DNA of 64,000 nt from an uncultured Schlesneria sp. (GCA_903871875.1 CAIQIR010000142.1:1-64000), one strand, 5' to 3'; positions 1 to 64,000 are shown, counted from the stretch's first letter. Program-made: numbers and translations. Notes: generated by a model from the sequence alone, not told the origin.

Positions 1-1
1 T

Positions 2-526
2 CGGCGACAGCCGCTACTCACCAATGATGTCTGGCGAAGTCTCTTGGCGGCCGCGTTGAATTCGGCCTGTTTGGAAGAACGGTTTCAATTGATTGCGTTC
101 GTGTTCATGCCCGAACACGTTCATCTGTTGGTCCTCCCGCAGACTTCGGAAGCGAAAGTCAGTCGCCTGTTGGCTCGCTCCAAACAGCCTGTTTCGAAGC
201 AGATTCGGGAAATCCTGGAGGCCCGTCATTCGTCACGACTTGATGAGTTGACCGTTCAAGAGCGGCCCGGCAAATGCTGCTTCCGGTTCTGGCAGCAGGG
301 TGCCGGATTCGATCGCAACCTGTTTTCCCCGAATGCCATTGCGTCCTCCATCGAATACATCCATACCAACCCGGTCAAACGGGGATTATGCCAGCGGTCA
401 ACGGACTTCAAATGGTCGAGTGCACGATTTTATTTACAGAACATGGTCGATCCAGATCTGCCGATTCTTGCTCGTCCGGCCCCAGAGTGGTTTCACACGT
501 CGGGAGTCCAGGTCAACATCGGCTAA
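2..526 (+). CDS. REP-associated tyrosine transposase (Y1/IS200-like), 5'-truncated by the window edge
   Basis: The frame is open from base 2 with no stop, so the gene starts before the window; the TTG at 44 is an internal codon and not a convincing start. The visible 174 residues carry the HUH nickase signature (M-P-E-H-V-H-L-L) and, further on, the Y-I-H-x-N-P-V-x-R-G-L block whose tyrosine is the expected DNA-linking nucleophile. These are the two hallmarks of Y1 transposases of the RAYT branch, domesticated single-strand transposases associated with short palindromic repeats. The missing N-terminus would be a few tens of residues. A 7-bp hairpin lies three bases after the stop, which suits a RAYT with its palindrome. 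Whether the enzyme is active cannot be judged. Confidence 0.85.
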   Translation, partial: RRQPLLTNDVWRSLLAAALNSACLEERFQLIAFVFMPEHVHLLVLPQTSEAKVSRLLARSKQPVSKQIREILEARHSSRLDELTVQERPGKCCFRFWQQGAGFDRNLFSPNAIASSIEYIHTNPVKRGLCQRSTDFKWSSARFYLQNMVDPDLPILARPAPEWFHTSGVQVNIG

Positions 527-528
527 GA

Positions 529-545
529 CACTGGCAGAGCCAGTG
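529..545. repeat. Short perfect hairpin directly after the RAYT gene
   Basis: CACTGGC and GCCAGTG form a 7-bp perfect inverted repeat around a 3-base loop, starting three bases after the transposase stop codon. RAYT genes are usually flanked by REP-like palindromes, so this may be such an element; it could also be a weak terminator, although no T tract follows. The core GCCAGTGG recurs near 634. Confidence 0.5.
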
Positions 546-1127
546 GCACACAGAGCAAGTCCTCAGCTGCGGGAACGCTGTCGTGTTCGGCATTCAGGAA
601 TCGAAACCGTGGCCACCCTCTGCAACGGCAGAAGCCAGTGGAACAACACGCCTTTGGGAATTGGCCGCACCGAATCGATAACATAACTAACCTGACAAGA
701 GTACGGAGCCGATGGCATCCTTCACCAAGCGAATCTCGGGACAGTGCCACCCCGCCGATATAATAAACAACGACTACACGAAGTGGTGCTATTGGTCAAC
801 ACCCAGTTCTCCCAACAAGAAGACGCACAAATGGCAAACAACTTGCGTCGGGACTTCTATTCCTGGACCGCCGGACGCGAACGTCCCCACGTGTCAATGC
901 CTTTGCACCGTCGGTATTGCACGGAAGAGATCAACAGTGTGACCGTCAATATCTGTATCACCGGCCCCGGCGCGGCGACCCGTGCACGATAACAACTGCG
1001 ACAAACTGATTGCCGGCCGTTCTATGCAACGACCACCCTGAAACTACCGTATCGATGAATCTCGGTCGAGCATGTATTTTCACATTGCTCGGCGTACCAT
1101 CATTAGAATCAAGGGCATCATGATATC
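546..1127. other. Gap without a confident gene; two overlapping small open frames
   Basis: No gene could be assigned. Two plus-strand frames overlap here: 712-942 (76 codons, ATG preceded by GGAG at close spacing) and 744-992 (82 codons, GTG start, frame open back to 696). The second reads like protein in composition around 775-955 but matches no family I recognise. Given the decayed genes on its right this may be a fragment of a lost gene. Confidence 0.4.
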
Positions 1128-2432
1128 CTATTTTAGATGGACACCATTCGGATCGGCATCCGCCGAACGACCTTCGTTCACCTGTATTCGGTGTTTGAGA
1201 AGGGACTGAACTCGCTTTGCGAGAGGGTCCATGATTGTGATCCGACGCTGCCAGGCCGGTCCATTCAGCGCGGCGCCCACGCCCAGCAAAAACGTCATGG
1301 CCAGCAACAGCCACGGAGTTGTTGCGTTCAGAAACGAGACCAACGTGATCGGCGTATCGCGATGCACGTTTTCAAAGATGTTCAGAAACCGATCGATCGA
1401 TTCATCATACGTGGCGTGAATTCGCCAAGGCCATCGCGCCTGAGCCAGCTTCCGAATCACCGCCTCCAGTTCCCGTTCCATCACCGGTCGCAGGTCTGGT
1501 CGCGGTTGCAGAAAGTTCTCGAAATCGGCGGCGCTCCAGACCAGGTTTTCACCTCCGCCATTCACTCGTAGCAAATCTGAGCCTTCGCCTGGCCGTGTCA
1601 TGCCCAGCCAGCGCGTGTAGTCGGCAAGTTCTTCACCCGGTTTTTGAGCGAACAGGCTATAGGCGATGCGCAACGTCAATTGGCCTTCGTCATCAAGCTT
1701 TTTGACGACGGCATAATCTTGTGGGTAGTTCTGGCCGCCCCCGCCCGCGTCGGAAACGCTGGTGATTCCAAATCGATTCAGCTCGCGCATGTAATGCCGG
1801 GTCGAATTCAATTGATCTTCGAGCGACAGTTTTGGCGCGTTGGCGATTGTCGAATAGAGAATCAGCGCACTCGGTTCAGCAATCAATAGCCCCGTGGGGT
1901 TCCCCCGCGCATCGCGAACAATCAGGCCGCCCGGCGGATTCGGTGTCTTTTTGTCGAAGCCCAAGACTCGCAATGCCGCACGGTTCAGCAACGCCGAATC
2001 GTACAGATGAAGGACAAATACCGGAGTGTCCGGCGCCGCCTGATTGATTTCGTCCAGCGTCGGCATTCGGCCTTCTCGGAACTGAAATTCGTTCCAGCCG
2101 CCGATCACTCGTACCCACTGCGGTGGAGGCGTCTTCCGCGCCTGCTGTTTCAATTGCTCAAGGGCTTGTCCCAGACTGGCAACGCCGTCCCAGCGCAGTT
2201 CCAAGTTGTAGAACAACCCCGCCCGGATGACATGCAGATGCGAATCATTCAGCCCGGGAATGACACGACGGTTGTTCAAATTGATCTTTTGCGTTTGCGG
2301 ATCCGCCAGCGCCAGGATCGTCGCGTCATCGCCGACCGCCGCGACTTTGCCGTCTTTAATCGCCAAAGCGGTCGCTTCGGGCCGGCCCGGGATTTGGGTC
2401 GTGATCTTCCCGCGATGTAGAATCAGCTGCAC
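1128..2432 (-). pseudogene. Truncated YtcJ-like amidohydrolase carrying a fragment of an MFS exporter at its C-terminus
   Basis: Residues 1 to about 361 are an amidohydrolase_3/YtcJ-type metal-dependent hydrolase: the Ile-Pro-Gly-Leu-N-D-S-H-L-H metal motif near residue 65, the aromatic G-G-W-N substrate region and the HATYDESID block near 345. Family members normally run to about 550-620 residues and supply further metal ligands and the closing barrel strands, all absent here. At about base 1349 the protein switches to a hydrophobic stretch (T-P-W-L-L-L-A-M-T-F-L-L-G-V-G-A-A-L-N-G) followed by P-A-W-Q, typical of one helix of EntS-like MFS_3 exporters, and from about 1245 to an unrelated tail. 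An in-frame recombination or deletion between two genes is the simplest reading. The hybrid is unlikely to be a working hydrolase. The broken HxlR regulator lies divergently upstream. Confidence 0.75.
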
Positions 2433-2682
2433 GTTACAGAGCTCCGTGATCCAGATTGCCGTTTTCGAGTCATGCGAATTTCAATCGGCCCAGCGAGTGC
2501 GGGCCAGTCGAACGACATTATTGGACATGGTTTTTGAATTTCAAATTTTGATCGCACAGGAGTCCATTGGTCGACAATTTTCCTACGAAACGATTGTCAG
2601 GATATTCTTAGCTAATATCATGAAAACAAAAAAGTATGCACCTTCAGGAACGTAGGTATCATGAAAGTAACCGAGGTTCATC

Positions 2683-3039
2683 GTGGTCAAAAAAAGTGTG
2701 ACATGCTGGGTGGAAATGACATTGACGGTCATCAGCGGCCGTTGGAAGGTGCTGATTCTTTAGCAGTTGTTCGGCGGGGTGAAACGCTTTAACGAACTTC
2801 GACGAGCGTTGACGGGAATCACGCACAAAACGTTGACTCAGCAACTGCGGGAATTGGAAGCCGACGGCATCATCAACCGCAAAATGTACCCGCAGATTCC
2901 TCCCAAAGTGGAATACTCGCTGACGAAGCTTGGCACGACACTGCGACCGGTCCTCAATGCCATGCATCGGTGGGCAGAACGGCATGGGCACGAACTGCAG
3001 CGGGAAGTGGAAACGGGGCGAAGCCCGAATGACGTTTGA
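2683..3039 (+). pseudogene. HxlR-family transcriptional regulator interrupted by an amber codon
   Basis: The frame from a GTG at 2683 reads through the N-terminal block of HxlR winged-helix regulators, including I-S-G-R-W-K-V-L-I-L, then hits TAG at 2761-2763 where the family has Trp (normally I-L-W-Q-L). The frame continues intact afterwards with GGVKRFNELRRAL, LTQQLRELEADGI and PPKVEYSLT, ending at 3039, so the rest of the gene is well preserved. A single G-to-A change (TGG to TAG) explains the break. The usual sensing CPVE motif is also altered, to C-W-V-E. Translation restarting at TTG 2767 would give a 90-residue protein lacking the first helix. It may formerly have controlled the divergent amidohydrolase or its lost neighbour. 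Confidence 0.8.
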
Positions 3040-3478
3040 ACTTTCGTAAGTTGTTGTCGGAGAAGTTGGTGTCGACAAACAGGATCTCACTTGCTGTTGA
3101 GGCGGTGCAAAGAACCCGCACTCAGGGCAAGGAGGCTTGTTGGCTCAACACGTTCCGCAATTCGGCGACCAGCCATCGTCAAAATTTCGCCGAGGCCATT
3201 TAATTCTCACTTGAGCGCCCGCAAAACGTGGAAATGTTCATTTCGGGAGTCCTCTCGTTGCCGGCGTTCTCTTCGCCAGTGGAAGATCAACTTGTTTGAC
3301 GGTGATGAATCCTCATCGCAAAACCCTGGGGCGGGACAGAGCACTACGAAATGGTCATTCGGCGTTCCGCTCGTCGCGTGACGGGGCTACATTACGTTTC
3401 GCATTGCCTGCCAGGTCTGCTGACCTGGCCCGCAGGATCGATTGATTGCTAATTTCCGCCGCCGATTGTCGTACGTTT
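3040..3478. other. Gap between the hxlR remnant and dus
   Basis: No convincing coding frame on either strand. The only structure seen is the perfect hairpin at 3410-3429. The dus promoter presumably lies here but no clear -35/-10 pair was found. Confidence 0.4.
3410..3429. repeat. Perfect 8-bp inverted repeat upstream of dus
   Basis: GCCAGGTC, a 4-base loop TGCT and GACCTGGC form a perfect hairpin about 50 bases before the dus start. It could be an operator or a leader stem-loop; no T tract follows, so a terminator is less likely. Confidence 0.5.
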
Positions 3479-4558
3479 ATGATTTCCCGCGAAACCTTGA
3501 CCTCGTCCCACGAGACCCTTTCGTCGTCCATCGCGATTGGCCATCGCGTCGTCCCCTCGCGGTATTTTCTGGCGCCGCTGGCGGGGTATACGCACTTGGC
3601 TTTTCGCCGTGCGATTCGAGAACTGGGGGGATTGGGACTGGCCACGACCGATCTCGTGCACGCGACGCAGCTGTGCGGTGAGCATCGGCATTCGATGGAA
3701 CTGGTCGCGACAGACTCGGCCGATCAACCGCTCAGCGTGCAGATCTTCGGATCCAGCGTCGATCAATTGGTGCCGGCGGCCCGCTGGTTACAGGACCACG
3801 GGTATGCGGGTATCGATATCAACATGGGTTGCCCGATGGCGAAGGTCAACGGACAGGGTGGTGGGGCGCGGTTGTTGTGTGACGCTGACAACGCCTGTCG
3901 TCTGGTCGAGCAGGTTGTGGCGGCGGTGGCGTTGCCCGTGACGGTCAAGATGCGGCTGGGTTGGGATCGCGAATCGATCTCTTCGCCCTATCTGGCTCGT
4001 CGCTTCGAGGCGGCCGGTATCCAGGCGATCACGATTCATGGCCGGACTCGGCAGCAGGGCTTTCAGGGGAATGTCGATCTCGAAGGGATTGCCGCCACGG
4101 TGGATGCCGTGCAGCAGATTCCGATCATCGGCAATGGTGATGTTCGCACTCTGGACGATGCGCTCGGTATGCGAAAGGTCACCGGGTGCGCGGCGGTCGC
4201 CCTGGGGCGCGGCGCGATGCTTGATCCCTGGATCTTCCGGAAATTGTCCGATCACAGTCAGGGGTTGGTCCCTCGCGAACCGACGCAGGACGAACAGGTG
4301 AATTTTCTCGTTCGGCATTTCACCTTGATGACAGAACAACATGGCGAGCGCAGCTGCACCCTGTTTCGCAAGTTCGCCGCGTGGTATGGGGCCAAGCTGG
4401 GCATCCCCGAAGATCTGGAACTCCGGCTGCGCCTGTTCACCAGTTTCGCGGAATTTGAATCGATCGTTCATGAAATTCGTGCCCGTCACGGCGAACGCCG
4501 TATGAACGTGGCCACCGCTTTGATCAAAGTGCCCAACGGACCCGTGGAACGGTGGTGA
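3479..4558 (+). CDS. tRNA-dihydrouridine synthase (Dus family)
   Basis: A flavoenzyme that reduces uridine to dihydrouridine in tRNA, using FMN and NADPH in the cytoplasm. The sequence has the F-L-A-P-L-A-G-Y-T N-terminal strand (a variant of APMAG), the catalytic-cysteine loop N-M-G-C-P at about C118, the V-K-M-R-L-G-W strand, the I-H-G-R-T-R loop and I-I-G-N-G-D-V / A-L-G-R-G-A FMN phosphate motifs in the standard order. About 359 residues, a normal length. The ATG at 3479 is preferred over the TTG at 3446, which would add eleven residues unlike the family. Which subfamily (DusB-like or other) is not decided here. It stands alone, 225 bases before the Ehr operon. Confidence 0.9.
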   Translation: MISRETLTSSHETLSSSIAIGHRVVPSRYFLAPLAGYTHLAFRRAIRELGGLGLATTDLVHATQLCGEHRHSMELVATDSADQPLSVQIFGSSVDQLVPAARWLQDHGYAGIDINMGCPMAKVNGQGGGARLLCDADNACRLVEQVVAAVALPVTVKMRLGWDRESISSPYLARRFEAAGIQAITIHGRTRQQGFQGNVDLEGIAATVDAVQQIPIIGNGDVRTLDDALGMRKVTGCAAVALGRGAMLDPWIFRKLSDHSQGLVPREPTQDEQVNFLVRHFTLMTEQHGERSCTLFRKFAAWYGAKLGIPEDLELRLRLFTSFAEFESIVHEIRARHGERRMNVATALIKVPNGPVERW

Positions 4559-4567
4559 GCCACGGTT

Positions 4568-4621
4568 CGCAGGCAGCGGTCGTTGTTCCTGCGAGTGGTC
4601 CCCAGGGACTTTTGATTTTTT
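4568..4621 (+). terminator. Weak possible terminator after dus
   Basis: A 6-bp stem (CGCAGG/CCTGCG) is followed by a small GTCC/GGAC hairpin and a T-rich run at 4610-4621. The stems are short, so termination would be inefficient. Confidence 0.3.
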
Positions 4622-4783
4622 GAGTCATTCTGCCCCCTATATGAACTTCCTTTCCTGTGTTCATGCTGCCACAATCGCCGGCGCGCTGGGTCGGTTTGAA
4701 TCGCAGACGATTTGACTGTGCGAACGCAGGGTTCGTTTTGATGGGAACGGAACCAAACCGACCATTGCGCTGCGGAGTGTGCA

Positions 4784-6781
4784 ATGTTCGAAAGCGACCG
4801 ACTGCTCCTGTCCGCTCTCATTCTCGCCTCGATCAGTGGCATACCGGGTCTGTTTTTCAATCGTCGTTCTCTGGTGGCTCCCTGGATTGCCGCCATGTTG
4901 ATGGTCACGAGCGGAACCGTGGGCTTGATCGGCGCGGTGCAGTGTGCGGCCCAGTGTGCGAGTGGTTCGGACGTGATGCTGGTCGAATATCCCTTGCCAC
5001 TTCCCGATGCGAGTTTTGCGCTGTCCGTCGATCCCCTGTCCGCCTTTTTTCTCGCAGCGATTTTTCTGGTTTCGACCTTGGGGTCGCTGTATGGACTGGA
5101 GTATTGGAAGCCGACCGAGCATCCCGATAATGCCCGCAAGCTACGGCTGTTTTATGGACTGTTGACTGCGTGTCTGGCGATCGTTGTCCTGGCCAAAAAC
5201 TCGGTCACGTTTTTATTCGGGTGGGAAGGCATGGCAGTTTCCGCCTTCTTCCTCGTGGCGACGGAAGATGATCGCAACGATGTCCGCGACGCGGGGTGGA
5301 TGTACCTGGCGGCCAGCCACGCGGGAACGCTTGCTCTCTTTACCATGTTTGCCCTGATGTATGGTGCGACAGGTCACTTTGATTTTCTCCCATTGACGTC
5401 AGACCAGATTTCTCCCGCTTTCGCTTCGACATTGTTCTTACTGGCACTGGGCGGATTTGGTTTGAAGGCGGGTTTGATGCCACTGCATTTCTGGCTGCCC
5501 GGCGCCCATGCGATGGCACCCAGTCATGTGTCGGCCATCATGTCGGGCGTGTTGATCAAAATGGGAATTTACGGTCTGGTGCGGATGACGGGGCTACTAC
5601 CCGATCCCCCGTTGTGGTGGGGCAGTCTGGTGCTCGCACTGGGGACGGTGTCCGCAGTCTTTGGGATGGTGTTGGCACTGAGTCAGCATGATTTGAAGCG
5701 ATTACTGGCCTATTCGAGCATTGAAAATATCGGCATCGTGGCGATCGGTCTGGGGCTGGCCTTACTGGGACGTTCGCTGCACAACCCGGTGTGGGTGATC
5801 CTCGGGCTGTCCGGTGCGTTGCTGCATGTCTGGAATCATTGCCTGTTCAAGTCGCTGCTATTTCTCGCCGCTGGCACCGTGATCCATGCGACCCATACCA
5901 GAAAAATCGATGAATTGGGGGGCATGGCCAAGCCGATGCCTTGGACGGCGGCGGCCTTCCTGGTCGGAGCCTCGTCCGCTTGCGGTCTGCCTCCCTTCAA
6001 TGGATTCGTCAGCGAATTCCTGATCTATCTGGGTCTGTTCCACACGCTGGGTTTGCCGGGTGAACCGGCTTTGCCGGCGGCGGCGTTTGCCATTCCCGCG
6101 TTGGCACTGTCGGGTGCGGCGGCGATCGCCTGTTTTGTCAAAGCTTATGGCATCGTGTTTCTGGGTGTACCTCGCAAGCCGCTGGCCCATCGACCGCACG
6201 ATCCTCACTGGCCCATGCGATTGCCACTGGTTGTCCTGTCGGTAATCGCCATCAGCCTGGGGATTCTGACGGCGAGTGTCGCCCCTCGTCTGAACGGTAT
6301 CTGTGCCAAATGGTCAGGTCTGTCTTGGGATGCGTCGATCGCGGCTTCGACGCTTGGTCCGCTGGTGCCACTCGGTTGGGCGTTGATCGGATTACTGGGG
6401 TCGCTGTTGTTTGTCTTCTGCTGGCTGCGCTGGAAGATTAGTACTCATCCCTATGCTGAACACGACACTTGGGGCTGTGGGTATCTCGCCCCCACGCCGC
6501 GTCTTCAATACACCGGCACCTCGCTCACTCAGTTTCTCGTCAGTCTATTTGGCTGGTCGATCCAACCGGTGGAAATTCGTCCTCGGATTCGGGAACTGTT
6601 TCCCGTCCAGGCCGCCTATTGGAGCGAGGTGCCGGAAATCGTGCTGGACCGAGTCGTCTCGCCGGTGTTTGATGCGCTGGCTCGTCGGCTGTTGTGGTTT
6701 CGTCTGATACAGCAGGGCAGCGTCCAGATCTACCTGCTGTATATCGTCGCCATGTTGGTCGTGCTGTTCACTGTGTTTTAA
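4784..6781 (+). CDS. hyfB: Proton-translocating antiporter-like subunit, HyfB/NuoL family (Ehr complex)
   Basis: A polytopic inner-membrane protein of 665 residues from the Mrp/NuoL-type antiporter family, expected to form one of the proton channels of a complex I-like machine. Recognisable elements are the F-G-W-E-G-M-A helix with its key glutamate (about residue 147), the L-P-G-A-H-A-M-A-P-S-H-V-S-A helix with lysine-containing neighbours, and the S-Q-H-D-L-K-R-L-L-A-Y-S-S segment. The C-terminal soluble tail with C-G-Y resembles that of HyfB/HycC. ATG at 4784 follows GGAG by seven bases. First gene of an operon with hyfC, hyfE, hyfF, hyfG and the fused ferredoxin/hyfI gene. Confidence 0.88.
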   Translation: MFESDRLLLSALILASISGIPGLFFNRRSLVAPWIAAMLMVTSGTVGLIGAVQCAAQCASGSDVMLVEYPLPLPDASFALSVDPLSAFFLAAIFLVSTLGSLYGLEYWKPTEHPDNARKLRLFYGLLTACLAIVVLAKNSVTFLFGWEGMAVSAFFLVATEDDRNDVRDAGWMYLAASHAGTLALFTMFALMYGATGHFDFLPLTSDQISPAFASTLFLLALGGFGLKAGLMPLHFWLPGAHAMAPSHVSAIMSGVLIKMGIYGLVRMTGLLPDPPLWWGSLVLALGTVSAVFGMVLALSQHDLKRLLAYSSIENIGIVAIGLGLALLGRSLHNPVWVILGLSGALLHVWNHCLFKSLLFLAAGTVIHATHTRKIDELGGMAKPMPWTAAAFLVGASSACGLPPFNGFVSEFLIYLGLFHTLGLPGEPALPAAAFAIPALALSGAAAIACFVKAYGIVFLGVPRKPLAHRPHDPHWPMRLPLVVLSVIAISLGILTASVAPRLNGICAKWSGLSWDASIAASTLGPLVPLGWALIGLLGSLLFVFCWLRWKISTHPYAEHDTWGCGYLAPTPRLQYTGTSLTQFLVSLFGWSIQPVEIRPRIRELFPVQAAYWSEVPEIVLDRVVSPVFDALARRLLWFRLIQQGSVQIYLLYIVAMLVVLFTVF

Positions 6782-6810
6782 TGCCGCCATCCCGGTGAGG
6801 AGTCCAAGCC

Positions 6811-7725
6811 GTGTGGAGTCTCGTCATTCAATTACTGGTATTGTTGGTTTTTCCTCCCCTGCTGGTGGGGTTGATCAACTGCACCAAAGCCGTCTTTGCG
6901 GGCCGGCAAGGCCCCCCGCTGCTGCAGCCGTACTACGAGCTGTGGCGGCTATTGCATAAAGGCACGGTCCAAAGCACCACGACGACCTGGTTGTTTCGCG
7001 CGGGTCCAGTGGTGGCGCTCGTGACCACCAGTCTGGCCGGCCTGATCATCCCGCTGGTCCAACCGGAAGTCTATGTGTCGTTTCCCGGGGACATCATCCT
7101 GTTTGTCTACTTGCTGGCGCTGGGGCGGTTTGCGCTGGTGTTGTCCTCGCTGGATACCGGCTCGCCCTTTGAAGGCATGGGTGTGGCGCGTGAGGTCACG
7201 TTCGCCTGTCTGGCCGAACCGGCGATGTTCATGGGCCTCTTGGCACTTGTGAAGGTTTCTCAATCGCTGGAGATGGTGGACCTGTTGACGGGGAAGCACG
7301 CCGCGACATGGACGGTCAACGGTGCTCCACTCCTGATGATCATTTCCAGCTGGTTTCTCTTGATGCTGGCCGACAGTTGCCGCATTCCCTTTGACGATCC
7401 GAACACGCACCTGGAACTGACGATGGTCCATGAAGTGATCATCCTCGACCATAGCGGTCCGATGCTGGCGATGCTGCACGTCGCGGCGGCCCAAAAGTTA
7501 TTTATCCCTGCCGCGATGCTGGCCCGCCTGGCGATTACTCGCGATCTGGGCGGCGGCTGGATTGAAGGTCTGGTCTTTCTCGCCGTGGTGTTAGCCGTGG
7601 CGGTCCTGGTGGGAATTGTCGAGTCGGTGCTGGCCCGGTTGCGGATGCCGGTGGTGCCACGCGTCTTGACGGCAGCGGGCGTGATTGCGGCGTTCGGTCT
7701 GATTCTGCAGGTGACACTCCCATGA
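6811..7725 (+). CDS. hyfC: NuoH-like membrane subunit, HyfC family (Ehr complex)
   Basis: A 304-residue membrane protein homologous to NuoH/HycD, the subunit that anchors the hydrophilic arm to the membrane arm and forms the quinone-site/E-channel region in complex I. The typical early G-R-Q-G-P-P-L-L-Q-P-Y-Y-E-L motif, the S-P-F-E-G-M-G-V-A-R-E loop and the D-S-C-R-I-P-F-D-D-P-N-T-H-L-E-L-T-M-V-H-E helix are all present. The start is GTG at 6811, preceded by GAGGAG about nine bases upstream. The stop overlaps the next start (ATGA at 7722), indicating translational coupling. Confidence 0.9.
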   Translation: MWSLVIQLLVLLVFPPLLVGLINCTKAVFAGRQGPPLLQPYYELWRLLHKGTVQSTTTTWLFRAGPVVALVTTSLAGLIIPLVQPEVYVSFPGDIILFVYLLALGRFALVLSSLDTGSPFEGMGVAREVTFACLAEPAMFMGLLALVKVSQSLEMVDLLTGKHAATWTVNGAPLLMIISSWFLLMLADSCRIPFDDPNTHLELTMVHEVIILDHSGPMLAMLHVAAAQKLFIPAAMLARLAITRDLGGGWIEGLVFLAVVLAVAVLVGIVESVLARLRMPVVPRVLTAAGVIAAFGLILQVTLP

Positions 7726-8390
7726 ATCTTTCATTGATCGATCCTTTTCTGGTCGTCTTGCTGATGCTGAATTTCATTCAGTTGGGCGTCGGACGATTAC
7801 CCACCATCATTATGATGGTCGCCTTGCAGGGGGTGATCCTGGGCGTGATTTTTCCGTTTACGCACCATGATGCTTCGGCGGGATGGGAAGGAGTGATCAG
7901 CATCCGGTTGCTCGCTCTGGCCGCGGCCATGATTGTCATGAAGGGGTGGCTGATGCCCCGGATGCTTTATTATGCTTTCAAAGAATCTCAGATGCGGGGG
8001 CAGATCGACCCCTACCTGGGTCTGACGGCGTCGCTGCTACTGGGAGCGCTCGGCACCGGTGTGATGATGGCCTTCTCGTCCCGTCTGCCGCTGCGTGAAG
8101 AACACGCCAGCCACCTGCTGGTTCCCGCGGCGCTCTCGACCGTTTTTACAGGACTGTTGATTCTGACGACGCGCCGCGAACCGTTGACGCAGGTCGCGGG
8201 CTATCTGGTTTTGGAAAACGGCATTGTGATCTTCGGCCTGCTGCTGGTCGAGGCGATGCCGTTTCTGGTGGAAGTCGGTGTACTGCTGGATGTCTTCGTG
8301 GGTGTGTTCGTGATGGGCATCATCCTGCAACAGGTCGATCGTCATCTCCCTTCGCCTGGTTCCGATCACCTCCGTACGCTCAAGGAGTGA
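7722..8390 (+). CDS. hyfE: NuoK-like membrane subunit, HyfE family (Ehr complex)
   Basis: A 222-residue, almost entirely hydrophobic protein with about seven predicted helices, resembling hydrogenase-4 component E, whose C-terminal half corresponds to NuoK/MrpC (the G-Y-L-V-L-E-N-G-I block with its buried glutamate is visible around residue 165). It overlaps hyfC by four bases and is followed three bases later by hyfF. HyfD, a second antiporter-like subunit in E. coli hydrogenase-4, is absent from this operon. Confidence 0.85.
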   Translation: MNLSLIDPFLVVLLMLNFIQLGVGRLPTIIMMVALQGVILGVIFPFTHHDASAGWEGVISIRLLALAAAMIVMKGWLMPRMLYYAFKESQMRGQIDPYLGLTASLLLGALGTGVMMAFSSRLPLREEHASHLLVPAALSTVFTGLLILTTRREPLTQVAGYLVLENGIVIFGLLLVEAMPFLVEVGVLLDVFVGVFVMGIILQQVDRHLPSPGSDHLRTLKE

Positions 8391-8393
8391 TGG

Positions 8394-9833
8394 ATGGCCG
8401 AACTTTTGATATTGGTGCCCTGGCTTTTCGGCGGATGGGCCTTTGCCATCTCGTCCAACAAATGGCGACCGTGGGTCCTGCCATTGGGTGGGCTGGCACA
8501 TTCGGTGCTCACGGTGATGGCACTGCAAGAGCCGGGTTTAACAGGCCTCAACGGCTGGTTAAGCCTCGATCCGCTGGGCAAGCTGGTGTTGGGTCTGATC
8601 AGTGTGATGTTTCTGTTATGTGCCTGTTATGCGCCGGGTTACCTCGCGCAGCGGCCTGAACGAAACAATCGCGTGATGTGTTCCTGCCTGATGTTGTCGC
8701 TGGGCATGATGACGCTGATCATCTTGTCGCACCATCTGGGGCTGATGTGGGTCGCGATGGAAGCCACGACCCTGGTCAGCGTGCCGGGGCTGTATTTCAA
8801 TCACAATTCGCGCTCGCTGGAAGCGACGTGGAAGTATCTGTTGATCTGCTCGGTCGGCATCGCGCTGGCGCTGTTGGGATCATTGTTCTTCGCCTATTCT
8901 GCCGTGCATGCCGGTTTGGAATCGACGTTGATGTTTGACGACCTGCTGAAAGAAGCGCCGCAACTGTCCGTTCCCTGGCTGCACACGGCGTTCGTTCTCT
9001 TGCTCGTCGGCTACGGCACCAAGATGGGATTGGCGCCGATGCATACCTGGAAGCCCGATGCTTACGGAGAAGCTCCGGGAATGATCGGGGCTCTGTTGGC
9101 CGGGTGCATGACCAATTGCGCCTTCCTGTCCATCTTACGGTTTGTGCTGATTGCGCGGGCGGCCGGTCAACGCGAATTTGCCGACCGTATCCTGATCTTT
9201 GTGGGTCTATTCTCCATGGCCGTGGGCACGGTCTTCATGGTTCGCCAGCGAGACTTCAAGCGCATGCTGGGCTATTCGAGCGTCGAGCATATGGGGATTC
9301 TGGTGCTGGGGATCGGGATCGGCGGTGGTGCCTGCTGGGCCGCTTTGCTGCACATGATCAACAACGGTCTGACCAAAGGGGTGCTATTTTTGTCCGCCGG
9401 CAACATTCATCGCGCTTACGCGACGAAGCAAACGGCGGACGTCCGTGGCGTCATTCGCCGGCTTCCCGTCTCGGGGGTGATGTTTCTGTTGGGCTTTCTC
9501 GCGATCACCGGTTCACCACCATTTGCGCCATTCATCAGTGAATTCGGCCTGTTGTCGTCCGCGTTTCGTCAAGGGCATTATTGGGCTGGGGGATTGTTTG
9601 CCAGCATGCTGCTGATCGTGTTCTTCGGGTACGGAGCGACCGTCACCACGATGGTTTTCGGAGCCCCCAGTCCCGCCGCCAAGTCCACGACTTTTCAAGA
9701 TTCGTTCGCGACGTGCTGGCCGATCGTCGGCTTTGGGCTGCTTGTGCTGATGCTGGGTTTGTATCTGCCTCCGTTCATGGCGGAACTTTTACGTGACGCG
9801 GTTTCCTATGTGGAAATGAAATCACCTGGTTGA
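8394..9833 (+). CDS. hyfF: Antiporter-like subunit, HyfF/NuoN family (Ehr complex)
   Basis: A second proton-translocating antiporter-type membrane protein, 479 residues. Seen are W-V-A-M-E-A-T-T-L (channel glutamate), G-Y-G-T-K-M-G-L-A-P-M-H-T-W-K-P-D-A-Y-G-E-A-P (broken helix TM7 with lysine) and R-D-F-K-R-M-L-G-Y-S-S-V-E-H. The order and spacing match HyfF rather than the longer HyfB. A ribosome-binding AAGGAG precedes ATG 8394. With hyfB it gives the complex two antiporter-like modules. Confidence 0.88.
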   Translation: MAELLILVPWLFGGWAFAISSNKWRPWVLPLGGLAHSVLTVMALQEPGLTGLNGWLSLDPLGKLVLGLISVMFLLCACYAPGYLAQRPERNNRVMCSCLMLSLGMMTLIILSHHLGLMWVAMEATTLVSVPGLYFNHNSRSLEATWKYLLICSVGIALALLGSLFFAYSAVHAGLESTLMFDDLLKEAPQLSVPWLHTAFVLLLVGYGTKMGLAPMHTWKPDAYGEAPGMIGALLAGCMTNCAFLSILRFVLIARAAGQREFADRILIFVGLFSMAVGTVFMVRQRDFKRMLGYSSVEHMGILVLGIGIGGGACWAALLHMINNGLTKGVLFLSAGNIHRAYATKQTADVRGVIRRLPVSGVMFLLGFLAITGSPPFAPFISEFGLLSSAFRQGHYWAGGLFASMLLIVFFGYGATVTTMVFGAPSPAAKSTTFQDSFATCWPIVGFGLLVLMLGLYLPPFMAELLRDAVSYVEMKSPG

Positions 9834-9886
9834 AAATCAAGATTTGGACATGGTTCCCCCGTCCGGCGAATATGAGGTCAGTCATC

Positions 9887-11419
9887 ATGTCGAGCGACGT
9901 CAGCCAACTTCCGCGACTCAAGAACGGCGAAGCCTGCTCGTTGGCGGCCGTGCCGCGATTGAGTTTTGACGACTTTCGGAAATGCATTGTCGCTCAGGCC
10001 GTCGGCCCCGTTCGTCTCGCGTCATTCTTCGGTCAACCTCGCGATGACGGCGGCGTGCGGCTGTATGCCGTGCTGGCCGACAATAACGAGGGTGTGCTGC
10101 TGCCGGTGTCGACGGACCTGTTCGACGACAAATATCCCTCGTTAACGACCGATTGCCCACAGGCTCACAACTTTGAACGGGAACTGGCCGAGCAATGGGG
10201 GCTTGTGCCAGAGGGGCACCCCTGGCTGAAGCCGCTGCGCTATCATCCTTCGTATCGTCACGGCCATGATGCCTGGGGGCGACTACCTGCCGACCGGATT
10301 CTTCCTGCGGTGACCGACTACTTCCGTGTCTCGGGGGCCGAGATTCATGAAGTGGCCGTCGGTCCTGTGCATGCCGGCGTGATCGAACCAGGCAGCTTTC
10401 GATTTCAATGTCACGGCGAGCATGTCTTTCATCTGGAAGTCCAATTGGGCTATCAGCACCGCGGTGTGGAACGGGCATTGATCGGCGGTCCCAACAAACG
10501 CACGCTGCACTACATCGAGACCCTGGCTGGCGATACGTCCATCGGACATGCAACGGCTTATTGCCAGGCCGTTGAAGGACTGGCTGAAGTCACTCCCTCG
10601 CCCCGAGCGCAATCGATTCGTGCGATCGCCCTGGAGCTCGAGCGATTGGCTTGCCATACCGGCGATCTGGGCGCACTGGCCGACGATGTGGGCTTCCTCC
10701 CCACGGCCAACTTTTGCGGACGATTACGCGGCGATTTTCTGAACGCGACGGGAACGATCTGCGGCAATCGATTTGGCCGCAGTCTGGTCCGACCGGGCGG
10801 TGTCACATTTGATATCACTGCCGAGATGGCGACCACGCTGACCACGCGATTGAAAGCGGCGCTGCGCGACGTGGGGGGGGCGGCTCAACTGTTATGGGAT
10901 AGCCTGTCGGTACGAGCTCGATTTGAAAACACGGGTGCGGTCAGTTCCGAAGATGCCGAGGCGCTGGGAATCGTGGGTGTGGCCTTGCGAGCGACGGGAA
11001 TCGAGCGCGACGTCCGACAGAATTTTCCAACGGGCGCCTACAGTCGGGCGGCGATGCCGGTGGCCACCTGGCCGACGGGCGATGTGTTTGCGCGAGCATA
11101 CGTCCGCTGGCTGGAAATCGAAAACTCGGGCGAGTTCGTGCTCGATCAATTGCACACTCTGCCCTCCGGATCCTGTCGCACCGAGGTCGGTTCGCTGGCC
11201 GCCGATTCATTCGTTGCGTCGTTGGCGGAAGGCTGGCGAGGGCCGGTATGCCATGTTGCCATCACAGACGCGGCGGGGAAATTTGCCCGCTACAAAGTTG
11301 TCGACCCCTCTTTTCAGAACTGGACCGGCCTGATGCTGGCTCTGCGTGACCAGCAGATTTCCGATTTCCCTTTGTGTAACAAAAGTTTCAACCTTTCTTA
11401 TTGCGGTCACGATCTCTGA
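9887..11419 (+). CDS. hyfG: NuoCD/HyfG-like large subunit lacking NiFe ligands (Ehr complex)
   Basis: The N-terminal ~165 residues correspond to the NuoC/30-kDa domain (H-N-F-E-R-E-L-A-E-Q-W-G) and the remainder to the NuoD/HycE 49-kDa domain. In true group 4 [NiFe] hydrogenases two CxxC pairs hold the metal, within R-V-C-G-I-C-G and near the C-terminal D-P-C-x-x-C. Here the first is replaced by E-T-L-A-G-D-T-S-I-G-H-A-T and the C-terminal region reads D-F-P-L-C-N-K-S-F-N-L-S-Y-C, so neither pair exists. This is diagnostic of energy-converting hydrogenase-related (Ehr) complexes, whose redox reaction is unknown. ATG 9887 was chosen because GAGG lies ten bases upstream; a TTG at 9830 would overlap hyfF. 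Confidence 0.88.
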   Translation: MSSDVSQLPRLKNGEACSLAAVPRLSFDDFRKCIVAQAVGPVRLASFFGQPRDDGGVRLYAVLADNNEGVLLPVSTDLFDDKYPSLTTDCPQAHNFERELAEQWGLVPEGHPWLKPLRYHPSYRHGHDAWGRLPADRILPAVTDYFRVSGAEIHEVAVGPVHAGVIEPGSFRFQCHGEHVFHLEVQLGYQHRGVERALIGGPNKRTLHYIETLAGDTSIGHATAYCQAVEGLAEVTPSPRAQSIRAIALELERLACHTGDLGALADDVGFLPTANFCGRLRGDFLNATGTICGNRFGRSLVRPGGVTFDITAEMATTLTTRLKAALRDVGGAAQLLWDSLSVRARFENTGAVSSEDAEALGIVGVALRATGIERDVRQNFPTGAYSRAAMPVATWPTGDVFARAYVRWLEIENSGEFVLDQLHTLPSGSCRTEVGSLAADSFVASLAEGWRGPVCHVAITDAAGKFARYKVVDPSFQNWTGLMLALRDQQISDFPLCNKSFNLSYCGHDL

Positions 11420-11463
11420 TTTGACGATCGTCAAAGATCACCACTGCTGATGGATGCCTACCT

Positions 11464-12264
11464 ATGTTCCGAGTCATTGGCGAACGGTTGCGACAGGGAT
11501 ATCGAACTTCCGCCTTTCCAGACGCCGATGCACCGCCCCGTCCAGAGCGGTTTCGCGGACTGCCCATCCTCGATCAGACGAAGTGTCCGTCGAACTGTCA
11601 CAGTTGCATTGACGCCTGTCCGACAACGGCACTGGCGCAAACCAATGACCAGTTACGTTTGGATATGGGGCGATGTCTCTTTTGCACCGACTGCACCGAA
11701 GCTTGCCCGGAAGGCGCGGTGAGTTTCTCTGATGACTACAGCCTGTCGACGCGGACTCGTGAAGGCCTGGTGATCGGAGACCAGCCCCTGCAACGGGCGA
11801 AGGAGCTCGAACAACGACTGCTGAAAATCTTTGGGCGGTCGCTTAAGCTGCGGCAAGTCAGCGCCGGCGGGTGCAATGCCTGTGAAGCCGATGTCAACGT
11901 GCTCAACACGGTCGTCTTTGACCTCAGTCGGTTTGGAATTCAGTTCGTCGCGTCGCCCCGCCATGCCGACGGCCTGTTGATCACCGGTCCGGTGACAGAG
12001 AACATGCGCGAAGCCCTGCTCAAAACCTATGAGGCGGTGCCAGAGCCCAAGCTGGTCATTGCCGTGGGGGCCTGTGCGATTTCTGGGGGGCCGTACATTG
12101 ACCACCCCGAAGCCCACAATGGTGCCGATTCGGTGATCCCCGTCGACCTGTATGTACCGGGTTGTCCTCCCAGTCCCTGGACGATCCTCGATGGGATCCT
12201 GCGGTTACTGGGCCGTATCGAAGACAGAATCCCCGCGCCGTCGACGTCTTCCTCGCAGCCGTAA
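11464..12264 (+). CDS. hyfI: Fused 2x[4Fe-4S] ferredoxin (HyfH-like) and NuoB-like (HyfI) subunit (Ehr complex)
   Basis: Residues ~38-90 are an 8Fe ferredoxin with two clusters (CPSNCHSCIDACP and CLFCTDCTEACP); residues ~115-255 are a NuoB/HyfI domain retaining the N2-cluster cysteines in G-G-C-N-A-C-E-A-D, G-A-C-A-I-S-G-G-P and P-G-C-P-P-S-P. In E. coli hydrogenase-4 these are separate proteins (HyfH and HyfI). The iron-sulfur relay is therefore intact even though the NiFe site in HyfG is not, so electrons can be passed to something other than a NiFe centre, presumably between ferredoxin-like donors and a quinone or other acceptor (inference). Last gene of the operon. Confidence 0.88.
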   Translation: MFRVIGERLRQGYRTSAFPDADAPPRPERFRGLPILDQTKCPSNCHSCIDACPTTALAQTNDQLRLDMGRCLFCTDCTEACPEGAVSFSDDYSLSTRTREGLVIGDQPLQRAKELEQRLLKIFGRSLKLRQVSAGGCNACEADVNVLNTVVFDLSRFGIQFVASPRHADGLLITGPVTENMREALLKTYEAVPEPKLVIAVGACAISGGPYIDHPEAHNGADSVIPVDLYVPGCPPSPWTILDGILRLLGRIEDRIPAPSTSSSQP

Positions 12265-12601
12265 TGCGTTCTTTTCCGGCCAGTTCGAATTCCTGGTCAT
12301 TGCAACGGGCTGGGTTTGTCGTCACGGGGCAATCCAAGGTTTGTTCTGTGTTCGGTCGCAATCATTGGTGCGGCCGTACAAACCGCTCTTGGCTGCAGCC
12401 GCAGGCCAAAAGACGCCAGGCGACCGGCGAAAAATACTTCTCGTCGGTCAAGCGTTGGCATATAACGGCACCACAGACCGTTGTTATCACCAAGTCGTTT
12501 CGCGGTGTGCCCAGCGCGAGGTTTGAGTTCGTTTGGATCTCGATCGGCGATTCCAAGCATTCGTCAAACCGACTTTGTGCATCACCTTTGAGGATTTGAA
12601 A
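12265..12601. other. Gap between the Ehr operon and the ATPase gene
   Basis: No coding frame with a plausible start or family was found, and no strong hairpin plus T tract. It probably holds the ATPase promoter; AGGA at about 12590 serves as the ribosome-binding site for the ATG at 12602. Confidence 0.4.
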
Positions 12602-15025
12602 ATGCAAGACTACGAAAAGCTGGGCGTGTTTTATCTCGGCAAAACGTACGACATGGCTGCGCGAGAAATCCAGGATGATCTGCTGCTGTACGATGCCAAA
12701 GATCTGACGACCCATGCCGTCTGCGTCGGGATGACAGGCAGCGGCAAAACGGGGTTGTGTCTGTCATTGTTGGAAGAAGCGGCCATCGATGGAATTCCCT
12801 CGATCTGTATCGATCCCAAAGGTGATCTCGGTAACCTGCTACTGGCCTTTCCGAATTTGTTGCCAGAAGACTTTCGTCCTTGGATTGATCCCGCCGATGC
12901 CACTCGGGCCGGTCTTTCCCCGGAGGATTACTCGGCGAAAATGGCCAAGGTTTGGAAGGATGGTTTGGCCGCGTGGGGGCAGCCACAAGACCGGATCAAA
13001 TGTTATCGCGATGCGGTCGATATTTCGATTTATACGCCCGCCAGCAACGCGGGACTTCCGTTGACGGTATTGAAATCATTTTCGGTTCCCAGCCAGGCAA
13101 TTCTCGGCAACAACGAATCGATGCGAGAACGAGTCGCGTCGGCCGCTTCGGGATTGCTGGCGCTGCTCGGCATCGATGCGGATCCGCTGCAAAGCAAGGA
13201 GCATATCCTGCTCTCGACGATCCTTGACCGATCCTGGCGAGCTGGAAAAGATGTCGATCTGGGAAGCCTGATCAGGCTGATTCAGAAGCCCAACTTCGAC
13301 AAAGTCGGCGTGATGGACCTCGAAAGTTTCTATCCGTCCAAAGAGCGATTCGCGTTGGCGATGACGTTAAACAACCTGATCGCGTCGCCTGGTTTTCAAG
13401 CCTGGATGGAAGGAGAACCGCTCGACATCCAGCGATTGCTGTACACGCCCGAAGGCAAGCCACGGTTGACCATCATTTCGATCGCCCACCTCAGTGACAG
13501 CGAACGGATGTTCTTCGTCACGATTCTTCTCAACGAGATGGTCGCGTGGATGCGCTCGCAATCAGGGACCTCCAGCCTGCGTGCGATCCTCTATATGGAC
13601 GAGATTTTTGGCTACTTTCCGCCGACCGCCAATCCCCCGTCCAAGACACCGATGTTGACGCTGTTGAAGCAGGCTCGCGCGTTTGGGCTGGGCGTGGTGC
13701 TTGCCACACAGAACCCGGTCGATCTCGACTATAAAGGTCTCTCCAATGCCGGAACGTGGTTTCTTGGTCGATTGCAGACTGAACGCGATAAGGCTCGAGT
13801 GCTGGAAGGTCTCGAAGGGGCTTCGGCCGCGGCCGGGGCGAAGTTCGATCGTGGTCAAATGGAAAAAATCCTGGCCGGATTGGGCAACCGAGTGTTTCTG
13901 ATGAACAATGTTCATGAAGATCGCCCCGTCGTATTCCAAAGCCGCTGGGCGTTGTCATTCCTGCGAGGCCCCGTCAATCGCGACGATATCGCCAAATTGA
14001 TGGCCCCCAAGAAAGCTCTTTTGCCGGCGTCATCGGGTCCAGTCACGACAACGATCAGCGATCAGGCCGCGGGGGGGATGCATCCTGTGCTGCCTCCAGG
14101 GATCAACGAAACCGTTGTCGTCCGCCAGACCAGTCTCTTGGGCGACGTCAAGCTGATGTACCGCCCGGGACTATTGGCCTCGACCCGCATTCGGTTCGTG
14201 CAATCCGCGGCCGGCGTCGACTCCCTGCAGGATATGACGGTGTTTCTGCCCGCGGTCGACAAGGTCTCGCCCACGATGTTCGACGAAGCCGAGATCAATA
14301 CGAATTCGGAACCGGAACAGCAGGAACATGCCGACGCGGAAGGCGGGTTCGCTTCGCTACCCGCCGAACTCAGTCGAGCCAAGACCTACACGGAACTGCA
14401 AGCCGCCTTGAAGGATCATGTTTACAAGACCCAGAAACTGACACTCTGGAAATGTGCCGAACTGAAAGAGACTTCGAAACTGGGCGAAACGGAAGGCGAC
14501 TTTCGGGTGCGTATCGCTCATGTGCTGAAGGAACAACGCGATCAAGCGGTGGAAAAACTGCGTGCGAAGTACGGTCCTAAATTGACGATGATTCAAGAAC
14601 AACTTCGCAAGGCGATTCAGAAGGTCGAAAAGGAAAAGCTGCAGTCACAAAACCAGACGTTTCAAGTCATGGCCACCGTGGGCACGTCCATCCTGGGCGC
14701 CGTGTTTGGTCGCAAACTGGGATCAGCCTCGAACATGGGCCATATCGCTTCAGGGGTTCGTGCGGCCAACAAATTAGGAGCGGAACATCAGGACGTGGCG
14801 ATGGCCGAGGAATCGGTCGAGGCGATTCAGGGCCGCTATGACGCTCTTAATAAACAGTTTTCCGATGAAGCGACGGCCCTGCTGGATGGGGCCATCGCCG
14901 AGAATCTGAAATTGGACGAAATCAGTATCGCGCCGAAGAAGACTGACGTCAGTATCAACAAATTCGTGCTCTGTTGGACGCCCTGGATTGTCGACGCCCA
15001 AGGCAAAGCCGCACAGGCCTGGTGA
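12602..15025 (+). CDS. P-loop ATPase of the HerA/DUF87 type with C-terminal coiled coil
   Basis: An 807-residue cytoplasmic protein. G-M-T-G-S-G-K-T at residues 43-50 is the Walker A motif, I-P-S-I-C-I-D-P-K-G-D-L is a DUF87/HerA-like strand, and L-Y-M-D-E-I-F-G-Y-F-P-P is Walker B; L-A-T-Q-N-P-V-D-L-D supplies sensor 1. This order is that of FtsK/HerA-superfamily motor ATPases such as DUF853-like proteins. Residues ~600-730 are charged and heptad-like (coiled coil), with an E-K-L-R-A-K-Y-G-P-K core, followed by a glycine-rich hydrophobic patch. The start at 12602 is preferred over 12533, which lacks a ribosome site. The gene ends 18 bases from the convergent glycosyltransferase. Substrate unknown; no nuclease partner is adjacent. 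Confidence 0.75.
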   Translation: MQDYEKLGVFYLGKTYDMAAREIQDDLLLYDAKDLTTHAVCVGMTGSGKTGLCLSLLEEAAIDGIPSICIDPKGDLGNLLLAFPNLLPEDFRPWIDPADATRAGLSPEDYSAKMAKVWKDGLAAWGQPQDRIKCYRDAVDISIYTPASNAGLPLTVLKSFSVPSQAILGNNESMRERVASAASGLLALLGIDADPLQSKEHILLSTILDRSWRAGKDVDLGSLIRLIQKPNFDKVGVMDLESFYPSKERFALAMTLNNLIASPGFQAWMEGEPLDIQRLLYTPEGKPRLTIISIAHLSDSERMFFVTILLNEMVAWMRSQSGTSSLRAILYMDEIFGYFPPTANPPSKTPMLTLLKQARAFGLGVVLATQNPVDLDYKGLSNAGTWFLGRLQTERDKARVLEGLEGASAAAGAKFDRGQMEKILAGLGNRVFLMNNVHEDRPVVFQSRWALSFLRGPVNRDDIAKLMAPKKALLPASSGPVTTTISDQAAGGMHPVLPPGINETVVVRQTSLLGDVKLMYRPGLLASTRIRFVQSAAGVDSLQDMTVFLPAVDKVSPTMFDEAEINTNSEPEQQEHADAEGGFASLPAELSRAKTYTELQAALKDHVYKTQKLTLWKCAELKETSKLGETEGDFRVRIAHVLKEQRDQAVEKLRAKYGPKLTMIQEQLRKAIQKVEKEKLQSQNQTFQVMATVGTSILGAVFGRKLGSASNMGHIASGVRAANKLGAEHQDVAMAEESVEAIQGRYDALNKQFSDEATALLDGAIAENLKLDEISIAPKKTDVSINKFVLCWTPWIVDAQGKAAQAW

Positions 15026-15043
15026 CGACATCGCTCAGGCGAT

Positions 15044-16390
15044 TCACGCCGACTTCGGCTTGATCGAAGTGATGTTCCATCTCGACGGGTTGTGAGGAAT
15101 GACTGCCACGGCGAACAGGGCGATGGCGGGCGTCAACGGTGCTCGCATGCGAGCGTTGGTCCAGTAGAAAAGATGGACGATCTGAACCGAGACAATTAAG
15201 ACGTACAGCCAGAGCCATCTGTTGCGATCAGCCTGGGTCAGCACGGAAATCATTCCCAAGAGTCCGGCGGTCAGGACCAGCGAATAGTACCAGCCGACGA
15301 CCTTCAAGGCCCCACTGTTGACGCCGGTCGCGGCGTCGCCTTGAGGAACTGTATTCCACAAACTGCGAAGCCGGTGGATTGCCGCCTGAGCACAACCCCA
15401 GGGGTCGGCCGCGATGAACGATTTCGCCTGTCGTGATTGCCAGGCATCGCGCTGGAGTTCCGAGGGATTGGGACCCAGATCATGTAACAGTTGCGCTTCC
15501 AGGTCGGCTTCCCATTTGTGCTGACTGGCATCCGGCCAGGTCGTGCCCCACGGCTGCCGCACGACTTCTTCATAAAAGACCGGGTTGTTGCCCAGCAGCA
15601 AGGTGTAGCCACCATGCGTCGTTGTCAGAATCGGTGTCCCAAAAACGATTGCGTTCCGGATCAGCCAGGGGGCGACGGTGATGACTGTGCCACCAGCCGA
15701 CCAAAGCCCTTGCCAGAACAGTCGTGCGCGACAAGCCTTGTCCGATTCGACGCGACGCCATTGCCCGATCAACCAGATCAGGCCGCAACAACCGGCCATG
15801 GCCCAAAACGTCGGCCGGCTCAGCACCAGCAACCCAAAGGCGACACCACTGACCAGGCCCCACACGGGATGCTGACTTTTGCCGGGGGGGGGCACTGTTG
15901 TGACCGACCACAGCCATAAGATGGCCAAAGCGGTACAAAGCGATTCAGTCATGGGCCGCGACGAATATTGCAGCAGCAGCGGATCGATGGCCACCAAAAG
16001 TGCGGCGACAAATCGCAGGCGACCCAACTGCAGATTCTTTCCCGCTTGTGCGGTCAGCCACACGGTCATCAGGCCTGCCAGCAAATTGATTCCCGCAACC
16101 GTCACCGTCGTCGGCAGTCGACGCAGTCCGATGGCCAGGCACACCGGATAAAGCGGCGGGCGAAACGCCGTGGGCGACGAGCTATTCGGCGTGCTGAAAC
16201 CCCGGCCTTCTGCGAGGCTGGTCGCGATGCCCAGATAGGCATCGCGATCGCGAGTCAGTTCCTGAGGCTCGCTGATGATCACGACCAGTCGCAGTCCCAA
16301 CGCGATCAACAGACAAGCGACCATCAGGATCGCGTCGAGTCGTGACGATTGACTGCCAGCGTCAAAGAGGAAGGCTTTTATGGCGGACAA
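15044..16390 (-). CDS. ArnT/PMT-like membrane glycosyltransferase (GT39/GT83 type)
   Basis: A 448-residue polytopic protein with about ten hydrophobic helices. The first periplasmic loop carries R-D-R-D-A-Y-L-G-I-A, the acidic pair typical of GT-C enzymes that use polyprenyl-phosphate sugars, followed by G-R-G-F-S-T and R-P-P-L-Y-P, also characteristic of the ArnT/dolichyl-phosphate-mannosyltransferase group. It would transfer a sugar to a lipid, protein or polysaccharide outside the membrane; the acceptor cannot be inferred. It starts four bases after the upstream small gene and is the last member of a run with rnc. Confidence 0.75.
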   Translation of the reverse strand: MSAIKAFLFDAGSQSSRLDAILMVACLLIALGLRLVVIISEPQELTRDRDAYLGIATSLAEGRGFSTPNSSSPTAFRPPLYPVCLAIGLRRLPTTVTVAGINLLAGLMTVWLTAQAGKNLQLGRLRFVAALLVAIDPLLLQYSSRPMTESLCTALAILWLWSVTTVPPPGKSQHPVWGLVSGVAFGLLVLSRPTFWAMAGCCGLIWLIGQWRRVESDKACRARLFWQGLWSAGGTVITVAPWLIRNAIVFGTPILTTTHGGYTLLLGNNPVFYEEVVRQPWGTTWPDASQHKWEADLEAQLLHDLGPNPSELQRDAWQSRQAKSFIAADPWGCAQAAIHRLRSLWNTVPQGDAATGVNSGALKVVGWYYSLVLTAGLLGMISVLTQADRNRWLWLYVLIVSVQIVHLFYWTNARMRAPLTPAIALFAVAVIPHNPSRWNITSIKPKSA

Positions 16391-16394
16391 GTCG

Positions 16395-16790
16395 TCACTT
16401 CTTCTCTTTCGGGTCTTTCGAAATCACCTTGATTTGTTCGGGATCATCGACCTTGATCCAAGGTTTTTTCTGTTCCAGGACCACCGTTCCGGTCACCTGA
16501 ATCACTTTGCCTTTGTAGTACTTCGACGGACTTTCGATGCCCGCTTTATTGAATTTCTCGAGATGATCTTTCGAGATGAAGATCGTGAAGTTCTTGGCGT
16601 CCATATAGTCTTCTTCGGAATTCAAATAGTGATTTCCGCGACCGCCCGTCGATTTGACTTCCATCTCGACAACGACTTTTTCGTTGACCTTTGTCGCCGC
16701 TTCGGCGGGTGTGAGAGGCGCCGTTTCCGCGGCACTGGCCAGCACGCTGGAGCACGATAACAGAGCAAGCAACAGGCCGGATCGAAGCAT
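16395..16790 (-). CDS. Small exported protein, possibly OB-fold
   Basis: 131 residues beginning with a signal peptide (MLRSGLLLALLSCSSVLASA, cut after A-S-A). The ATG at 16790 has GGAGG upstream and is better than the more distal frame start at 16820. The mature part contains N-E-K-V-V-V-E-M-E-V-K and Y-K-G-K-V-I-Q-V-T-G-T-V, an arrangement of strands resembling single OB-fold proteins of the tRNA_anti-like type, which would suit ligand binding in the periplasm. No catalytic motif is seen. Function unknown. Confidence 0.7.
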   Translation of the reverse strand: MLRSGLLLALLSCSSVLASAAETAPLTPAEAATKVNEKVVVEMEVKSTGGRGNHYLNSEEDYMDAKNFTIFISKDHLEKFNKAGIESPSKYYKGKVIQVTGTVVLEQKKPWIKVDDPEQIKVISKDPKEKK

Positions 16791-16865
16791 GGTAGAACCT
16801 CCGGAGTCTTTCAGTATCAAACAAATCTCTTCTGGCCGAAAAACGGTGTCTCTCTTGGCTGATTC

Positions 16866-17249
16866 TTAACGGGAAAGTGACCGGTCGGGAGCTTCTTCTT
16901 TTGGCTCTGTTTCTTTCGGCGCTGTGACCGCGGGCCCGCCGAATTCGGTGGGATCAATCCACTTCTTTTCCACGGCGATGTTTCTCAAGACATAACCGAA
17001 GTGGATGGTTGGAGGGAGGGCGATCAGGATAAAGATCAGAAAGATTCCTTGTCGGCGGATGGTCCACAAGGCGAGACTATGGAGTAGCGCGATGACACAG
17101 GCCCAGGGACCAAAGAACAGACAGATTTGACGTACCGGTTTGAGGAAATCGAACGCTTCGTAAAAGATGGCGCAGATCCAGCCGATCAAACAGATACGAC
17201 CGAGAAACGCAACAGCCCAGTCGCGTTTCTTGGCAGGTTCGTCGGCCAT
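16866..17249 (-). CDS. Small membrane protein of unknown function
   Basis: 127 residues with about three hydrophobic segments (A-V-A-F-L-G-R-I-C-L-I-G-W-I, the F-F-G-P-W-A-C-V-I-A-L-L region, and I-F-L-I-F-I-L-I-A-L-P-P) and an acidic C-terminus. The ATG at 17249 is supported by AGGAG nine bases upstream. It lies 71 bases after rnc and 75 before the next gene, probably in the same transcript. No family recognised. Confidence 0.65.
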   Translation of the reverse strand: MADEPAKKRDWAVAFLGRICLIGWICAIFYEAFDFLKPVRQICLFFGPWACVIALLHSLALWTIRRQGIFLIFILIALPPTIHFGYVLRNIAVEKKWIDPTEFGGPAVTAPKETEPKEEAPDRSLSR

Positions 17250-17320
17250 GAAGTTCTCCTGATTTGACCGGCTGATTTCCAAAGCCGCCGCTGATACGGA
17301 ATTTCTCGCCCGGTCGCCGA

Positions 17321-18070
17321 TCACTCTGGATCGAACGGCCCGTCATCTGCCACGAATGGTGGTGGTTCACCCTGCAAGAGGCACCACGCATTTTCCGCAG
17401 CGCGTTGTTCAGCCTCCTTTTTATTCGGACCCCAGGCCGGAGGATAGGCATCGGCACCCACGACGGCGGCGATCTTGAAACATTTCGAGTGATCTGGGCC
17501 GCACTCGTCGAGCAGCTGATAAAGCGGAGTCCCGCGCTGGTTCTTTTGGACCAATTGCTGCAACAGGCTCTTATAGTTCCGGCCGTGAGACGATTCGACT
17601 GTCCGATCGATCTCTGGTTCGATCATCCGCGTCAAAAACGGCCGGACAACGTCAATGCCGCCATCCAGATACAGTCCCGCGACGATTGATTCGAACACGG
17701 CGGCCTGGATCGAAAGCGGAATCTTGTCGAAGTCCGAAAGGCCTTTGCCCAACTGCAGGAAGTCACCCAGTCGCAGGTCGTTACTCAACTTGGCGCAGGT
17801 CGTACGACTGACCACGACCGATTTGATCCGCGTCAATTCTCCTTCGGTCTTTTCCGGAAACCGGTGGAATAGCAGTTCGCAGACGATCGTTCCCAGAATG
17901 GCATCTCCCAGGAACTCCAGCCGTTCGTTCGAGTCGAGCCTGGTCCGGGCGATCGACGAATGCGTCAGGCATCTCCGCAGCAACAGGCGGTCACGAAACT
18001 GATAGCCCAGCGATCGCTCGCAGGCCGATAAGCTCTCTTCCAGACGGGATGTGCCCAGCACTTCAGACAT
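17321..18070 (-). CDS. rnc: Ribonuclease III
   Basis: Cleaves double-stranded RNA during rRNA maturation and mRNA decay. The catalytic signature N-E-R-L-E-F-L-G-D-A is at residues 48-57 and the second acidic site in A-V-F-E-S-I-V-A-G-L-Y-L-D at about 118-130. A double-stranded RNA-binding domain follows (N-Y-K-S-L-L-Q-Q-L-V-Q through K-K-E-A-E-Q-R-A-A-E-N-A-W). Length 249, normal. ATG 18070 with GGTGGA upstream is preferred to GTG 18079. First gene of a minus-strand run reaching 15044. Confidence 0.93.
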   Translation of the reverse strand: MSEVLGTSRLEESLSACERSLGYQFRDRLLLRRCLTHSSIARTRLDSNERLEFLGDAILGTIVCELLFHRFPEKTEGELTRIKSVVVSRTTCAKLSNDLRLGDFLQLGKGLSDFDKIPLSIQAAVFESIVAGLYLDGGIDVVRPFLTRMIEPEIDRTVESSHGRNYKSLLQQLVQKNQRGTPLYQLLDECGPDHSKCFKIAAVVGADAYPPAWGPNKKEAEQRAAENAWCLLQGEPPPFVADDGPFDPE

Positions 18071-18079
18071 GCGATCCAC

Positions 18080-18490
18080 CGACGCGAATGGTTGGGACGG
18101 GATGTGAGACCCTCCAGCGCGGGATCGGAGGGTGGAACAACCTAACGGTTGAACCCAACCTCGGATCTCAAGCTGACACTGTTTCTATATTTCGTAGGAC
18201 ACAAGGTGTCAATTGGGAGCGGGGAATAGTTCCGAATTTGTGGGAACGTCGACGTGCCGGTGGGGCGCAACCGGTAGGAATGATCTTGGTGATTCTGAAT
18301 CAAAAAGTAAAACGAAAATCACGTTGTCATGGCAAGTAAATGGTCGGCCAATGGCTGGCAATTGATCGTCGTCCTAAAAGGGACACGACGCTTCGATCGC
18401 GGAACAGGCCAATGACGACAGCCCGCAAGAAATGAACTCAATTCCTGCGGGCTGTTTTTTCTGAACCAGTAAGTTTCTACCCCGGCAGAA
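18080..18490. other. Gap between rnc and tal
   Basis: No gene seen on either strand. It contains the terminator-like hairpin at 18419-18460 and a small GTCGT/ACGAC stem near 18368-18389. The rnc promoter region lies at its left end. Confidence 0.4.
18419..18460 (+). terminator. Strong Rho-independent-type hairpin facing the plus strand
   Basis: CAGCCCGCA-A-GAA pairs with TTC-C-TGCGGGCTG (13 positions, one mismatch) around a ten-base loop, followed by six Ts on the plus strand. No plus-strand gene precedes it, so it may end an unseen small RNA or serve in the reverse direction for tal, where the A run would precede the stem instead. Confidence 0.6.
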
Positions 18491-19459
18491 TTACTTGAGT
18501 TTGCTGGCGATCAATTGTTCCAGTTTCACGATGTCGGCCGAAAACTTGCGAATCCCTTCAGACGTCTTTTCGGTCGCCATCGCATCATCGTTGAGCTGCA
18601 AGCGGAACGTCTTTTCATCCAGCGAAATCTTGTCTCCGGCGATCGACTTCGACGAACTGGCATCCAGCTTCTTGGGCAAGAGGTCGGTGGAATCGGCCAG
18701 TTCCCCCAGCAGTGACGGGCTAATGGTCAACAGGTCACATCCCGCCAATTCGGTAATCTCGCCCTTGTTACGGAAGCTGGCGCCCATGATTTCGGTCTTG
18801 TATCCGAACTTCTTGTAGTAATGAAAAATCGCCGTGACTGACTGCACGCCCGGATCTTCGGTGGGCGAGTAATCGCGTTTCATCGCGGCTTTGTACCAGT
18901 CGAGAATGCGTCCCACAAAAGGCGAGATCAACGTCACCTTCGCTTCGGCACAAGCGATCGCTTGCGGAAACGAAAACAGCAGGGTCAGGTTGCAATGAAT
19001 GCCTTCACGCTCCAGCAGTTCGGCCGCGCGGATGCCTTCCCAGGTCGAGGCGATCTTGATCAGGATTCGTTCCCGGGCGAGACCGTTCTTTTCATACAGT
19101 CCGATCAACTGTCGCGCCTTGGCGACCGTGCCTGCCATATCGAATGACAAACGAGCGTCCGTTTCGGTTGAAACGCGACCGGGCACGATCTTCAGGATTT
19201 CCATGCCGAAATTCACCAACACGTGATCGATGATGTCTTCAATCTGCTTGGCACCGGTGAGACCGGACGCTTTCCGATCGGTGACGGCCTTGTCCACCAG
19301 GTGGACATATTCGGGTTTGGACGCTGCTGCCAGGATCAACGACGGGTTCGTCGTCGCATCCCGCGGCTGGTATTTTTTCATCGATTCAAAGTCGCCGGTG
19401 TCGGCGACCACCACCGTGAAACGCTTGAGCTGATCGAGTTGAGATGTTGATTCCGCCAT
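18491..19459 (-). CDS. tal: Transaldolase (TalA/TalB type)
   Basis: Transfers the dihydroxyacetone unit between sedoheptulose-7-phosphate and glyceraldehyde-3-phosphate in the non-oxidative pentose phosphate pathway. [10 protein letters not shown] at residues 34-43 is the class signature and K135 in [11 protein letters not shown] is the Schiff-base lysine. 322 residues, close to E. coli TalB (about 317). Strand [12 protein letters not shown] is also conserved. Stands alone with a gap on both sides. Confidence 0.95.
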
Positions 19460-19593
19460 CGTGGGATTCCCCTTCTCCGACAGCCGAGGTCGGACCTGTG
19501 TGTCTGAAAGTGGTTAATACGTTAAGTTCTAGCCAGCCGCGAAACAGAATCCAGTCAGACGAGCAATTCACGTGCCTTCCGCATGTCCCGAAG

Positions 19594-19905
19594 TCACCCG
19601 GCAGGCAGTTCGACCCACAACTCGCCTGCTTCCACCGAGACCGAAAACCGTGGTTGTTGCAGTTGAGGATTCAGACAATGCCGACCGCTTGTCACGTCGA
19701 ATTGCCAGCCATGCCAGGGACAAGTCACGACCTGATCGTGCATCACCCCTTTGGCCAGCGGCCCTCCGGCATGCGGGCAAATGCCGTCCAGTGCATGGAA
19801 CTGTCCATCGACATTGAACAGGGCCACAATGCGGCCGCCAACGACGTACTCGCGTCCCTCACCCACGGGGATTTCGGCAGCACTGGCCACTCGGTATCGA
19901 TTCAC
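19594..19905 (-). CDS. Rieske [2Fe-2S] ferredoxin-like protein (NirD/BphF type)
   Basis: A 103-residue soluble protein with the two Rieske boxes, C-P-H-A-G-G and C-P-W-H-G-W, whose two Cys and two His bind the cluster. No transmembrane anchor is present, so it is a cytoplasmic electron carrier or an oxygenase ferredoxin. GTG 19905 follows AAGGATGATCC. It lies downstream of the Tat-exported isomerase on the same strand (33 bases), but no oxygenase or nitrite reductase large subunit is nearby. Confidence 0.88.
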   Translation of the reverse strand: MNRYRVASAAEIPVGEGREYVVGGRIVALFNVDGQFHALDGICPHAGGPLAKGVMHDQVVTCPWHGWQFDVTSGRHCLNPQLQQPRFSVSVEAGELWVELPAG

Positions 19906-19938
19906 GAAGGATCATCCTTGAAGGTTGTCACGCTGGTC

Positions 19939-20898
19939 TCACGCCAGGGCTTTGGCCACGGCGGCTTTCGTTTTTTCCAGCCCGGTCTTGGCTACTTCGA
20001 ATGCATCCTGCTTCCAATAGTCGCGGTTGAACAGTTCCAGCGACAGAACACCTCGATAACCGTTGTCACGCAACGTGCGGAAGATCTTGTCCAGCGGAGC
20101 GATCCCGTCGCCCGGATAAACGCGCTGGGAATCGTTGATCGTTTCGCGTGGCGGATTGCCGGGATAGTCGTTGACGTGGAAGTTATGCATCCGCGAGGCG
20201 GCGAACATTCCCAAGCCTTCGAAGTCTGATCCGCCTTTGAAAATGTGATAGATGTCCAACAGGACACAGGCCAGAGGATGAGCCGCTTCGACCCCGACGA
20301 ACGCGACTTCACCCATGCGGGCGAGTGTCTTGGCGAACCCCCACAGTTCCAACTGAGGTGCCACGCCTTCCTGCTGGCCCACGTCACACAAGGCTCGATA
20401 ACGAGCCGCCAGTTTCAACGGGTCGAGACCGGTTTTGTCGGTCACACCGACGGGCGGAGCGGCAATTCGAGTGCCGCCGATTTCACGCACCAGTCCCATA
20501 CATCGCTTGGCTTCTTCCAGCCCCTTTTGGCGTTCGGCGTCGTCTTCGTGCAGGAACGCGGCGAACCCGATCGCACTTTCGACTGTCAGTCCCGCGTCGG
20601 CAATCCGCTTGCGCAAATCCGAAAGAGTGCCGCCATTTTTGACGTAGGCATCCAGTTCCCCAATCCAGGGTTCGATGCCGGTATAGCCGGCCTGCGAGGC
20701 GACTTCGATCCCGCCGACGATGTCAATTTTCTTCCCTTTGTAAGGGCATTCGCGGATCGTGCTGGTATTCAAACAGAAGCGAAATGGCAGCCCTGTTTCC
20801 CCTGCGGCCTGGGCCGGTTGCGAGGAAGACAACGTACTGGCGGCGACGCTGGCGGCCGTGGTGGCGAAGAATGTTCGACGAGAGACAGACATCGACAT
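19939..20898 (-). CDS. Tat-exported sugar phosphate isomerase/epimerase-like TIM-barrel protein
   Basis: The N-terminus S-V-S-R-R-T-F-F-A followed by a hydrophobic stretch and A-Q-A is a twin-arginine signal. The mature protein is an AP_endonuc_2/xylose-isomerase-like barrel: the first strand (F-R-F-C-L-N-T-S-T-I-R), G-Y-T-G-I-E-P-W, G-G-T-R-I-A-A-P, L-E-L-W-G-F-A, L-L-D-I-Y-H and V-L-S-L-E-L-F-N supply the usual metal ligands Glu/Asp/His. Planctomycetes carry many such exported paralogues, thought to act on sugars or inositols. Start ATG 20898 is likely; a GTG at 20907 is possible. Substrate not predictable. Confidence 0.85.
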   Translation of the reverse strand: MSMSVSRRTFFATTAASVAASTLSSSQPAQAAGETGLPFRFCLNTSTIRECPYKGKKIDIVGGIEVASQAGYTGIEPWIGELDAYVKNGGTLSDLRKRIADAGLTVESAIGFAAFLHEDDAERQKGLEEAKRCMGLVREIGGTRIAAPPVGVTDKTGLDPLKLAARYRALCDVGQQEGVAPQLELWGFAKTLARMGEVAFVGVEAAHPLACVLLDIYHIFKGGSDFEGLGMFAASRMHNFHVNDYPGNPPRETINDSQRVYPGDGIAPLDKIFRTLRDNGYRGVLSLELFNRDYWKQDAFEVAKTGLEKTKAAVAKALA

Positions 20899-21020
20899 CA
20901 GAAACACTTTCGTTGGGAAATCGAAGAAAATTCCATCACACAGTTTACTTCGCGTGATGCTCCGTGGAAACTGGCAGCAGCAAACGAACGTTTTCGTCTT
21001 TCTCGCGACTCACAATACCG

Positions 21021-21635
21021 ATGCTGTTTATTCTCGATAACTACGATTCTTTCACTTACAACCTGGTCCAGCGATTCGGTGAAATCGACGCACGATTGGA
21101 TGTGAAAGTTGCCCGAAACGATCAGATCACGGTCGGCGAAATCGCCGCCCTGAAGCCGCAGGGGATCGTCGTTTCGCCCGGCCCGTGTACGCCGCATGAG
21201 GCGGGCATTTCGATGGAACTGATCCGTCAGTTGGGGCCCAAAATTCCCACGCTGGGAGTGTGTCTGGGACATCAGTCGATGGCCGAAGTGTTCCACTCGC
21301 CTGTCGTCCGTGCCGAACGCTTGATGCACGGCAAGGTGTCGCCCATTCATCACATTGGAACGGGAGTCTTCCAGGGACTGGCGAATCCGTTTACGGCGAC
21401 ACGTTATCATAGCCTGTACGTTCCCGAAGCGACGCTCAGCCCTGAATTGGAAGTCACCGCCTGGGCCGATTTTCCTGGGCATGCGCGTGAGATCATGGGA
21501 CTTCGTCATCGAGAATATCCGATCCATGGAGTGCAGTTTCATCCGGAAAGTTTCCTGACCGAAGGGGGCATTCAGTTGCTGAAAAATTTCCTCAACATGG
21601 CGGGGCTCTCTTCTTCCACGTCACCGGGCCAGTGA
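21021..21635 (+). CDS. pabA: Aminodeoxychorismate/anthranilate synthase glutaminase subunit (PabA/TrpG)
   Basis: A class I glutamine amidotransferase that feeds ammonia to PabB or Trp[14 protein letters not shown] opens the protein, S-P-G-P-C-T-P is the oxyanion loop, G-V-C-L-G-H-Q holds the nucleophilic Cys, and V-Q-F-H-P-E-S completes the triad. 204 residues from ATG 21021; a longer frame from 20964 adds a non-homologous leader. The neighbouring genes give no hint between tryptophan and folate, and organisms often use one protein for both. Confidence 0.9.
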
Positions 21636-21681
21636 CTCATCCTGATCTCGTTCGCGCGATGCGAGTCTGTGCAGGCGCCGC

Positions 21682-22677
21682 ATGACAGAAACGGATCCTT
21701 CGATTCATTCGGGTAACTCGAAACCACGGCCCACGGGACCGCCGAAAAAGCGTCGCGGTATGATCCGGCTGGGCTGTTTGTTTTTGGCGGCTTATCTCAT
21801 GTTTGTGGCTCTCGTCACGTCCTATCAGCGGTCCCTCATCTACCAACCACAATCGTGCGAGCGACTGTGGGCGAACAAGGCCGGGTTGCCTCAAGCGGTG
21901 GCCGATGTGACGGTGACATCGCACGACGGATTGAACCTTTACGGCTGGCACGTCATCGCGGGAAGCTCGGCCCGTTCCAAGCCTGTCGATGCGGGACAAG
22001 CCCTGTCGGACGACCGTCCCGTCGTCCTGTATTTTCCAGGCAATGGCGGCAATCGTGCGAGGCGATTCGAGCAATTGTCCACCTTGGCTTCGTTGAATGC
22101 GCATGTGGTGCTGGTCGACTACCGCGGCTATGCCGACAATGCCGGGAAGCCGACCGAAGAAGACTTCGCTCGTGATGCTCGATCGGTGTGGAATCATCTG
22201 ACTCTCACCTGTAGTGTTCCTGCCGACCGGATTGTGATTTATGGCGAATCACTCGGTGGAGGCGTGGCCACGCGACTGGCCAGTGAACTCTGCCTGGAAC
22301 AGATCGAACCCGGTGGCTTGATCGCTCAGTCGACTTTCAACTCACTGGTGGCCGTCGCCAAATTTCATTTCCCCTGGTTGCCCGTATCGCTGGTGCTTGT
22401 CGACCGCTTTCCCTCGGACAAACGCATCGCCTCGGTCACTTGTCCTCTCCTGCAGATTCATGGCACGGAAGATACCATCGTTCCCTTCCGGTTCGGTCAG
22501 CAGCTATTTGACGCCGCCCCCGCCACGTCGGCCAAGGGCGTTGCCAAACGGCAGTTCGTGCTGCCGCAGACTGATCACAACGATGTCTATTCCGACGCGC
22601 TGAATCCTGGCTCGTCGTTGGTTGCGGAACTGAAACGTTTTCTCGACAGCGTGGCCGAGGTCGCCAGCGCCCCCTAG
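21682..22677 (+). CDS. Membrane-anchored alpha/beta hydrolase (ABHD13/17-like)
   Basis: 331 residues: a basic proline-rich N-terminus, one membrane helix (about 29-47), then an alpha/beta-hydrolase fold. Y-G-E-S-L-G-G has the nucleophile Ser190, F-P-G-N-G-G-N forms the oxyanion turn, V-D-Y-R-G-Y-A-D-N-A-G is the strand-4 loop seen in this BEM46-like branch, H-G-T-E-D-T-I-V-P carries the Asp and T-D-H-N-D the His. Likely an esterase or thioesterase facing outward. It starts 46 bases after pabA, perhaps co-transcribed. Confidence 0.82.
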   Translation: MTETDPSIHSGNSKPRPTGPPKKRRGMIRLGCLFLAAYLMFVALVTSYQRSLIYQPQSCERLWANKAGLPQAVADVTVTSHDGLNLYGWHVIAGSSARSKPVDAGQALSDDRPVVLYFPGNGGNRARRFEQLSTLASLNAHVVLVDYRGYADNAGKPTEEDFARDARSVWNHLTLTCSVPADRIVIYGESLGGGVATRLASELCLEQIEPGGLIAQSTFNSLVAVAKFHFPWLPVSLVLVDRFPSDKRIASVTCPLLQIHGTEDTIVPFRFGQQLFDAAPATSAKGVAKRQFVLPQTDHNDVYSDALNPGSSLVAELKRFLDSVAEVASAP

Positions 22678-22696
22678 TCGATGCACGGCTTTCTCT

Positions 22697-22765
22697 GCTG
22701 TCTGACGTCACGGCGGTCAGGCAGCACGCTCACGTCAGAGATCGCTGCTGTCAGACGTGAGCGTG
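22697..22765. terminator. Two adjacent hairpins between convergent genes
   Basis: GCTGTCTGAC/GTCAGGCAGC (22697-22706 with 22716-22725, one G-T pair) and the perfect 12-bp CACGCTCACGTC/GACGTGAGCGTG (22725-22736 with 22754-22765) lie between the ends of the hydrolase gene and the DUF885 gene. Position suggests a bidirectional terminator, though neither side has a long T tract. Confidence 0.6.
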
Positions 22766-22781
22766 GAAACAAGAGCCCCCG

Positions 22782-24569
22782 TCATTCGGGCACTGGCTCC
22801 TTCAACAGTAACGCTTTAACAAAGCGCGCCGGCGGCGAACCGAACGACACCACACCATCGTGGTATCGTTTCAGAGTGAAACCATGACCCCACGCCTGTT
22901 GTGCGGCAGTGCGCAGATCCTGATGTTCCTGTACTCCGACGAAATAGGTCGACAGCTGTGTCGAGGTGACCTGAGCCCGTACCCACTTGCCGGCTGCTTC
23001 TCGTTCTTCTTGAAACGTGTCATGCATCATCAGCCGCATCGCTTCTTCGCGTCGGATGCCATCGACATGCACCGACTGGTCCAGAATCGAATTGGCAATC
23101 ACTCGCAAATACCACTTCAACGTGACCAGTCGCATGAGCGGATCGCGATCGAGAAAGCCCGCTTCCGACATCATCTGTTCGGTATAGCAGGCCCAACCTT
23201 CGACGAACGTCCCCGATGACAGAACAGCCCGCAAGCGACGCGGGCTGCGGTTCGCATAAGCGATCTGCAGGAAGTGACCGGGCATCGCTTCGTGTACCGT
23301 CAAGTTGTGGATCGAGCGAATGTTGTACTCGCGCAGGAACGACGCACATTGGGTATCGCTCCAGTCCGTCGGCAGCGGGGCGACTGCATAAAACGTCTTC
23401 TGACCGACTTCCAGCGGCCCGGGCGAATCGCAGTAGGCGATCGCAACACCGCGTTGAAATTCGGGCATCACGATGATTTCCAAGGGATCGGTGGTCATCG
23501 TCATCAGGTCGTGGTCGCGGACAAAATCGGTGGCGATCTGCAATGATTTCTGAGCGGCGGGTACGACGCCATCACGCGGCGGGACGTCTGCCGCGGCCTT
23601 CTCAAGTGCGAACTTGATCACCGCCTGCTGTTGTTCATCGCTGGGGTTTTCAGGCAGTTCGGCCTGTGGATTCCGCTCAAGCTGAAACTTTCTGGCGAGC
23701 GAATACATCTCGGTCCGCACCCGACGTAACTCAAACTCGGCCCGTTCGCGAATCTCTTGTCGGCTAAGTCGCGCTCCCAGTGCGAAGGCCAGCTTTTCAT
23801 CGAACAGCTTTTTCCCCAGTTTGGCATCGCCTTCGGCGGCGGGCTTTAACTGTTGTTCCAGCCACTGCTGATGCTCGTCAACGGCCTGTTCGGTCCGCTT
23901 GATCGCCTGCAGCAGTCGCTGTTGATCGGCCGAGTTCAGCTTGGTCACGTGCGGGCGAACCGTGTTTTCGATGATGTCCAGCACACCGCGATTTTGCTTG
24001 ATGGCCGTTTCTGCATGAATCAGTGGGACTCGTTTGGGTTCGAGTGTCTGACGAATCTGATTGAGCAGCCGCGGGTACTGTTCCAGTCGCGCGGTGACGC
24101 TCAACAGACGTTTCTCCAGCGGAGCAAACTCGCGGGCCATCAAACCATAGATGGCACCGCCGGTCATTTGCGCATACTCAATCGGGTTCCAGGCCCATTC
24201 CTGCAACTGGTCCAAACGCCACAGTTGCCCCTGCAGATGTTGCGAGAGCAATTGCAGATCGACCTGCTGGTCGCGTGAGAGTTGCGGACGGTTGAACGTC
24301 GCCAGTTCGTTCAGAAAGCTTTTGTAGAACGATCGTTCGCGATCACGAGCTTCGGGGCTGATCTCATCCAACTGCTCATCGTACCGATGATCGCCCAGAG
24401 CCGTCGCACCAATCGGCGACAGGGCCGGCATTTCGTCGATGAACCGCGCCACCAGTTTGTCGAATCGTGCATCCATTGGCTGGGGATCCTGCTTGGTGTC
24501 GGCGGCGAAGGTTGTTCCCACCAGTATCAGGCAATAGACCGGACAAATCATCCTGACAAGCCGTGGCAT
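22782..24569 (-). CDS. Exported DUF885 protein, putative metal-dependent peptidase
   Basis: 595 residues with a signal peptide (hydrophobic core I-C-P-V-Y-C-L-I-L-V-G, cut near A-A-D). H-E-A-M-P-G-H at 426-432 matches the HExxxGH-type motif of DUF885, a family structurally related to zinc carboxypeptidases/M32-like enzymes; the downstream F-V-E-G-W-A-C-Y-T-E-Q block has the expected Glu. Helical throughout. The family is common in Planctomycetes; peptide substrates are assumed, not shown. Single gene, 60 bases from the BshB1-like gene on the same strand. Confidence 0.85.
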   Translation of the reverse strand: MPRLVRMICPVYCLILVGTTFAADTKQDPQPMDARFDKLVARFIDEMPALSPIGATALGDHRYDEQLDEISPEARDRERSFYKSFLNELATFNRPQLSRDQQVDLQLLSQHLQGQLWRLDQLQEWAWNPIEYAQMTGGAIYGLMAREFAPLEKRLLSVTARLEQYPRLLNQIRQTLEPKRVPLIHAETAIKQNRGVLDIIENTVRPHVTKLNSADQQRLLQAIKRTEQAVDEHQQWLEQQLKPAAEGDAKLGKKLFDEKLAFALGARLSRQEIRERAEFELRRVRTEMYSLARKFQLERNPQAELPENPSDEQQQAVIKFALEKAAADVPPRDGVVPAAQKSLQIATDFVRDHDLMTMTTDPLEIIVMPEFQRGVAIAYCDSPGPLEVGQKTFYAVAPLPTDWSDTQCASFLREYNIRSIHNLTVHEAMPGHFLQIAYANRSPRRLRAVLSSGTFVEGWACYTEQMMSEAGFLDRDPLMRLVTLKWYLRVIANSILDQSVHVDGIRREEAMRLMMHDTFQEEREAAGKWVRAQVTSTQLSTYFVGVQEHQDLRTAAQQAWGHGFTLKRYHDGVVSFGSPPARFVKALLLKEPVPE

Positions 24570-24629
24570 CTGTTCCCTCCTCTGGAACGCGATCGGTCGT
24601 TGTTTTCCCTGACGAATCCCGGCACGGTA

Positions 24630-25379
24630 TCAACCGCTGCGCGGGCTTTCCTGGCCTCGGTCAAAATCAATCATCGAGGTGAACGAGCCCACACGCAGAG
24701 ACTCGCGACTGGCAAAAGGTTCGCCGTATTTTTTGCCGATCGACCAACCCCAATAGCGGGCGCGATCGCGAATGTCGTCGAGCGGTGTCGGAAACGTCTG
24801 GGTGCGGCCGGCAACGAACTGGCTTTCGTAACAGCGAACCGCAGACATCTTCTCTTCGATCGTCTCGCTGATGTCGAACACAAACGCCGGTTGCGGATGC
24901 ACGCGCAGATGGATGCTGAAGTAGTAAAAGATCTGCGGCGGATGGAACGGTTCGCCCGGCATATCGGTGCGCGTCAGCTTGGACCAGAACCGTGCGGCTT
25001 CGATCAGGCTGGTGGCGGCCACATGATCGGGATGGCTGTCTTCCCAGTAAGGGGCGAAGATCACGCGCGGTCGGGTCAGCCGAAAAATCGTGGCCAGTTT
25101 GCGACGGGCTTCCAGCGTATGTTCCAATGTTCGATTCGGCAGTCCCAAATGATGTCGCCAATCGAGCTGTAGAACTTTGGTCGCGGCCGCGGTCTCTTGC
25201 ACGCGAATTTCGGGCGAGCCGAACGGGGTCGGTTCGCCATTGGTCAGGTCAAGCACCCCGACTCGCAGGCCCTGTCGTCGACAGGCAACCAGCGTCCCAC
25301 CGACGCTGATTTCCGCGTCATCGGGATGCGGGGCCACGGCCAAAATATCGAGCGGTTGTTCCAGGGGCGACATTGGCAT
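24630..25379 (-). CDS. bshB1: LmbE/PIG-L deacetylase, bacillithiol biosynthesis type (BshB1)
   Basis: 249 residues. The zinc motif A-P-H-P-D-D-A-E is at 16-23 and the third ligand in S-H-P-D-H-V. L-D-L-T-N-G-E-P-T-P-F-G, H-H-L-G-L-P-N-R and the C-terminal W-G-W-S-I-G-K-K-Y-G-E-P-F match BshB1, which removes acetate from GlcNAc-malate in bacillithiol synthesis. The partner genes bshA and bshC are not in the window, so the assignment rests on motifs alone; a sugar-modification role remains possible. The gene sits upstream of the DUF885 gene. Confidence 0.85.
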   Translation of the reverse strand: MPMSPLEQPLDILAVAPHPDDAEISVGGTLVACRRQGLRVGVLDLTNGEPTPFGSPEIRVQETAAATKVLQLDWRHHLGLPNRTLEHTLEARRKLATIFRLTRPRVIFAPYWEDSHPDHVAATSLIEAARFWSKLTRTDMPGEPFHPPQIFYYFSIHLRVHPQPAFVFDISETIEEKMSAVRCYESQFVAGRTQTFPTPLDDIRDRARYWGWSIGKKYGEPFASRESLRVGSFTSMIDFDRGQESPRSG

Positions 25380-25490
25380 TCATCTCGACACAAAGAAGTG
25401 ATTTTGGGATAAAATTCGCTCACTCTCCCAACTCAATGCATTCACAATTTGCTGCCCGACCCTCACTCCGCTTGTTCGTGGAGCCCGCTC

Positions 25491-25757
25491 ATGTTGCGCC
25501 CCTCTGGTTCGCTGCTTTGGTCATTAGCCCTATTCGGTGCGTTGCTGCCCGGATGTGCGACATTCGGCATCAAGAATGGCATTCCCTATTTTAGTAAGCA
25601 ACCGCAGTGGGAGCCCAATGTCGAAGAAGACAAGTGGTCTTCGGTCGGCAAAATCGGGCGAGGTAATCGTCAGCTGGAAGACGAAAACGATCCGCTCAAA
25701 TCGATGCTGATGTCGAAAGAGGCTCAGGATATCGAACGGAACCTGGGATATAAGTAA
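25491..25757 (+). CDS. Small lipoprotein of unknown function
   Basis: 88 residues: M-L-R-P-S-G-S-L-L-W-S then a hydrophobic core ending in L-L-P-G-C, a lipobox with the lipidated Cys, followed by a charged mature part (W-E-P-N-V-E-E-D-K-W and K-E-A-Q-D-I-E-R-N-L). The ATG at 25491 places the signal peptide correctly; an upstream frame start at 25449 would spoil it. No family recognised. Confidence 0.7.
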   Translation: MLRPSGSLLWSLALFGALLPGCATFGIKNGIPYFSKQPQWEPNVEEDKWSSVGKIGRGNRQLEDENDPLKSMLMSKEAQDIERNLGYK

Positions 25758-25862
25758 GCCAGACGCCACGCCGTAATGGCCCGCTCTTCGGCTTCACGGC
25801 CAGCACGACGGCATTTCATCGGCAATTCGTGCTGAAGCGTGACGACGGGCCCCGGTTTCTTG

Positions 25863-26333
25863 TTATTCTTCTTCGTCGTCCGCACCGGGCTTGGCCGCCT
25901 TCTTTCGCGTGACGCGTTTCAGCGGTGCCACTTTTTCTTTCTCGGCACTTTCGACCTTCGTCGCGAAAATCCGCCGGACCGATTCCAGCAGCACTTCCAT
26001 TGGGAACGGCTTCCGCAAATAGTCGGCGACACCCAGCATCTCGGCATAGGCCTTGTGTCGTCCCCCTTCGTTGGCGGTGATCATGATGACGGCCGGGGGT
26101 GAGGCCAATGTCTTCAAGAATTCCAGCACCGGAAAACCACCCATGCGAGGCATCATCATGTCGGTGATGACCAGGTCGGGCTTCAGGGTTTCAATCTGCC
26201 CCTTCCCTTCGATGCCGTTGGGCGACAAGTACACGCGGTAGCCGTTGCCGGTGAGCACACCATGCAGCATCGACGCGATCTCGCGGTCGTCATCAATAAT
26301 CAGAATCGTTTTGTTAGTCGGTTCGACGGGCAT
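25863..26333 (-). CDS. Single-domain response regulator with lysine-rich tail
   Basis: 156 residues. The receiver domain has the acidic pocket I-I-D-D-D-R-E (14-16), phosphoacceptor Asp58 in [12 protein letters not shown], Thr in M-I-T-A-N-E and Lys in L-R-K-P-F-P. After about residue 125 the protein is a basic-then-acidic tail ([17 protein letters not shown]) without a DNA-binding domain. ATG 26333 is preceded by GAGG eight bases upstream; longer frame starts to 26480 lack ribosome sites. No histidine kinase is adjacent, so it is an orphan. Confidence 0.85.
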
Positions 26334-26704
26334 CGGAACGTCCTCGGCGGGGCAGGAATCTCGGCGGGCAGTAGACATCATCGTAGATTGCACCCCCGCG
26401 AGTGACAAGCGGATGACAACGAAGCGATTTCGCCTTTTTCTCGAATTGTCAGGTCGAACGACGTCTGCCCGTCTCGCCAATCAATGCGACCGGCAGCCAA
26501 CTTCGCAGACGGTTTCCACCCGATTCACGATCCTTCAACAGATCAGCGGCAGTGCACCAAATCACCGGTCGGTGATCTTAAAAACTGACATCAGTGTCGC
26601 CGTGCGGCCGTCGCCGACACAAGCCAAATCCGTCACCGTTCCCCTGATTCTCTGGCCGTCACCATCTTCTCTCTTCTCTGGTCGTCGCTACCGAGGGATC
26701 ACCG

Positions 26705-28471
26705 TCAGCGATCGTTTCGCGGACCGCGTCGCGGTGGACCACCACCTTCACGCGACGGCCGGAAATCCCGTCGCGGTGGAAGTCCCGGCATCGCCTGCAC
26801 TCGGCGACCCCGCAGACGAACGCCCTGGACCGAATCCAAAATCTGTTCCGCGCATTCGGCGGCCACTTGCACAAAGCTGACCGTCGCCAGAATTTGAATT
26901 CCGCCGATCACCGTTCGCGGCACGCCGGCCTCGTTGGCGATACAGCCCACAAAATCGCCGGGAGTAATCCCCGCGTTGTCCCCGATATTGAACTTGATCC
27001 AGACACCGGTTTCATCGATTCGCGGAGCGGCACCACGGGCCGACGATTCACGCGGCCGCGTCATTTGCGGAGGACCATCGTCACGATGACCGCGCTGCGG
27101 CCGATCATCGAATGACTGCTCGCGCTGCGGACGGCGCGGCGGACGCGGATCGTCTTCGGCGATGCGTTCCGGCGCCCGCAGTTTTTCTTCCGCCAACAGA
27201 TGCATCAAGGCCGACACGATCTCGCCCGGCGCGTGTCCGGCTTCGATCAGGTCTTCCAGCAGCTTGTCCTGTGCCTTGAACTCGCCCGATTGAATCGTGT
27301 TATGCAGCGATTCGACCAGCCGACTGGCATGCTTCTCTTCCAGCTCTTCCAAGCGCGGCACCGACAAGCGAGGAATCTTGGCTTTCGTGAACCGGATGAT
27401 CTGCTGCAGCCGGCCGAATTCGCGACCGCTGACCAGGCTGATCGCCTTGCCACTTTTCCCCGCGCGACCGGTTCGTCCAATGCGATGGACATAATCTTCC
27501 GCGTCATGGGGCAATTCGTAATTGAAGACAATCTCCAGATCATCCACGTCCAGCCCGCGTGCGGCCACGTCGGTGGCCACCAGCAGTTCAATCTTCCGTT
27601 CGCGGAACCGCTTCATCGTGCGTTCGCGCATCGGCTGAGTCATATCGCCGTGCAGTTTGTCGGCGCTGTATCCGCGCGCCACCAGCGCTTCGGTCAGGGC
27701 GTCGACCTGGATCTTCGTGAAGCCGAACACCAGTCCATAGCGAACTTCATGCAGGTCCAGCAGTCGGCACAGTACTTCGGTTTTCGACCGATAATCGACT
27801 TCGACGTAGAATTGCTCGATCGCCGGCACATTGAGCGCCGTCGCTTCGATTTTCACCGTGACGGGGTCGTTGGTGAACCGTTCAATGATCTTGCGAATCG
27901 GTGGCGGGACCGTGGCCGAAAACAGCACCACCTGCCGCTTGTCCGGCACCGATTCGAGAATCTTTTCGATGTCGTCGCGGAAGCCCATGTCGAGCATCCG
28001 GTCGGCCTCATCGAGGACGACCATCTTGACCTCGTTCAGCTTCAGTGTCCCCTGCTTGATATGGTCGATCAGACGACCCGGGGTGCCGATCACGATCTGC
28101 GGTCCGGCTTTCAGCCCGCGGAACTGGTGGTCGTAGCTTTGTCCGCCGAAGATTGGCAGCTCGCGAACGCCCTTTTTGAAGAAGGCCAGTTTCGCGATCT
28201 CTTCCGCCACCTGTGACGCCAGTTCGCGCGTGGGGCACATCATCAGAATTTGCACGGCGCGATTTGCGGGATCAGCCAGCTCGACAGCGGGGATCCCAAA
28301 CGCGGCGGTTTTGCCCGATCCGGTTTGCGACTGCCCAATCACATCGTGACCAGCCAGCAGGGGTGGAATCGCTTCGGCCTGAATGGGCGAAGCCTGTTCA
28401 AACCCCATCCGTTCGACAGCCTTGAGAACTTCCGGCGACAGACCTAATTCAGAAAACAGTTTTTGTGTCAT
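26705..28471 (-). CDS. deaD: DEAD-box RNA helicase (DeaD/CsdA-like) with DbpA-type RNA-binding domain
   Basis: 588 residues. Q motif, Walker A (Q-T-G-S-G-K-T at 49-55), V-L-D-E-A-D, S-A-T and H-R-I-G-R-T-G-R-A-G appear in order. A charged Arg/Asp/Pro linker (residues ~440-490) leads to a C-terminal DbpA-like RNA-binding domain (V-W-I-K-F-N-I-G-D-N-A-G-I-T-P-G-D-F) and an Arg/Gly-rich tail. It unwinds RNA, typically in ribosome assembly and cold adaptation. The upstream region is unusually long (see the promoter at 29174-29201 and the GATC repeats). Confidence 0.93.
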   Translation of the reverse strand: MTQKLFSELGLSPEVLKAVERMGFEQASPIQAEAIPPLLAGHDVIGQSQTGSGKTAAFGIPAVELADPANRAVQILMMCPTRELASQVAEEIAKLAFFKKGVRELPIFGGQSYDHQFRGLKAGPQIVIGTPGRLIDHIKQGTLKLNEVKMVVLDEADRMLDMGFRDDIEKILESVPDKRQVVLFSATVPPPIRKIIERFTNDPVTVKIEATALNVPAIEQFYVEVDYRSKTEVLCRLLDLHEVRYGLVFGFTKIQVDALTEALVARGYSADKLHGDMTQPMRERTMKRFRERKIELLVATDVAARGLDVDDLEIVFNYELPHDAEDYVHRIGRTGRAGKSGKAISLVSGREFGRLQQIIRFTKAKIPRLSVPRLEELEEKHASRLVESLHNTIQSGEFKAQDKLLEDLIEAGHAPGEIVSALMHLLAEEKLRAPERIAEDDPRPPRRPQREQSFDDRPQRGHRDDGPPQMTRPRESSARGAAPRIDETGVWIKFNIGDNAGITPGDFVGCIANEAGVPRTVIGGIQILATVSFVQVAAECAEQILDSVQGVRLRGRRVQAMPGLPPRRDFRPSREGGGPPRRGPRNDR

Positions 28472-28787
28472 AATTCGATTTTACCGGGAACAGGCCCCAC
28501 ATCCCAGCCGCTTCCCCAAGAAGGATTGTCAGAGCCCCCCACCAACCACAGCTCCTACGCATTATTCCGATTCTTCTGTTCGCGTCGCTTGATGGGTTAC
28601 GCATGGACAGGTGGTTCGCGCGGTGTGCGTCTTTGGGACGAAGATTGTTGCTGTCCAGGGGCATTTTGTGGCCGCTTTGATGTGTGTTATTGGCACAGTT
28701 CTGGTTTTTGGCCTGTTTTCTCAGGGGTGATGGCTCCGCCGTAGTGTCGTCTGTTAATTTGGGTAATTCGCTCGAAAACAAATGGGT

Positions 28788-28850
28788 GATGATCAACATT
28801 GATCAACATGATCAAGTTTGGTCAACACCCCTGTTTTGTAGGGTTTGGCG
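28788..28850. repeat. Phased GATC decamer array, copy 1
   Basis: On the plus strand GATC starts at 28791, 28801 and 28810, followed by a degenerate GGTC at 28820, so spacing is 10, 9 and 10 bases, close to one helical turn. The unit on the minus strand reads ATGTTGATCA. The array is followed by CAACACCCCTGTTTTGTAGG and GTTTGGCG, a tail shared with copy 2. Either strand may be the functional one. Confidence 0.75.
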
Positions 28851-28860
28851 AGTTTTTTCC

Positions 28861-28913
28861 GATGATCGAGTTTGATCAACATTGATCAACATCCCTATTT
28901 TGTTGAGTTTTGT
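28861..28913. repeat. Phased GATC decamer array, copy 2
   Basis: GATC starts at 28864, 28874 and 28884, exactly ten bases apart, and is followed by CAACATCCCTATTTTGTTGA and GTTTTGTCG, which matches the tail of copy 1 with a few changes. The two copies are 73 bases apart, suggesting a duplicated composite site. Confidence 0.75.
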
Positions 28914-29173
28914 CGTGACCCGCGAAATCCTCTGACCACGTCCTGCGCCCCCGATTCCGCACGTTTCTCGCTTCCAATCGTTCATCGCCCGCCCCCCGCT
29001 TCGTACCGTCCCCTCGACCGACACCAAACGGGTCGATCGCGTACCGAATTTCGATTTCGACAAAATTGAGTTCCCGGTCAGGACTCTGCCTGACGCGGTG
29101 CTCCTCGCCGCCGGATCGGGGCAACTCTCCGATTTCGGTGGTCGTCTCGCCCGCGAAACAACCGACAGTAATA

Positions 29174-29201
29174 AATATAGGAATCGACAAGCAAATGTCA
29201 A
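29174..29201 (-). promoter_or_regulatory. Consensus sigma-70-type promoter facing deaD
   Basis: Read on the minus strand: TTGACA (29201-29196), a 16-base spacer, then TATATT (29179-29174). Both hexamers are at or one base from consensus and the spacer is near the optimum of 17. Transcription would start near 29166 and run about 695 bases before the deaD start codon. Confidence 0.6.
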
Positions 29202-29558
29202 TACTATTTGACGACGAGACAAAAATGTGAAAAAATCGGGTGCCGACGAAAGGCCCGAGGCGATTCGGTGTCCGCAGATCCGCCTGCAAGACGCGATTTT
29301 GTCGGCCGCGGTGTGCACTGTCGCGTGATCAGGTGAGCTCGTGATGGGGACGCCGGTCGTGAACAGCCGATCCGTCGATGGACGTCGTACGGCCCCACTG
29401 TGCGAACCTGAAATGGGTCGCTGAAGGCCGTGTTGGCCGGCCGGAGCGGATCTGGTGTTGGCCGTTTGGGCCTCTTGAGCTAGCCTTAGGCTCTGACTCA
29501 AAAGGCTGCTGGCAATGGACGCCGGCAGATTCGGAACATTCAAGGAGGAAGCCCCGCC

Positions 29559-30134
29559 ATGCTCACACGTCGACAAGTTCTGGCCGCATCGGTCGCCGCG
29601 ACGACACTCGGTACGTCTCTGTTCGTCGAAGCCAAGGAAAGCAGCCTGCCCCGCGTTTATTTCGACATCAGCATTGGTGGGAAAAAAGCCGGCCGGATCG
29701 TGATGGAACTGCGCGCCGATGTCGTGCCGAGAACGGCGGAGAATTTCCGCGAACTGTGCACGGGCGAAAAGGGCTTCGGTTACAAAGGGTCGAGCTTCCA
29801 TCGCGTGATTCCCGGCTTCATGTGCCAGGGCGGCGACTTCACCAATCATGACGGCAGCGGCGGAAAATCGATCTACGGCAACAAGTTTCCGGACGAAAAC
29901 TTCAACCTGCGTCACGCCGGGCCCGGCACGCTGAGTATGGCCAACGCTGGTCGTAACACCAACGGTTCACAGTTCTTTCTGTGCACGGGAGAAACCCCGC
30001 ATCTCGACGGCAAGCACGTTGTCTTCGGCCGAGTGGTCGAAGGGATGAACGTGGTCAAAAAGATCGAAGCGGTCGGCTCCAATGCCGGTCGGACCTCGAA
30101 AAAAGTCATCATCGAAGAATGCGGCGAAGTCTGA
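29559..30134 (+). CDS. Exported cyclophilin-type peptidyl-prolyl cis-trans isomerase, CypA-like
   Basis: 191 residues. A Tat-like signal (T-R-R-Q-V-L-A-A-S) precedes a single cyclophilin domain. The catalytic Arg lies in [15 protein letters not shown], with N-G-S-Q-F-F and [10 protein letters not shown] completing the active site. Long blocks ([18 protein letters not shown]) are those of eukaryotic cyclophilin A rather than of bacterial PpiA/PpiB. The tryptophan of CypA that contacts cyclosporin is replaced by His (T-P-H-L-D-G-K). AAGGAGG precedes the ATG. A terminator follows. Confidence 0.93.
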
Positions 30135-30173
30135 AATCCGAAGCCTGAAAAACAGCTTGCAATGAAATCCTTG

Positions 30174-30214
30174 ACCGGAGCCACCGAATTCGTTCGATCG
30201 GCTCCGGTTTTGTT
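30174..30214 (+). terminator. Terminator after the cyclophilin gene
   Basis: ACCGGAGCC (30174-30182) pairs perfectly with GGCTCCGGT (30200-30208), followed by TTTTGTTT. Forty bases after the cyclophilin stop and in the right direction. Confidence 0.75.
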
Positions 30215-30552
30215 TGGTGGCGGGGCCGATTGCTGTCGCTCAGCCTGTGGCCTTCCAGGCATCTCGCGCGATCAGCGGTCCCGCGCGAAAATAAATTGCG
30301 GTTCATGCGCGGTCCCGGTGCAAGTTCCTCCCTGTCGATCGCCTGGTAATTGAGATAGAAATGACGAGCCGAATCGGGGGGCGGTCAACGATTTGCCGCC
30401 GTCGAGCGTGTCGAAGACGCAGGAAACTTGAGTTCTGGATGACGTCTTCAGCTGTGCAGTTCGCTGCATCCCGCCGCTGGAATGGCTGATTCCCGTGGCA
30501 AGGCTGGCTCGATCGGCAGACCCTGGCAGAAGTGTTGGGTTAGGAGAATGTC
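30215..30552. other. Gap before the DUF1559 gene
   Basis: No coding frame recognised. It presumably contains the promoter of the DUF1559 gene; TAGGAG at about 30541 is its ribosome site. Confidence 0.4.
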
Positions 30553-31479
30553 ATGACGAGGATTTCACGGACGCATGGTCGTCATTCTCGACCGGGTTTT
30601 ACGCTGATTGAATTGCTGGTCGTGATCGCCATCATCGCCGTGTTGATTGCGATCCTGCTGCCGGCTGTCCAACAAGCCAGAGAAGCCGCGCGGCGAGCCC
30701 AATGCGTGAACAACCTCAAGCAGATCGGTTTGGCGCTGCAGAACTACCACGAATCCCACAACACGTTTCCGCCGGGATACGTCTCGAACTTTGATTCCCT
30801 GGGGAATGACACCGGACCGGGCTGGGGTTGGGCGGCGATGATCCTGGGCGAGCTTGATCAGGGACCGCTGCGTGCGTCGATCACGTTTGAGCTGCCGATC
30901 GAGAACATCGCGAACACGAATCCCCGGACGACGCGAATCAGCAGTGGCATGTGTCCCTCGGATTCCGCCGAGTCCACGTGGACGGCCGTGACGCGAGACA
31001 CCCTGGGAAATCCCCTGTCGACGATCTGTACGGTGGCGTCCGCAAACTACGTCGGTGTCTTCGGAGTCGCGGAACCGGGGATCGCCGGAGATGGCGTGTT
31101 CTTCCGCAACAGCCAGATTGGGATTCGTGACATCACCGATGGGGCCAGTCAGACCTTGTTGGTCGGCGAGCGGTCGCAGAAGTGGTGTGTGGCGAGTTGG
31201 GTCGGTGCCGTGACGGACGCCCAACTGTTTCCGCAGGCAGGCTCACCGGCCATCCCGCTCGTCGAGAATGCGTCCGGTATCATTCTGGGGCACACGTTCG
31301 AAGGACCCCCGAATTCACCGGACCTCGAATGCAATTGTTTTTCCAGCAAACACCTGGGCGGAGCGAATTTCGTGTTCGCCGACGGGCATGTGCAATTTCT
31401 GGTCACTGTGATGGACAGGACCAATTTCAAAGCCCTGTCCACGCGAGCTGGCCAGGAACCGATCGGAGACCTGCAATGA
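30553..31479 (+). CDS. DUF1559 prepilin-like protein with N-terminal methylation motif
   Basis: 308 residues. [16 protein letters not shown] is a type IV prepilin/pseudopilin signal (cleavage after Gly, Glu at +5), followed by [12 protein letters not shown] and [16 protein letters not shown], the invariant opening of DUF1559. Near the end, [13 protein letters not shown] is the family's H-x9-D-G tail motif. This family is hugely expanded in Planctomycetes and its precise role (pseudopilin-like surface or secretion component) is unsettled. The stop overlaps the next start (ATGA). Confidence 0.95.
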
Positions 31480-31733
31480 GACAAGCCATTCTCGCCGTCA
31501 TTTTGATCTGCTGTGCGGTGGGCTGCGGCAGTAGCCAACAGAGCAAGGCACTGACCATTGATGGCGTGCCGAAAAATCTGCTGGCCATCGCCAAAGAAAA
31601 GCTGCCCGACGTGACGTTTGACCAGGCCGTCAAAAAGAGCAACGGCGTGCTGGAAGTGCGTGGTAAGGACAAAAACGGGAAGGTGCGCGATATCGAGTTT
31701 TCACCGACGGGCGAAGTCGTGGAAATCGAGTGA
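31476..31733 (+). CDS. Small lipoprotein coupled to the DUF1559 gene
   Basis: 85 residues: [18 protein letters not shown], a signal peptide with a lipobox, then a PepSY-like small domain in character ([25 protein letters not shown]). ATGA overlap with the DUF1559 gene shows translational coupling, which is common for DUF1559 genes in this phylum. Function unknown; perhaps helps display or assembly of its partner. Confidence 0.8.
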
Positions 31734-31804
31734 CGAGGATGGTTGTCGATCGTTAAAACGTCATCGAGAGCGACGGACGAGAACCTTCTCCACAGGCAGG
31801 GACC

Positions 31805-32263
31805 ATGCGATCGATTCGTCAATTCATCGTGCTGCTGACGATGATGTTCTGGCAAGGCGGCTTCATGTTTTATGGAGGCGTCGTGGTGCCCGTGGGGGGC
31901 CGGATCCTGGGCTCGGAAACCCAACAGGGATTCATCACGCAATCGGTAACCAACTACCTGAATCTGGCAGGCGCCGTCTGCCTGATCGTCTGGGCCGAGC
32001 AGTTGTGGCATGAGCGACGACATGGAGTGACCAAACTCGAATGGAGCATTTGGTGCTGCAACATCGCTGCCTTGGGGGTCCTCGTTGTGGATCACTGGTG
32101 CATGGGTCGAGTTCTGGAATCGAGTTCGGCCAGCGTCATCGATCCAGAACGGTTCGGCCTGTATCACAAGCTGTACATCGGCACCAGTTCGCTCCAATGG
32201 CTCGCCAGTCTGCTGATGCTGTTCCTGGCGATCAGACGCTGGAACAGATCGATTGCTATTTGA
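31805..32263 (+). CDS. Four-helix membrane protein, DUF4149-like
   Basis: 152 residues with four hydrophobic segments, at about 6-30, 45-65, 78-98 and 127-143. The second segment's F-M-F-Y-G-G-V-V-V-P-V-G-G-R-I-L entry and the final W-L-A-S-L-L-M-L-F-L-A-I resemble small DUF4149-type proteins, but the match is by character only. Lies 71 bases after the lipoprotein, possibly in the same transcript. Confidence 0.65.
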   Translation: MRSIRQFIVLLTMMFWQGGFMFYGGVVVPVGGRILGSETQQGFITQSVTNYLNLAGAVCLIVWAEQLWHERRHGVTKLEWSIWCCNIAALGVLVVDHWCMGRVLESSSASVIDPERFGLYHKLYIGTSSLQWLASLLMLFLAIRRWNRSIAI

Positions 32264-32430
32264 ACCGCGAGGATATCCGGCGGGCTGAGGAAGCCGAATT
32301 GGCCTGGTAAAATCACGTCCGCCTTTCAGACACGGAATGGGGGCTTGCCGCAGGGCAGCGGAGCCGTTGTTGTCGTCGACGGAAGCTGTCCGCCACATGC
32401 CGCGTCGGACCGTAAAACGCCTCATAAATG

Positions 32431-32470
32431 ACAAAAGCCCCGTGCGGGATTTTTCGCGTAGGGCTTTTGT
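32431..32470. terminator. Symmetrical hairpin between two small genes
   Basis: ACAAAAGCCC and GGGCTTTTGT form a perfect 10-bp stem with a 20-base loop. The A/T arms make it usable as a terminator on either strand; it follows the membrane protein gene by 167 bases and precedes the next start by 60. Confidence 0.5.
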
Positions 32471-32529
32471 GTGGGGATTCTGCTATTTTGGGTGGTGTAT
32501 TGAACCGTATTTCCTAAAGGCGAATCCTT

Positions 32530-32844
32530 GTGGCAGACTTCAGAGACCCCGCTGATCTTCTCTTGAAGAATTTTTTCGACAAGGTATCCGGCCCGCTGCG
32601 ACACGCCAAAATCGAGATGGCGTCCGACCTGCAGTTGCACCAACAGACAGACGATTTGTTCAGTTGCTCGGTCGTGCTGACGCAGGGGGCGAAGAAACTT
32701 CCCCCGGAAAAAATCTACGTCAGCTTCAGCAGTTTTCCGATGATCAAATTCTTCGGCCGAACCTGGACGGAGTTTCAGGGCGAGCAAGGGATCGCTCCCT
32801 TCCTGACCGGCATTCAAGACCATTTTCGCCAGATCAAGGTGTAG
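32530..32844 (+). CDS. Small protein of unknown function
   Basis: 104 residues from GTG 32530, with AAAGGCG upstream. Soluble and of mixed charge (V-S-G-P-L-R-H-A-K-I-E-M-A-S-D; L-P-P-E-K-I-Y-V-S-F-S-S-F-P). No signal peptide, no recognised domain. Third-position base use agrees with neighbouring genes, so it is probably real. Confidence 0.6.
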   Translation: MADFRDPADLLLKNFFDKVSGPLRHAKIEMASDLQLHQQTDDLFSCSVVLTQGAKKLPPEKIYVSFSSFPMIKFFGRTWTEFQGEQGIAPFLTGIQDHFRQIKV

Positions 32845-32939
32845 CCGAGCAGGTGACGCGATCCGGCTGACGGCAGTGATTGCCATTCAATCCTGCCGCG
32901 GAAAATCGTTTGGCTCGTATTGACGTAGGCCACCACGAA

Positions 32940-34769
32940 TCAGATCTCCACTTCGGAGGTTGATGCGGGCTGGGAAATCGGAGCCAAGGATCGTGCATCG
33001 ACGACAATGGTGTCTGCGACCAGATCGCCCAGTCGCTGTCGTCGTTCGGTGAAGGCGATGCTCAGGATGCCAGGCGTCCAGCAGACAAAATTGGCGCAAT
33101 CGACGAAGAAGACGATCTCTCGGGCGAAACTGCGAGCGAATCCAATTGGCCTCAGACTTGTTCGGACGGTTCTCAATCGACACAACCATTTGCCGGGCGT
33201 GACGCCCCAAACGGCTTGAGTGATCAGTATGGCGAAGACGGTGATGACAAACACCGCTCCTACTGTGGCGGCGACTCGTGAGGCCAGGCTGACTGTGGGG
33301 TGATCAATTCGGAGATTGACGGCTTCGGCGAATGTCAGCCAGTCAAAGTTGCGCAGCATCAGCCAACCGATACCGAGGCTCGTGAGACAGATTCCGCTCA
33401 GATCGATCAGGCGGGCAAAACCTCGCCAGCCAAGCGAGGCGAGGTTGACCGTTTGGACTCCGAATTCATAGCGGGGTTTGGTGAACCACCACATGAGACA
33501 CCAGGTACCTGCGCCGAGTAGCAGGCCCAATCCCAATGCGGCAACAGGTAGGGCGAGGTACACAACGAGTTGCGCAAGGCCCATATTCTCTTCGGTGTCG
33601 GAGGCATTTGTCTGGCGAAGTTGGTCCGCTTCCACGGCATAGAAATGTGCCGCGCCTGTCGACGTCATCGCGACCACGTACGATCGCAATCCGTCCGGTG
33701 TGGTGACGACTCGGCAACTTCTCGATCCGAATTCGAGTGGCAGGGCATGGATCTCGTTCCAGGTCGTTCCGTCAAGCCGATAGTAACGAGCCGTCGGGCT
33801 TGCCGCGGAGATGTCGTCGATGATCAGGGCAGCTGGTTGTCCATCGATCAATAGCCCGTGAGTCGTGCGCCTGGCAATATCCGGTTGGGATGGCTGAGGA
33901 CGAACGAGAGTCCAGCCTATGAGGTCGTCGTCAGACGCGGAGACTTTGTCGGGGGAGTTGTTTTCGTCGTTGTAGACAACGGTTTTCACGAGATGATTTT
34001 CCGGAACATCGGCATCGGCAATCGTTGCTGGCCCAGGGTCCGGCATTTCCGGGGTCTCGAATTCCAGCCCCATGTGGTACAGGATCAATCCGTCAGCATG
34101 CAGAAAGAGATGCGTGCCTTGTTGGGACTGCACGATCTGAATCGACGATTTTCCGAGATTCAGGTTGATTGGAACGCCGCCCAGGATGCGTTCTCGGTCG
34201 AAGTCGGGCAGAGCCAGAGTTCCTGACGGGTTCCATTTTCCATTTTGGAGTGTCAAGACAGCGAGGCCTGAACGTGTCGATTCGACAACGGCGGGATCAC
34301 CCCTCCAGAGAAACTGTTGGTCCATTTCCACAGAATTCGGTGGTGTCACGAACGCCGACTTTTGTAAGACGCCGTCAATGATTTCGTAGGCTTCTTTACT
34401 CAACATCTCCACAAACCAGATTCGGTCACCGATGGCAAAAGCTTGAAACCCGCTTCGTCCCGACAGTGCCACATCGATGGGATGTGTCTCGGCCGTTTCG
34501 GGATCGAATCGGGTGACCGAACAGTTGTAAATCCCGTCGGCTGTTTGATTCCAGCGGGTGCGGATAAATCCGCCCTGCCAGAAAGGTTTGTGACGAAACT
34601 GACTGTTGAAGCGGAGTGGAGGGTGAATTCCCACCGTAGCGGGCAAGGGCCAGATCCGATTCGAATAGGCGAACACTCCCATGAGCCCGGCCAGTAGGAC
34701 CTGGGGTGCGGAGAGGACAGCCGCCAACAACAGGACACTGATCACGTATCCCAGTTTCCGACCTGGCAT
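32940..34769 (-). CDS. RDD-family membrane protein with large extracytoplasmic domain
   Basis: 609 residues. An N-terminal helix (about 6-28) leads into ~370 residues without helices but rich in short strands and tryptophans, of propeller-like character. Then come a membrane helix near residue 395 and a C-terminal RDD domain (about 440-600): R-G-F-A-R-L-I-D-L carries the Arg and Asp that name the family, and G-V-T-P-G-K-W-L-C-R and R-Q-R-L-G-D-L-V-A-D-T are typical. RDD proteins are usually short; some act as transporters or ion antiporters. ATG 34769 has GGAG-type ribosome signals (GAGGAGCAGGAG) and is favoured over 34808. Confidence 0.8.
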   Translation of the reverse strand: MPGRKLGYVISVLLLAAVLSAPQVLLAGLMGVFAYSNRIWPLPATVGIHPPLRFNSQFRHKPFWQGGFIRTRWNQTADGIYNCSVTRFDPETAETHPIDVALSGRSGFQAFAIGDRIWFVEMLSKEAYEIIDGVLQKSAFVTPPNSVEMDQQFLWRGDPAVVESTRSGLAVLTLQNGKWNPSGTLALPDFDRERILGGVPINLNLGKSSIQIVQSQQGTHLFLHADGLILYHMGLEFETPEMPDPGPATIADADVPENHLVKTVVYNDENNSPDKVSASDDDLIGWTLVRPQPSQPDIARRTTHGLLIDGQPAALIIDDISAASPTARYYRLDGTTWNEIHALPLEFGSRSCRVVTTPDGLRSYVVAMTSTGAAHFYAVEADQLRQTNASDTEENMGLAQLVVYLALPVAALGLGLLLGAGTWCLMWWFTKPRYEFGVQTVNLASLGWRGFARLIDLSGICLTSLGIGWLMLRNFDWLTFAEAVNLRIDHPTVSLASRVAATVGAVFVITVFAILITQAVWGVTPGKWLCRLRTVRTSLRPIGFARSFAREIVFFVDCANFVCWTPGILSIAFTERRQRLGDLVADTIVVDARSLAPISQPASTSEVEI

Positions 34770-35264
34770 CTCCTGCTCCTCATGCGAATCCGATTTCCAA
34801 CGCTTCACAAACGGTGCATCCCTGCAGCACGAGATAGCCGTCGACTTGAGCTAATATGTCTTAATGCGTGTGTTCGAGCAACCCCGAGTCAGGTGGCGTG
34901 GCCTGAGGAACGGAAGACGCTCGTCAGGAAGCGTAAATCGCGAGGCCGGTATACCCAGGATTGATGCAACCACTTCATTCCGCCAGAGTCCAAAGCGGAA
35001 ACTCAACGCGTTGCGGCGGAACTGGTGTCGGTTACGAGAGATATCAGGGGGGGGTGGAGTGCCGGGCCGAGGAGATGAATGTTCGTGTGCCATTCTTTCT
35101 GCTGCTGGGCTGGCGAAGTACTTCGCATTGGTCTCGTCCGTTCGGCGGGCTTGAAAAATGTGTCAAAATGTCTTAGATGGTGTGTCGCCCTGCTCTTGCT
35201 GAGCGAGTTCCGTTGCTCAGGAACATGTCTGATCGTTCTGACCGGCCCAATGACGGAGGATTCC
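34770..35264. other. Divergent gap between the RDD and PQQ-like genes
   Basis: No gene recognised. Both flanking genes are transcribed away from it, so it should hold two promoters; none is obvious. A run of eight Gs occurs near 35050. Confidence 0.4.
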
Positions 35265-36608
35265 GTGGACGTTCGCGCGTGCGTGTGGTTCGTGCTGGTG
35301 ATGATGTCGGGAATTCCGCTGGCCTTGGCGAATGATTGGTCGCGGTTTCGTGGTCCCAACGGTGATGGAATTGTCACGGGAACGCGGCTGCCGGCGAAGT
35401 GGGACGAGGGAACCAATGTGGCCTGGAAGACGAAAATTCCCGGGCGCGGTTGGTCGCAACCGGTCGTCGCGGGCGACAAACTGTTCGTGACGGCGGCCGT
35501 GAGTGAGAATGAAGAAAAGCCGCGTCGCTTTGAACGCGGGATCATTCCCGACGCACGCGATGCTCGCGCCGATACCTACCAGTGGAAGATCTACTGTCTC
35601 ACCGCGACGACAGGCGAAATTCTGTGGGAGGCGGTCGCGAGCGAGGGAAATCCCGCGATGCCGAAACATCGCAGCAACACCTACGCCTCGGAAACGCCTG
35701 TTACTGACGGCGAACGCGTGATCTGCTGTTTTGGGATCAGAGGATTGGTCTGCTATGACATGTCCGGCAAGCCGCAGTGGCAGGTGCAGCTGGGCGAATT
35801 TCAGACTCAGGCGGGGTGGGGAACCGGCAGTTCCCCGGTCATCCTGGACGATGCGGTGCTCGTCCAATGTGACAACGAAAAATCCTCGTTCCTGGTGGCG
35901 CTTAACAAACGCACGGGTGCGGAACTGTGGCGCATCGTCCGCGAGGAATCAACGAACTGGTCGACGCCTTACGTCTGGAAAAACAAGCTTCGGACGGAAC
36001 TGGTCATCGCGGGTGGGGCGAAGATCCGATCGTACGATCCCGAATCGCGGAAGGTGCTGTGGGAAATGGCGGGCAGCGGGCGGACATCGGTCTCGCCGGT
36101 TGCTGACGACGAACAGATTTACGTGGATTCGGTCGACCGTTTTCGCGGCAGTCCCGGCCGGTTGGCTGCGATCCGTGTGGGTGCGACCGGCGATATTTCG
36201 CTGCCCGACAATGGCGGCCCGACGTCGAGTGAGTTTGTGAGTTGGCAGGTCCTGTTGAAATCGTATCGCAATGCGTCCCCGGTGCTCTATGACGGCGGGG
36301 TGTACATGTTGGAACAGAACTCCGGGATCGTTCGTTGTTTCGACGCGAAGACGGGTGAATTGCAGTTTCAGCAACGGCTGCCAAACTCCGCGGGATTCAC
36401 TGCTTCGCCGTGGGTCAATGATGGCAAGATTTATTTGCTCGATGAGACCGGGCTAACGGTGGCGATCGGCCCCGGTCCGAAGCTGAACCTACTGGAGTCC
36501 AACAAACTGGACGACGAATTGTTCTGGTCCTCGATTGCCGTGTGCGGTGACCGCCTGCTGATTCGCAGCGTCAATCATCTCTATTGCATCCAGGAAGCAA
36601 AACCGTAA
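35265..36608 (+). CDS. Exported PQQ-like beta-propeller repeat protein
   Basis: 447 residues. A signal peptide (V-W-F-V-L-V-M-M-S-G-I-P-L-A-L-A) is followed by W-S-R-F-R-G-P-N-G-D-G and then repeated W-K/Y-L-x-A-x-x-G-x-x-x-W blades, e.g. Y-C-L-T-A-T-T-G-E-I-L-W-E and A-L-N-K-R-T-G-A-E-L-W. This is the PQQ_2/outer-membrane-BamB-like fold very common in Planctomycetes. No PQQ-binding catalytic residues were identified, so a structural or binding role is likely. GTG 35265 with GGAGGA just upstream is preferred to ATG 35250. Confidence 0.85.
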   Translation: MDVRACVWFVLVMMSGIPLALANDWSRFRGPNGDGIVTGTRLPAKWDEGTNVAWKTKIPGRGWSQPVVAGDKLFVTAAVSENEEKPRRFERGIIPDARDARADTYQWKIYCLTATTGEILWEAVASEGNPAMPKHRSNTYASETPVTDGERVICCFGIRGLVCYDMSGKPQWQVQLGEFQTQAGWGTGSSPVILDDAVLVQCDNEKSSFLVALNKRTGAELWRIVREESTNWSTPYVWKNKLRTELVIAGGAKIRSYDPESRKVLWEMAGSGRTSVSPVADDEQIYVDSVDRFRGSPGRLAAIRVGATGDISLPDNGGPTSSEFVSWQVLLKSYRNASPVLYDGGVYMLEQNSGIVRCFDAKTGELQFQQRLPNSAGFTASPWVNDGKIYLLDETGLTVAIGPGPKLNLLESNKLDDELFWSSIAVCGDRLLIRSVNHLYCIQEAKP

Positions 36609-36865
36609 GCAATTGTCCGGCTGGTTCGGGGCGACGAAATCTGAGGGCTGCGGTTACTTCCTTCGCGGTCGCTACAGACCCCGCTCGCGATTCAAAAGGC
36701 CCTGCAAACACTGACGGGTGGGTAGGTCGATACGACTGGGATAATCAAGTCACCGCACCCGATTGAGATAGCGTCATTGTGATCTTCGCGAGAACGTTGG
36801 ACGAGTCGAAAAGAGAGTGTGTTTCGGGGACAACGGGCTACGCGGGCTAACGACTGGTGCGCGGT

Positions 36866-38197
36866 TTATGGTGGCGGCTCACCGGCGACGGCCAGCCCAA
36901 CACCGGGGTCGTTGTTTCGCAGTGCCAGCGTTCGTAATTCGGCCAGATCTTTTGATGAGACATCGACCGTCTGGCTTTTTGCATAGGCCAGGTTTTTGCG
37001 GCTGTCGTCTGCATTGGGTTTACCGGGAGCCTGTTCCCGGATCGAAAGGGCGCGTTGATAATGACGTTCGGCCGTGGCGAACTTCTTCTTCGCGCAGCAC
37101 AAATGTCCTAGCAGCGCCACATCCCATGCCACGTCGAGCAGTGCGGAAGAGCCGAGTCGATCATGCTTGGCCAGAGCGAGTCCGGCAAATTGCTCGGCGT
37201 CCTCGTTTTGGCCGCTTTGATATGCGGCAAACGCGAGATTGTAATAGGTGTCCGCGCACTTTTGAGGTTGCGACAACCCCTCATAGATCACGGCGGCCTT
37301 CAGGTAGGCTTCTTTCGCCGCGTCGTACTGCTTCAGCTTGATCAATGTTTCACCGATTCGGTGATGCGCTTCTGCCAGGTGGTCGCGCCCCGCAGATCCG
37401 GTCAGCTCATACAGACGAGCTGCCTCTCGTACCGCGTCGAGTGCTTTGTCGAGGTCCGGCTTTCCCAGATAAATCGTCGATAGATCGTAATTGGTGTGCG
37501 CCGCAGTGAGGACGCCGTCCTCGGTGCTCAGGTCGAGCAGTTCAATTTGTTCCTTGGTCTTCCTGGCGGCGAGATCAAAGTCTTTCATGCGAAATCGCAT
37601 CCAACCGACTCTGCCGAGCAGGTACCGCTTCTGTGCTTTCGTGGGGGAGGCATTCAACGAGGCCTGGAAAACCGCTTCAGCCTCTTTGTAACGATTCAGG
37701 TGCTCATATGAGCTGGCGAGTTCGTTGCGGATGGAATAGAGATATTCTTGATCATCGCCGCCCGCTGTCAGGATTCCAATGGCCCAGTTCGCATAGGGGA
37801 TGGCCTCTTCATAGCGTTTCAATCCGTTAAGCGCCTGAGCAAGACCATAGGCAGAGCGAATGGCGGTCGTCCGTTCTCCCTTGTTTTTGATGCCCATTGT
37901 TTCTCGATAGGCGACGATGTAGGCGCTCAGGCCATTTTGGTATTCGTTGATGTTCAGGTAGGAGCGTCCCTGATTGTCTTTCGCCTCTGTCACGCGAGCA
38001 TCGCTCTTACCCCAGGTTCGCTCGCCAATTTCGGCGGCTTTGCGAAAGAGAATCGCCGCGGCCGCGAAATCTTTCTTTTCAAACGTCGCGTGTGCCGCTT
38101 TGTAGGTGACTTTGAACTCGGATTCTTGCGCGAACGCCGAAACCGAACCAGCCATCAGCACCATCCATCCGACGATACTTAATTGGAAACGGGTCAT
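36866..38197 (-). CDS. Exported TPR-repeat protein (third gene of a three-gene operon)
   Basis: 443 residues with a signal peptide (G-W-M-V-L-M-A-G-S-V-S-A-F-A) followed by about nine tetratricopeptide repeats, seen as recurring A-x-x-x-Y/F helices such as Y-L-N-I-N-E-Y-Q-N-G-L-S-A-Y, L-K-Q-Y-D-A-A-K-E-A-Y-L-K-A-A and A-E-R-H-Y-Q-R-A-L-S-I-R-E. The arrangement resembles kinesin-light-chain-like TPR arrays, protein-binding scaffolds. It starts 19 bases after the WD40 gene and must act outside the cytoplasm with it. Confidence 0.85.
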   Translation of the reverse strand: MTRFQLSIVGWMVLMAGSVSAFAQESEFKVTYKAAHATFEKKDFAAAAILFRKAAEIGERTWGKSDARVTEAKDNQGRSYLNINEYQNGLSAYIVAYRETMGIKNKGERTTAIRSAYGLAQALNGLKRYEEAIPYANWAIGILTAGGDDQEYLYSIRNELASSYEHLNRYKEAEAVFQASLNASPTKAQKRYLLGRVGWMRFRMKDFDLAARKTKEQIELLDLSTEDGVLTAAHTNYDLSTIYLGKPDLDKALDAVREAARLYELTGSAGRDHLAEAHHRIGETLIKLKQYDAAKEAYLKAAVIYEGLSQPQKCADTYYNLAFAAYQSGQNEDAEQFAGLALAKHDRLGSSALLDVAWDVALLGHLCCAKKKFATAERHYQRALSIREQAPGKPNADDSRKNLAYAKSQTVDVSSKDLAELRTLALRNNDPGVGLAVAGEPPP

Positions 38198-38216
38198 AAG
38201 TTATCCATGGCCAAGT

Positions 38217-40031
38217 TTATCGTGCCTTTTTCGACGAGACGGTCGAACCTGATCCGATCTTGAAGAGCGTGGCAGAATTGCTGCCGCCAGCGGCAACAAA
38301 AGTTCTCTCGCCAAATAGCCACGCTACGCAGCGCTGTTCATGTCGTCCGATTGGGACGATGCTTTTCCGTGTCGATGCGTCGACCGTGTCATAACCGACC
38401 ACGGTACCATCTCGGAACCCGGCGATCACCGACCCATAGTCGTTGCAATCCAAGCTCAGCACGCTTGATCCGTCGCCCTTCCAACGGCTCAGGCGACGTA
38501 ATGATTGCAGGTCGAAGTGTTCGATCATTCCGTCCATGTATCCCACGAGAACCGAATGGCCATTCGTCGAAAGTTTGACACAAGTCACCGTCAATGGCCG
38601 TCCCGGCAGGGGGATTGCTGCCAGTTCTTTCGTCACGTCAAATAGGAAGATCTTGCCTTCGACTGTGCCGACGGCCAGCGCGCTGCGGGTCAGAGTGACA
38701 CAACGGCACGGACCTCGTTGTGAGGTGGAGTGTTTGAGGTTTCCACTAGTATCCCAAACCTTGATGGATCCATCATCGGCGATCGAAGCCAACACGTCAT
38801 TTTCAGCGGCGATGCCGGTGATCGAAGCGTCGTGAGCCTTCCAGGACCGCTCTTTGGCGAGGTTGCCAATGGAATAGATCTCGATTTCTCCGTTGGCGAG
38901 TCCGATGGCGATGGACCGGCCCGCGTTGCAAAACCCGATGCCCGAGATGGGTTGGTCGGCTTTAATGCCGGCGACTTTGATCTGATCTTCGATGGTCCAC
39001 AGCATCAAACGTTGGTCAACACCCGCCGTGGCGATGCGTTTGGCTTCTTTATCCACGACCACCGACGTGATTGCCCCACCGTATTCGGCCACTCGGTGAA
39101 ATTTGTCTGGCGATTCGGCCGGGACAAAATCGAGATAACTGCCGCCGCGGACCAACCAGCGACCATCGGGTGATGTCGCTGACGCATTGATGAACCCCCG
39201 ATAATCGGGATAGGAGTTGCCATTGTCCAGCAAGATTGAATTCCAAAACTGACTCAAACCGTCATGGCCGCCGGTCACCACAATTCCGCCTTTGAGGAAC
39301 GAGATGCACTTGATCAACTGGCGGTGAAACGTCTTATCCGAGCTGACTGCTGTCTGACGACGCACGTCCCACATTTTGACTTCACCCGACTGGTCACCCG
39401 ATCCCAGCAGGTTTCCGGAACTGTCGAAGGTAAGCGCAGTGACATGTTGGTCAGATGCCTCCCATGATTTCTGAGTCGCCAGGGTTGTGGCGTCAATGAG
39501 GCAGATCTTTCCTTCACGGTCAGACGTCGCAATGGTTTTGCCGGTGGGAGCGGCAGCAAGTGCAATGATCCGAGAATTCTGAGTCGGAATTGTCCGGCGA
39601 ATCTCGTCCAGTTGAGGAACGCCTAACTGCACCAGATTCCCGTCCATCAAGGCCACGACGAGCGATTTGCCATCGGGCGCGAATACCAGGCGTTCGGGCG
39701 CACCCTCTAGGGGCAGAATTTTGGTGACATTCATCGTCTTGCGATCGACGAGTCCGACATGAGAAAAGCCGTATGCCACGGCCAGATACTCTTGTCTGGC
39801 GTCCATGGCAATGGCAACCCCTTCGCCCGGGAACCGGATTCCGGTTTCAGACTTTCGCGTTTCGAGCGCGTAGGGGGCGACCCATCCGTCATCCCGCAGT
39901 ACGTAGGCCGTGTCGTTGGTACAGACCAGTCCGCGCACTGCTGAGGGATGACGTAGCACTCCGATCGCATCAGCAGTCATCGGCTGGGATTGCAACAGCA
40001 ACGCACTGGCCAACAACAACGAAGTATGCAC
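38217..40031 (-). CDS. Exported WD40-repeat propeller protein (second gene of a three-gene operon)
   Basis: 604 residues with a signal peptide (L-L-L-A-S-A-L-L-L-Q-S-Q-P-M-T-A-D-A). Repeats of the form H-x-x-x-V-x-x-x-x-F-x-x-x-G-x-x-L-x-S-x-x-x-D-G-x-x-x-x-W can be counted about ten times, for example V-K-M-W-D-V-R, L-M-L-W-T-I-E-D and I-K-V-W-D-T-S-G, suggesting one or two seven-bladed propellers. GTG start with AGAGG upstream. Five bases after the upstream gene ends; 19 bases before the TPR gene. Confidence 0.85.
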   Translation of the reverse strand: MHTSLLLASALLLQSQPMTADAIGVLRHPSAVRGLVCTNDTAYVLRDDGWVAPYALETRKSETGIRFPGEGVAIAMDARQEYLAVAYGFSHVGLVDRKTMNVTKILPLEGAPERLVFAPDGKSLVVALMDGNLVQLGVPQLDEIRRTIPTQNSRIIALAAAPTGKTIATSDREGKICLIDATTLATQKSWEASDQHVTALTFDSSGNLLGSGDQSGEVKMWDVRRQTAVSSDKTFHRQLIKCISFLKGGIVVTGGHDGLSQFWNSILLDNGNSYPDYRGFINASATSPDGRWLVRGGSYLDFVPAESPDKFHRVAEYGGAITSVVVDKEAKRIATAGVDQRLMLWTIEDQIKVAGIKADQPISGIGFCNAGRSIAIGLANGEIEIYSIGNLAKERSWKAHDASITGIAAENDVLASIADDGSIKVWDTSGNLKHSTSQRGPCRCVTLTRSALAVGTVEGKIFLFDVTKELAAIPLPGRPLTVTCVKLSTNGHSVLVGYMDGMIEHFDLQSLRRLSRWKGDGSSVLSLDCNDYGSVIAGFRDGTVVGYDTVDASTRKSIVPIGRHEQRCVAWLFGERTFVAAGGSNSATLFKIGSGSTVSSKKAR

Positions 40032-40036
40032 GTCGA

Positions 40037-41998
40037 CTACCTCTTTCTGAATGACGCATTGAAGATCGTGGCGGTTGAGCCAGGTGGAACGCTGATGCCA
40101 AATCGATTCGGGCCAACGCGATCCTCGTTGGGTGCGGAAAGCTGACCGCGAGTCGTTGTTTGCCCGACATTCAGAATCCAGGCATTCTTCTCGACAAACA
40201 GCTTCAGTTTCTGAGGCACCTGAAGCGAGTTCACTGTCGCAGTGCCCTGGACATGGTCTTGATCGGCGCGGACTACCAATTCGATGGGGCCAGTCGTGGA
40301 AAGGGTGTACTTCAGTTCGTAATTGCTGTACCAGGTCGGAAAGAGAACCATGACAGCCTTGTCACTGGCAGGAGAAATCGAAACTGTGCCGATATCGAGC
40401 TTCGCAGTGATCTCGTCCGAACCGGCAGTGGTCGACCATCCGTCCAGATTCTCGCCATTGAAAAGAATGGACCATTCACTGGCGGGTGAAAACGCGGGAA
40501 CATTTCCCGATTCGATTGCACCTCTGGCGACTTGTTCCCAGTCGAAAGTGATGTTGTTCTGCTTGATCCATTTCGCCAACGACACGGACTGGGCGACGCG
40601 GTAAAGATCTTGAAATTGGCCGAACGCCTCGGCGATTTCCGGAAAGTGACGGTCGATCTCACGGGCCAATCGAATCAACTCATTGTGGTAATAACCGGAT
40701 TCCGTGCCTAACCCTTCCACCTCGACGCGCGAGTCGACACCATCGCACACCAATTCTTGTCCTCGAGCACCGAAACGGGCACCTGTGACACGCAGGAAGA
40801 CTCGCGAGCCGACCAGCATCGTAAAATGGGCCTCGCAACTCAACCGGCGATAATGGGGTACAATTTCGGCGACTACCGCTCTGTGCGATCCTTCGTAAGC
40901 AAACATGATCGCGCCCAGGAGATCGTCGGCTTCATAAAGCACTTCTCCAAACCGGGTCTTAAATAATGGACCCGTATAGATCACGGAATGGAACCCCTTC
41001 ATTTCATCGGTGGACTCCATGCTTAACGAAGGGTCGACATTCTTTCCGAAGATGGAGCGGACTGCGACGACAAAGTCGTTGGCCGGAAGAGACGCCGTCA
41101 GATTACTGCCGGATTTCAATTTAAGGACCAGCATCGACTTGGATTGGTCGTAGCTGGCTTCCAGAACGTCTTCCGCGTTCAGTCCCTCGATGACCGCAGT
41201 GGGATGCAATACCACACCCCCGGGTTTCGGAGCCACCTTCACTTCCCGAGAAACGTCGCGGAAAACCGGTGTTTGAGGCGGGGGTGCAGGCAGGTCCGAC
41301 GAATTGGCGTTCCGCTGTTCCGTGATGGCTGCCTGAGCGCGCAATCCTGCGTCGATTTCATTGGCCGTCAATACCAGGTCATTTCTTTTGGGGGCTGAAT
41401 CGTCAAACACCAGTCGTTTAATATCTGGCGCTACTTGCTGGACAAGATCGTTACAGCGAAGGTTTTGATCAGCAACCGTGGTACTCACCGGCGGATTATA
41501 GTTTTGGATGAGCGTAGAAACATCGTTTTTAACCGGAACCTGATACCACTTGATTTTCGCTAATTCGGAATGTCGCCACGAGTAAGTCACCGGCGCCCCA
41601 CGCGCGATGTAGTTCGACAAGTAAGCCTTAGCCATTTCCGGCGACGCGTCCGTGATCTTTAGTTCGCCGTCTTTTTTCTTATCACGGCCTTCATTGATCA
41701 CTAAGTTCAATCGGTCGACCACCTTTGGATTCGAGACCGTTCGTCCGTCTGCCAGGTCTTTAAGGCCGCCCAGAATATTTCCGTCCCAAACGCGATCAGT
41801 GCCCTGGCAATTGATGACGACGTGTCCGTGGTCTTTGTCTGAAAGAGTTCCGATTAGTGCGGATTTCTTGTCTTGAGACAGCGCTGATCGATCGTCACTG
41901 TCGACCTCGACGACCGCCGGTGATTGCGCGTGAGTAACGGCACAGAAGGCGAACAATCCAAGAAACAGGAACGCCCCAACATGAATTCGAATTAACAA
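40037..41998 (-). CDS. Exported protein with DUF1080-like C-terminal domain (first gene of a three-gene operon)
   Basis: 653 residues: a signal peptide (F-L-F-L-G-L-F-A-F-C-A-V-T-H-A), a long middle part without recognised family, and a C-terminal domain (about 495-653) of the DUF1080/3-keto-disaccharide hydrolase type, beginning S-I-L-F-N-G-E-N-L-D-G-W and ending with the jelly-roll strands typical of it. DUF1080 proteins bind or cleave keto-glycosides. TTG 41998 lies seven bases after GGAGG, a convincing though unusual start. The propeller and TPR genes follow at 5 and 19 bases. Confidence 0.75.
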   Translation of the reverse strand: MLIRIHVGAFLFLGLFAFCAVTHAQSPAVVEVDSDDRSALSQDKKSALIGTLSDKDHGHVVINCQGTDRVWDGNILGGLKDLADGRTVSNPKVVDRLNLVINEGRDKKKDGELKITDASPEMAKAYLSNYIARGAPVTYSWRHSELAKIKWYQVPVKNDVSTLIQNYNPPVSTTVADQNLRCNDLVQQVAPDIKRLVFDDSAPKRNDLVLTANEIDAGLRAQAAITEQRNANSSDLPAPPPQTPVFRDVSREVKVAPKPGGVVLHPTAVIEGLNAEDVLEASYDQSKSMLVLKLKSGSNLTASLPANDFVVAVRSIFGKNVDPSLSMESTDEMKGFHSVIYTGPLFKTRFGEVLYEADDLLGAIMFAYEGSHRAVVAEIVPHYRRLSCEAHFTMLVGSRVFLRVTGARFGARGQELVCDGVDSRVEVEGLGTESGYYHNELIRLAREIDRHFPEIAEAFGQFQDLYRVAQSVSLAKWIKQNNITFDWEQVARGAIESGNVPAFSPASEWSILFNGENLDGWSTTAGSDEITAKLDIGTVSISPASDKAVMVLFPTWYSNYELKYTLSTTGPIELVVRADQDHVQGTATVNSLQVPQKLKLFVEKNAWILNVGQTTTRGQLSAPNEDRVGPNRFGISVPPGSTATIFNASFRKR

Positions 41999-42287
41999 AA
42001 TTCAGCCTCCTCCGGTCGCAAAGCGTTGAATCGGGAGACGAAATCAGGGATTTGAGCGGCGAAACACCTGAATGGAGTGGACGAGTGTATCCTTTTAAAA
42101 TATTGGTTTCAACCAAATGCGATGATGTGTCTGTTCTGGCTGCAAATTGTCACGACCGGTTTGGTCGCGGTTGGAATGAGAAAATCGCAACTGAGTGCAC
42201 GGAGATTCAAGCCATCGGCGCAGAACCTCTGCGATGGTCTATCGACTTCGATGGTTGGGGCGTTGCCTGCTTTCGCCGTTGTCTGCC

Positions 42288-43952
42288 TCAGGGCTTCAAT
42301 TGCCAACCTTTGATGTTCTTTGATGCGGTACCGAACTGACCCAACTGGTAGATGGCGGCGCCGGCCGGCGAGAAGGTGAATGGTTCGAACGGTTCTGCCA
42401 GCAGTTTGTCGAGCTCTTCGCGAGTGGCGATACCGGTGGTGACATGGGGATTGAATCGCTCGCCGGATGACTTCGGAACGAAGGTCGAAACGTAGTCGAT
42501 CAGCAGCGGATCAATGATCGGATCTTCGGGCGTGGTGACAAATGCGGCGGACGTGCCGGTGTTGACCGTGTACGGGGCGACGGCGGTGATGATGTCTGCT
42601 TGCAGCTTGAGCAATTCGGCGGTCGGCTGGGCGACAATCCCCGCGACGCCAAGCTCTTTGTTAGGAATGTCGTAATGCTTGACGGCTTCCAACTTCATCC
42701 CGGTCACGTTGGTGCTGGCGAAAACTTTTTCGGTGGCGGCCGAGACCTTGTCGAGATCGGCAGTGCGGACGAAACGCTGGATGAGCGTGATGTGGGGACG
42801 GTGCGTCGCATCGAGGGCGAAACCTTTGGGGTAGGCCTTTCGCAGACGCGTGTTGATGGCTGCAGAATGCTTGAGCATCGTGGCGTCTGGTTCCAGTAAG
42901 ATGTCAATGGCCGTCACCGAGGTCTGCTCGAACGCAAAAACCTGTTGCCAGTCGTCCTGCATGCTGACGACGGTCCAGCCATTCTTCTTCGCATCCTGAT
43001 CAAGCGCGGGCGTGAAGGCACCTAACTTGGTGTCGGGTAATCCGCGTGCGGGACCATAGGGGTATTCGCGCGTCGCATCATCGTGCAGTACCAGCAACAT
43101 GAACCGGGCGCCGCTGCCGCCCTGGGTGTATTCCAGCATCTGCTGGTCGCCGGTGGAATTTCCGAACGCGGCGATCGGTCGCCGGCCAATGTGCTGATTG
43201 ATGGCAACCGGCTTCCCGTCTTTGTCATCGTTAAAGTTGAGTACTGGCAGCCGGACGAGGACGGGCTGGCCGTCTCGCATTTCAAATTTCGTCTTGATAC
43301 TGCTGCCAATGACGTGCTCGGGGGGAATCCCATACACCTGTTCCATCCAGGGCCGCATGAACTCGATGCCGCCGCCGGAGACGACGAAGGTTTTGAACCC
43401 TTTCGCTCGCAGATAGTTCAGCACTTCGAGCATCGGCTGATAAACGCATTCAGTATACGGCTTTTGATATTTCGGATGTTTGGCGGTCGCGAGCCAGTCC
43501 TTGACGATTCGTTCGAATTCCACGGTGGTCATGCCGGTGTGCGTGGCCATCATCAGTTCGAGGATCGCATGTTCGCCGCCCGACAGTGCTGTTTTCAGAT
43601 CACCTTTGAGCAGTGAGGCAAACGGTTCCTTGTCAGTCCAATCGGGATGCTGGGGCGCGAGTGCTTTGACTCGGTCGAGCGCGAAGAACAATTGAACGGG
43701 CAACGGCTGCTCGCACCAGAGTGTGCCGTCGTTGTCAAACGTGGCGATCCGTTCGGCAACCGGCACGAAGTCTGGCGATCCTTCTGTTGTGACCTTCTCG
43801 ACGAAGGCGATCAGGGACTGTTTTGCCGTTCCGTCATTCCAGGAGGGTAGCGGATCGGCCGCTGGCGAAACGCTTGTTGCGAGCACGAATACGCAAACGA
43901 GTACTGGAGCGAGGAGCTGTTGTCTGCGTTTGATTTTCAGGATCGTGATCAC
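42288..43952 (-). CDS. Exported HAD phosphatase fused to a 2H phosphoesterase domain
   Basis: 554 residues. After a signal peptide (L-L-A-P-V-L-V-C-V-F-V-L-A-T-S-V-S-P-A-A), residues ~40-335 form a HAD-family phosphatase: nucleophile Asp73/Asp75 in F-D-N-D-G-T-L-W, V-V-S-G-G-G for motif II and F-G-N-S-T-G-D-Q-Q for motif IV. Residues ~350-545 are a 2H phosphoesterase (LigT/CPDase-like) with both H-x-T motifs, H387-I-T and H503-V-T. 2H enzymes open cyclic phosphates of nucleotides or RNA ends, and a HAD could then remove the phosphomonoester. The fusion is unusual. GTG start with AAGGTGACC upstream. Independent transcript. Confidence 0.85.
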   Translation of the reverse strand: MITILKIKRRQQLLAPVLVCVFVLATSVSPAADPLPSWNDGTAKQSLIAFVEKVTTEGSPDFVPVAERIATFDNDGTLWCEQPLPVQLFFALDRVKALAPQHPDWTDKEPFASLLKGDLKTALSGGEHAILELMMATHTGMTTVEFERIVKDWLATAKHPKYQKPYTECVYQPMLEVLNYLRAKGFKTFVVSGGGIEFMRPWMEQVYGIPPEHVIGSSIKTKFEMRDGQPVLVRLPVLNFNDDKDGKPVAINQHIGRRPIAAFGNSTGDQQMLEYTQGGSGARFMLLVLHDDATREYPYGPARGLPDTKLGAFTPALDQDAKKNGWTVVSMQDDWQQVFAFEQTSVTAIDILLEPDATMLKHSAAINTRLRKAYPKGFALDATHRPHITLIQRFVRTADLDKVSAATEKVFASTNVTGMKLEAVKHYDIPNKELGVAGIVAQPTAELLKLQADIITAVAPYTVNTGTSAAFVTTPEDPIIDPLLIDYVSTFVPKSSGERFNPHVTTGIATREELDKLLAEPFEPFTFSPAGAAIYQLGQFGTASKNIKGWQLKP

Positions 43953-44012
43953 GTCAGGTCACCTTGTCCTTTCTGAAATGGCAACATCAAGCAATTCGCT
44001 GCCGTCCCGACG

Positions 44013-44047
44013 AAAAAAGGCGGCCAGGTGTGACACCCAGCCGCCTT
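44013..44047 (-). terminator. Rho-independent terminator after the sulfatase gene
   Basis: On the minus strand AAGGCGGC-loop-GCCGCCTT forms an 8-bp perfect stem followed directly by a run of Ts (six consecutive at 44018-44013). It lies 13 bases after the sulfatase stop, separating it from the HAD-2H gene. Confidence 0.85.
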
Positions 44048-44059
44048 GAAACAGACGAG

Positions 44060-45850
44060 TTACTTCGAAGGGGCTTCCTTCAGCTTCTCCATCACTTCGT
44101 CGAGGTTAAAGCTGGCGGCCTTCTGCCGCTGCGGGAATTCCTTGAACGTCAGCAGGAATTGGCCCACATAGTCCTGAGCCGGGACGAGCAGGAAGACGTG
44201 GTCAATCAGCCAGTCGTAGTAGGTGTTCGACGTCACGTCGGCTCGTTCGTACGGATCCAGTCGCAGATTGAAGATTTTGGGAACCCGCAGCGCCGTGAAC
44301 GGCTCGGCCCAGATTCGCAGCGTGCCGGCGGCTCGTTGTTCCAGGAAGACGAACTTCCAATTGTCATACCGCAGGCCGGTCAGCTGCTGATCGTCATTGC
44401 AGTACAGGAATGACTCGCGAGGGCTTTTGTCGGTTTGTCCGGACAGGTAAGGGACGAGATTGAAGCCATCGAGATGGACTTTATAGGTCATGTCGCCGAT
44501 TTTGGCTCCCTTGAGCAACTTCTGAGTAACTTCTTCGTCTCCGGCCAAGGCCAGCAGGGTTGGCAGCCAGTCATGATGAGAAATGATCTGGTTGGAAACG
44601 GTGCCCGCTTTGATCTTGCCGGGCCAACGAACCATGCAGGGGACGCGGTAGGCGCCTTCCCAGTTCGAATTCTTCTCGTTACGAAACGGCGTCATTGCCC
44701 CATCGGGCCAGCTATTCATGTGGGGACCATTGTCGGTGGAGTACATCACGAACGTGTTGTCCGCGATCCCGGCGTCGTCCAGTGCCTTCAGCACCGTGCC
44801 GACGTTTTTGTCGTGGTCGATCATCACATCGTGATATTCACTTTGCCATCGACCCGACTGTCCCTTGCTTTCCGGTTTGACGTGGCTGCGAAAGTGCATG
44901 TGAGTAAAGTTGACCCAGGCGAAGAACGGCTTGCCGGATTTGGCTTGTCGTTTGATGAAATCGACCGATCGATCGGCGATTTCGTCGTCGATGGTTTCCA
45001 TTCGCTTCCTCGTGAGCGGTCCGGTGTCCTTGATGATCTGCTTGCCGACCTTGCCGAAACGGGCGTCCACGGTTTCGTCGTCCTTGTCGCTGGCTTTGCA
45101 GTCCATGACGCCGCGTGGACCGTATTTGGCTCTAAACGCAGGATCTTTCGGGTAATCCCGCAGTTCCGGCTCTTCTTCGGCGTTCAAGTGGTACAGGTTG
45201 CCGTAGAATTCGTCGAACCCATGGACGGTCGGCAGGAATTCATTGCGGTCACCTAGGTGGTTCTTGCCAATTTGAGCCGTCGCGTAGCCGAGTGGCTTGA
45301 GCAGTTCCGCGATGGTCGGATCTTCTTTTCGCAGCCCCAGTGTCGCGCCGGGCAGACCGACTTTCGTGAGGCCGGTGCGCAGGCCGTGCTGACCGGTAAT
45401 GAATGAAGCGCGGCCGGCCGTGCAGCTTTGTTCGGCGTAGTAGTCGGTAAAGATCATCCCTTCCTTGGCCACTCGGTCGATATTCGGTGTGTGGTAGCCC
45501 ATCACGCCCATCGAGTAGGCGCTGATGTTCGACTGTCCCACGTCGTCACCCCAGATGATGACGATGTTCGGCTTCTTGCCGGCCTTTACCGCCTTTTCGG
45601 CTTGAGCCAATGTGGCCGCATTGATCTCGGCAACGGCGTCGGCAAACGCGAGCGTGCGATTGACTTTGGCTTCGCAGCAGGCCGCTTGGGCGGCCGGCGC
45701 CTGCGGAATTACCGGCGTGGTTCCGATGTTCAATGGCCGGTTCACATTGGCCTGCAAGGCATTTCCGGGTCCGCCCGAGGCTGCCAGAAAGCCGAATAGG
45801 GCACCCACTGCTAGCACGGTGATGATTTGAATTTGTTTGCTGAACCGCAT
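44060..45850 (-). CDS. Exported arylsulfatase (type I, formylglycine-dependent)
   Basis: 596 residues with a signal anchor or signal peptide (I-I-T-V-L-A-V-G-A-L-F-G-F-L-A-A). Cys143 in E-Q-S-C-T-A-G-R-A-S is the residue converted to formylglycine; the motif is C-x-A-x-R rather than C-x-P-x-R, a known variant. I-I-W-G-D-D-V-G-Q-S-N supplies the calcium aspartates and Y-S-T-D-N-G-P-H the other two ligands. The ATG at 45850 has AAGGAGG seven bases upstream; an upstream frame start at 45955 lacks one. Substrate unknown; sulfated polysaccharides are typical for this phylum. Confidence 0.92.
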   Translation of the reverse strand: MRFSKQIQIITVLAVGALFGFLAASGGPGNALQANVNRPLNIGTTPVIPQAPAAQAACCEAKVNRTLAFADAVAEINAATLAQAEKAVKAGKKPNIVIIWGDDVGQSNISAYSMGVMGYHTPNIDRVAKEGMIFTDYYAEQSCTAGRASFITGQHGLRTGLTKVGLPGATLGLRKEDPTIAELLKPLGYATAQIGKNHLGDRNEFLPTVHGFDEFYGNLYHLNAEEEPELRDYPKDPAFRAKYGPRGVMDCKASDKDDETVDARFGKVGKQIIKDTGPLTRKRMETIDDEIADRSVDFIKRQAKSGKPFFAWVNFTHMHFRSHVKPESKGQSGRWQSEYHDVMIDHDKNVGTVLKALDDAGIADNTFVMYSTDNGPHMNSWPDGAMTPFRNEKNSNWEGAYRVPCMVRWPGKIKAGTVSNQIISHHDWLPTLLALAGDEEVTQKLLKGAKIGDMTYKVHLDGFNLVPYLSGQTDKSPRESFLYCNDDQQLTGLRYDNWKFVFLEQRAAGTLRIWAEPFTALRVPKIFNLRLDPYERADVTSNTYYDWLIDHVFLLVPAQDYVGQFLLTFKEFPQRQKAASFNLDEVMEKLKEAPSK

Positions 45851-46278
45851 TGATGCCTCCTTGAGAAATGGTTTTGGTGGATTCGTGCCTAACGCAACTG
45901 ACGTTGGTGGGAATCCGCATTTGTTTTGAATATTGGAAAGTGGTTGCCGAGGCATTCGCCACCGTTGGCGGCTTGTTTTTTTGTGAATGCAGATCAGGAC
46001 GGTCGAAGTGCCGGAGTCGCCATGTCATCTCAAAACGGCGAATCAAATACAATCCAATCACTGAACAAATACGCTCAATCCGTCAGTGGGCCAACCGGTC
46101 TTGTTTGCTGCGACAGCTCGCGCGTGTCATCGTGAGGCATTGATGCACCATGGTTCAGACGCAGCAGCGAAAACGGGGGCTTGCGGAACGATCCCGGCCA
46201 TAACAGGTAGTTGCTCTGGCGTCGGCTGTGGACTAACTTCTGTCGACTTCTGCGGCGGTTGCGAACTGAGGTTTTCAG
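45851..46278. other. Divergent gap between the sulfatase and RND operon
   Basis: No gene recognised. It must hold the promoters for both flanking units; an A/T-rich stretch near 45925-45985 is a likely position. GAGG about twelve bases before 46279 is the RND ribosome site. Confidence 0.4.
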
Positions 46279-49200
46279 ATGAACTTAATCGTTTTGGGAT
46301 TGCGTCGACCGTTGACAGTGATCGTCGTCATCGTCGCTGTGGCGTTGACCTGCGGACTGGCGCTGCGTCCGAAGAGTTGCGATGCGTGGCTGGGCCAGTT
46401 TGGCATCGAGCTGCCGCTCAAACGGATGCCCGTCGATATCTTCCCCAGCCTCAACCTGCCCGTGATCTATGTGGCTCAGCCGTACGGCGGTATGGACCCG
46501 GCACAGATGGAAGGATTGCTGACCAACTACTACGAATATCATTTTCTGTATATCAGCAACATTCATCATGTCGAGAGTCGGAACGTGCAGGGAATGGCCC
46601 TGATGAAATTGACCTTTCATCCGGGAACCAATATGGCTCAGGCGATGGCCGAGACGATCAATTACGTGAATCGGTCACGCGCCTTCATGCCGCCGGGAAC
46701 CGTGTCGCCGTTTGTCATGCGGTTTGATACGGGCAGCGTTCCCGTGGGGTATCTGGTGCTGTCGAGCGAGACGAAGACGGTCAACGAGATCCAAGATCAG
46801 GCGCTATTCAAAGTCCGTCCGATGTTTTCAGCATTGCCGGGTGTGTCGGCTCCTCCCCCGTTTGGTGGCAGTGCCCGATCGGTGGTGATTCGCGCCGATC
46901 CCGAACGGCTGCGATCGTACGGTGTTTCTCCCGACGATGTGGTGCTGGCCCTGGGAACAGGGAATACGATCAGTCCGTCGGGGAATCTGCACGTCGGCGA
47001 CAGTTATCCAATCGTGCCCACCAACGCGATGGTCAAGAACATTCAGGATCTTGGTTCGATCCCGATCAAGCAATCGGGAACTTCGTCCGTCTACCTGCGT
47101 GACATCGGCACGATTGTCGACGCGGCGGACATTACCACGGGCTATGCCCTGGTGAACGGTCGCCGGGCGGTCTATATCCTGGCGACGAAGCGGGCCGAAG
47201 CGTCGACAATGAGTGTGATTGATGAGATCAAAACCGCATTGCCTCGCATGCAAAAAGAACTTCCCGACGACATCAAAGTCGCGTTTGAATTCGATCAGTC
47301 ACCTTATGTCACGCGTGCGATCAACAGCCTGTGGAGTGAAGGGTTGCTGGGTGCTTGTCTGACAGGACTGATGGTGCTGGTCTTCCTGCGCGACTGGCGC
47401 AGTGCCCTGGTTGTTGTCTTGAATATCCCTCTGGCCATCATGACGGCCGTGGTGGGTTTGTGGATGACCGGGCAAACCGTGAACTTGATGACCCTGGGTG
47501 GTTTGGCGCTCGCGGTGGGAATTCTGGTCGACGAAGCGACCGTGGAAATTGAGAATATTCATACTCAGTTTCATCACGCTCATTCCGTCGCGCGTGCGGT
47601 GCGGCTGGGCAATGCGCAAACCGCAATCCCTCGACTGCTGGCGATGCTCTGCATCCTGGCGGTGTTCGTACCGTCCTTCTTTATGCAAGGGGCCGCGCGC
47701 GAATTGTTCGTTCCGCTGTCGTTGGCTGTCGGATTCTCGATGTTCGCCAGCTACGTCCTCTCCAGTACTTTTGTACCGATCGCCAGTGTCTGGCTGCTGA
47801 AAGGGAATTCTCATCCCGAGAAGAGCGTCGAAACGGTTGAATCGGCTACGGGAAGCGGCCGTCACACCGCATTCGAACGGTTTCAAGCCTTTTACACCCG
47901 GATCGTTGCAGCCAATGTGGGTCTCAGGACGTTGATTGTCTGTGGTTATTTGGGTGGCTGTGTGGTCGTGATGGCCTTGTTGAGTCGGCAACTGGGTTGG
48001 GAAATTTTTCCGCAGACGGATGTCGGCGAGTTCCGGTTACGGTTGCGCGCGGCGGATGGAACTCACATTACGAAGACGGAGCAGATTGCGCTCGAAACGC
48101 TGGAAATCATTCGCACTCAGGTGGGCGAAAAGAATATCGAGATCACTCTGGGCTACGTGGGAACGATTCCCGCCAGCTTTCCGATTAACGCCGTGTATCA
48201 GTGGTCGCGAGGGCCTGAAGAAGCGCTGCTACGGATTGCACTGAAACATGGGACGGGAATCAGTACGGAAGCGATGAAAGAGACGCTGCGTCAAGAACTG
48301 GCGCGGCGGCTGCCCAATGTGCGTTTTTCGTTTGAACCGGCAGACATTATCAGCGAAGTGATGAGCTTCGGTTCGCCGACACCGATTGAAATCGCGGCCC
48401 GCGGCGCGAGTCTGGATGACAATCGAGCTTACCTGCTCAAGTTGCGAGCGGAACTGGAAAGGTTGCCGTTCCTGCGCGATCTGCAAACGGCTCAATCGCT
48501 GGACTACCCCACGGTCGATGTGCAGATCAACCGCGAAAAGGCGGGGCTGAGCGGCACGACGGCCTCACTGATCTCACGCTCGGTCGTGGCGGGAACGTCC
48601 TCGACCCGGTTCATTGTTCCCAACTATTGGCCGGACCCAAAAACGGGTATCGGCTATCAGGTTCAGTTAGAGATTCCGCAGGCGGTGATGCACACGGCGG
48701 CGGACTTGGGAATGGTTCCCGTCAATCACAGCGGCGACCGACCGCTGTTGTTGCGCGACGTGGCGGAGATCAGTGTCGGGAAAATGCCAGGACAATTCGA
48801 TCGCTACAACATGAAACGAGAAATCTCATTGACGGCGAATCTCGTCGGACTGGATTTGGGACGGGCCTCGCAACAGATTCTGGCTGTCTTGAATCGGCTG
48901 GAAAAATCCGGTGACAAGCCGGCGAGTGTGACGACCGAATTGCGCGGGCAGATTCCGCCGATGCGGCAAATGCTAAGCGGCCTGGGAATCGGACTGGTAC
49001 TGGCGGTGGTCGTGATCTTTTTGATGCTGACCGCCAATTTCCAATCATTGCGGCTGTCGCTGGTGACGATCTCAACCGCACCCGCCGTCATTACGGGAGT
49101 CGTTTTGGCACTTTACCTCACTGGTTCGACGGTCAACATCCAATCGTTCAACGGGGCCATCATGGCGATCGGCGTGGCGATGGCGAATGCCATCTTGATG

Positions 49201-49533
49201 GTCACCTTTGCCGAGCATTTCCGGCAGCAGGGGGAACGAGGCGTCGATGCCGCCATTCACGCGGCGACGACTCGACTGCGACCGATTTTGATGACCAGTC
49301 TGGCGATGTCCGCAGGCATGCTTCCGATGGCTGTCGGATGGGGGGAATCTGGAGCTCAAACCGCCCCACTGGGGCGCGCAGTGATCGGTGGGCTGTTCGC
49401 CGCAACCTTGGCGACGCTGCTCGTTCTGCCCGGCGTGTATGCGATGCTGATGGGACACAACGTGGCCCAATCGGCATCTCTCGATCCTGACGATCCGACG
49501 AGTCCTTACTGTGATCTGCAACAACCGAACTGA
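46279..49533 (+). CDS. RND-family efflux pump, inner-membrane subunit
   Basis: 1084 residues, of normal RND length. The N-terminal helix and first periplasmic domain (M-P-V-D-I-F-P-S-L-N-L-P-V-I-Y-V) are standard. In TM4 the proton-relay motif reads G-I-L-V-D-E-A-T-V-E-I-E-N (about 413-425): the usual D-D is D-E. The C-terminal half repeats the fold, with L-G-I-G-L-V-L-A-V-V-V-I-F-L-M-L-T. Substrate class cannot be assigned; sequence lies in the broad CzcA/AcrB-like superfamily branch. Followed at 21 bases by the adaptor gene and then the TolC-like channel gene. Confidence 0.92.
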   Translation: MNLIVLGLRRPLTVIVVIVAVALTCGLALRPKSCDAWLGQFGIELPLKRMPVDIFPSLNLPVIYVAQPYGGMDPAQMEGLLTNYYEYHFLYISNIHHVESRNVQGMALMKLTFHPGTNMAQAMAETINYVNRSRAFMPPGTVSPFVMRFDTGSVPVGYLVLSSETKTVNEIQDQALFKVRPMFSALPGVSAPPPFGGSARSVVIRADPERLRSYGVSPDDVVLALGTGNTISPSGNLHVGDSYPIVPTNAMVKNIQDLGSIPIKQSGTSSVYLRDIGTIVDAADITTGYALVNGRRAVYILATKRAEASTMSVIDEIKTALPRMQKELPDDIKVAFEFDQSPYVTRAINSLWSEGLLGACLTGLMVLVFLRDWRSALVVVLNIPLAIMTAVVGLWMTGQTVNLMTLGGLALAVGILVDEATVEIENIHTQFHHAHSVARAVRLGNAQTAIPRLLAMLCILAVFVPSFFMQGAARELFVPLSLAVGFSMFASYVLSSTFVPIASVWLLKGNSHPEKSVETVESATGSGRHTAFERFQAFYTRIVAANVGLRTLIVCGYLGGCVVVMALLSRQLGWEIFPQTDVGEFRLRLRAADGTHITKTEQIALETLEIIRTQVGEKNIEITLGYVGTIPASFPINAVYQWSRGPEEALLRIALKHGTGISTEAMKETLRQELARRLPNVRFSFEPADIISEVMSFGSPTPIEIAARGASLDDNRAYLLKLRAELERLPFLRDLQTAQSLDYPTVDVQINREKAGLSGTTASLISRSVVAGTSSTRFIVPNYWPDPKTGIGYQVQLEIPQAVMHTAADLGMVPVNHSGDRPLLLRDVAEISVGKMPGQFDRYNMKREISLTANLVGLDLGRASQQILAVLNRLEKSGDKPASVTTELRGQIPPMRQMLSGLGIGLVLAVVVIFLMLTANFQSLRLSLVTISTAPAVITGVVLALYLTGSTVNIQSFNGAIMAIGVAMANAILMVTFAEHFRQQGERGVDAAIHAATTRLRPILMTSLAMSAGMLPMAVGWGESGAQTAPLGRAVIGGLFAATLATLLVLPGVYAMLMGHNVAQSASLDPDDPTSPYCDLQQPN

Positions 49534-49554
49534 CCTGCAATAAAGCACCGAGAT

Positions 49555-50925
49555 ATGAACAACGCGACCACCTTCTGTGCCCTGCTTTGTGCCGTGGCCA
49601 TCGGCTGCAATCGTCCTGTCGCCACCGCGCCGGCCAGCAATCCGGCCGCATCGGCGACGGCGAGCGCGTTGCCGCCGATCAAGGTGACACCCATTACGCC
49701 AGTACGAAAAACGCTGATACGAATGGTCGAACAGCCGGGTCAGGTCGAGGCATTTGAAGAGGCTCCGTTGTTTGCCAAAGTGACCGGTTACGTTCAGAAG
49801 TTATGGGTCGATTTGGGAGATGCTGTTACCGGACCGAAATATGACGAATCGGGCAAGTTGGTCTCGACGGGACAGGTCTTGTGTGAACTGGCCATTCCCG
49901 AATTAGAGGAAGAGCGTGACCAGAAGCTGGCGCTGATCGAAGAGGCGAACGCCAACGTTGCCCAGGCACAGGCCATCATCGAAGTGGCCCAGGCCATGCT
50001 TGTGTCGTCTCAGGCGAAGGTGGCTGAGTTGGAAGCCCAGGCGGAAAAAGATCAGGCGAATTACGATCGCTGGAAATCCGAGGCGAAGCGTGTCGCGGAA
50101 CTCGCGAAGTCGGGTTCGCTCGGCCAAAAAGTGTCGGATGAAACCGAGAATCAGTTTCGGGCGGCGGATGCCGAACGTCGTCAGACCACGGCCAAATTGC
50201 GATCAGCGACCGCTTCGATACAGGAATCGAAAGCGAGAGTCGACAAGGCGAAGGCCGATCTTCAAGTGGCTCAATCGCGATCCAAAGTGGCTGTCGCCGA
50301 TGTTGAGCGCACGCAGACCATGGTCGCATATGGTCAGATCCACGCGCCGTTCGATGGACGTATCTCGGCCCGAAATATTCACGTTGGCCATCTGGTGCGC
50401 GCGAACGAAAGTGGCCGAGAGCCACCGATGTTGATTGTCGTTCGCATCGACAAGGTGCGGGTGGTGATTGACGTTCCCGAGGCCGACGCAATCTTGATTC
50501 ATGATGGCTGCGACGCGACGGTCCGTGTTCCGTCCATGCCAGGAATGTCGTTTTCCGGCAAGGTGTCTCGGTCAGGTTGGTCGCTGAATCCGGGGACGCG
50601 TACGTTAAGGGTCGAGATCGACGTCAACAATTCGAACGGTACCTTACGACAGGGAATGTACGTGACCGGCGAATTGAAAGCTGCCGTTCGCGAAAACGTA
50701 CTCAGCCTTCCGCGTTCGGCGATTCTCGTCAACGATAAAGCGACCTATTGCCACACAATCGATACAACCGGCAAGGTTCAACTGGTGCCGGTTCAACTTG
50801 GCATTCAAAGCGGAGTCGACGTTGAGATCCAACAAGGTTTGAACGGGGACGAGCAGGTCATTGGTGCGAATTCGGCGGCATTTAAGCCGGGGCAGATCGT
50901 TGAAGTTGCGGGTCCGGCAAAATAG
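49555..50925 (+). CDS. RND efflux periplasmic adaptor (membrane fusion protein)
   Basis: 456 residues with a signal/lipobox-like start (A-I-G-C-N-R). Domain order: lipoyl half (F-A-K-V-T-G-Y-V-Q-K-L-W-V-D), long alpha-helical hairpin (about 105-240, repeated A/E/Q/K heptads such as A-Q-A-I-I-E-V-A-Q-A), second lipoyl half (I-H-A-P-F-D-G-R-I-S), beta-barrel (V-R-V-V-I-D-V-P-E) and C-terminal membrane-proximal domain. It links the pump to the outer-membrane channel. Middle gene of the RND operon. Confidence 0.92.
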   Translation: MNNATTFCALLCAVAIGCNRPVATAPASNPAASATASALPPIKVTPITPVRKTLIRMVEQPGQVEAFEEAPLFAKVTGYVQKLWVDLGDAVTGPKYDESGKLVSTGQVLCELAIPELEEERDQKLALIEEANANVAQAQAIIEVAQAMLVSSQAKVAELEAQAEKDQANYDRWKSEAKRVAELAKSGSLGQKVSDETENQFRAADAERRQTTAKLRSATASIQESKARVDKAKADLQVAQSRSKVAVADVERTQTMVAYGQIHAPFDGRISARNIHVGHLVRANESGREPPMLIVVRIDKVRVVIDVPEADAILIHDGCDATVRVPSMPGMSFSGKVSRSGWSLNPGTRTLRVEIDVNNSNGTLRQGMYVTGELKAAVRENVLSLPRSAILVNDKATYCHTIDTTGKVQLVPVQLGIQSGVDVEIQQGLNGDEQVIGANSAAFKPGQIVEVAGPAK

Positions 50926-51175
50926 ACGGGTGATATTACCGACGACATGCACTCGGACGGGGTCACGTCAATCCGCCGCTGTTGCCGCGTCTGTCCGCGA
51001 TTGGGCTTTCCCACCTTCCCCGCAGGCTTTCCCCAATCAGCAGAACCGGGACGAAGCATCGAGCCCTTTCTGGCGAGAAACATCCAGGCTCTTCGGCCGT
51101 TACAAAGCCGTCGATAGAGAAGGTTAAGAGATCTGGATCGTCTCATTCGGCTGGCCTGCTCAACGGGAACCGTTC

Positions 51176-52819
51176 ATGAAACTGCCCCGTCACGGAAGAC
51201 GGACGGTGTTGGCTGCACTGTTGCTCGCGACTTCGCTGCTTGGCTGCGGATCGTCGCGATGGGCTCATCTTACGTCCCGACGGCCGGTCAAACCCATCGC
51301 CAAGGTCCTGGACCGTGAGACAGACGACTCGGTCGTCGATGCGAAGGTTGAGCCGAAGCCTGGCAGTCCCTCGGCCAAGGTAACCTCGGGAATCACGTTG
51401 GTTGCGGCCGAAGACGATTCGCCACAAGAGGCGTTGATCAGCACGGATTCGCTCGAGATCCCCATTGAATCGAATCCGCCTGCGGATGGCTCGATACCCG
51501 CACCGCTAACACCGAATTCGATTCCGTTGGATCTCGGCAGTGTGCTCGCTCTGGCTGACGGACAGAACCCTCAGGTGGGTCTGGCACGCGAGCGGATTGC
51601 GGAAGCTTACGCGCAGGTCAGTCGCGCCGATGTGTTGTGGTTGCCGTCGTTGCGTGCCGGAGCAAACTACAATTATCACGACGGGGCGATTCAAGACGTC
51701 GCCGGAAATATCATCAACACGACTCGCAATGCGGGGTATGCCGGACTGGGAGCTGGAAACCTGGGTGCCGCATCGCCGTCTGTGCCGGGACTGATTGCCA
51801 ACTTTCGTCTGACCGATGCAATTTTCCAACCAAAGATTGCTCGGCACCAAGCCGCATCACGACAGTTCGCCGCGACAGCGACTCGCAACGATATCTTGAG
51901 CGACTCGGCCATCGCCTATTTAGAACTATTGCGTGCCGAGCGCCGCCTGGCGATTGCGATGGAAGTCCGTGAGAAAACAAATCGCATTGCCGAATTGACC
52001 GCCGCTTATGCCCGAACGGGTCAAGGGTCGGCCGCGGATCACGAGCGTCTGTTGGCGGAGCTCGCCGCTCGCGACAACGAAATTGCTCAGGCCGAAGAAG
52101 CGGTCCAAATCGCGTCTCCCAGATTGGCCTTTCTGCTGCATGCCGATGCCAGTATCACGCTCACCGCTTCGGAACCGTTTGTTGTTCCCCTGAATTTGAC
52201 CGCATCGGATGCCACTGGCAATGAACTGGTTCGACAGGGACTAAGTCGTCGGCCTGAGCTGGCCGAGCATGGTCAATTGGTGGCTGAGGCGTGTGAACGG
52301 CTGCAACGCGAGAAATATGCGCCGCTGATTCCCAGTGTCTTGCTGGGATTTAGTTATGGTGGATTCGGCGGCGGGTTGGGAAGTACGTTTGCCAATGGAT
52401 CGGATCGAATGGATGCCGATGCGATGGCGTATTGGGAAATTCGCAATCTTGGCTTCGGGGAACAGGCGGCGCGCGGTGAAGCGGCGTCGTTGGTTCGACA
52501 AGCTCGCATGCGTCAAATCACGACGCTCGACCGCGTGGCCCAGGAAGTTGTGGAATCTCACGTGCAGGTTCAAACTCGTCGAAAGCGGATTGAGGTCAGC
52601 AAACCGGGAGTTGTCTCTGCCGAACGATCTTACGAACTGAATCTGCAACGGATCGAGAATGCCAAGGGGCTGCCGATCGAAGCCGTGCAGTCGGTGCAAG
52701 CCTTGGCTCAAGCTCGACGCGATTACCTCAATGCCGTCATTGATTATAACGTCGCGCAAATACGTCTCTGTCGGGCCACGGGGTGGTTCGAAGAGATCAA
52801 CGAGCCTACGGCCGAATGA
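51176..52819 (+). CDS. TolC-family outer-membrane channel
   Basis: 547 residues, with a lipobox-like leader (L-L-L-A-T-S-L-L-G-C-G). Two copies of the OEP repeat follow; A-L-A-D-G-Q-N-P-Q-V and L-A-Q-A-R-R-D-Y-L-N-A-V-I-D-Y-N-V-A-Q are the start and end hallmarks. An extra ~85 residues of low-complexity linker precede the first repeat. It provides the exit duct for the preceding pump and adaptor, from which it is separated by 250 bases. Confidence 0.88.
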   Translation: MKLPRHGRRTVLAALLLATSLLGCGSSRWAHLTSRRPVKPIAKVLDRETDDSVVDAKVEPKPGSPSAKVTSGITLVAAEDDSPQEALISTDSLEIPIESNPPADGSIPAPLTPNSIPLDLGSVLALADGQNPQVGLARERIAEAYAQVSRADVLWLPSLRAGANYNYHDGAIQDVAGNIINTTRNAGYAGLGAGNLGAASPSVPGLIANFRLTDAIFQPKIARHQAASRQFAATATRNDILSDSAIAYLELLRAERRLAIAMEVREKTNRIAELTAAYARTGQGSAADHERLLAELAARDNEIAQAEEAVQIASPRLAFLLHADASITLTASEPFVVPLNLTASDATGNELVRQGLSRRPELAEHGQLVAEACERLQREKYAPLIPSVLLGFSYGGFGGGLGSTFANGSDRMDADAMAYWEIRNLGFGEQAARGEAASLVRQARMRQITTLDRVAQEVVESHVQVQTRRKRIEVSKPGVVSAERSYELNLQRIENAKGLPIEAVQSVQALAQARRDYLNAVIDYNVAQIRLCRATGWFEEINEPTAE

Positions 52820-52852
52820 AAATGTCTCAAGTTTGAGGCCGTCTGATGGGCC

Positions 52853-52903
52853 AGCACCTGCATGGGGGCCAAAGGAAGGCCCCCAAAGCGAAGAAAAGGT
52901 GCT
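52853..52903. terminator. Compound hairpin between convergent RND and ars genes
   Basis: An inner perfect stem GGGGGCC/GGCCCCC (52864-52870, 52878-52884) sits inside an outer AGCACCT/AGGTGCT pair (52853-52859, 52897-52903). The location between two converging genes fits a bidirectional terminator. Confidence 0.65.
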
Positions 52904-52934
52904 CGTCTGAGGCGTCTATCGGGCGACTTTGTCT

Positions 52935-53381
52935 TCACGGGTTAAGGAGTTTGTGAGGCAAATGCTGAACCAGTTCATGCTCGACGAACTGCCGAATCTC
53001 ATCTCGCACTCGACGGTAGTGCCCCAACGCTTCTTCCTCGGTCGTTGCTGTTTTTGCCAGCTGCGGGGGATCATCGAAGCCCGCATGGACGATGCGAGCT
53101 TTTCCCAGAAACGTTGGACAATTCTCAGCAGCATGGCCACAGACCGTCACAACCAGGTCAAATGGAACCTCGGCAAGGCAGTCCACCACTTTGGAATGCT
53201 GACTGGAAATGTCCACCCCCAATTCCAACATTACGCGAACGGCATTGGAGTTCATTCCATGGGCTTCAATGCCTGCGGAGTAAGGTTCAATCTGGTCAGC
53301 TAAGAGATGACGGGCCCATCCTTCCGCCATCTGGCTTCGGCAGGAGTTTCCCGTACACAGAAAGAGAACTTTTGGTTTCAT
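52935..53381 (-). CDS. arsC: Arsenate reductase, low-molecular-weight phosphatase type
   Basis: 148 residues. [15 protein letters not shown] is the P-loop with catalytic Cys and Arg; the resolving Cys pair lies in [10 protein letters not shown], spaced as in the thioredoxin-coupled S. aureus/B. subtilis enzymes. It reduces arsenate to arsenite in the cytoplasm. Located 19 bases after arsA on the same strand. No arsR regulator or arsB/acr3 permease is in the window. Confidence 0.92.
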
Positions 53382-53400
53382 TGTTTGGCTCCAAGAGTGT

Positions 53401-55155
53401 TCAAGTCAGCAATTTTTCCAAGGCCACGACACCGACCGGCGGTTCACTTTGCCACTCCACTAATACGGTGCGTGTGGCTTGTTGTTCCACAACTTCGCGA
53501 ATGAATTTCCACTCGTGCCTTTGCCTCGCCTGAAGCACGGGATCACGGACCTTCAGTGACGCAAGGCTTTGATTGATGACCCACGCATACGGTTCAATCT
53601 CGGCACGGCGAAGATCATGCTGCAATTGAGCCGCTTCATGCACGGGTGTGGCTTCGGGCAACGTCACAATCAGTACGCGCGTGAATTGAGGGTTTCGCAA
53701 GCGGGGCAAGAGCTCGGCGACGGACTCGGGCATTTCGCTGGACTGCCGAGTGACTTCCTTATGGTAGGCCAAGGCGGCGTCAAGCAATAAAATCGTATGA
53801 CCTGTGGGGGCCGTATCGAGTACCACGAACCGATTCTGCCCGTCAGCAACGACTTGAGCAAACGCCCGAAAGACGGCAATTTCTTCCGTACAGGGCGAAC
53901 GAAGGTCTTCTGCTAATAGCTCTTTTCCGGCCGCATCCAGGGTTGCTCCTGCTGCCCCCATGACTTCGGTTGTATATTTCGCCGTTTCTTGCTGGGGATC
54001 GATGCGACTGACTTTCAGGTTGGGCATTGAATTTCCAAGCACCGCCGCCGCAATGTGGGCCGCGGGGTCTGTGGTGGAAAGATGAACGCGGTGACCCCGT
54101 TCTGCCAGACCCACCGCCACCGCGGCAGCCACCGTCGTCTTGCCAACGCCCCCCTTGCCCATCGCAAGAATGACACCATGACCGGGCGCTGACAGGTCGT
54201 CCAGCAAACTGCCAAGTCCTCGCGGCAATGGGAACGCAGGGGTATCGGGAATGTTTTCCTTGGAGACAAATTCGGTCCCATTGGCCATCGCTCGCAGGGA
54301 ATCAATGCCAAGGATGCCACTGGCCGACAGGCGAATCGTTGTTCGCGGCAACGACGCCAGTTCCGGCGGCAAGCTGGCGAGTGAATGCTCGATACGTGCT
54401 TGCATCGCCACTGCGATGGGGTCATCCATACGATTGGTGGTGAAGTAACCATTGACGATCAGATGCTGATTGCGAATGCCCAAGGTGGCCAATTCACCAC
54501 TGGTTCTGGCGGCCTCTCGAAAGGCTGTGATTTCCGGGCGTGCCACTAAGACCAGCGTTGTGATTTTCGCATTGCCCAATGATCGAACGGTCTGCTGGTA
54601 ACGTTCTTGCTGTGACTGCAATCCCGCCAATGGCCCCAGGCACGACGTTCCCGTGGTATTGGTTGTCAGGAACGAAGACCATGCCGACGGCAGCGTTAGC
54701 AATCGGAGGGTATGACCCGTTGGTGCGGTGTCAAAGATGACATGGTCGAATTCGGCGGTTGCCGTCGCATCGCCGAGTAATCGCGAAAATTCATCGAAGG
54801 CGGCAATCTCCAGGGTGCAGGAACCGGAGAACTGTTCTTCCATACTCTTGATCGCGGTGGGCGGCAGTAGCTTGCGATAGGGGCCAACCATGCGTTCGCG
54901 ATACTCGGCCGCAGAGGCTTGAGGATCCAGATTCATGCCGCTCAAATGAGGCACTGCTGGCACGAGCGTCGGATGATGGCCCAACGAAACTCCCAGTACT
55001 TCATCCAAATTTGAGGCCGGGTCAGTGGAAACCAACAGGACTTTTTGACCCTGATCCGCCAAGGCGACTGCTGTTGCGCAGGCCAACGAGGTTTTGCCGA
55101 CGCCACCCTTGCCTGTGAAAAACAAGATCCGAGTCGGATTGGAAAAAAGATTCAT
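53401..55155 (-). CDS. arsA: Arsenite-stimulated ATPase ArsA (two-domain)
   Basis: About 584 residues in two homologous halves, each with a deviant Walker [10 protein letters not shown] near the start and G-K-G-G-V-G-K-T-T near residue 335. The metalloid cysteines of E. coli ArsA are matched: S-G-S-C-T-L-E-I-A (first), [10 protein letters not shown] (second) and S-P-C-T-E-E-I-A (third). D-T-A-P-T-G-H-T switch motifs appear in both halves. ATG 55155 gives the usual start; an in-frame ATG at 55179 is also possible and overlaps a stop in the arsD remnant. It would drive ArsB, which is not seen here. Confidence 0.93.
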
Positions 55156-55184
55156 GATCGCTTTGCCAAATCTATTCATTTCCA

Positions 55185-55425
55185 GTAACCAGCGACATCC
55201 GGGTTGATTGCCGTTTCCGCCGACAGCAACTCACGAACGGCGACGATCTGGATGAAGCTGCAGGTTGTTGAGTCAATGAGTCAAATTGACGCTCTCAACC
55301 GTTAACCCTTGTGTTTTCAGCCAGTCCAAGCCTGCTGCAACACGGAAAAGTACCGGATCAACTGATGTTCCGGAAATGCCCGTCGAGCAGCACATCAATT
55401 TGTCGATGACTTGGATTGATTTCAT
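55185..55425 (-). pseudogene. arsD: Frameshifted ArsD arsenic metallochaperone remnant
   Basis: From ATG 55425 the frame reads M-K-S-I-Q-V-I-D-K-L-M-C-C-S-T-G-I-S-G, then V-D-P-V-L-F-R-V-A-A-G-L-D-W-L-K-T-Q-G, matching ArsD up to about residue 46, and stops at 55273. Continuing in the other two frames gives L-T-Q-Q-P-A-A and F-I-Q-I-V-A-V-R-E-L-L-S-A-E, the next ArsD segments, so at least two frameshifts exist. ArsD delivers arsenite to ArsA through Cys12, Cys13 and Cys18; here the third is Ser. The C-terminal part is missing. The final frame's TGA overlaps the ATG at 55179 of arsA, suggesting former translational coupling. Confidence 0.8.
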
Positions 55426-55502
55426 GGAGTACTCGATGTTTGCGACGCCACGAACGTGTTCGCATTCCGGTGCCGCAATTGATTCTATCGTTGGTTCTTC
55501 GC

Positions 55503-55563
55503 CAAAAAATGAAAAGGCCGACCTCGACGGAAGCTCCGCAGGAGCTGTCAACAAGGTCGGCCT
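55503..55563 (-). terminator. Strong terminator-like hairpin upstream of the arsD remnant
   Basis: AGGCCGACCT (55515-55524) pairs with AGGTCGGCCT (55554-55563) and encloses a perfect AGCTCC/GGAGCT hairpin. On the minus strand T-rich sequence follows (runs at 55515-55512 and 55509-55504). No minus-strand gene was found just upstream, so the gene it served may have been lost, or it belongs to an ars leader. Confidence 0.65.
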
Positions 55564-56002
55564 ACTTTTCAACGAACCTCTCGGATGCACCGAGGTTCCC
55601 TTTGCCAAGTCTTCCGTCGCCTGATTTTACAATCAATCCTCGCCAGGTGCCACTCGCTAAGGTGACAACCATGGTCACGGATTTGAAACCACTTGCGAAC
55701 CGGAGAATGCGTCTGCAATGAATGGCACTGAGGTGACGTGTCGACGTTTCGTCGCGGCTCCCAGCAGTCGTCGGAGGCTTTTTGGTGACGATGGGTGCAT
55801 TGTGCGGCTTTATTACATTGTGCCGCTTTACCGTCCCCGAGCGGAAATTCCCGGAGGCACAGCCGATGCGGTAACCAGGCTCATTGGCTGTGGAAAAATG
55901 GACAATCGAATCGCAGTAGGCAGTTGCCAGTTGATTGATGTATTCGCCCGTCAACCGTTATCGTCGACCATCAATTGCTAAGTCCGCGACATCCGGGACC
56001 GT
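55564..56002. other. Gap between the arsD terminator and the ClC gene
   Basis: Frames here (e.g. 55718-55981 plus, 55562-55954 minus) show no family resemblance. The inverted sequence GGTGCCACTC...GGTGACAACC near 55649 is short. Likely degraded DNA plus the ClC promoter. Confidence 0.4.
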
Positions 56003-57721
56003 ATGAATCAACATCCTTCTCAGCCGAATCTCGATTTCTCGACGACGCAGCACTCGTGGTCGTTTCGATTTTGGGCGCTGATCGTCGTGGCGGGGGCGGC
56101 GGCGGGGCTGGTTGGAGGTGTGCTGATGCGGCTATTGCATGCCGTTGAAAAGCTGGCCTGGACCTTTCGCGAAGGAACATTTCTGGAGGCAGTGAGCGGT
56201 GTCTCGGCGATTCATCGCGTGTTGATTCTGTGTGCCGCCGGTGTTGTCGTGGGTGTCAGCCAAATCGGCATTCGCAAGATGTTCCGGGCCGCCGGTGATG
56301 TGGATTCTGCGATTTGGTTTCGATCGGGAAAGACTCCACTTCTGGCCACATTCGCGCAGGCCCTTCAATCAATTGTCATTGTGGGAATGGGGGCCTCGTT
56401 GGGGCGTGAGTCGGCCATTAAACAGGTGGGCGGGGCTTTGGCCAGCCAATTGGCACAATGGAGCCGATTATCACGAGCAGAACAACGAGTTCTTGTGGCC
56501 TGCGGTGTCGGGGCGGGCATGGCTGCGGCGTATAACGTGCCAGTGGGCGGCGCCTTGTTTGCCATCGAGGTTTTACTCGGAAGTATCTCACTTCGTTTGG
56601 CTCTGCCCGCCCTGCTCTGTTCAGCCGTCGCGACGGTCGCATCATGGGTATTCTTGCCGACCGGGCCGGTCTATGACATCCCCGAATATCGTCTTTCTGT
56701 TCCGTTAGTGGTCTGGTCGCTGTGGGCGGGCCCGCTGCTTGGATTGATGACGGTCTTTTTGGTTCGTGCGATCGACTGGTCGGAAGCCCACAAGCCGGTT
56801 GGTAACGTCAGAGTTTTTCTGCTTCCCGTGGTGGTGTTTCTGCTACTGGGTTTGGCCTCCACTGCATACCCGCAACTGCTGGGGAACGGTCAGGATGTTG
56901 TTCAGCTGGCCCTGACCGCGGAATTTCCCTGTTCACTGCTGTTGATTTTGCCGCTGCTCAAGGCATTGGCCACAACCGGCTGTCTTGTCAGTGGTGCTCA
57001 CGGAGGACTGTTTACTCCAACCATGGCGATCGGTGCGTTGCTGGGCGGTTTGCTGGGGAATGCCTGGGATGGCATCTGGCCGGGCGCATCGATGGGATGT
57101 TGTTCTGTGATTGGCGCCTGTGCATTCCTGGCAGGGGCAAGTCTGGGTCCGATTTCGGCACTGGCCATTGTGTTGGAGCTGACTCGGCGAGTTGATGCCA
57201 CCATGGTACCGATGTTGCTGGCCGTCTCAGGTGCCATGTTTGTGGCACGGCGAATCGAATCACGCTCGATTTACTCGCTGCGTATCCGTCCAAAAAATCC
57301 TGGGTCAGAACCGACTCCGGGAGATCGACTACCCAATTTTGCTCACTTGATCTCTCGGGATTTCTCCGCGATTTCGGCGGCCATGGGATATACGGAGCTG
57401 CTTCAGGGCCTGTTACTTTCGAAGTTTACACTGCCTTTGTACGTAGTCGATCATGAGGGGATCTTGCTCGGCCAGATCGATGCGAGATCACTCAATCTCG
57501 CTTCGCTTGGCCCGTTACCCCTCGAGGCGGCGAAAGCGGCCGATTTCGTCGATTCGATGAGGACGCTGAATACTCAAATGAGTGAACACGATGTCAGAGA
57601 TTGTTTTGCCAAGGTCGGTGAGGCCCATTTACCTGTCGTCGATTCAAAAAACGGACGCTTGTTCGGCATCGTCCATCGAAATACGGCGATGACATCGCTT
57701 CCTGCCAACAACGACAACTGA
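56003..57721 (+). CDS. ClC-family chloride channel or antiporter with C-terminal CBS-like region
   Basis: 572 residues, eleven or so hydrophobic segments (about 25-430). The G-R-E-G-P filter motif appears as M-G-A-S-L-G-R-E-S-A (about 130-139), and S-G-A-H-G-G-L-F-T-P corresponds to G-x-F-x-P near residue 335. The G-S-G-I-P motif is not evident, as in many bacterial ClC relatives. After residue ~440 a soluble tail includes P-L-Y-V-V-D-H-E-G and H-L-P-V-V-D-S-K-N-G-R-L-F-G-I-V, two CBS modules that may sense nucleotides. Ion and mechanism uncertain. Confidence 0.87.
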   Translation: MNQHPSQPNLDFSTTQHSWSFRFWALIVVAGAAAGLVGGVLMRLLHAVEKLAWTFREGTFLEAVSGVSAIHRVLILCAAGVVVGVSQIGIRKMFRAAGDVDSAIWFRSGKTPLLATFAQALQSIVIVGMGASLGRESAIKQVGGALASQLAQWSRLSRAEQRVLVACGVGAGMAAAYNVPVGGALFAIEVLLGSISLRLALPALLCSAVATVASWVFLPTGPVYDIPEYRLSVPLVVWSLWAGPLLGLMTVFLVRAIDWSEAHKPVGNVRVFLLPVVVFLLLGLASTAYPQLLGNGQDVVQLALTAEFPCSLLLILPLLKALATTGCLVSGAHGGLFTPTMAIGALLGGLLGNAWDGIWPGASMGCCSVIGACAFLAGASLGPISALAIVLELTRRVDATMVPMLLAVSGAMFVARRIESRSIYSLRIRPKNPGSEPTPGDRLPNFAHLISRDFSAISAAMGYTELLQGLLLSKFTLPLYVVDHEGILLGQIDARSLNLASLGPLPLEAAKAADFVDSMRTLNTQMSEHDVRDCFAKVGEAHLPVVDSKNGRLFGIVHRNTAMTSLPANNDN

Positions 57722-57928
57722 TTCCCGCGGGACATGTGTTGCTGCTGAAGCCTTGTCGCGCGCCAATCACGCTGGTGCGGTTGAGGCGCGCAGCGGTACC
57801 AAGCTCGGGGGGCGGCCAGGATCGTTTGACTGTCGTGAGGGGCGATCCCCAAGCACCCCACTTTTCTTGCAACTAAAATGAATCGCCAGAACGTTCCTCG
57901 GTCTGCATTGAGGACTTGGTAAACCGGT

Positions 57929-58186
57929 TCAATTCAATGAGGGCGCTTGAGTCCGCCGGTAATTTAGGAGGGGAACTGTGAACTCGAGATACCCGTCTCG
58001 TGCGGTACCACTGAGGCTCGCCCGCTCAATATCGAAATTGTCCCAGCCAAACAATTCCATCAATTGCCCGACGGTTTGCCAGGCAGAACAGCCTGTGCAG
58101 GTGATTCTGGGACAGTGTTCAAACCAGACAAACCAATGATCGGTGCGTTGTTCGGCAATGATTTTCCAGCCGGAGATTCTATTCAT
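57929..58186 (-). CDS. Small protein of unknown function
   Basis: 85 residues from ATG 58186 (a GTG at 58201 would add five). Rich in aromatic residues and with a C-P-R-I-T-C-T-G-C segment, three cysteines that could bind metal or form disulfides. W-K-I-I-A-E-Q-R-T-D-H-W-F-V-W-F-E resembles small globular domains, but no family was recognised. A 10-bp hairpin lies upstream. Confidence 0.55.
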   Translation of the reverse strand: MNRISGWKIIAEQRTDHWFVWFEHCPRITCTGCSAWQTVGQLMELFGWDNFDIERASLSGTARDGYLEFTVPLLNYRRTQAPSLN

Positions 58187-58247
58187 GAAATTGTCTTTCA
58201 CATCCAGTTTTTAGTTGTTTGCTGACGAATCCCTTTGCCGTGTTGGG

Positions 58248-58271
58248 TGCCTTTTGGCAGGCCAAAGGGCA
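58248..58271. repeat. Ten-pair hairpin
   Basis: TGCCTTTTGG and CCAAAGGGCA pair over ten positions (one G-T) around a CAGG loop. It could end transcripts coming from cheX or lie in the leader of the small gene to its left. Confidence 0.5.
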
Positions 58272-58543
58272 TCAGGTGATTCGGCGCAGCGGCAGGAGCG
58301 AAGCCGAGCGTGACGTTGAATTCCCGTTGTTGTTTTGTCGGCACTTCGCGAAGGATTTTCCGATTCGTCGTCACAAAGTTCTTTGATGGTGCGATTCCCG
58401 CATTTCCTAGATTGCGATCAGATCAATCTGTCCAAGTTCATAACGCGAGATGGTGACATCGATCTTAACTTTTGGTTTGAAGTCAGTACGGCGAGTGTTT
58501 CTGGCGTGAGGTCACTCAGATGCGACACGGATATCATTTCCCG

Positions 58544-58681
58544 CTACGACCCGTAACTTTCGATCAGCATATTGATGGCGATGTCCATTGCTTCTGACTG
58601 ATTGTCGTAGACATTTTCGGCGATTCTTCCTGACGACATCGCGGCATTGGTGGCCGCCGGCGGAATCGCGGACAAGGCCAC
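58544..58681 (-). CDS. Possible tiny protein downstream of cheX
   Basis: A 45-residue frame from GTG 58681, ending in S-S-G-R-I-A-E-N-V-Y-D-N-Q-S-E-A-M-D-I and A-I-N-M-L-I-E-S-Y-G-S. The amphipathic helix is vaguely like YjfB-type motility-associated small proteins, and the position behind cheX is suggestive, but no proper ribosome site is present. Speculative. Confidence 0.25.
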   Translation of the reverse strand: MALSAIPPAATNAAMSSGRIAENVYDNQSEAMDIAINMLIESYGS

Positions 58682-58808
58682 TCCTGTACTATTGGCGAAG
58701 GCAAGATATCAGTCGTGCAAGCGCTGAACGGCACCGTTACTATCGCGATCGGATGCGAAGGCCTCGCACTTCAAAGGATCGAACGGTTTTCCCCCACATG
58801 AATCTGCG

Positions 58809-59279
58809 TTAAGCAACGGCAATCTGTTTGGTGGATTCGCTGTGGCAGATCAGATCTCGTAAGACGACCGACAGCGGATATCCGCAGCATTCAAAAGTCG
58901 TATAGAGGCTGCCCTGCGGAAGATGGTTCCGCCAATCGTCTGCCCGATCAAACGAAGGTCGCGAGAGATTGGATTCTTCGCCGTACCATCCTTTGACATT
59001 TCCGCCGATCATATTCGCAATTTCACAGAAGGCGTCGCGAATCTCGGCTTCCGACAAGCTTCCGGGGTTCGATGCGAACATGACTTCCGCAAGGCTTGGC
59101 ATCAAATTGATGTGGGCAAAGATCTCGACGATCGAGTGACGGGTTCCGTGAATCTCGACAGCAGCGACCAATTGATTGGTCGTATCAATGTCAGGGCTGA
59201 TCGGATTCAATTCCATTCCCAACATTGATTGACAGACGTCAATCGTAATCTGTTGCAGATGCTCTTCTTCCAATTGCAT
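58809..59279 (-). CDS. cheX: CheX-type CheY-P phosphatase
   Basis: 156 residues. E-I-R-D-A-F-C-E-I-A-N-M-I-G-G-N-V-K-G is the CheC/CheX/FliY phosphatase helix, whose Glu and Asn dephosphorylate CheY-P. One such motif is present, as in CheX. It follows the chemoreceptor gene on the same strand (130 bases), implying a joint signalling function. No signal peptide or membrane segment. Confidence 0.85.
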   Translation of the reverse strand: MQLEEEHLQQITIDVCQSMLGMELNPISPDIDTTNQLVAAVEIHGTRHSIVEIFAHINLMPSLAEVMFASNPGSLSEAEIRDAFCEIANMIGGNVKGWYGEESNLSRPSFDRADDWRNHLPQGSLYTTFECCGYPLSVVLRDLICHSESTKQIAVA

Positions 59280-59409
59280 AAGTGCCTCATTTTCGGGTCA
59301 GTTCCGCCCCATGACTCAGGGTGATGAAAGGACTTCACACCCCGAGTCGTTGGGTTTGTGCGGAGGGACGCGGCGCTGACCTCAGGAAGATTTTCTAGAT
59401 TGTTACTAA

Positions 59410-61491
59410 TCAATTTTTTGCTTTGGCCGATTTGTGGTTGTTCGAATCGGCTGTGTTGCCGGAGTTGAATTCGCTGACAATCAGCTGAAGGTCGGCGGCC
59501 ATGCGTGCGAGTTCTTTTGCGGCGTGATTGCTGTTATTGGCGCCCTCGGTTGTGCTTTTGGCCGCCTCGGCAACAGACATGATATTTTGAGCGATCTCGG
59601 ACGTACCTCGCGACGACTCGGCCACATTGCGGCTGATCTCGTTGGTCGTTGCGGTCTGCTCTTCGACCGCGCTGGCAATGGTATTTGAGATATCGTTAAT
59701 TTGGGCGATGACTATTCCAATCTCACCAATCGCTTGGATCGCCCCTTTGGTGTCTCGCTGAATCGCCTCGATTTTGTGACTGATATCTTCGGTCGCCTTC
59801 GCGGTTTCCTTGGCGAGTTCTTTGACTTCATTGGCAACCACGGCAAATCCTTTGCCAGCCTCACCCGCTCGCGCTGCCTCAATTGTGGCATTCAACGCCA
59901 ACAGATTCGTCTGTTGAGCGATCGATGTGATGACCTTGATCACCTTCCCGATTTCGGCACTCGACTCACCCAGTTTGCCGATCGTCGAATTCGTGGTCTC
60001 CGCCGCTTTGACGGCCGACATTGCGACCTTGGCGGCATCGGTTGCATTCTTGGCGATCTCCCTGATGCTGGCGCTCATTTCCTCGATGCCTGTGGCGACC
60101 GTTTGCGTGTTCTTACTGACCTGTTCGGACGCCGCCGATACGACCCCCGCTTGAACGGCCGTCTCTTCCGCATTGGCGCTCATTTGAGTGCTGACCGCCG
60201 AGAGTTCTTCCGACGCCGCCGCCATTGCCGTCGAATTTTCGGCGACCTTTTTCAGGACGACTTGCATGTTTGCCGTCAGTTCTTTCTCACGTTTGTCCAG
60301 AGCCAATTTTTGAGTGATGACTTCCCACGTCACCATCGCGCCGAGATAGTTCTTGTCGTCATCGAAGATGGCACTAACGAGCAGGTCGAGTGTTTCGGTG
60401 CCGACCGTAATGTGGGCCTTGCGCGGCAGGTTTGATGGATCCGAGAGCAACCCTCGCTGAAAGGCGGGATTCTTGTGGAAGACGTCAATCTTCTGTCCAA
60501 CGATTTGATCGACCGGAATTGGCAGGTACTGTTGGATGCTCTTCAGCGTCTTGATGGAAGCGGGATTGATATAGCGGATGATCAGGTCGGTGTCGGCGAA
60601 AATGATGTTGCTGGGCGAATTCTCCGACATCGACGCGTAACGCATGTTGACCATCCGTTGCTGCACCCCTCGCGTGACGTCGGTGGCAAACTTGACAACT
60701 TTAAATGGTCGATTATTAAGATCGAAGATGGGGTTATAAGAGGCCTGAATCCAGACTTCTTTGCCGCCCTTGCCAATGCGCTTGTATTCGGCCGCCTGGA
60801 ATTTGCCTTCGCCCAGGTTCTGCCAGAACAGTTTGTAGTCGAGGCTACTGCGATAAGTCGGCTCGACAAACAGACTGTGGTGCTGGCCTTTGATCTCGTC
60901 GAGCGAATAGCCCAGCGTTTTCAGGAAGTTGTCATTGGCGGTAATGATCGTGCCGTCCAGGTTGAATTCGATCATGGCCTGGGCTTTACTAATGGCTGCG
61001 ATTTGACCTTGAAAGTCAGCGTTCTGTAACTTCGTTGCCGTCACATCGGTGGCGAACTTGACGACTTTGAACGGCCGATTGTTGACGTCGAAGATGGGGT
61101 TATAAGTGGCTTGAATCCAGACTTCTTTCCCGCCCTTTCCGATACGCTTGTATTCGGCTGCCTGGAATTTGCCTTCACCCAAGTTCTGCCAGAACAGTTT
61201 GTATTCGGCACTGCTGCGGTATGCGGGCTCGACAAACAGGCTGTGGTGTTGGCCTTTGATCTCGTCGAACGAATAACCCAGCGTCTTCAGGAAGTTGTCG
61301 TTGGCGGTAATGATCGTGCCGTCGAGGTTGAACTCGATGACCGCCTGTGACTTGTTGATCGCCGCGACCTGTCCGGCGTAGTCGGCGAACTGTTGGTCTT
61401 GGATGGCTTTTGTCGCCTGAGTCTCTTTGGCTGATTGACCGTTTTCGATCTGAAAATGAGTCATCCAGCGACGAGGTGCTTGTGCCGGCAT
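59410..61491 (-). CDS. Cytoplasmic methyl-accepting chemotaxis protein with duplicated PAS domains
   Basis: 693 residues from ATG 61491 (GGAG ten bases upstream). No membrane helix, so a soluble receptor. Two almost identical PAS/PAC units (about residues 42-151 and 164-273; both [19 protein letters not shown]) precede a third, divergent PAS-like region ([16 protein letters not shown]). The signalling domain has the hairpin tip [20 protein letters not shown], which binds CheA/CheW. Aerotaxis or redox sensing is typical of such PAS receptors (Aer/BdlA-like), inferred only. cheX follows. Confidence 0.93.
60673..61368. repeat. Tandem duplication of a 330-bp PAS-coding segment
   Basis: Segments 61368-61039 and 61002-60673 (minus strand) encode PAS units that differ at few positions, with a 366-base period. 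Many third positions are also shared, indicating a recent duplication or gene conversion within the receptor gene. Confidence 0.85.
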
Positions 61492-62044
61492 TTCACGAAT
61501 TCTCCGCTGTCGCGCAAGACATGCGCGAGGGTTTGATGCGACATGATCGATGGCTGAAAAGAGCGCCGCCATCAATTGGTGTTAACCACAACTTCGGTGG
61601 GAATGTCTCTGTTGAGTGAGATAAATTCGATTAATAAAATGCTGCAGGGTGTATCGTTGTTGATCGTCGTGTCGTTGCGAAAATGCGAATGTGGTTGCGG
61701 TCAGCGTGGTTCCGTCGAGCGACGATCAGCCATTTTATTAGGGCAAATTTAATTTTGCGTGTTTCACGCACGTCGTGTGGCAATCCACATTGTGCGTCTT
61801 TTTGTGCTGTGGAGATCCGCGTTTGCAATTGGTGATCGTGTGGTGACACACGTCACTTGCGGGCCTGTTTTCAGGGCTCTGCCAGCTGAAAACCATGTCC
61901 ACCGCGAGTGAAGTTTGCGCGACGAGCCATCGCAGAAGCCGCAACCATTCCGGCTGAGCCTGTTTCATTGACGGACGTCGGGTCGTCAATGAACGTTCCT
62001 GATGTGTTCTGTGTTTTTGTACAGGTGTGTCGTTTTGCGAGGTG
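61492..62044. other. Gap between the chemoreceptor and the TlpA-like gene
   Basis: No recognised gene. An A/T-rich patch at 61618-61645 may be the receptor promoter. A frame on the minus strand (61738-62094) overlaps the TlpA-like gene end and shows no family resemblance. Confidence 0.4.
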
Positions 62045-63172
62045 TTACTTTTCCGCCAAGAGTTCTTCAATCCGCTTGCGGAAAAACTCTTCACCCTTGG
62101 CGCCGTTCCAGTTCAGTTCTCCGTACCACCAATTCCTGACACGCCCCTGTTTATCAACCAGATAAACACTGGGCCACATGTCGTTTCCCCAGGCTTTCCA
62201 ATTTTCGGATGCGGCGTCGAACAGAACCGGGTAGGCGATGTTCCGCTCAACAACGTTGCGCTGCAAATTGTCGAGTTGACGTTCCCGTTCGGTTTCGGGG
62301 GTGTGAACACCAAGCACCACCACACCCTGTTTGCCAAACTGTTCGTGCCAACTCTGATAATGGGGCAGATTGCGGATGCAGTTGATGCATCCAAAGGCCC
62401 AGAAATGAACGACCACGACTTTGCCTTTGAGGTCTTCCAGACGAATCGGGGCGGTGTTGATCCAAGCTGCTCCAGTTCGTAAGGTCGGTGCGACACAGCC
62501 CACTTGGATCATTCGACTGAAGTCAAAGGCTTCGCCCAGTTGAGACCGATACGCGATACGCTGCTCGGGTGTGAGGATCTCCGTGAATCGACGGGTATCT
62601 GTATCTCGCAGTTTGGAGCGGGACTTTTCCTGGACACTCGCCGGCTTGCCCGAATTTTGTGTCTCCATCGTTTCGCGTTCTTTGACGGCGTCATTCAGGG
62701 CTTTGCGTAATTTCACTAGTTGCCCGGGCGTCAATTTCAACTGCTGAGAAATGTCGGGCGAGGCCAACGCCTTCCAACTGCGAGCCTGTAAGACGATTTC
62801 GGCAAAGCGACTGAATTGTGGTGGCGTCATCTCCAGCTTTAGTTCGGCGGTCAGTTGGGAATGCAGTGCGTCAAGTTGATCGGCACAGCGATTGACCGGC
62901 ACGTCCCGTAACCGCCAGAACGATTCATCAACTTGAGCGATGGCCGCCTGAACTTTTTCGATCTGCGACGGCTTCAGATCGAGTTCCGTGTGAACCGACG
63001 CATCGCGGGCCAGCGCTAGGGTGACATAGGGAACCGCCGGAATTTCCGCCTGCGAATGGTCGGACGCCTGGGCCGTGGGTTCCGTGGGAGCCGCCGCTAC
63101 GAACTCGGCCGAGGTGAGACGGAAAAGGCTCAAGCCGATCAGGGCGGCGAGCGTTGTGGCGGAAAGTCGCAT
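62045..63172 (-). CDS. Exported TlpA-like thioredoxin-fold protein with helical N-terminal domain
   Basis: 375 residues with a signal peptide (L-A-A-L-I-G-L-S-L-F-R-L-T-S-A). Residues ~45-215 are helical and include L-D-L-K-P-S-Q-I-E-K and L-T-P-E-Q-R, patterns of LTxxQ/Spy-like domains. The C-terminal domain is a thioredoxin fold of the redoxin/TlpA type: V-V-V-H-F-W-A-F-G-C-I-N-C at about 247-260 has the CxxC redox pair, and W-P-S-V-Y-L-V-D-K-Q-G-R carries the cis-Pro. Likely extracytoplasmic thiol chemistry. Starts 51 bases after the peroxiredoxin-like gene. Confidence 0.85.
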   Translation of the reverse strand: MRLSATTLAALIGLSLFRLTSAEFVAAAPTEPTAQASDHSQAEIPAVPYVTLALARDASVHTELDLKPSQIEKVQAAIAQVDESFWRLRDVPVNRCADQLDALHSQLTAELKLEMTPPQFSRFAEIVLQARSWKALASPDISQQLKLTPGQLVKLRKALNDAVKERETMETQNSGKPASVQEKSRSKLRDTDTRRFTEILTPEQRIAYRSQLGEAFDFSRMIQVGCVAPTLRTGAAWINTAPIRLEDLKGKVVVVHFWAFGCINCIRNLPHYQSWHEQFGKQGVVVLGVHTPETERERQLDNLQRNVVERNIAYPVLFDAASENWKAWGNDMWPSVYLVDKQGRVRNWWYGELNWNGAKGEEFFRKRIEELLAEK

Positions 63173-63223
63173 CCTAGTGATCCTGCCAGGGAAAGGACGA
63201 TCGGAGGTGGTTCACCAGATATT

Positions 63224-63811
63224 TTAGTGGGCGGCGAGCAATTGCAAGACGGCGTCGGCCTTGGCCCGGCCACCATGAGTTTTGCTAACCAGTTCGAAGA
63301 GGATTTTCTGTTTGGAATCGATGACAAAGGTGGAAGGGTACGCGGTCTCTGCGTTGGCATTCCACCGCAAGCCATACGCATTCGTGAAACGGTAGTCGGG
63401 ATCAAGCAGGATCTGGAAATTGTCAGGGTAGTCTTTCCCTTTCACAAACTCTTCCGCTCGTTGTTGCAGTTTTTCGGAGGGGCCGGGATAGACGAAGACG
63501 ACGGACGCATGATGCTTCTTGAATTCCTCGGCCAGATTGAGGAACTCGCCGAACTGTTTGGTGCAGAGTGGACATTGATAGCCGGGATAGCCTCGCAGGA
63601 CCACTAGTACGACGGGACCGGCTTCGACCAACTTTGCGAGCGTGACTTTCTCGTCGCCCAGCGAATTCAATTCAAAATCGGCTGCCATGTCGCCGACCGC
63701 TGGCGGTTTTTCGGCTGCGCCAATCCAGGTGGGAGGGGCGATGACCGCACAACACAACAGAACGACGCAGATGAATCGAGAATTGGCACCGGCCAGAAAG
63801 TCGTGTGTCAT
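63224..63811 (-). CDS. Exported peroxiredoxin-like (AhpC/TSA redoxin) protein
   Basis: 195 residues from ATG 63811 with AAGG upstream; a longer frame to 63904 lacks support. A hydrophobic leader (F-I-C-V-V-L-L-C-C-A-V-I-A) precedes the redoxin fold: D-M-A-A-D-F-E-L-N-S-L, V-V-L-V-V-L-R-G-Y-P-G-Y-Q-C-P-L-C with a CxxC at the active-site position, and D-P-D-Y-R-F-T-N-A-Y-G. This is the AhpC/TSA-like family of the PRX-like2/DUF899 neighbourhood, likely acting on thiols or peroxides outside the membrane. First gene of a pair with the TlpA-like protein. Confidence 0.85.
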   Translation of the reverse strand: MTHDFLAGANSRFICVVLLCCAVIAPPTWIGAAEKPPAVGDMAADFELNSLGDEKVTLAKLVEAGPVVLVVLRGYPGYQCPLCTKQFGEFLNLAEEFKKHHASVVFVYPGPSEKLQQRAEEFVKGKDYPDNFQILLDPDYRFTNAYGLRWNANAETAYPSTFVIDSKQKILFELVSKTHGGRAKADAVLQLLAAH

Positions 63812-64000
63812 GATCAACCTTATCGATTGGGGGCTGCTGAAACCTGCTTCGACTGAGGACACCCGCCAAAACTGGCAAAGGAGCTCAACAATTTCGACGG
63901 TCATTGATCGTAGTTCGAGATTCGCCGATTTCCACCACTGATTGGAATAACAGCCAAGGTTCGGCCGACAGTTGTTCTTCGAGAGCCAATCAAGCCGTCG

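Follow-up and report, generated by a model that had tools for sequence, protein, structure and literature searches.

What does a hydrogenase-4-like operon encode when its large subunit no longer holds nickel and iron, and for what may such a complex be used? The question is raised by positions 4784-12264 of the window, i.e., the whole stretch of 64,000 nucleotides analysed here, where the first-pass annotation had placed an Ehr-type complex. Complexes of this kind are widespread and have been on record since 2005, and the window adds a new member to them. Those of Geobacter (GSU0739-45) were reportedly named in 2005 and are said to be covered by Coppi 2005 and Marreiros et al. 2013. No Ehr complex with an assigned reaction was found in the literature searched.

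Composition of the operon

The six genes (Table 1) are adjacent, intact, co-directional and tightly packed, in the order HyfB-C-E-F-G followed by HyfH and HyfI fused into one gene. The intergenic gaps are, in order, 29, −4, 3, 53 and 44 bp; an alternative TTG start of the large subunit at 9830 turns the gap of 53 bp into an overlap. The order and motifs of a hydrogenase-4-like complex, first read from the sequence, are confirmed by the NCBIfam and Pfam matches and by the intact ORFs. The absence of HyfD from the operon is confirmed as well, and HyfA is also missing. The operon comes without formate dehydrogenase genes, an NADH module or Hyp genes. The Fe-S relay and the antiporter-like subunits are retained, as had been proposed: 12/12 cluster cysteines of EhrS are present in an alignment of 24 relatives (pLDDT of the predicted model, 85), and the Glu/Lys pump residues are in place. 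A second HyfB-like gene occurs in 15 related loci and is absent from the window. The adjoining genes on its two sides encode a tRNA-dihydrouridine synthase and a HerA-like ATPase.

Table 1. Features of the window, with positions counted from its first nucleotide.
Feature	Coordinates	Strand	Length (aa)	Matches and remarks
HyfB/EhrA-like antiporter-type subunit (NuoL-M type)	4784..6781	+	665	NCBIfam hydrogenase 4 subunit B, E 3e-170; PF00361; pump residues Glu/Lys/Lys/Glu retained
HyfC/NuoH-like (EhrB) subunit	6811..7725	+	304	PF00146, E 9e-31
HyfE-like (EhrC) subunit	7722..8390	+	222	NCBIfam hydrogenase 4 membrane subunit, E 6e-17
HyfF-like antiporter-type subunit	8394..9833	+	479	NCBIfam hydrogenase 4 subunit F, E 4e-100; pump residues match E. 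coli HyfF
HyfG/EhrL large subunit (NuoC+NuoD fusion)	9887..11419	+	510	without NiFe ligands and without C-terminal processing tail
EhrS, 2x[4Fe-4S] ferredoxin domain fused to NuoB-like domain	11464..12264	+	266	PF01058, E 3e-29; Fer4
HerA-like ATPase	12533-15025			directly 3' of the operon; weak domain matches (PF05872, PF01935)
PAS-PAS methyl-accepting chemotaxis-type protein	59410-61575			

The comparison with known systems leads to the following points: (i) E. coli hydrogenase-4 and formate hydrogenlyase-1 and -2 have the order B-C-E-F-G-I and the large-subunit fold in common with the window, which differs by the lack of Ni ligands, processing tail, HyfA, HyfD, formate dehydrogenase and Hyp genes and by the fusion of HyfH to HyfI; (ii) respiratory complex I shares the NuoB, C, D, H, I and L/M/N-type modules and the Fe-S path, but NuoEFG, i.e., the NADH module, is missing from the operon, and the columns of the quinone ligands His and Tyr of NuoD are occupied by Ile166 and Gly215 in EhrL; (iii) DAB and NDH-1MS also have antiporter-like membrane subunits, and the DAB genes of relatives share an apparent operon with ehrLS, but the window operon has no DabA and no extra gene for a Cup subunit with a carbonic anhydrase-like site, the link being genetic only; (iv) Geobacter Ehr has the same subunits and the same loss of both NiFe cysteine pairs and belongs to the same clade, whereas Geobacter loci carry two EhrA-like genes and the window only one, without an upstream HTH-EIIA gene. 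The window thus has the large, small, NuoH-like, HyfE-like and antiporter-like subunits of Ehr, both CxxC pairs being missing.

The former NiFe site

In the alignment with HycE and HyfG of E. coli, the window EhrL has A214, T217, S504 and G507 in the Ni ligand columns, i.e., CGIC has become AGDT and the CYSC of DPCYSC has become SYCG. The loss of both cysteine pairs, on which the first-pass annotation relied, is therefore real, and it is general: a ligand pair is found in 0/116 relatives. Two observations had been named in advance as fatal to the assignment, a CxxC pair elsewhere in the large subunit and a NiFe maturation set tied to the operon. Neither is present: the subunit holds no CxxC pair, and the maturation set of the genome, with two HypD genes, is found on contigs C163 and C10, where it accompanies two ordinary NiFe hydrogenases whose CGIC and DPCxxC motifs are intact. 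HycE and HyfG extend 32 residues past the cleavage site, whereas 115/115 relatives (window apart) stop at the cleavage residue. Both the four cysteine ligands and the maturation tail of group 4 [NiFe] hydrogenases are thus lacking, and with the loss of ligands and tail the maturation route is gone too.

C506 immediately precedes the last ligand column, and C497 lies nine residues ahead of C506; C506 is not universal among relatives. A metal site made of C175 and C506 was considered, both being invariant or nearly so in clade 1; they are absent from the gammaproteobacterial clade 2, so that this site was rejected as a universal catalytic feature. The AlphaFold model of EhrL (pLDDT 85 overall) superposes on HycE of formate hydrogenlyase (7z0s_E) with a TM score of 0.81; residues 152-189 and 491-510 are of low confidence, and no pocket geometry is thus claimed. 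In the comparison with archaeal Mbx/MBS, 6u8y_L is a distant sequence match to the large subunit (E 3e-14).

Relatives and conservation

A first scan, run over named genomes, recovered 56 loci; the gene order is shared by nearly all of them. They are found in Planctomycetota, Verrucomicrobiota, Kiritimatiellota, Lentisphaerota, Acidobacteriota, Myxococcota, Omnitrophota, Elusimicrobiota, Geobacteraceae and others. By similarity search, Ehr is present in 25/397 genomes of the window's class (the window's own included) and in 44/369 gammaproteobacterial genomes, where the matches mostly form a second clade, at 31-38% identity and likewise without ligands. The operon is missing in 14/14 congeners, and it is thus patchy or transferred. 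Two loci show peculiarities: an Anaeromyxobacter small subunit (L039, 4606-5418) lacks several ferredoxin-domain cysteines, and in a Vicinamibacteria MAG (L038, 12413 onwards) what appears to be a complex I operon, with NuoH- and NuoL/M/N-type genes, lies directly 3' of the Ehr operon.

In a quick maximum-likelihood tree, to be read with a long-branch warning, all Ehr rows stand together on one side of a branch (SH-aLRT 99), HycE/HyfG and NuoD remaining outside. The window falls among planctomycete rows, and two loci of Geobacter, the genus in which Ehr was named (PMC7894505), are inside the Ehr clade; these are L031 and L025, not GSU0739-45. The Ehr-type assignment is supported by this shared clade and by the missing ligand pairs. 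At the level of sequence the operon thus encodes an Ehr complex, which belongs to a branch of the complex I family that resembles hydrogenase-4 but is devoid of NiFe.

Over 116 sequences from at least nine phyla, conservation is highest in the former metal pocket: 36/69 columns of the pocket are at least 95% conserved vs. 42/334 elsewhere (both clades, P 6e-12). Since the first scan relied on fixed peptide patterns, this conservation was rechecked by similarity searches. Two signatures are universal, [ASCV]GD[STAC] where hydrogenases have CGIC, and NKS...Y.G.DL where they have DPCxxC (the residue of G507 is Ala in two sequences). At two near-invariant positions the window EhrL departs from the His of nearly all relatives, with Ser in one case (H170S) and Gln in the other (H477Q). 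Judged from the Fe-S cysteines, the pump residues and the strong constraint on the pocket, the operon is not decayed.

Gene neighbourhood

Three Pfam tallies, covering 100, 120 and 126 neighbouring genes, show no conserved redox partner near Ehr loci; the survey for a recurring partner suggested at first pass thus gave none, and what recurs is a regulator, plus inorganic-carbon genes in Planctomycetota. The regulator, a fusion of HTH_17 and PTS EIIA_2, lies upstream in 27/40 loci with readable upstream sequence, in several phyla. The window locus has no such gene upstream, and distant homologues occur elsewhere in its genome. Genes were called by a simple codon-usage script, so that absences are less certain than presences. 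Other neighbours are seen locally. In a Geobacter MAG (L031, 11585-14297) ehrL is separated from ehrS by genes for an IclR-like regulator and a molybdopterin oxidoreductase; in Kiritimatiellota (L017, 12507-13178; L028, 5632-6474) the region downstream of the Ehr operon encodes a second EIIA-like protein, in which a stretch with CxxC resembles a zinc ribbon.

Inorganic-carbon genes lie within about 10 kb of Ehr in 13/24 Ehr-bearing genomes of the window's class. They belong to four unrelated families: DabA (G029, G299, G353, G397), SulP (G029, G299, G353, G042, G055, G194, G379, G168, G127), SbtA (G055, G082) and beta-carbonic anhydrase (G174, G104), the last retaining the CxDxR and HxxC zinc motifs. 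In a fourteenth genome, G221, SulP and DabA are at 9-17 kb. G120 was rejected as SulP-linked, its candidate being a fragment without Pfam match and its only SulP lying on another contig. With 16 DabA and 42 SulP copies over the Ehr-bearing genomes of the class, DabA is found within 5 kb of Ehr 4 times vs. 0.043 expected (P 1e-7), and SulP within 10 kb 9 times vs. 0.18 expected (P 4e-13), both P values treating genomes as independent. The linkage of Ehr to inorganic-carbon genes in class relatives is thus non-random.

On the tree, the linkage label changes at least 6 times among the scored planctomycete rows and 7 times against all other rows (5 of the 7 forced by starred branches), G104, whose carbonic anhydrase was identified later, being scored as unlinked; linkage is therefore not a single inherited event. 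The arrangements also vary between loci. At L128, L113 and L116, EIIA-HTH, ehrL, ehrS, dabA, dabB, a further nuoL-like gene and sulP form one co-directional apparent operon, and two SulP proteins of this series end in a C-terminal P-II domain. At L113 and L116 ehrLS adjoins dabAB in one direction, the membrane-arm genes being a separate divergent unit.

No inorganic-carbon gene lies near the window locus; the genome's two DAB operons are on another contig. Both are complete DabA-DabB-NuoL-like operons, separated by about 12 kb on contig C59 of G000 (L104, 4002-9810; L105, 2633-8519), and each adjoins a two-component system; a split third DabA is near a SulP gene on C94 (L126). Outside the class, SulP, DabA, SbtA and carbonic anhydrase are not among the commonest neighbour families of about 40 same-clade loci of other phyla, SulP is next door in only 2/40 gammaproteobacterial loci, and SulP is missing altogether from 6/10 Ehr genomes sampled in other phyla. 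The carbon link is thus not the universal function of Ehr.

Matching observations exist in the literature and are left unjoined there: (i) in A. caldus, hyfBCEFG adjoins a beta-carbonic anhydrase gene and belongs to the core genome with carbon-fixation genes (PMC3826726); (ii) the Acidithiobacillus large subunits carry the motifs SGD[TS] and NLSYSGHDL, as in Ehr (PMC6002666); (iii) Wood-Ljungdahl organisms recurrently have a carbonic anhydrase beside genes labelled 'formate hydrogenlyase' (PMC10880623). No paper linking Ehr to carbon uptake was found in the literature searched, the coverage of which is incomplete.

Proposed function and alternatives

The preferred reading, to which a probability of about 0.55 is given, is that Ehr is a ferredoxin-fed ion pump which in Planctomycetota has been recruited to power the uptake of CO2 or bicarbonate. 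Low-potential electrons, most likely from ferredoxin, would be taken up by EhrS at its ferredoxin domain and handed on to the NuoB-type cluster. An acceptor, most likely quinone or another small molecule, would be reduced in the remodelled EhrL pocket; the absence of the His and Tyr quinone ligands of complex I counts against this reading. The energy would be transmitted through the NuoH- and HyfE-like subunits to the two antiporter-type subunits, which would export H+ or Na+. Redox-driven charge translocation is what the retained Fe-S and pump residues suggest; the donor, acceptor, direction and pumped ion are those that we infer. In Planctomycetota the gradient would feed DAB, SulP and SbtA. 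DAB is driven by PMF, and bicarbonate is transported by BicA-type SulP and, in a Na+-dependent manner, by SbtA (PMC13144422); an adjacent Ehr pump may thus readily be read as the power supply of all three. The window organism too may use Ehr for carbon uptake, its two distant DAB operons making such a role possible.

A general pump between ferredoxin and quinone (or another acceptor), serving redox balance at low oxygen, is possible but clearly less probable; the planctomycete linkage would then reflect shared regulation, through HTH-EIIA and two-component systems, and not a shared task. Most other phyla indeed have the operon without carbon genes, the recurrence of an HTH-EIIA gene suggests control by the phosphotransfer state, and Geobacter Ehr subunits rise on formate (PMC7894505). 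However, four unrelated one-function families, in several arrangements and on several branches, exceed what shared regulation leads one to expect. Slightly more tentative still is the extension of the recruited-pump reading in which planctomycete Ehr would be the engine of electron-driven inorganic carbon uptake with DAB, SulP or SbtA, i.e., a non-photosynthetic counterpart of the cyanobacterial NDH-1MS from a different complex I branch.

It is unlikely that a formate dehydrogenase feeds the Fe-S relay. Such an FDH-Ehr complex was proposed for Riflemargulisbacteria (PMC6349859), fdh genes are in the A. thiooxidans cluster (PMC6002666), and the molybdopterin oxidoreductase of L031 would suit it; but the window operon encodes no molybdopterin enzyme, and none figures among the families most often found as neighbours in about 100 loci. 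A little more doubtful yet is a direct action on inorganic carbon, e.g., electron-driven CO2 hydration with EhrLS physically coupled to DabAB. NDH-1MS does couple ferredoxin oxidation to CO2 hydration, but DAB2 needs no electron transfer to work (PMC13144422), a CupA-like subunit was not seen and DabA is missing at most Ehr loci; the layout of L113 and L116, with ehrLS beside dabAB and apart from the membrane arm, speaks in its favour. Finally, a defunct hydrogenase under drift, the view taken for Geobacter in a recent statement that its Ehr complex is nonfunctional (PMC13194489), would account for the lost ligands and the two deviating residues of the window copy, but the six intact reading frames and the pocket conservation contradict both this reading and that statement, and its probability appears negligible.

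Significance

The conservation data argue against a nonfunctional Ehr. The linkage to carbon genes gives the complex a job that can be tested, by growth and bicarbonate accumulation at low CO2, and it singles out for this purpose the planctomycetes in which ehrLS adjoins dabAB.
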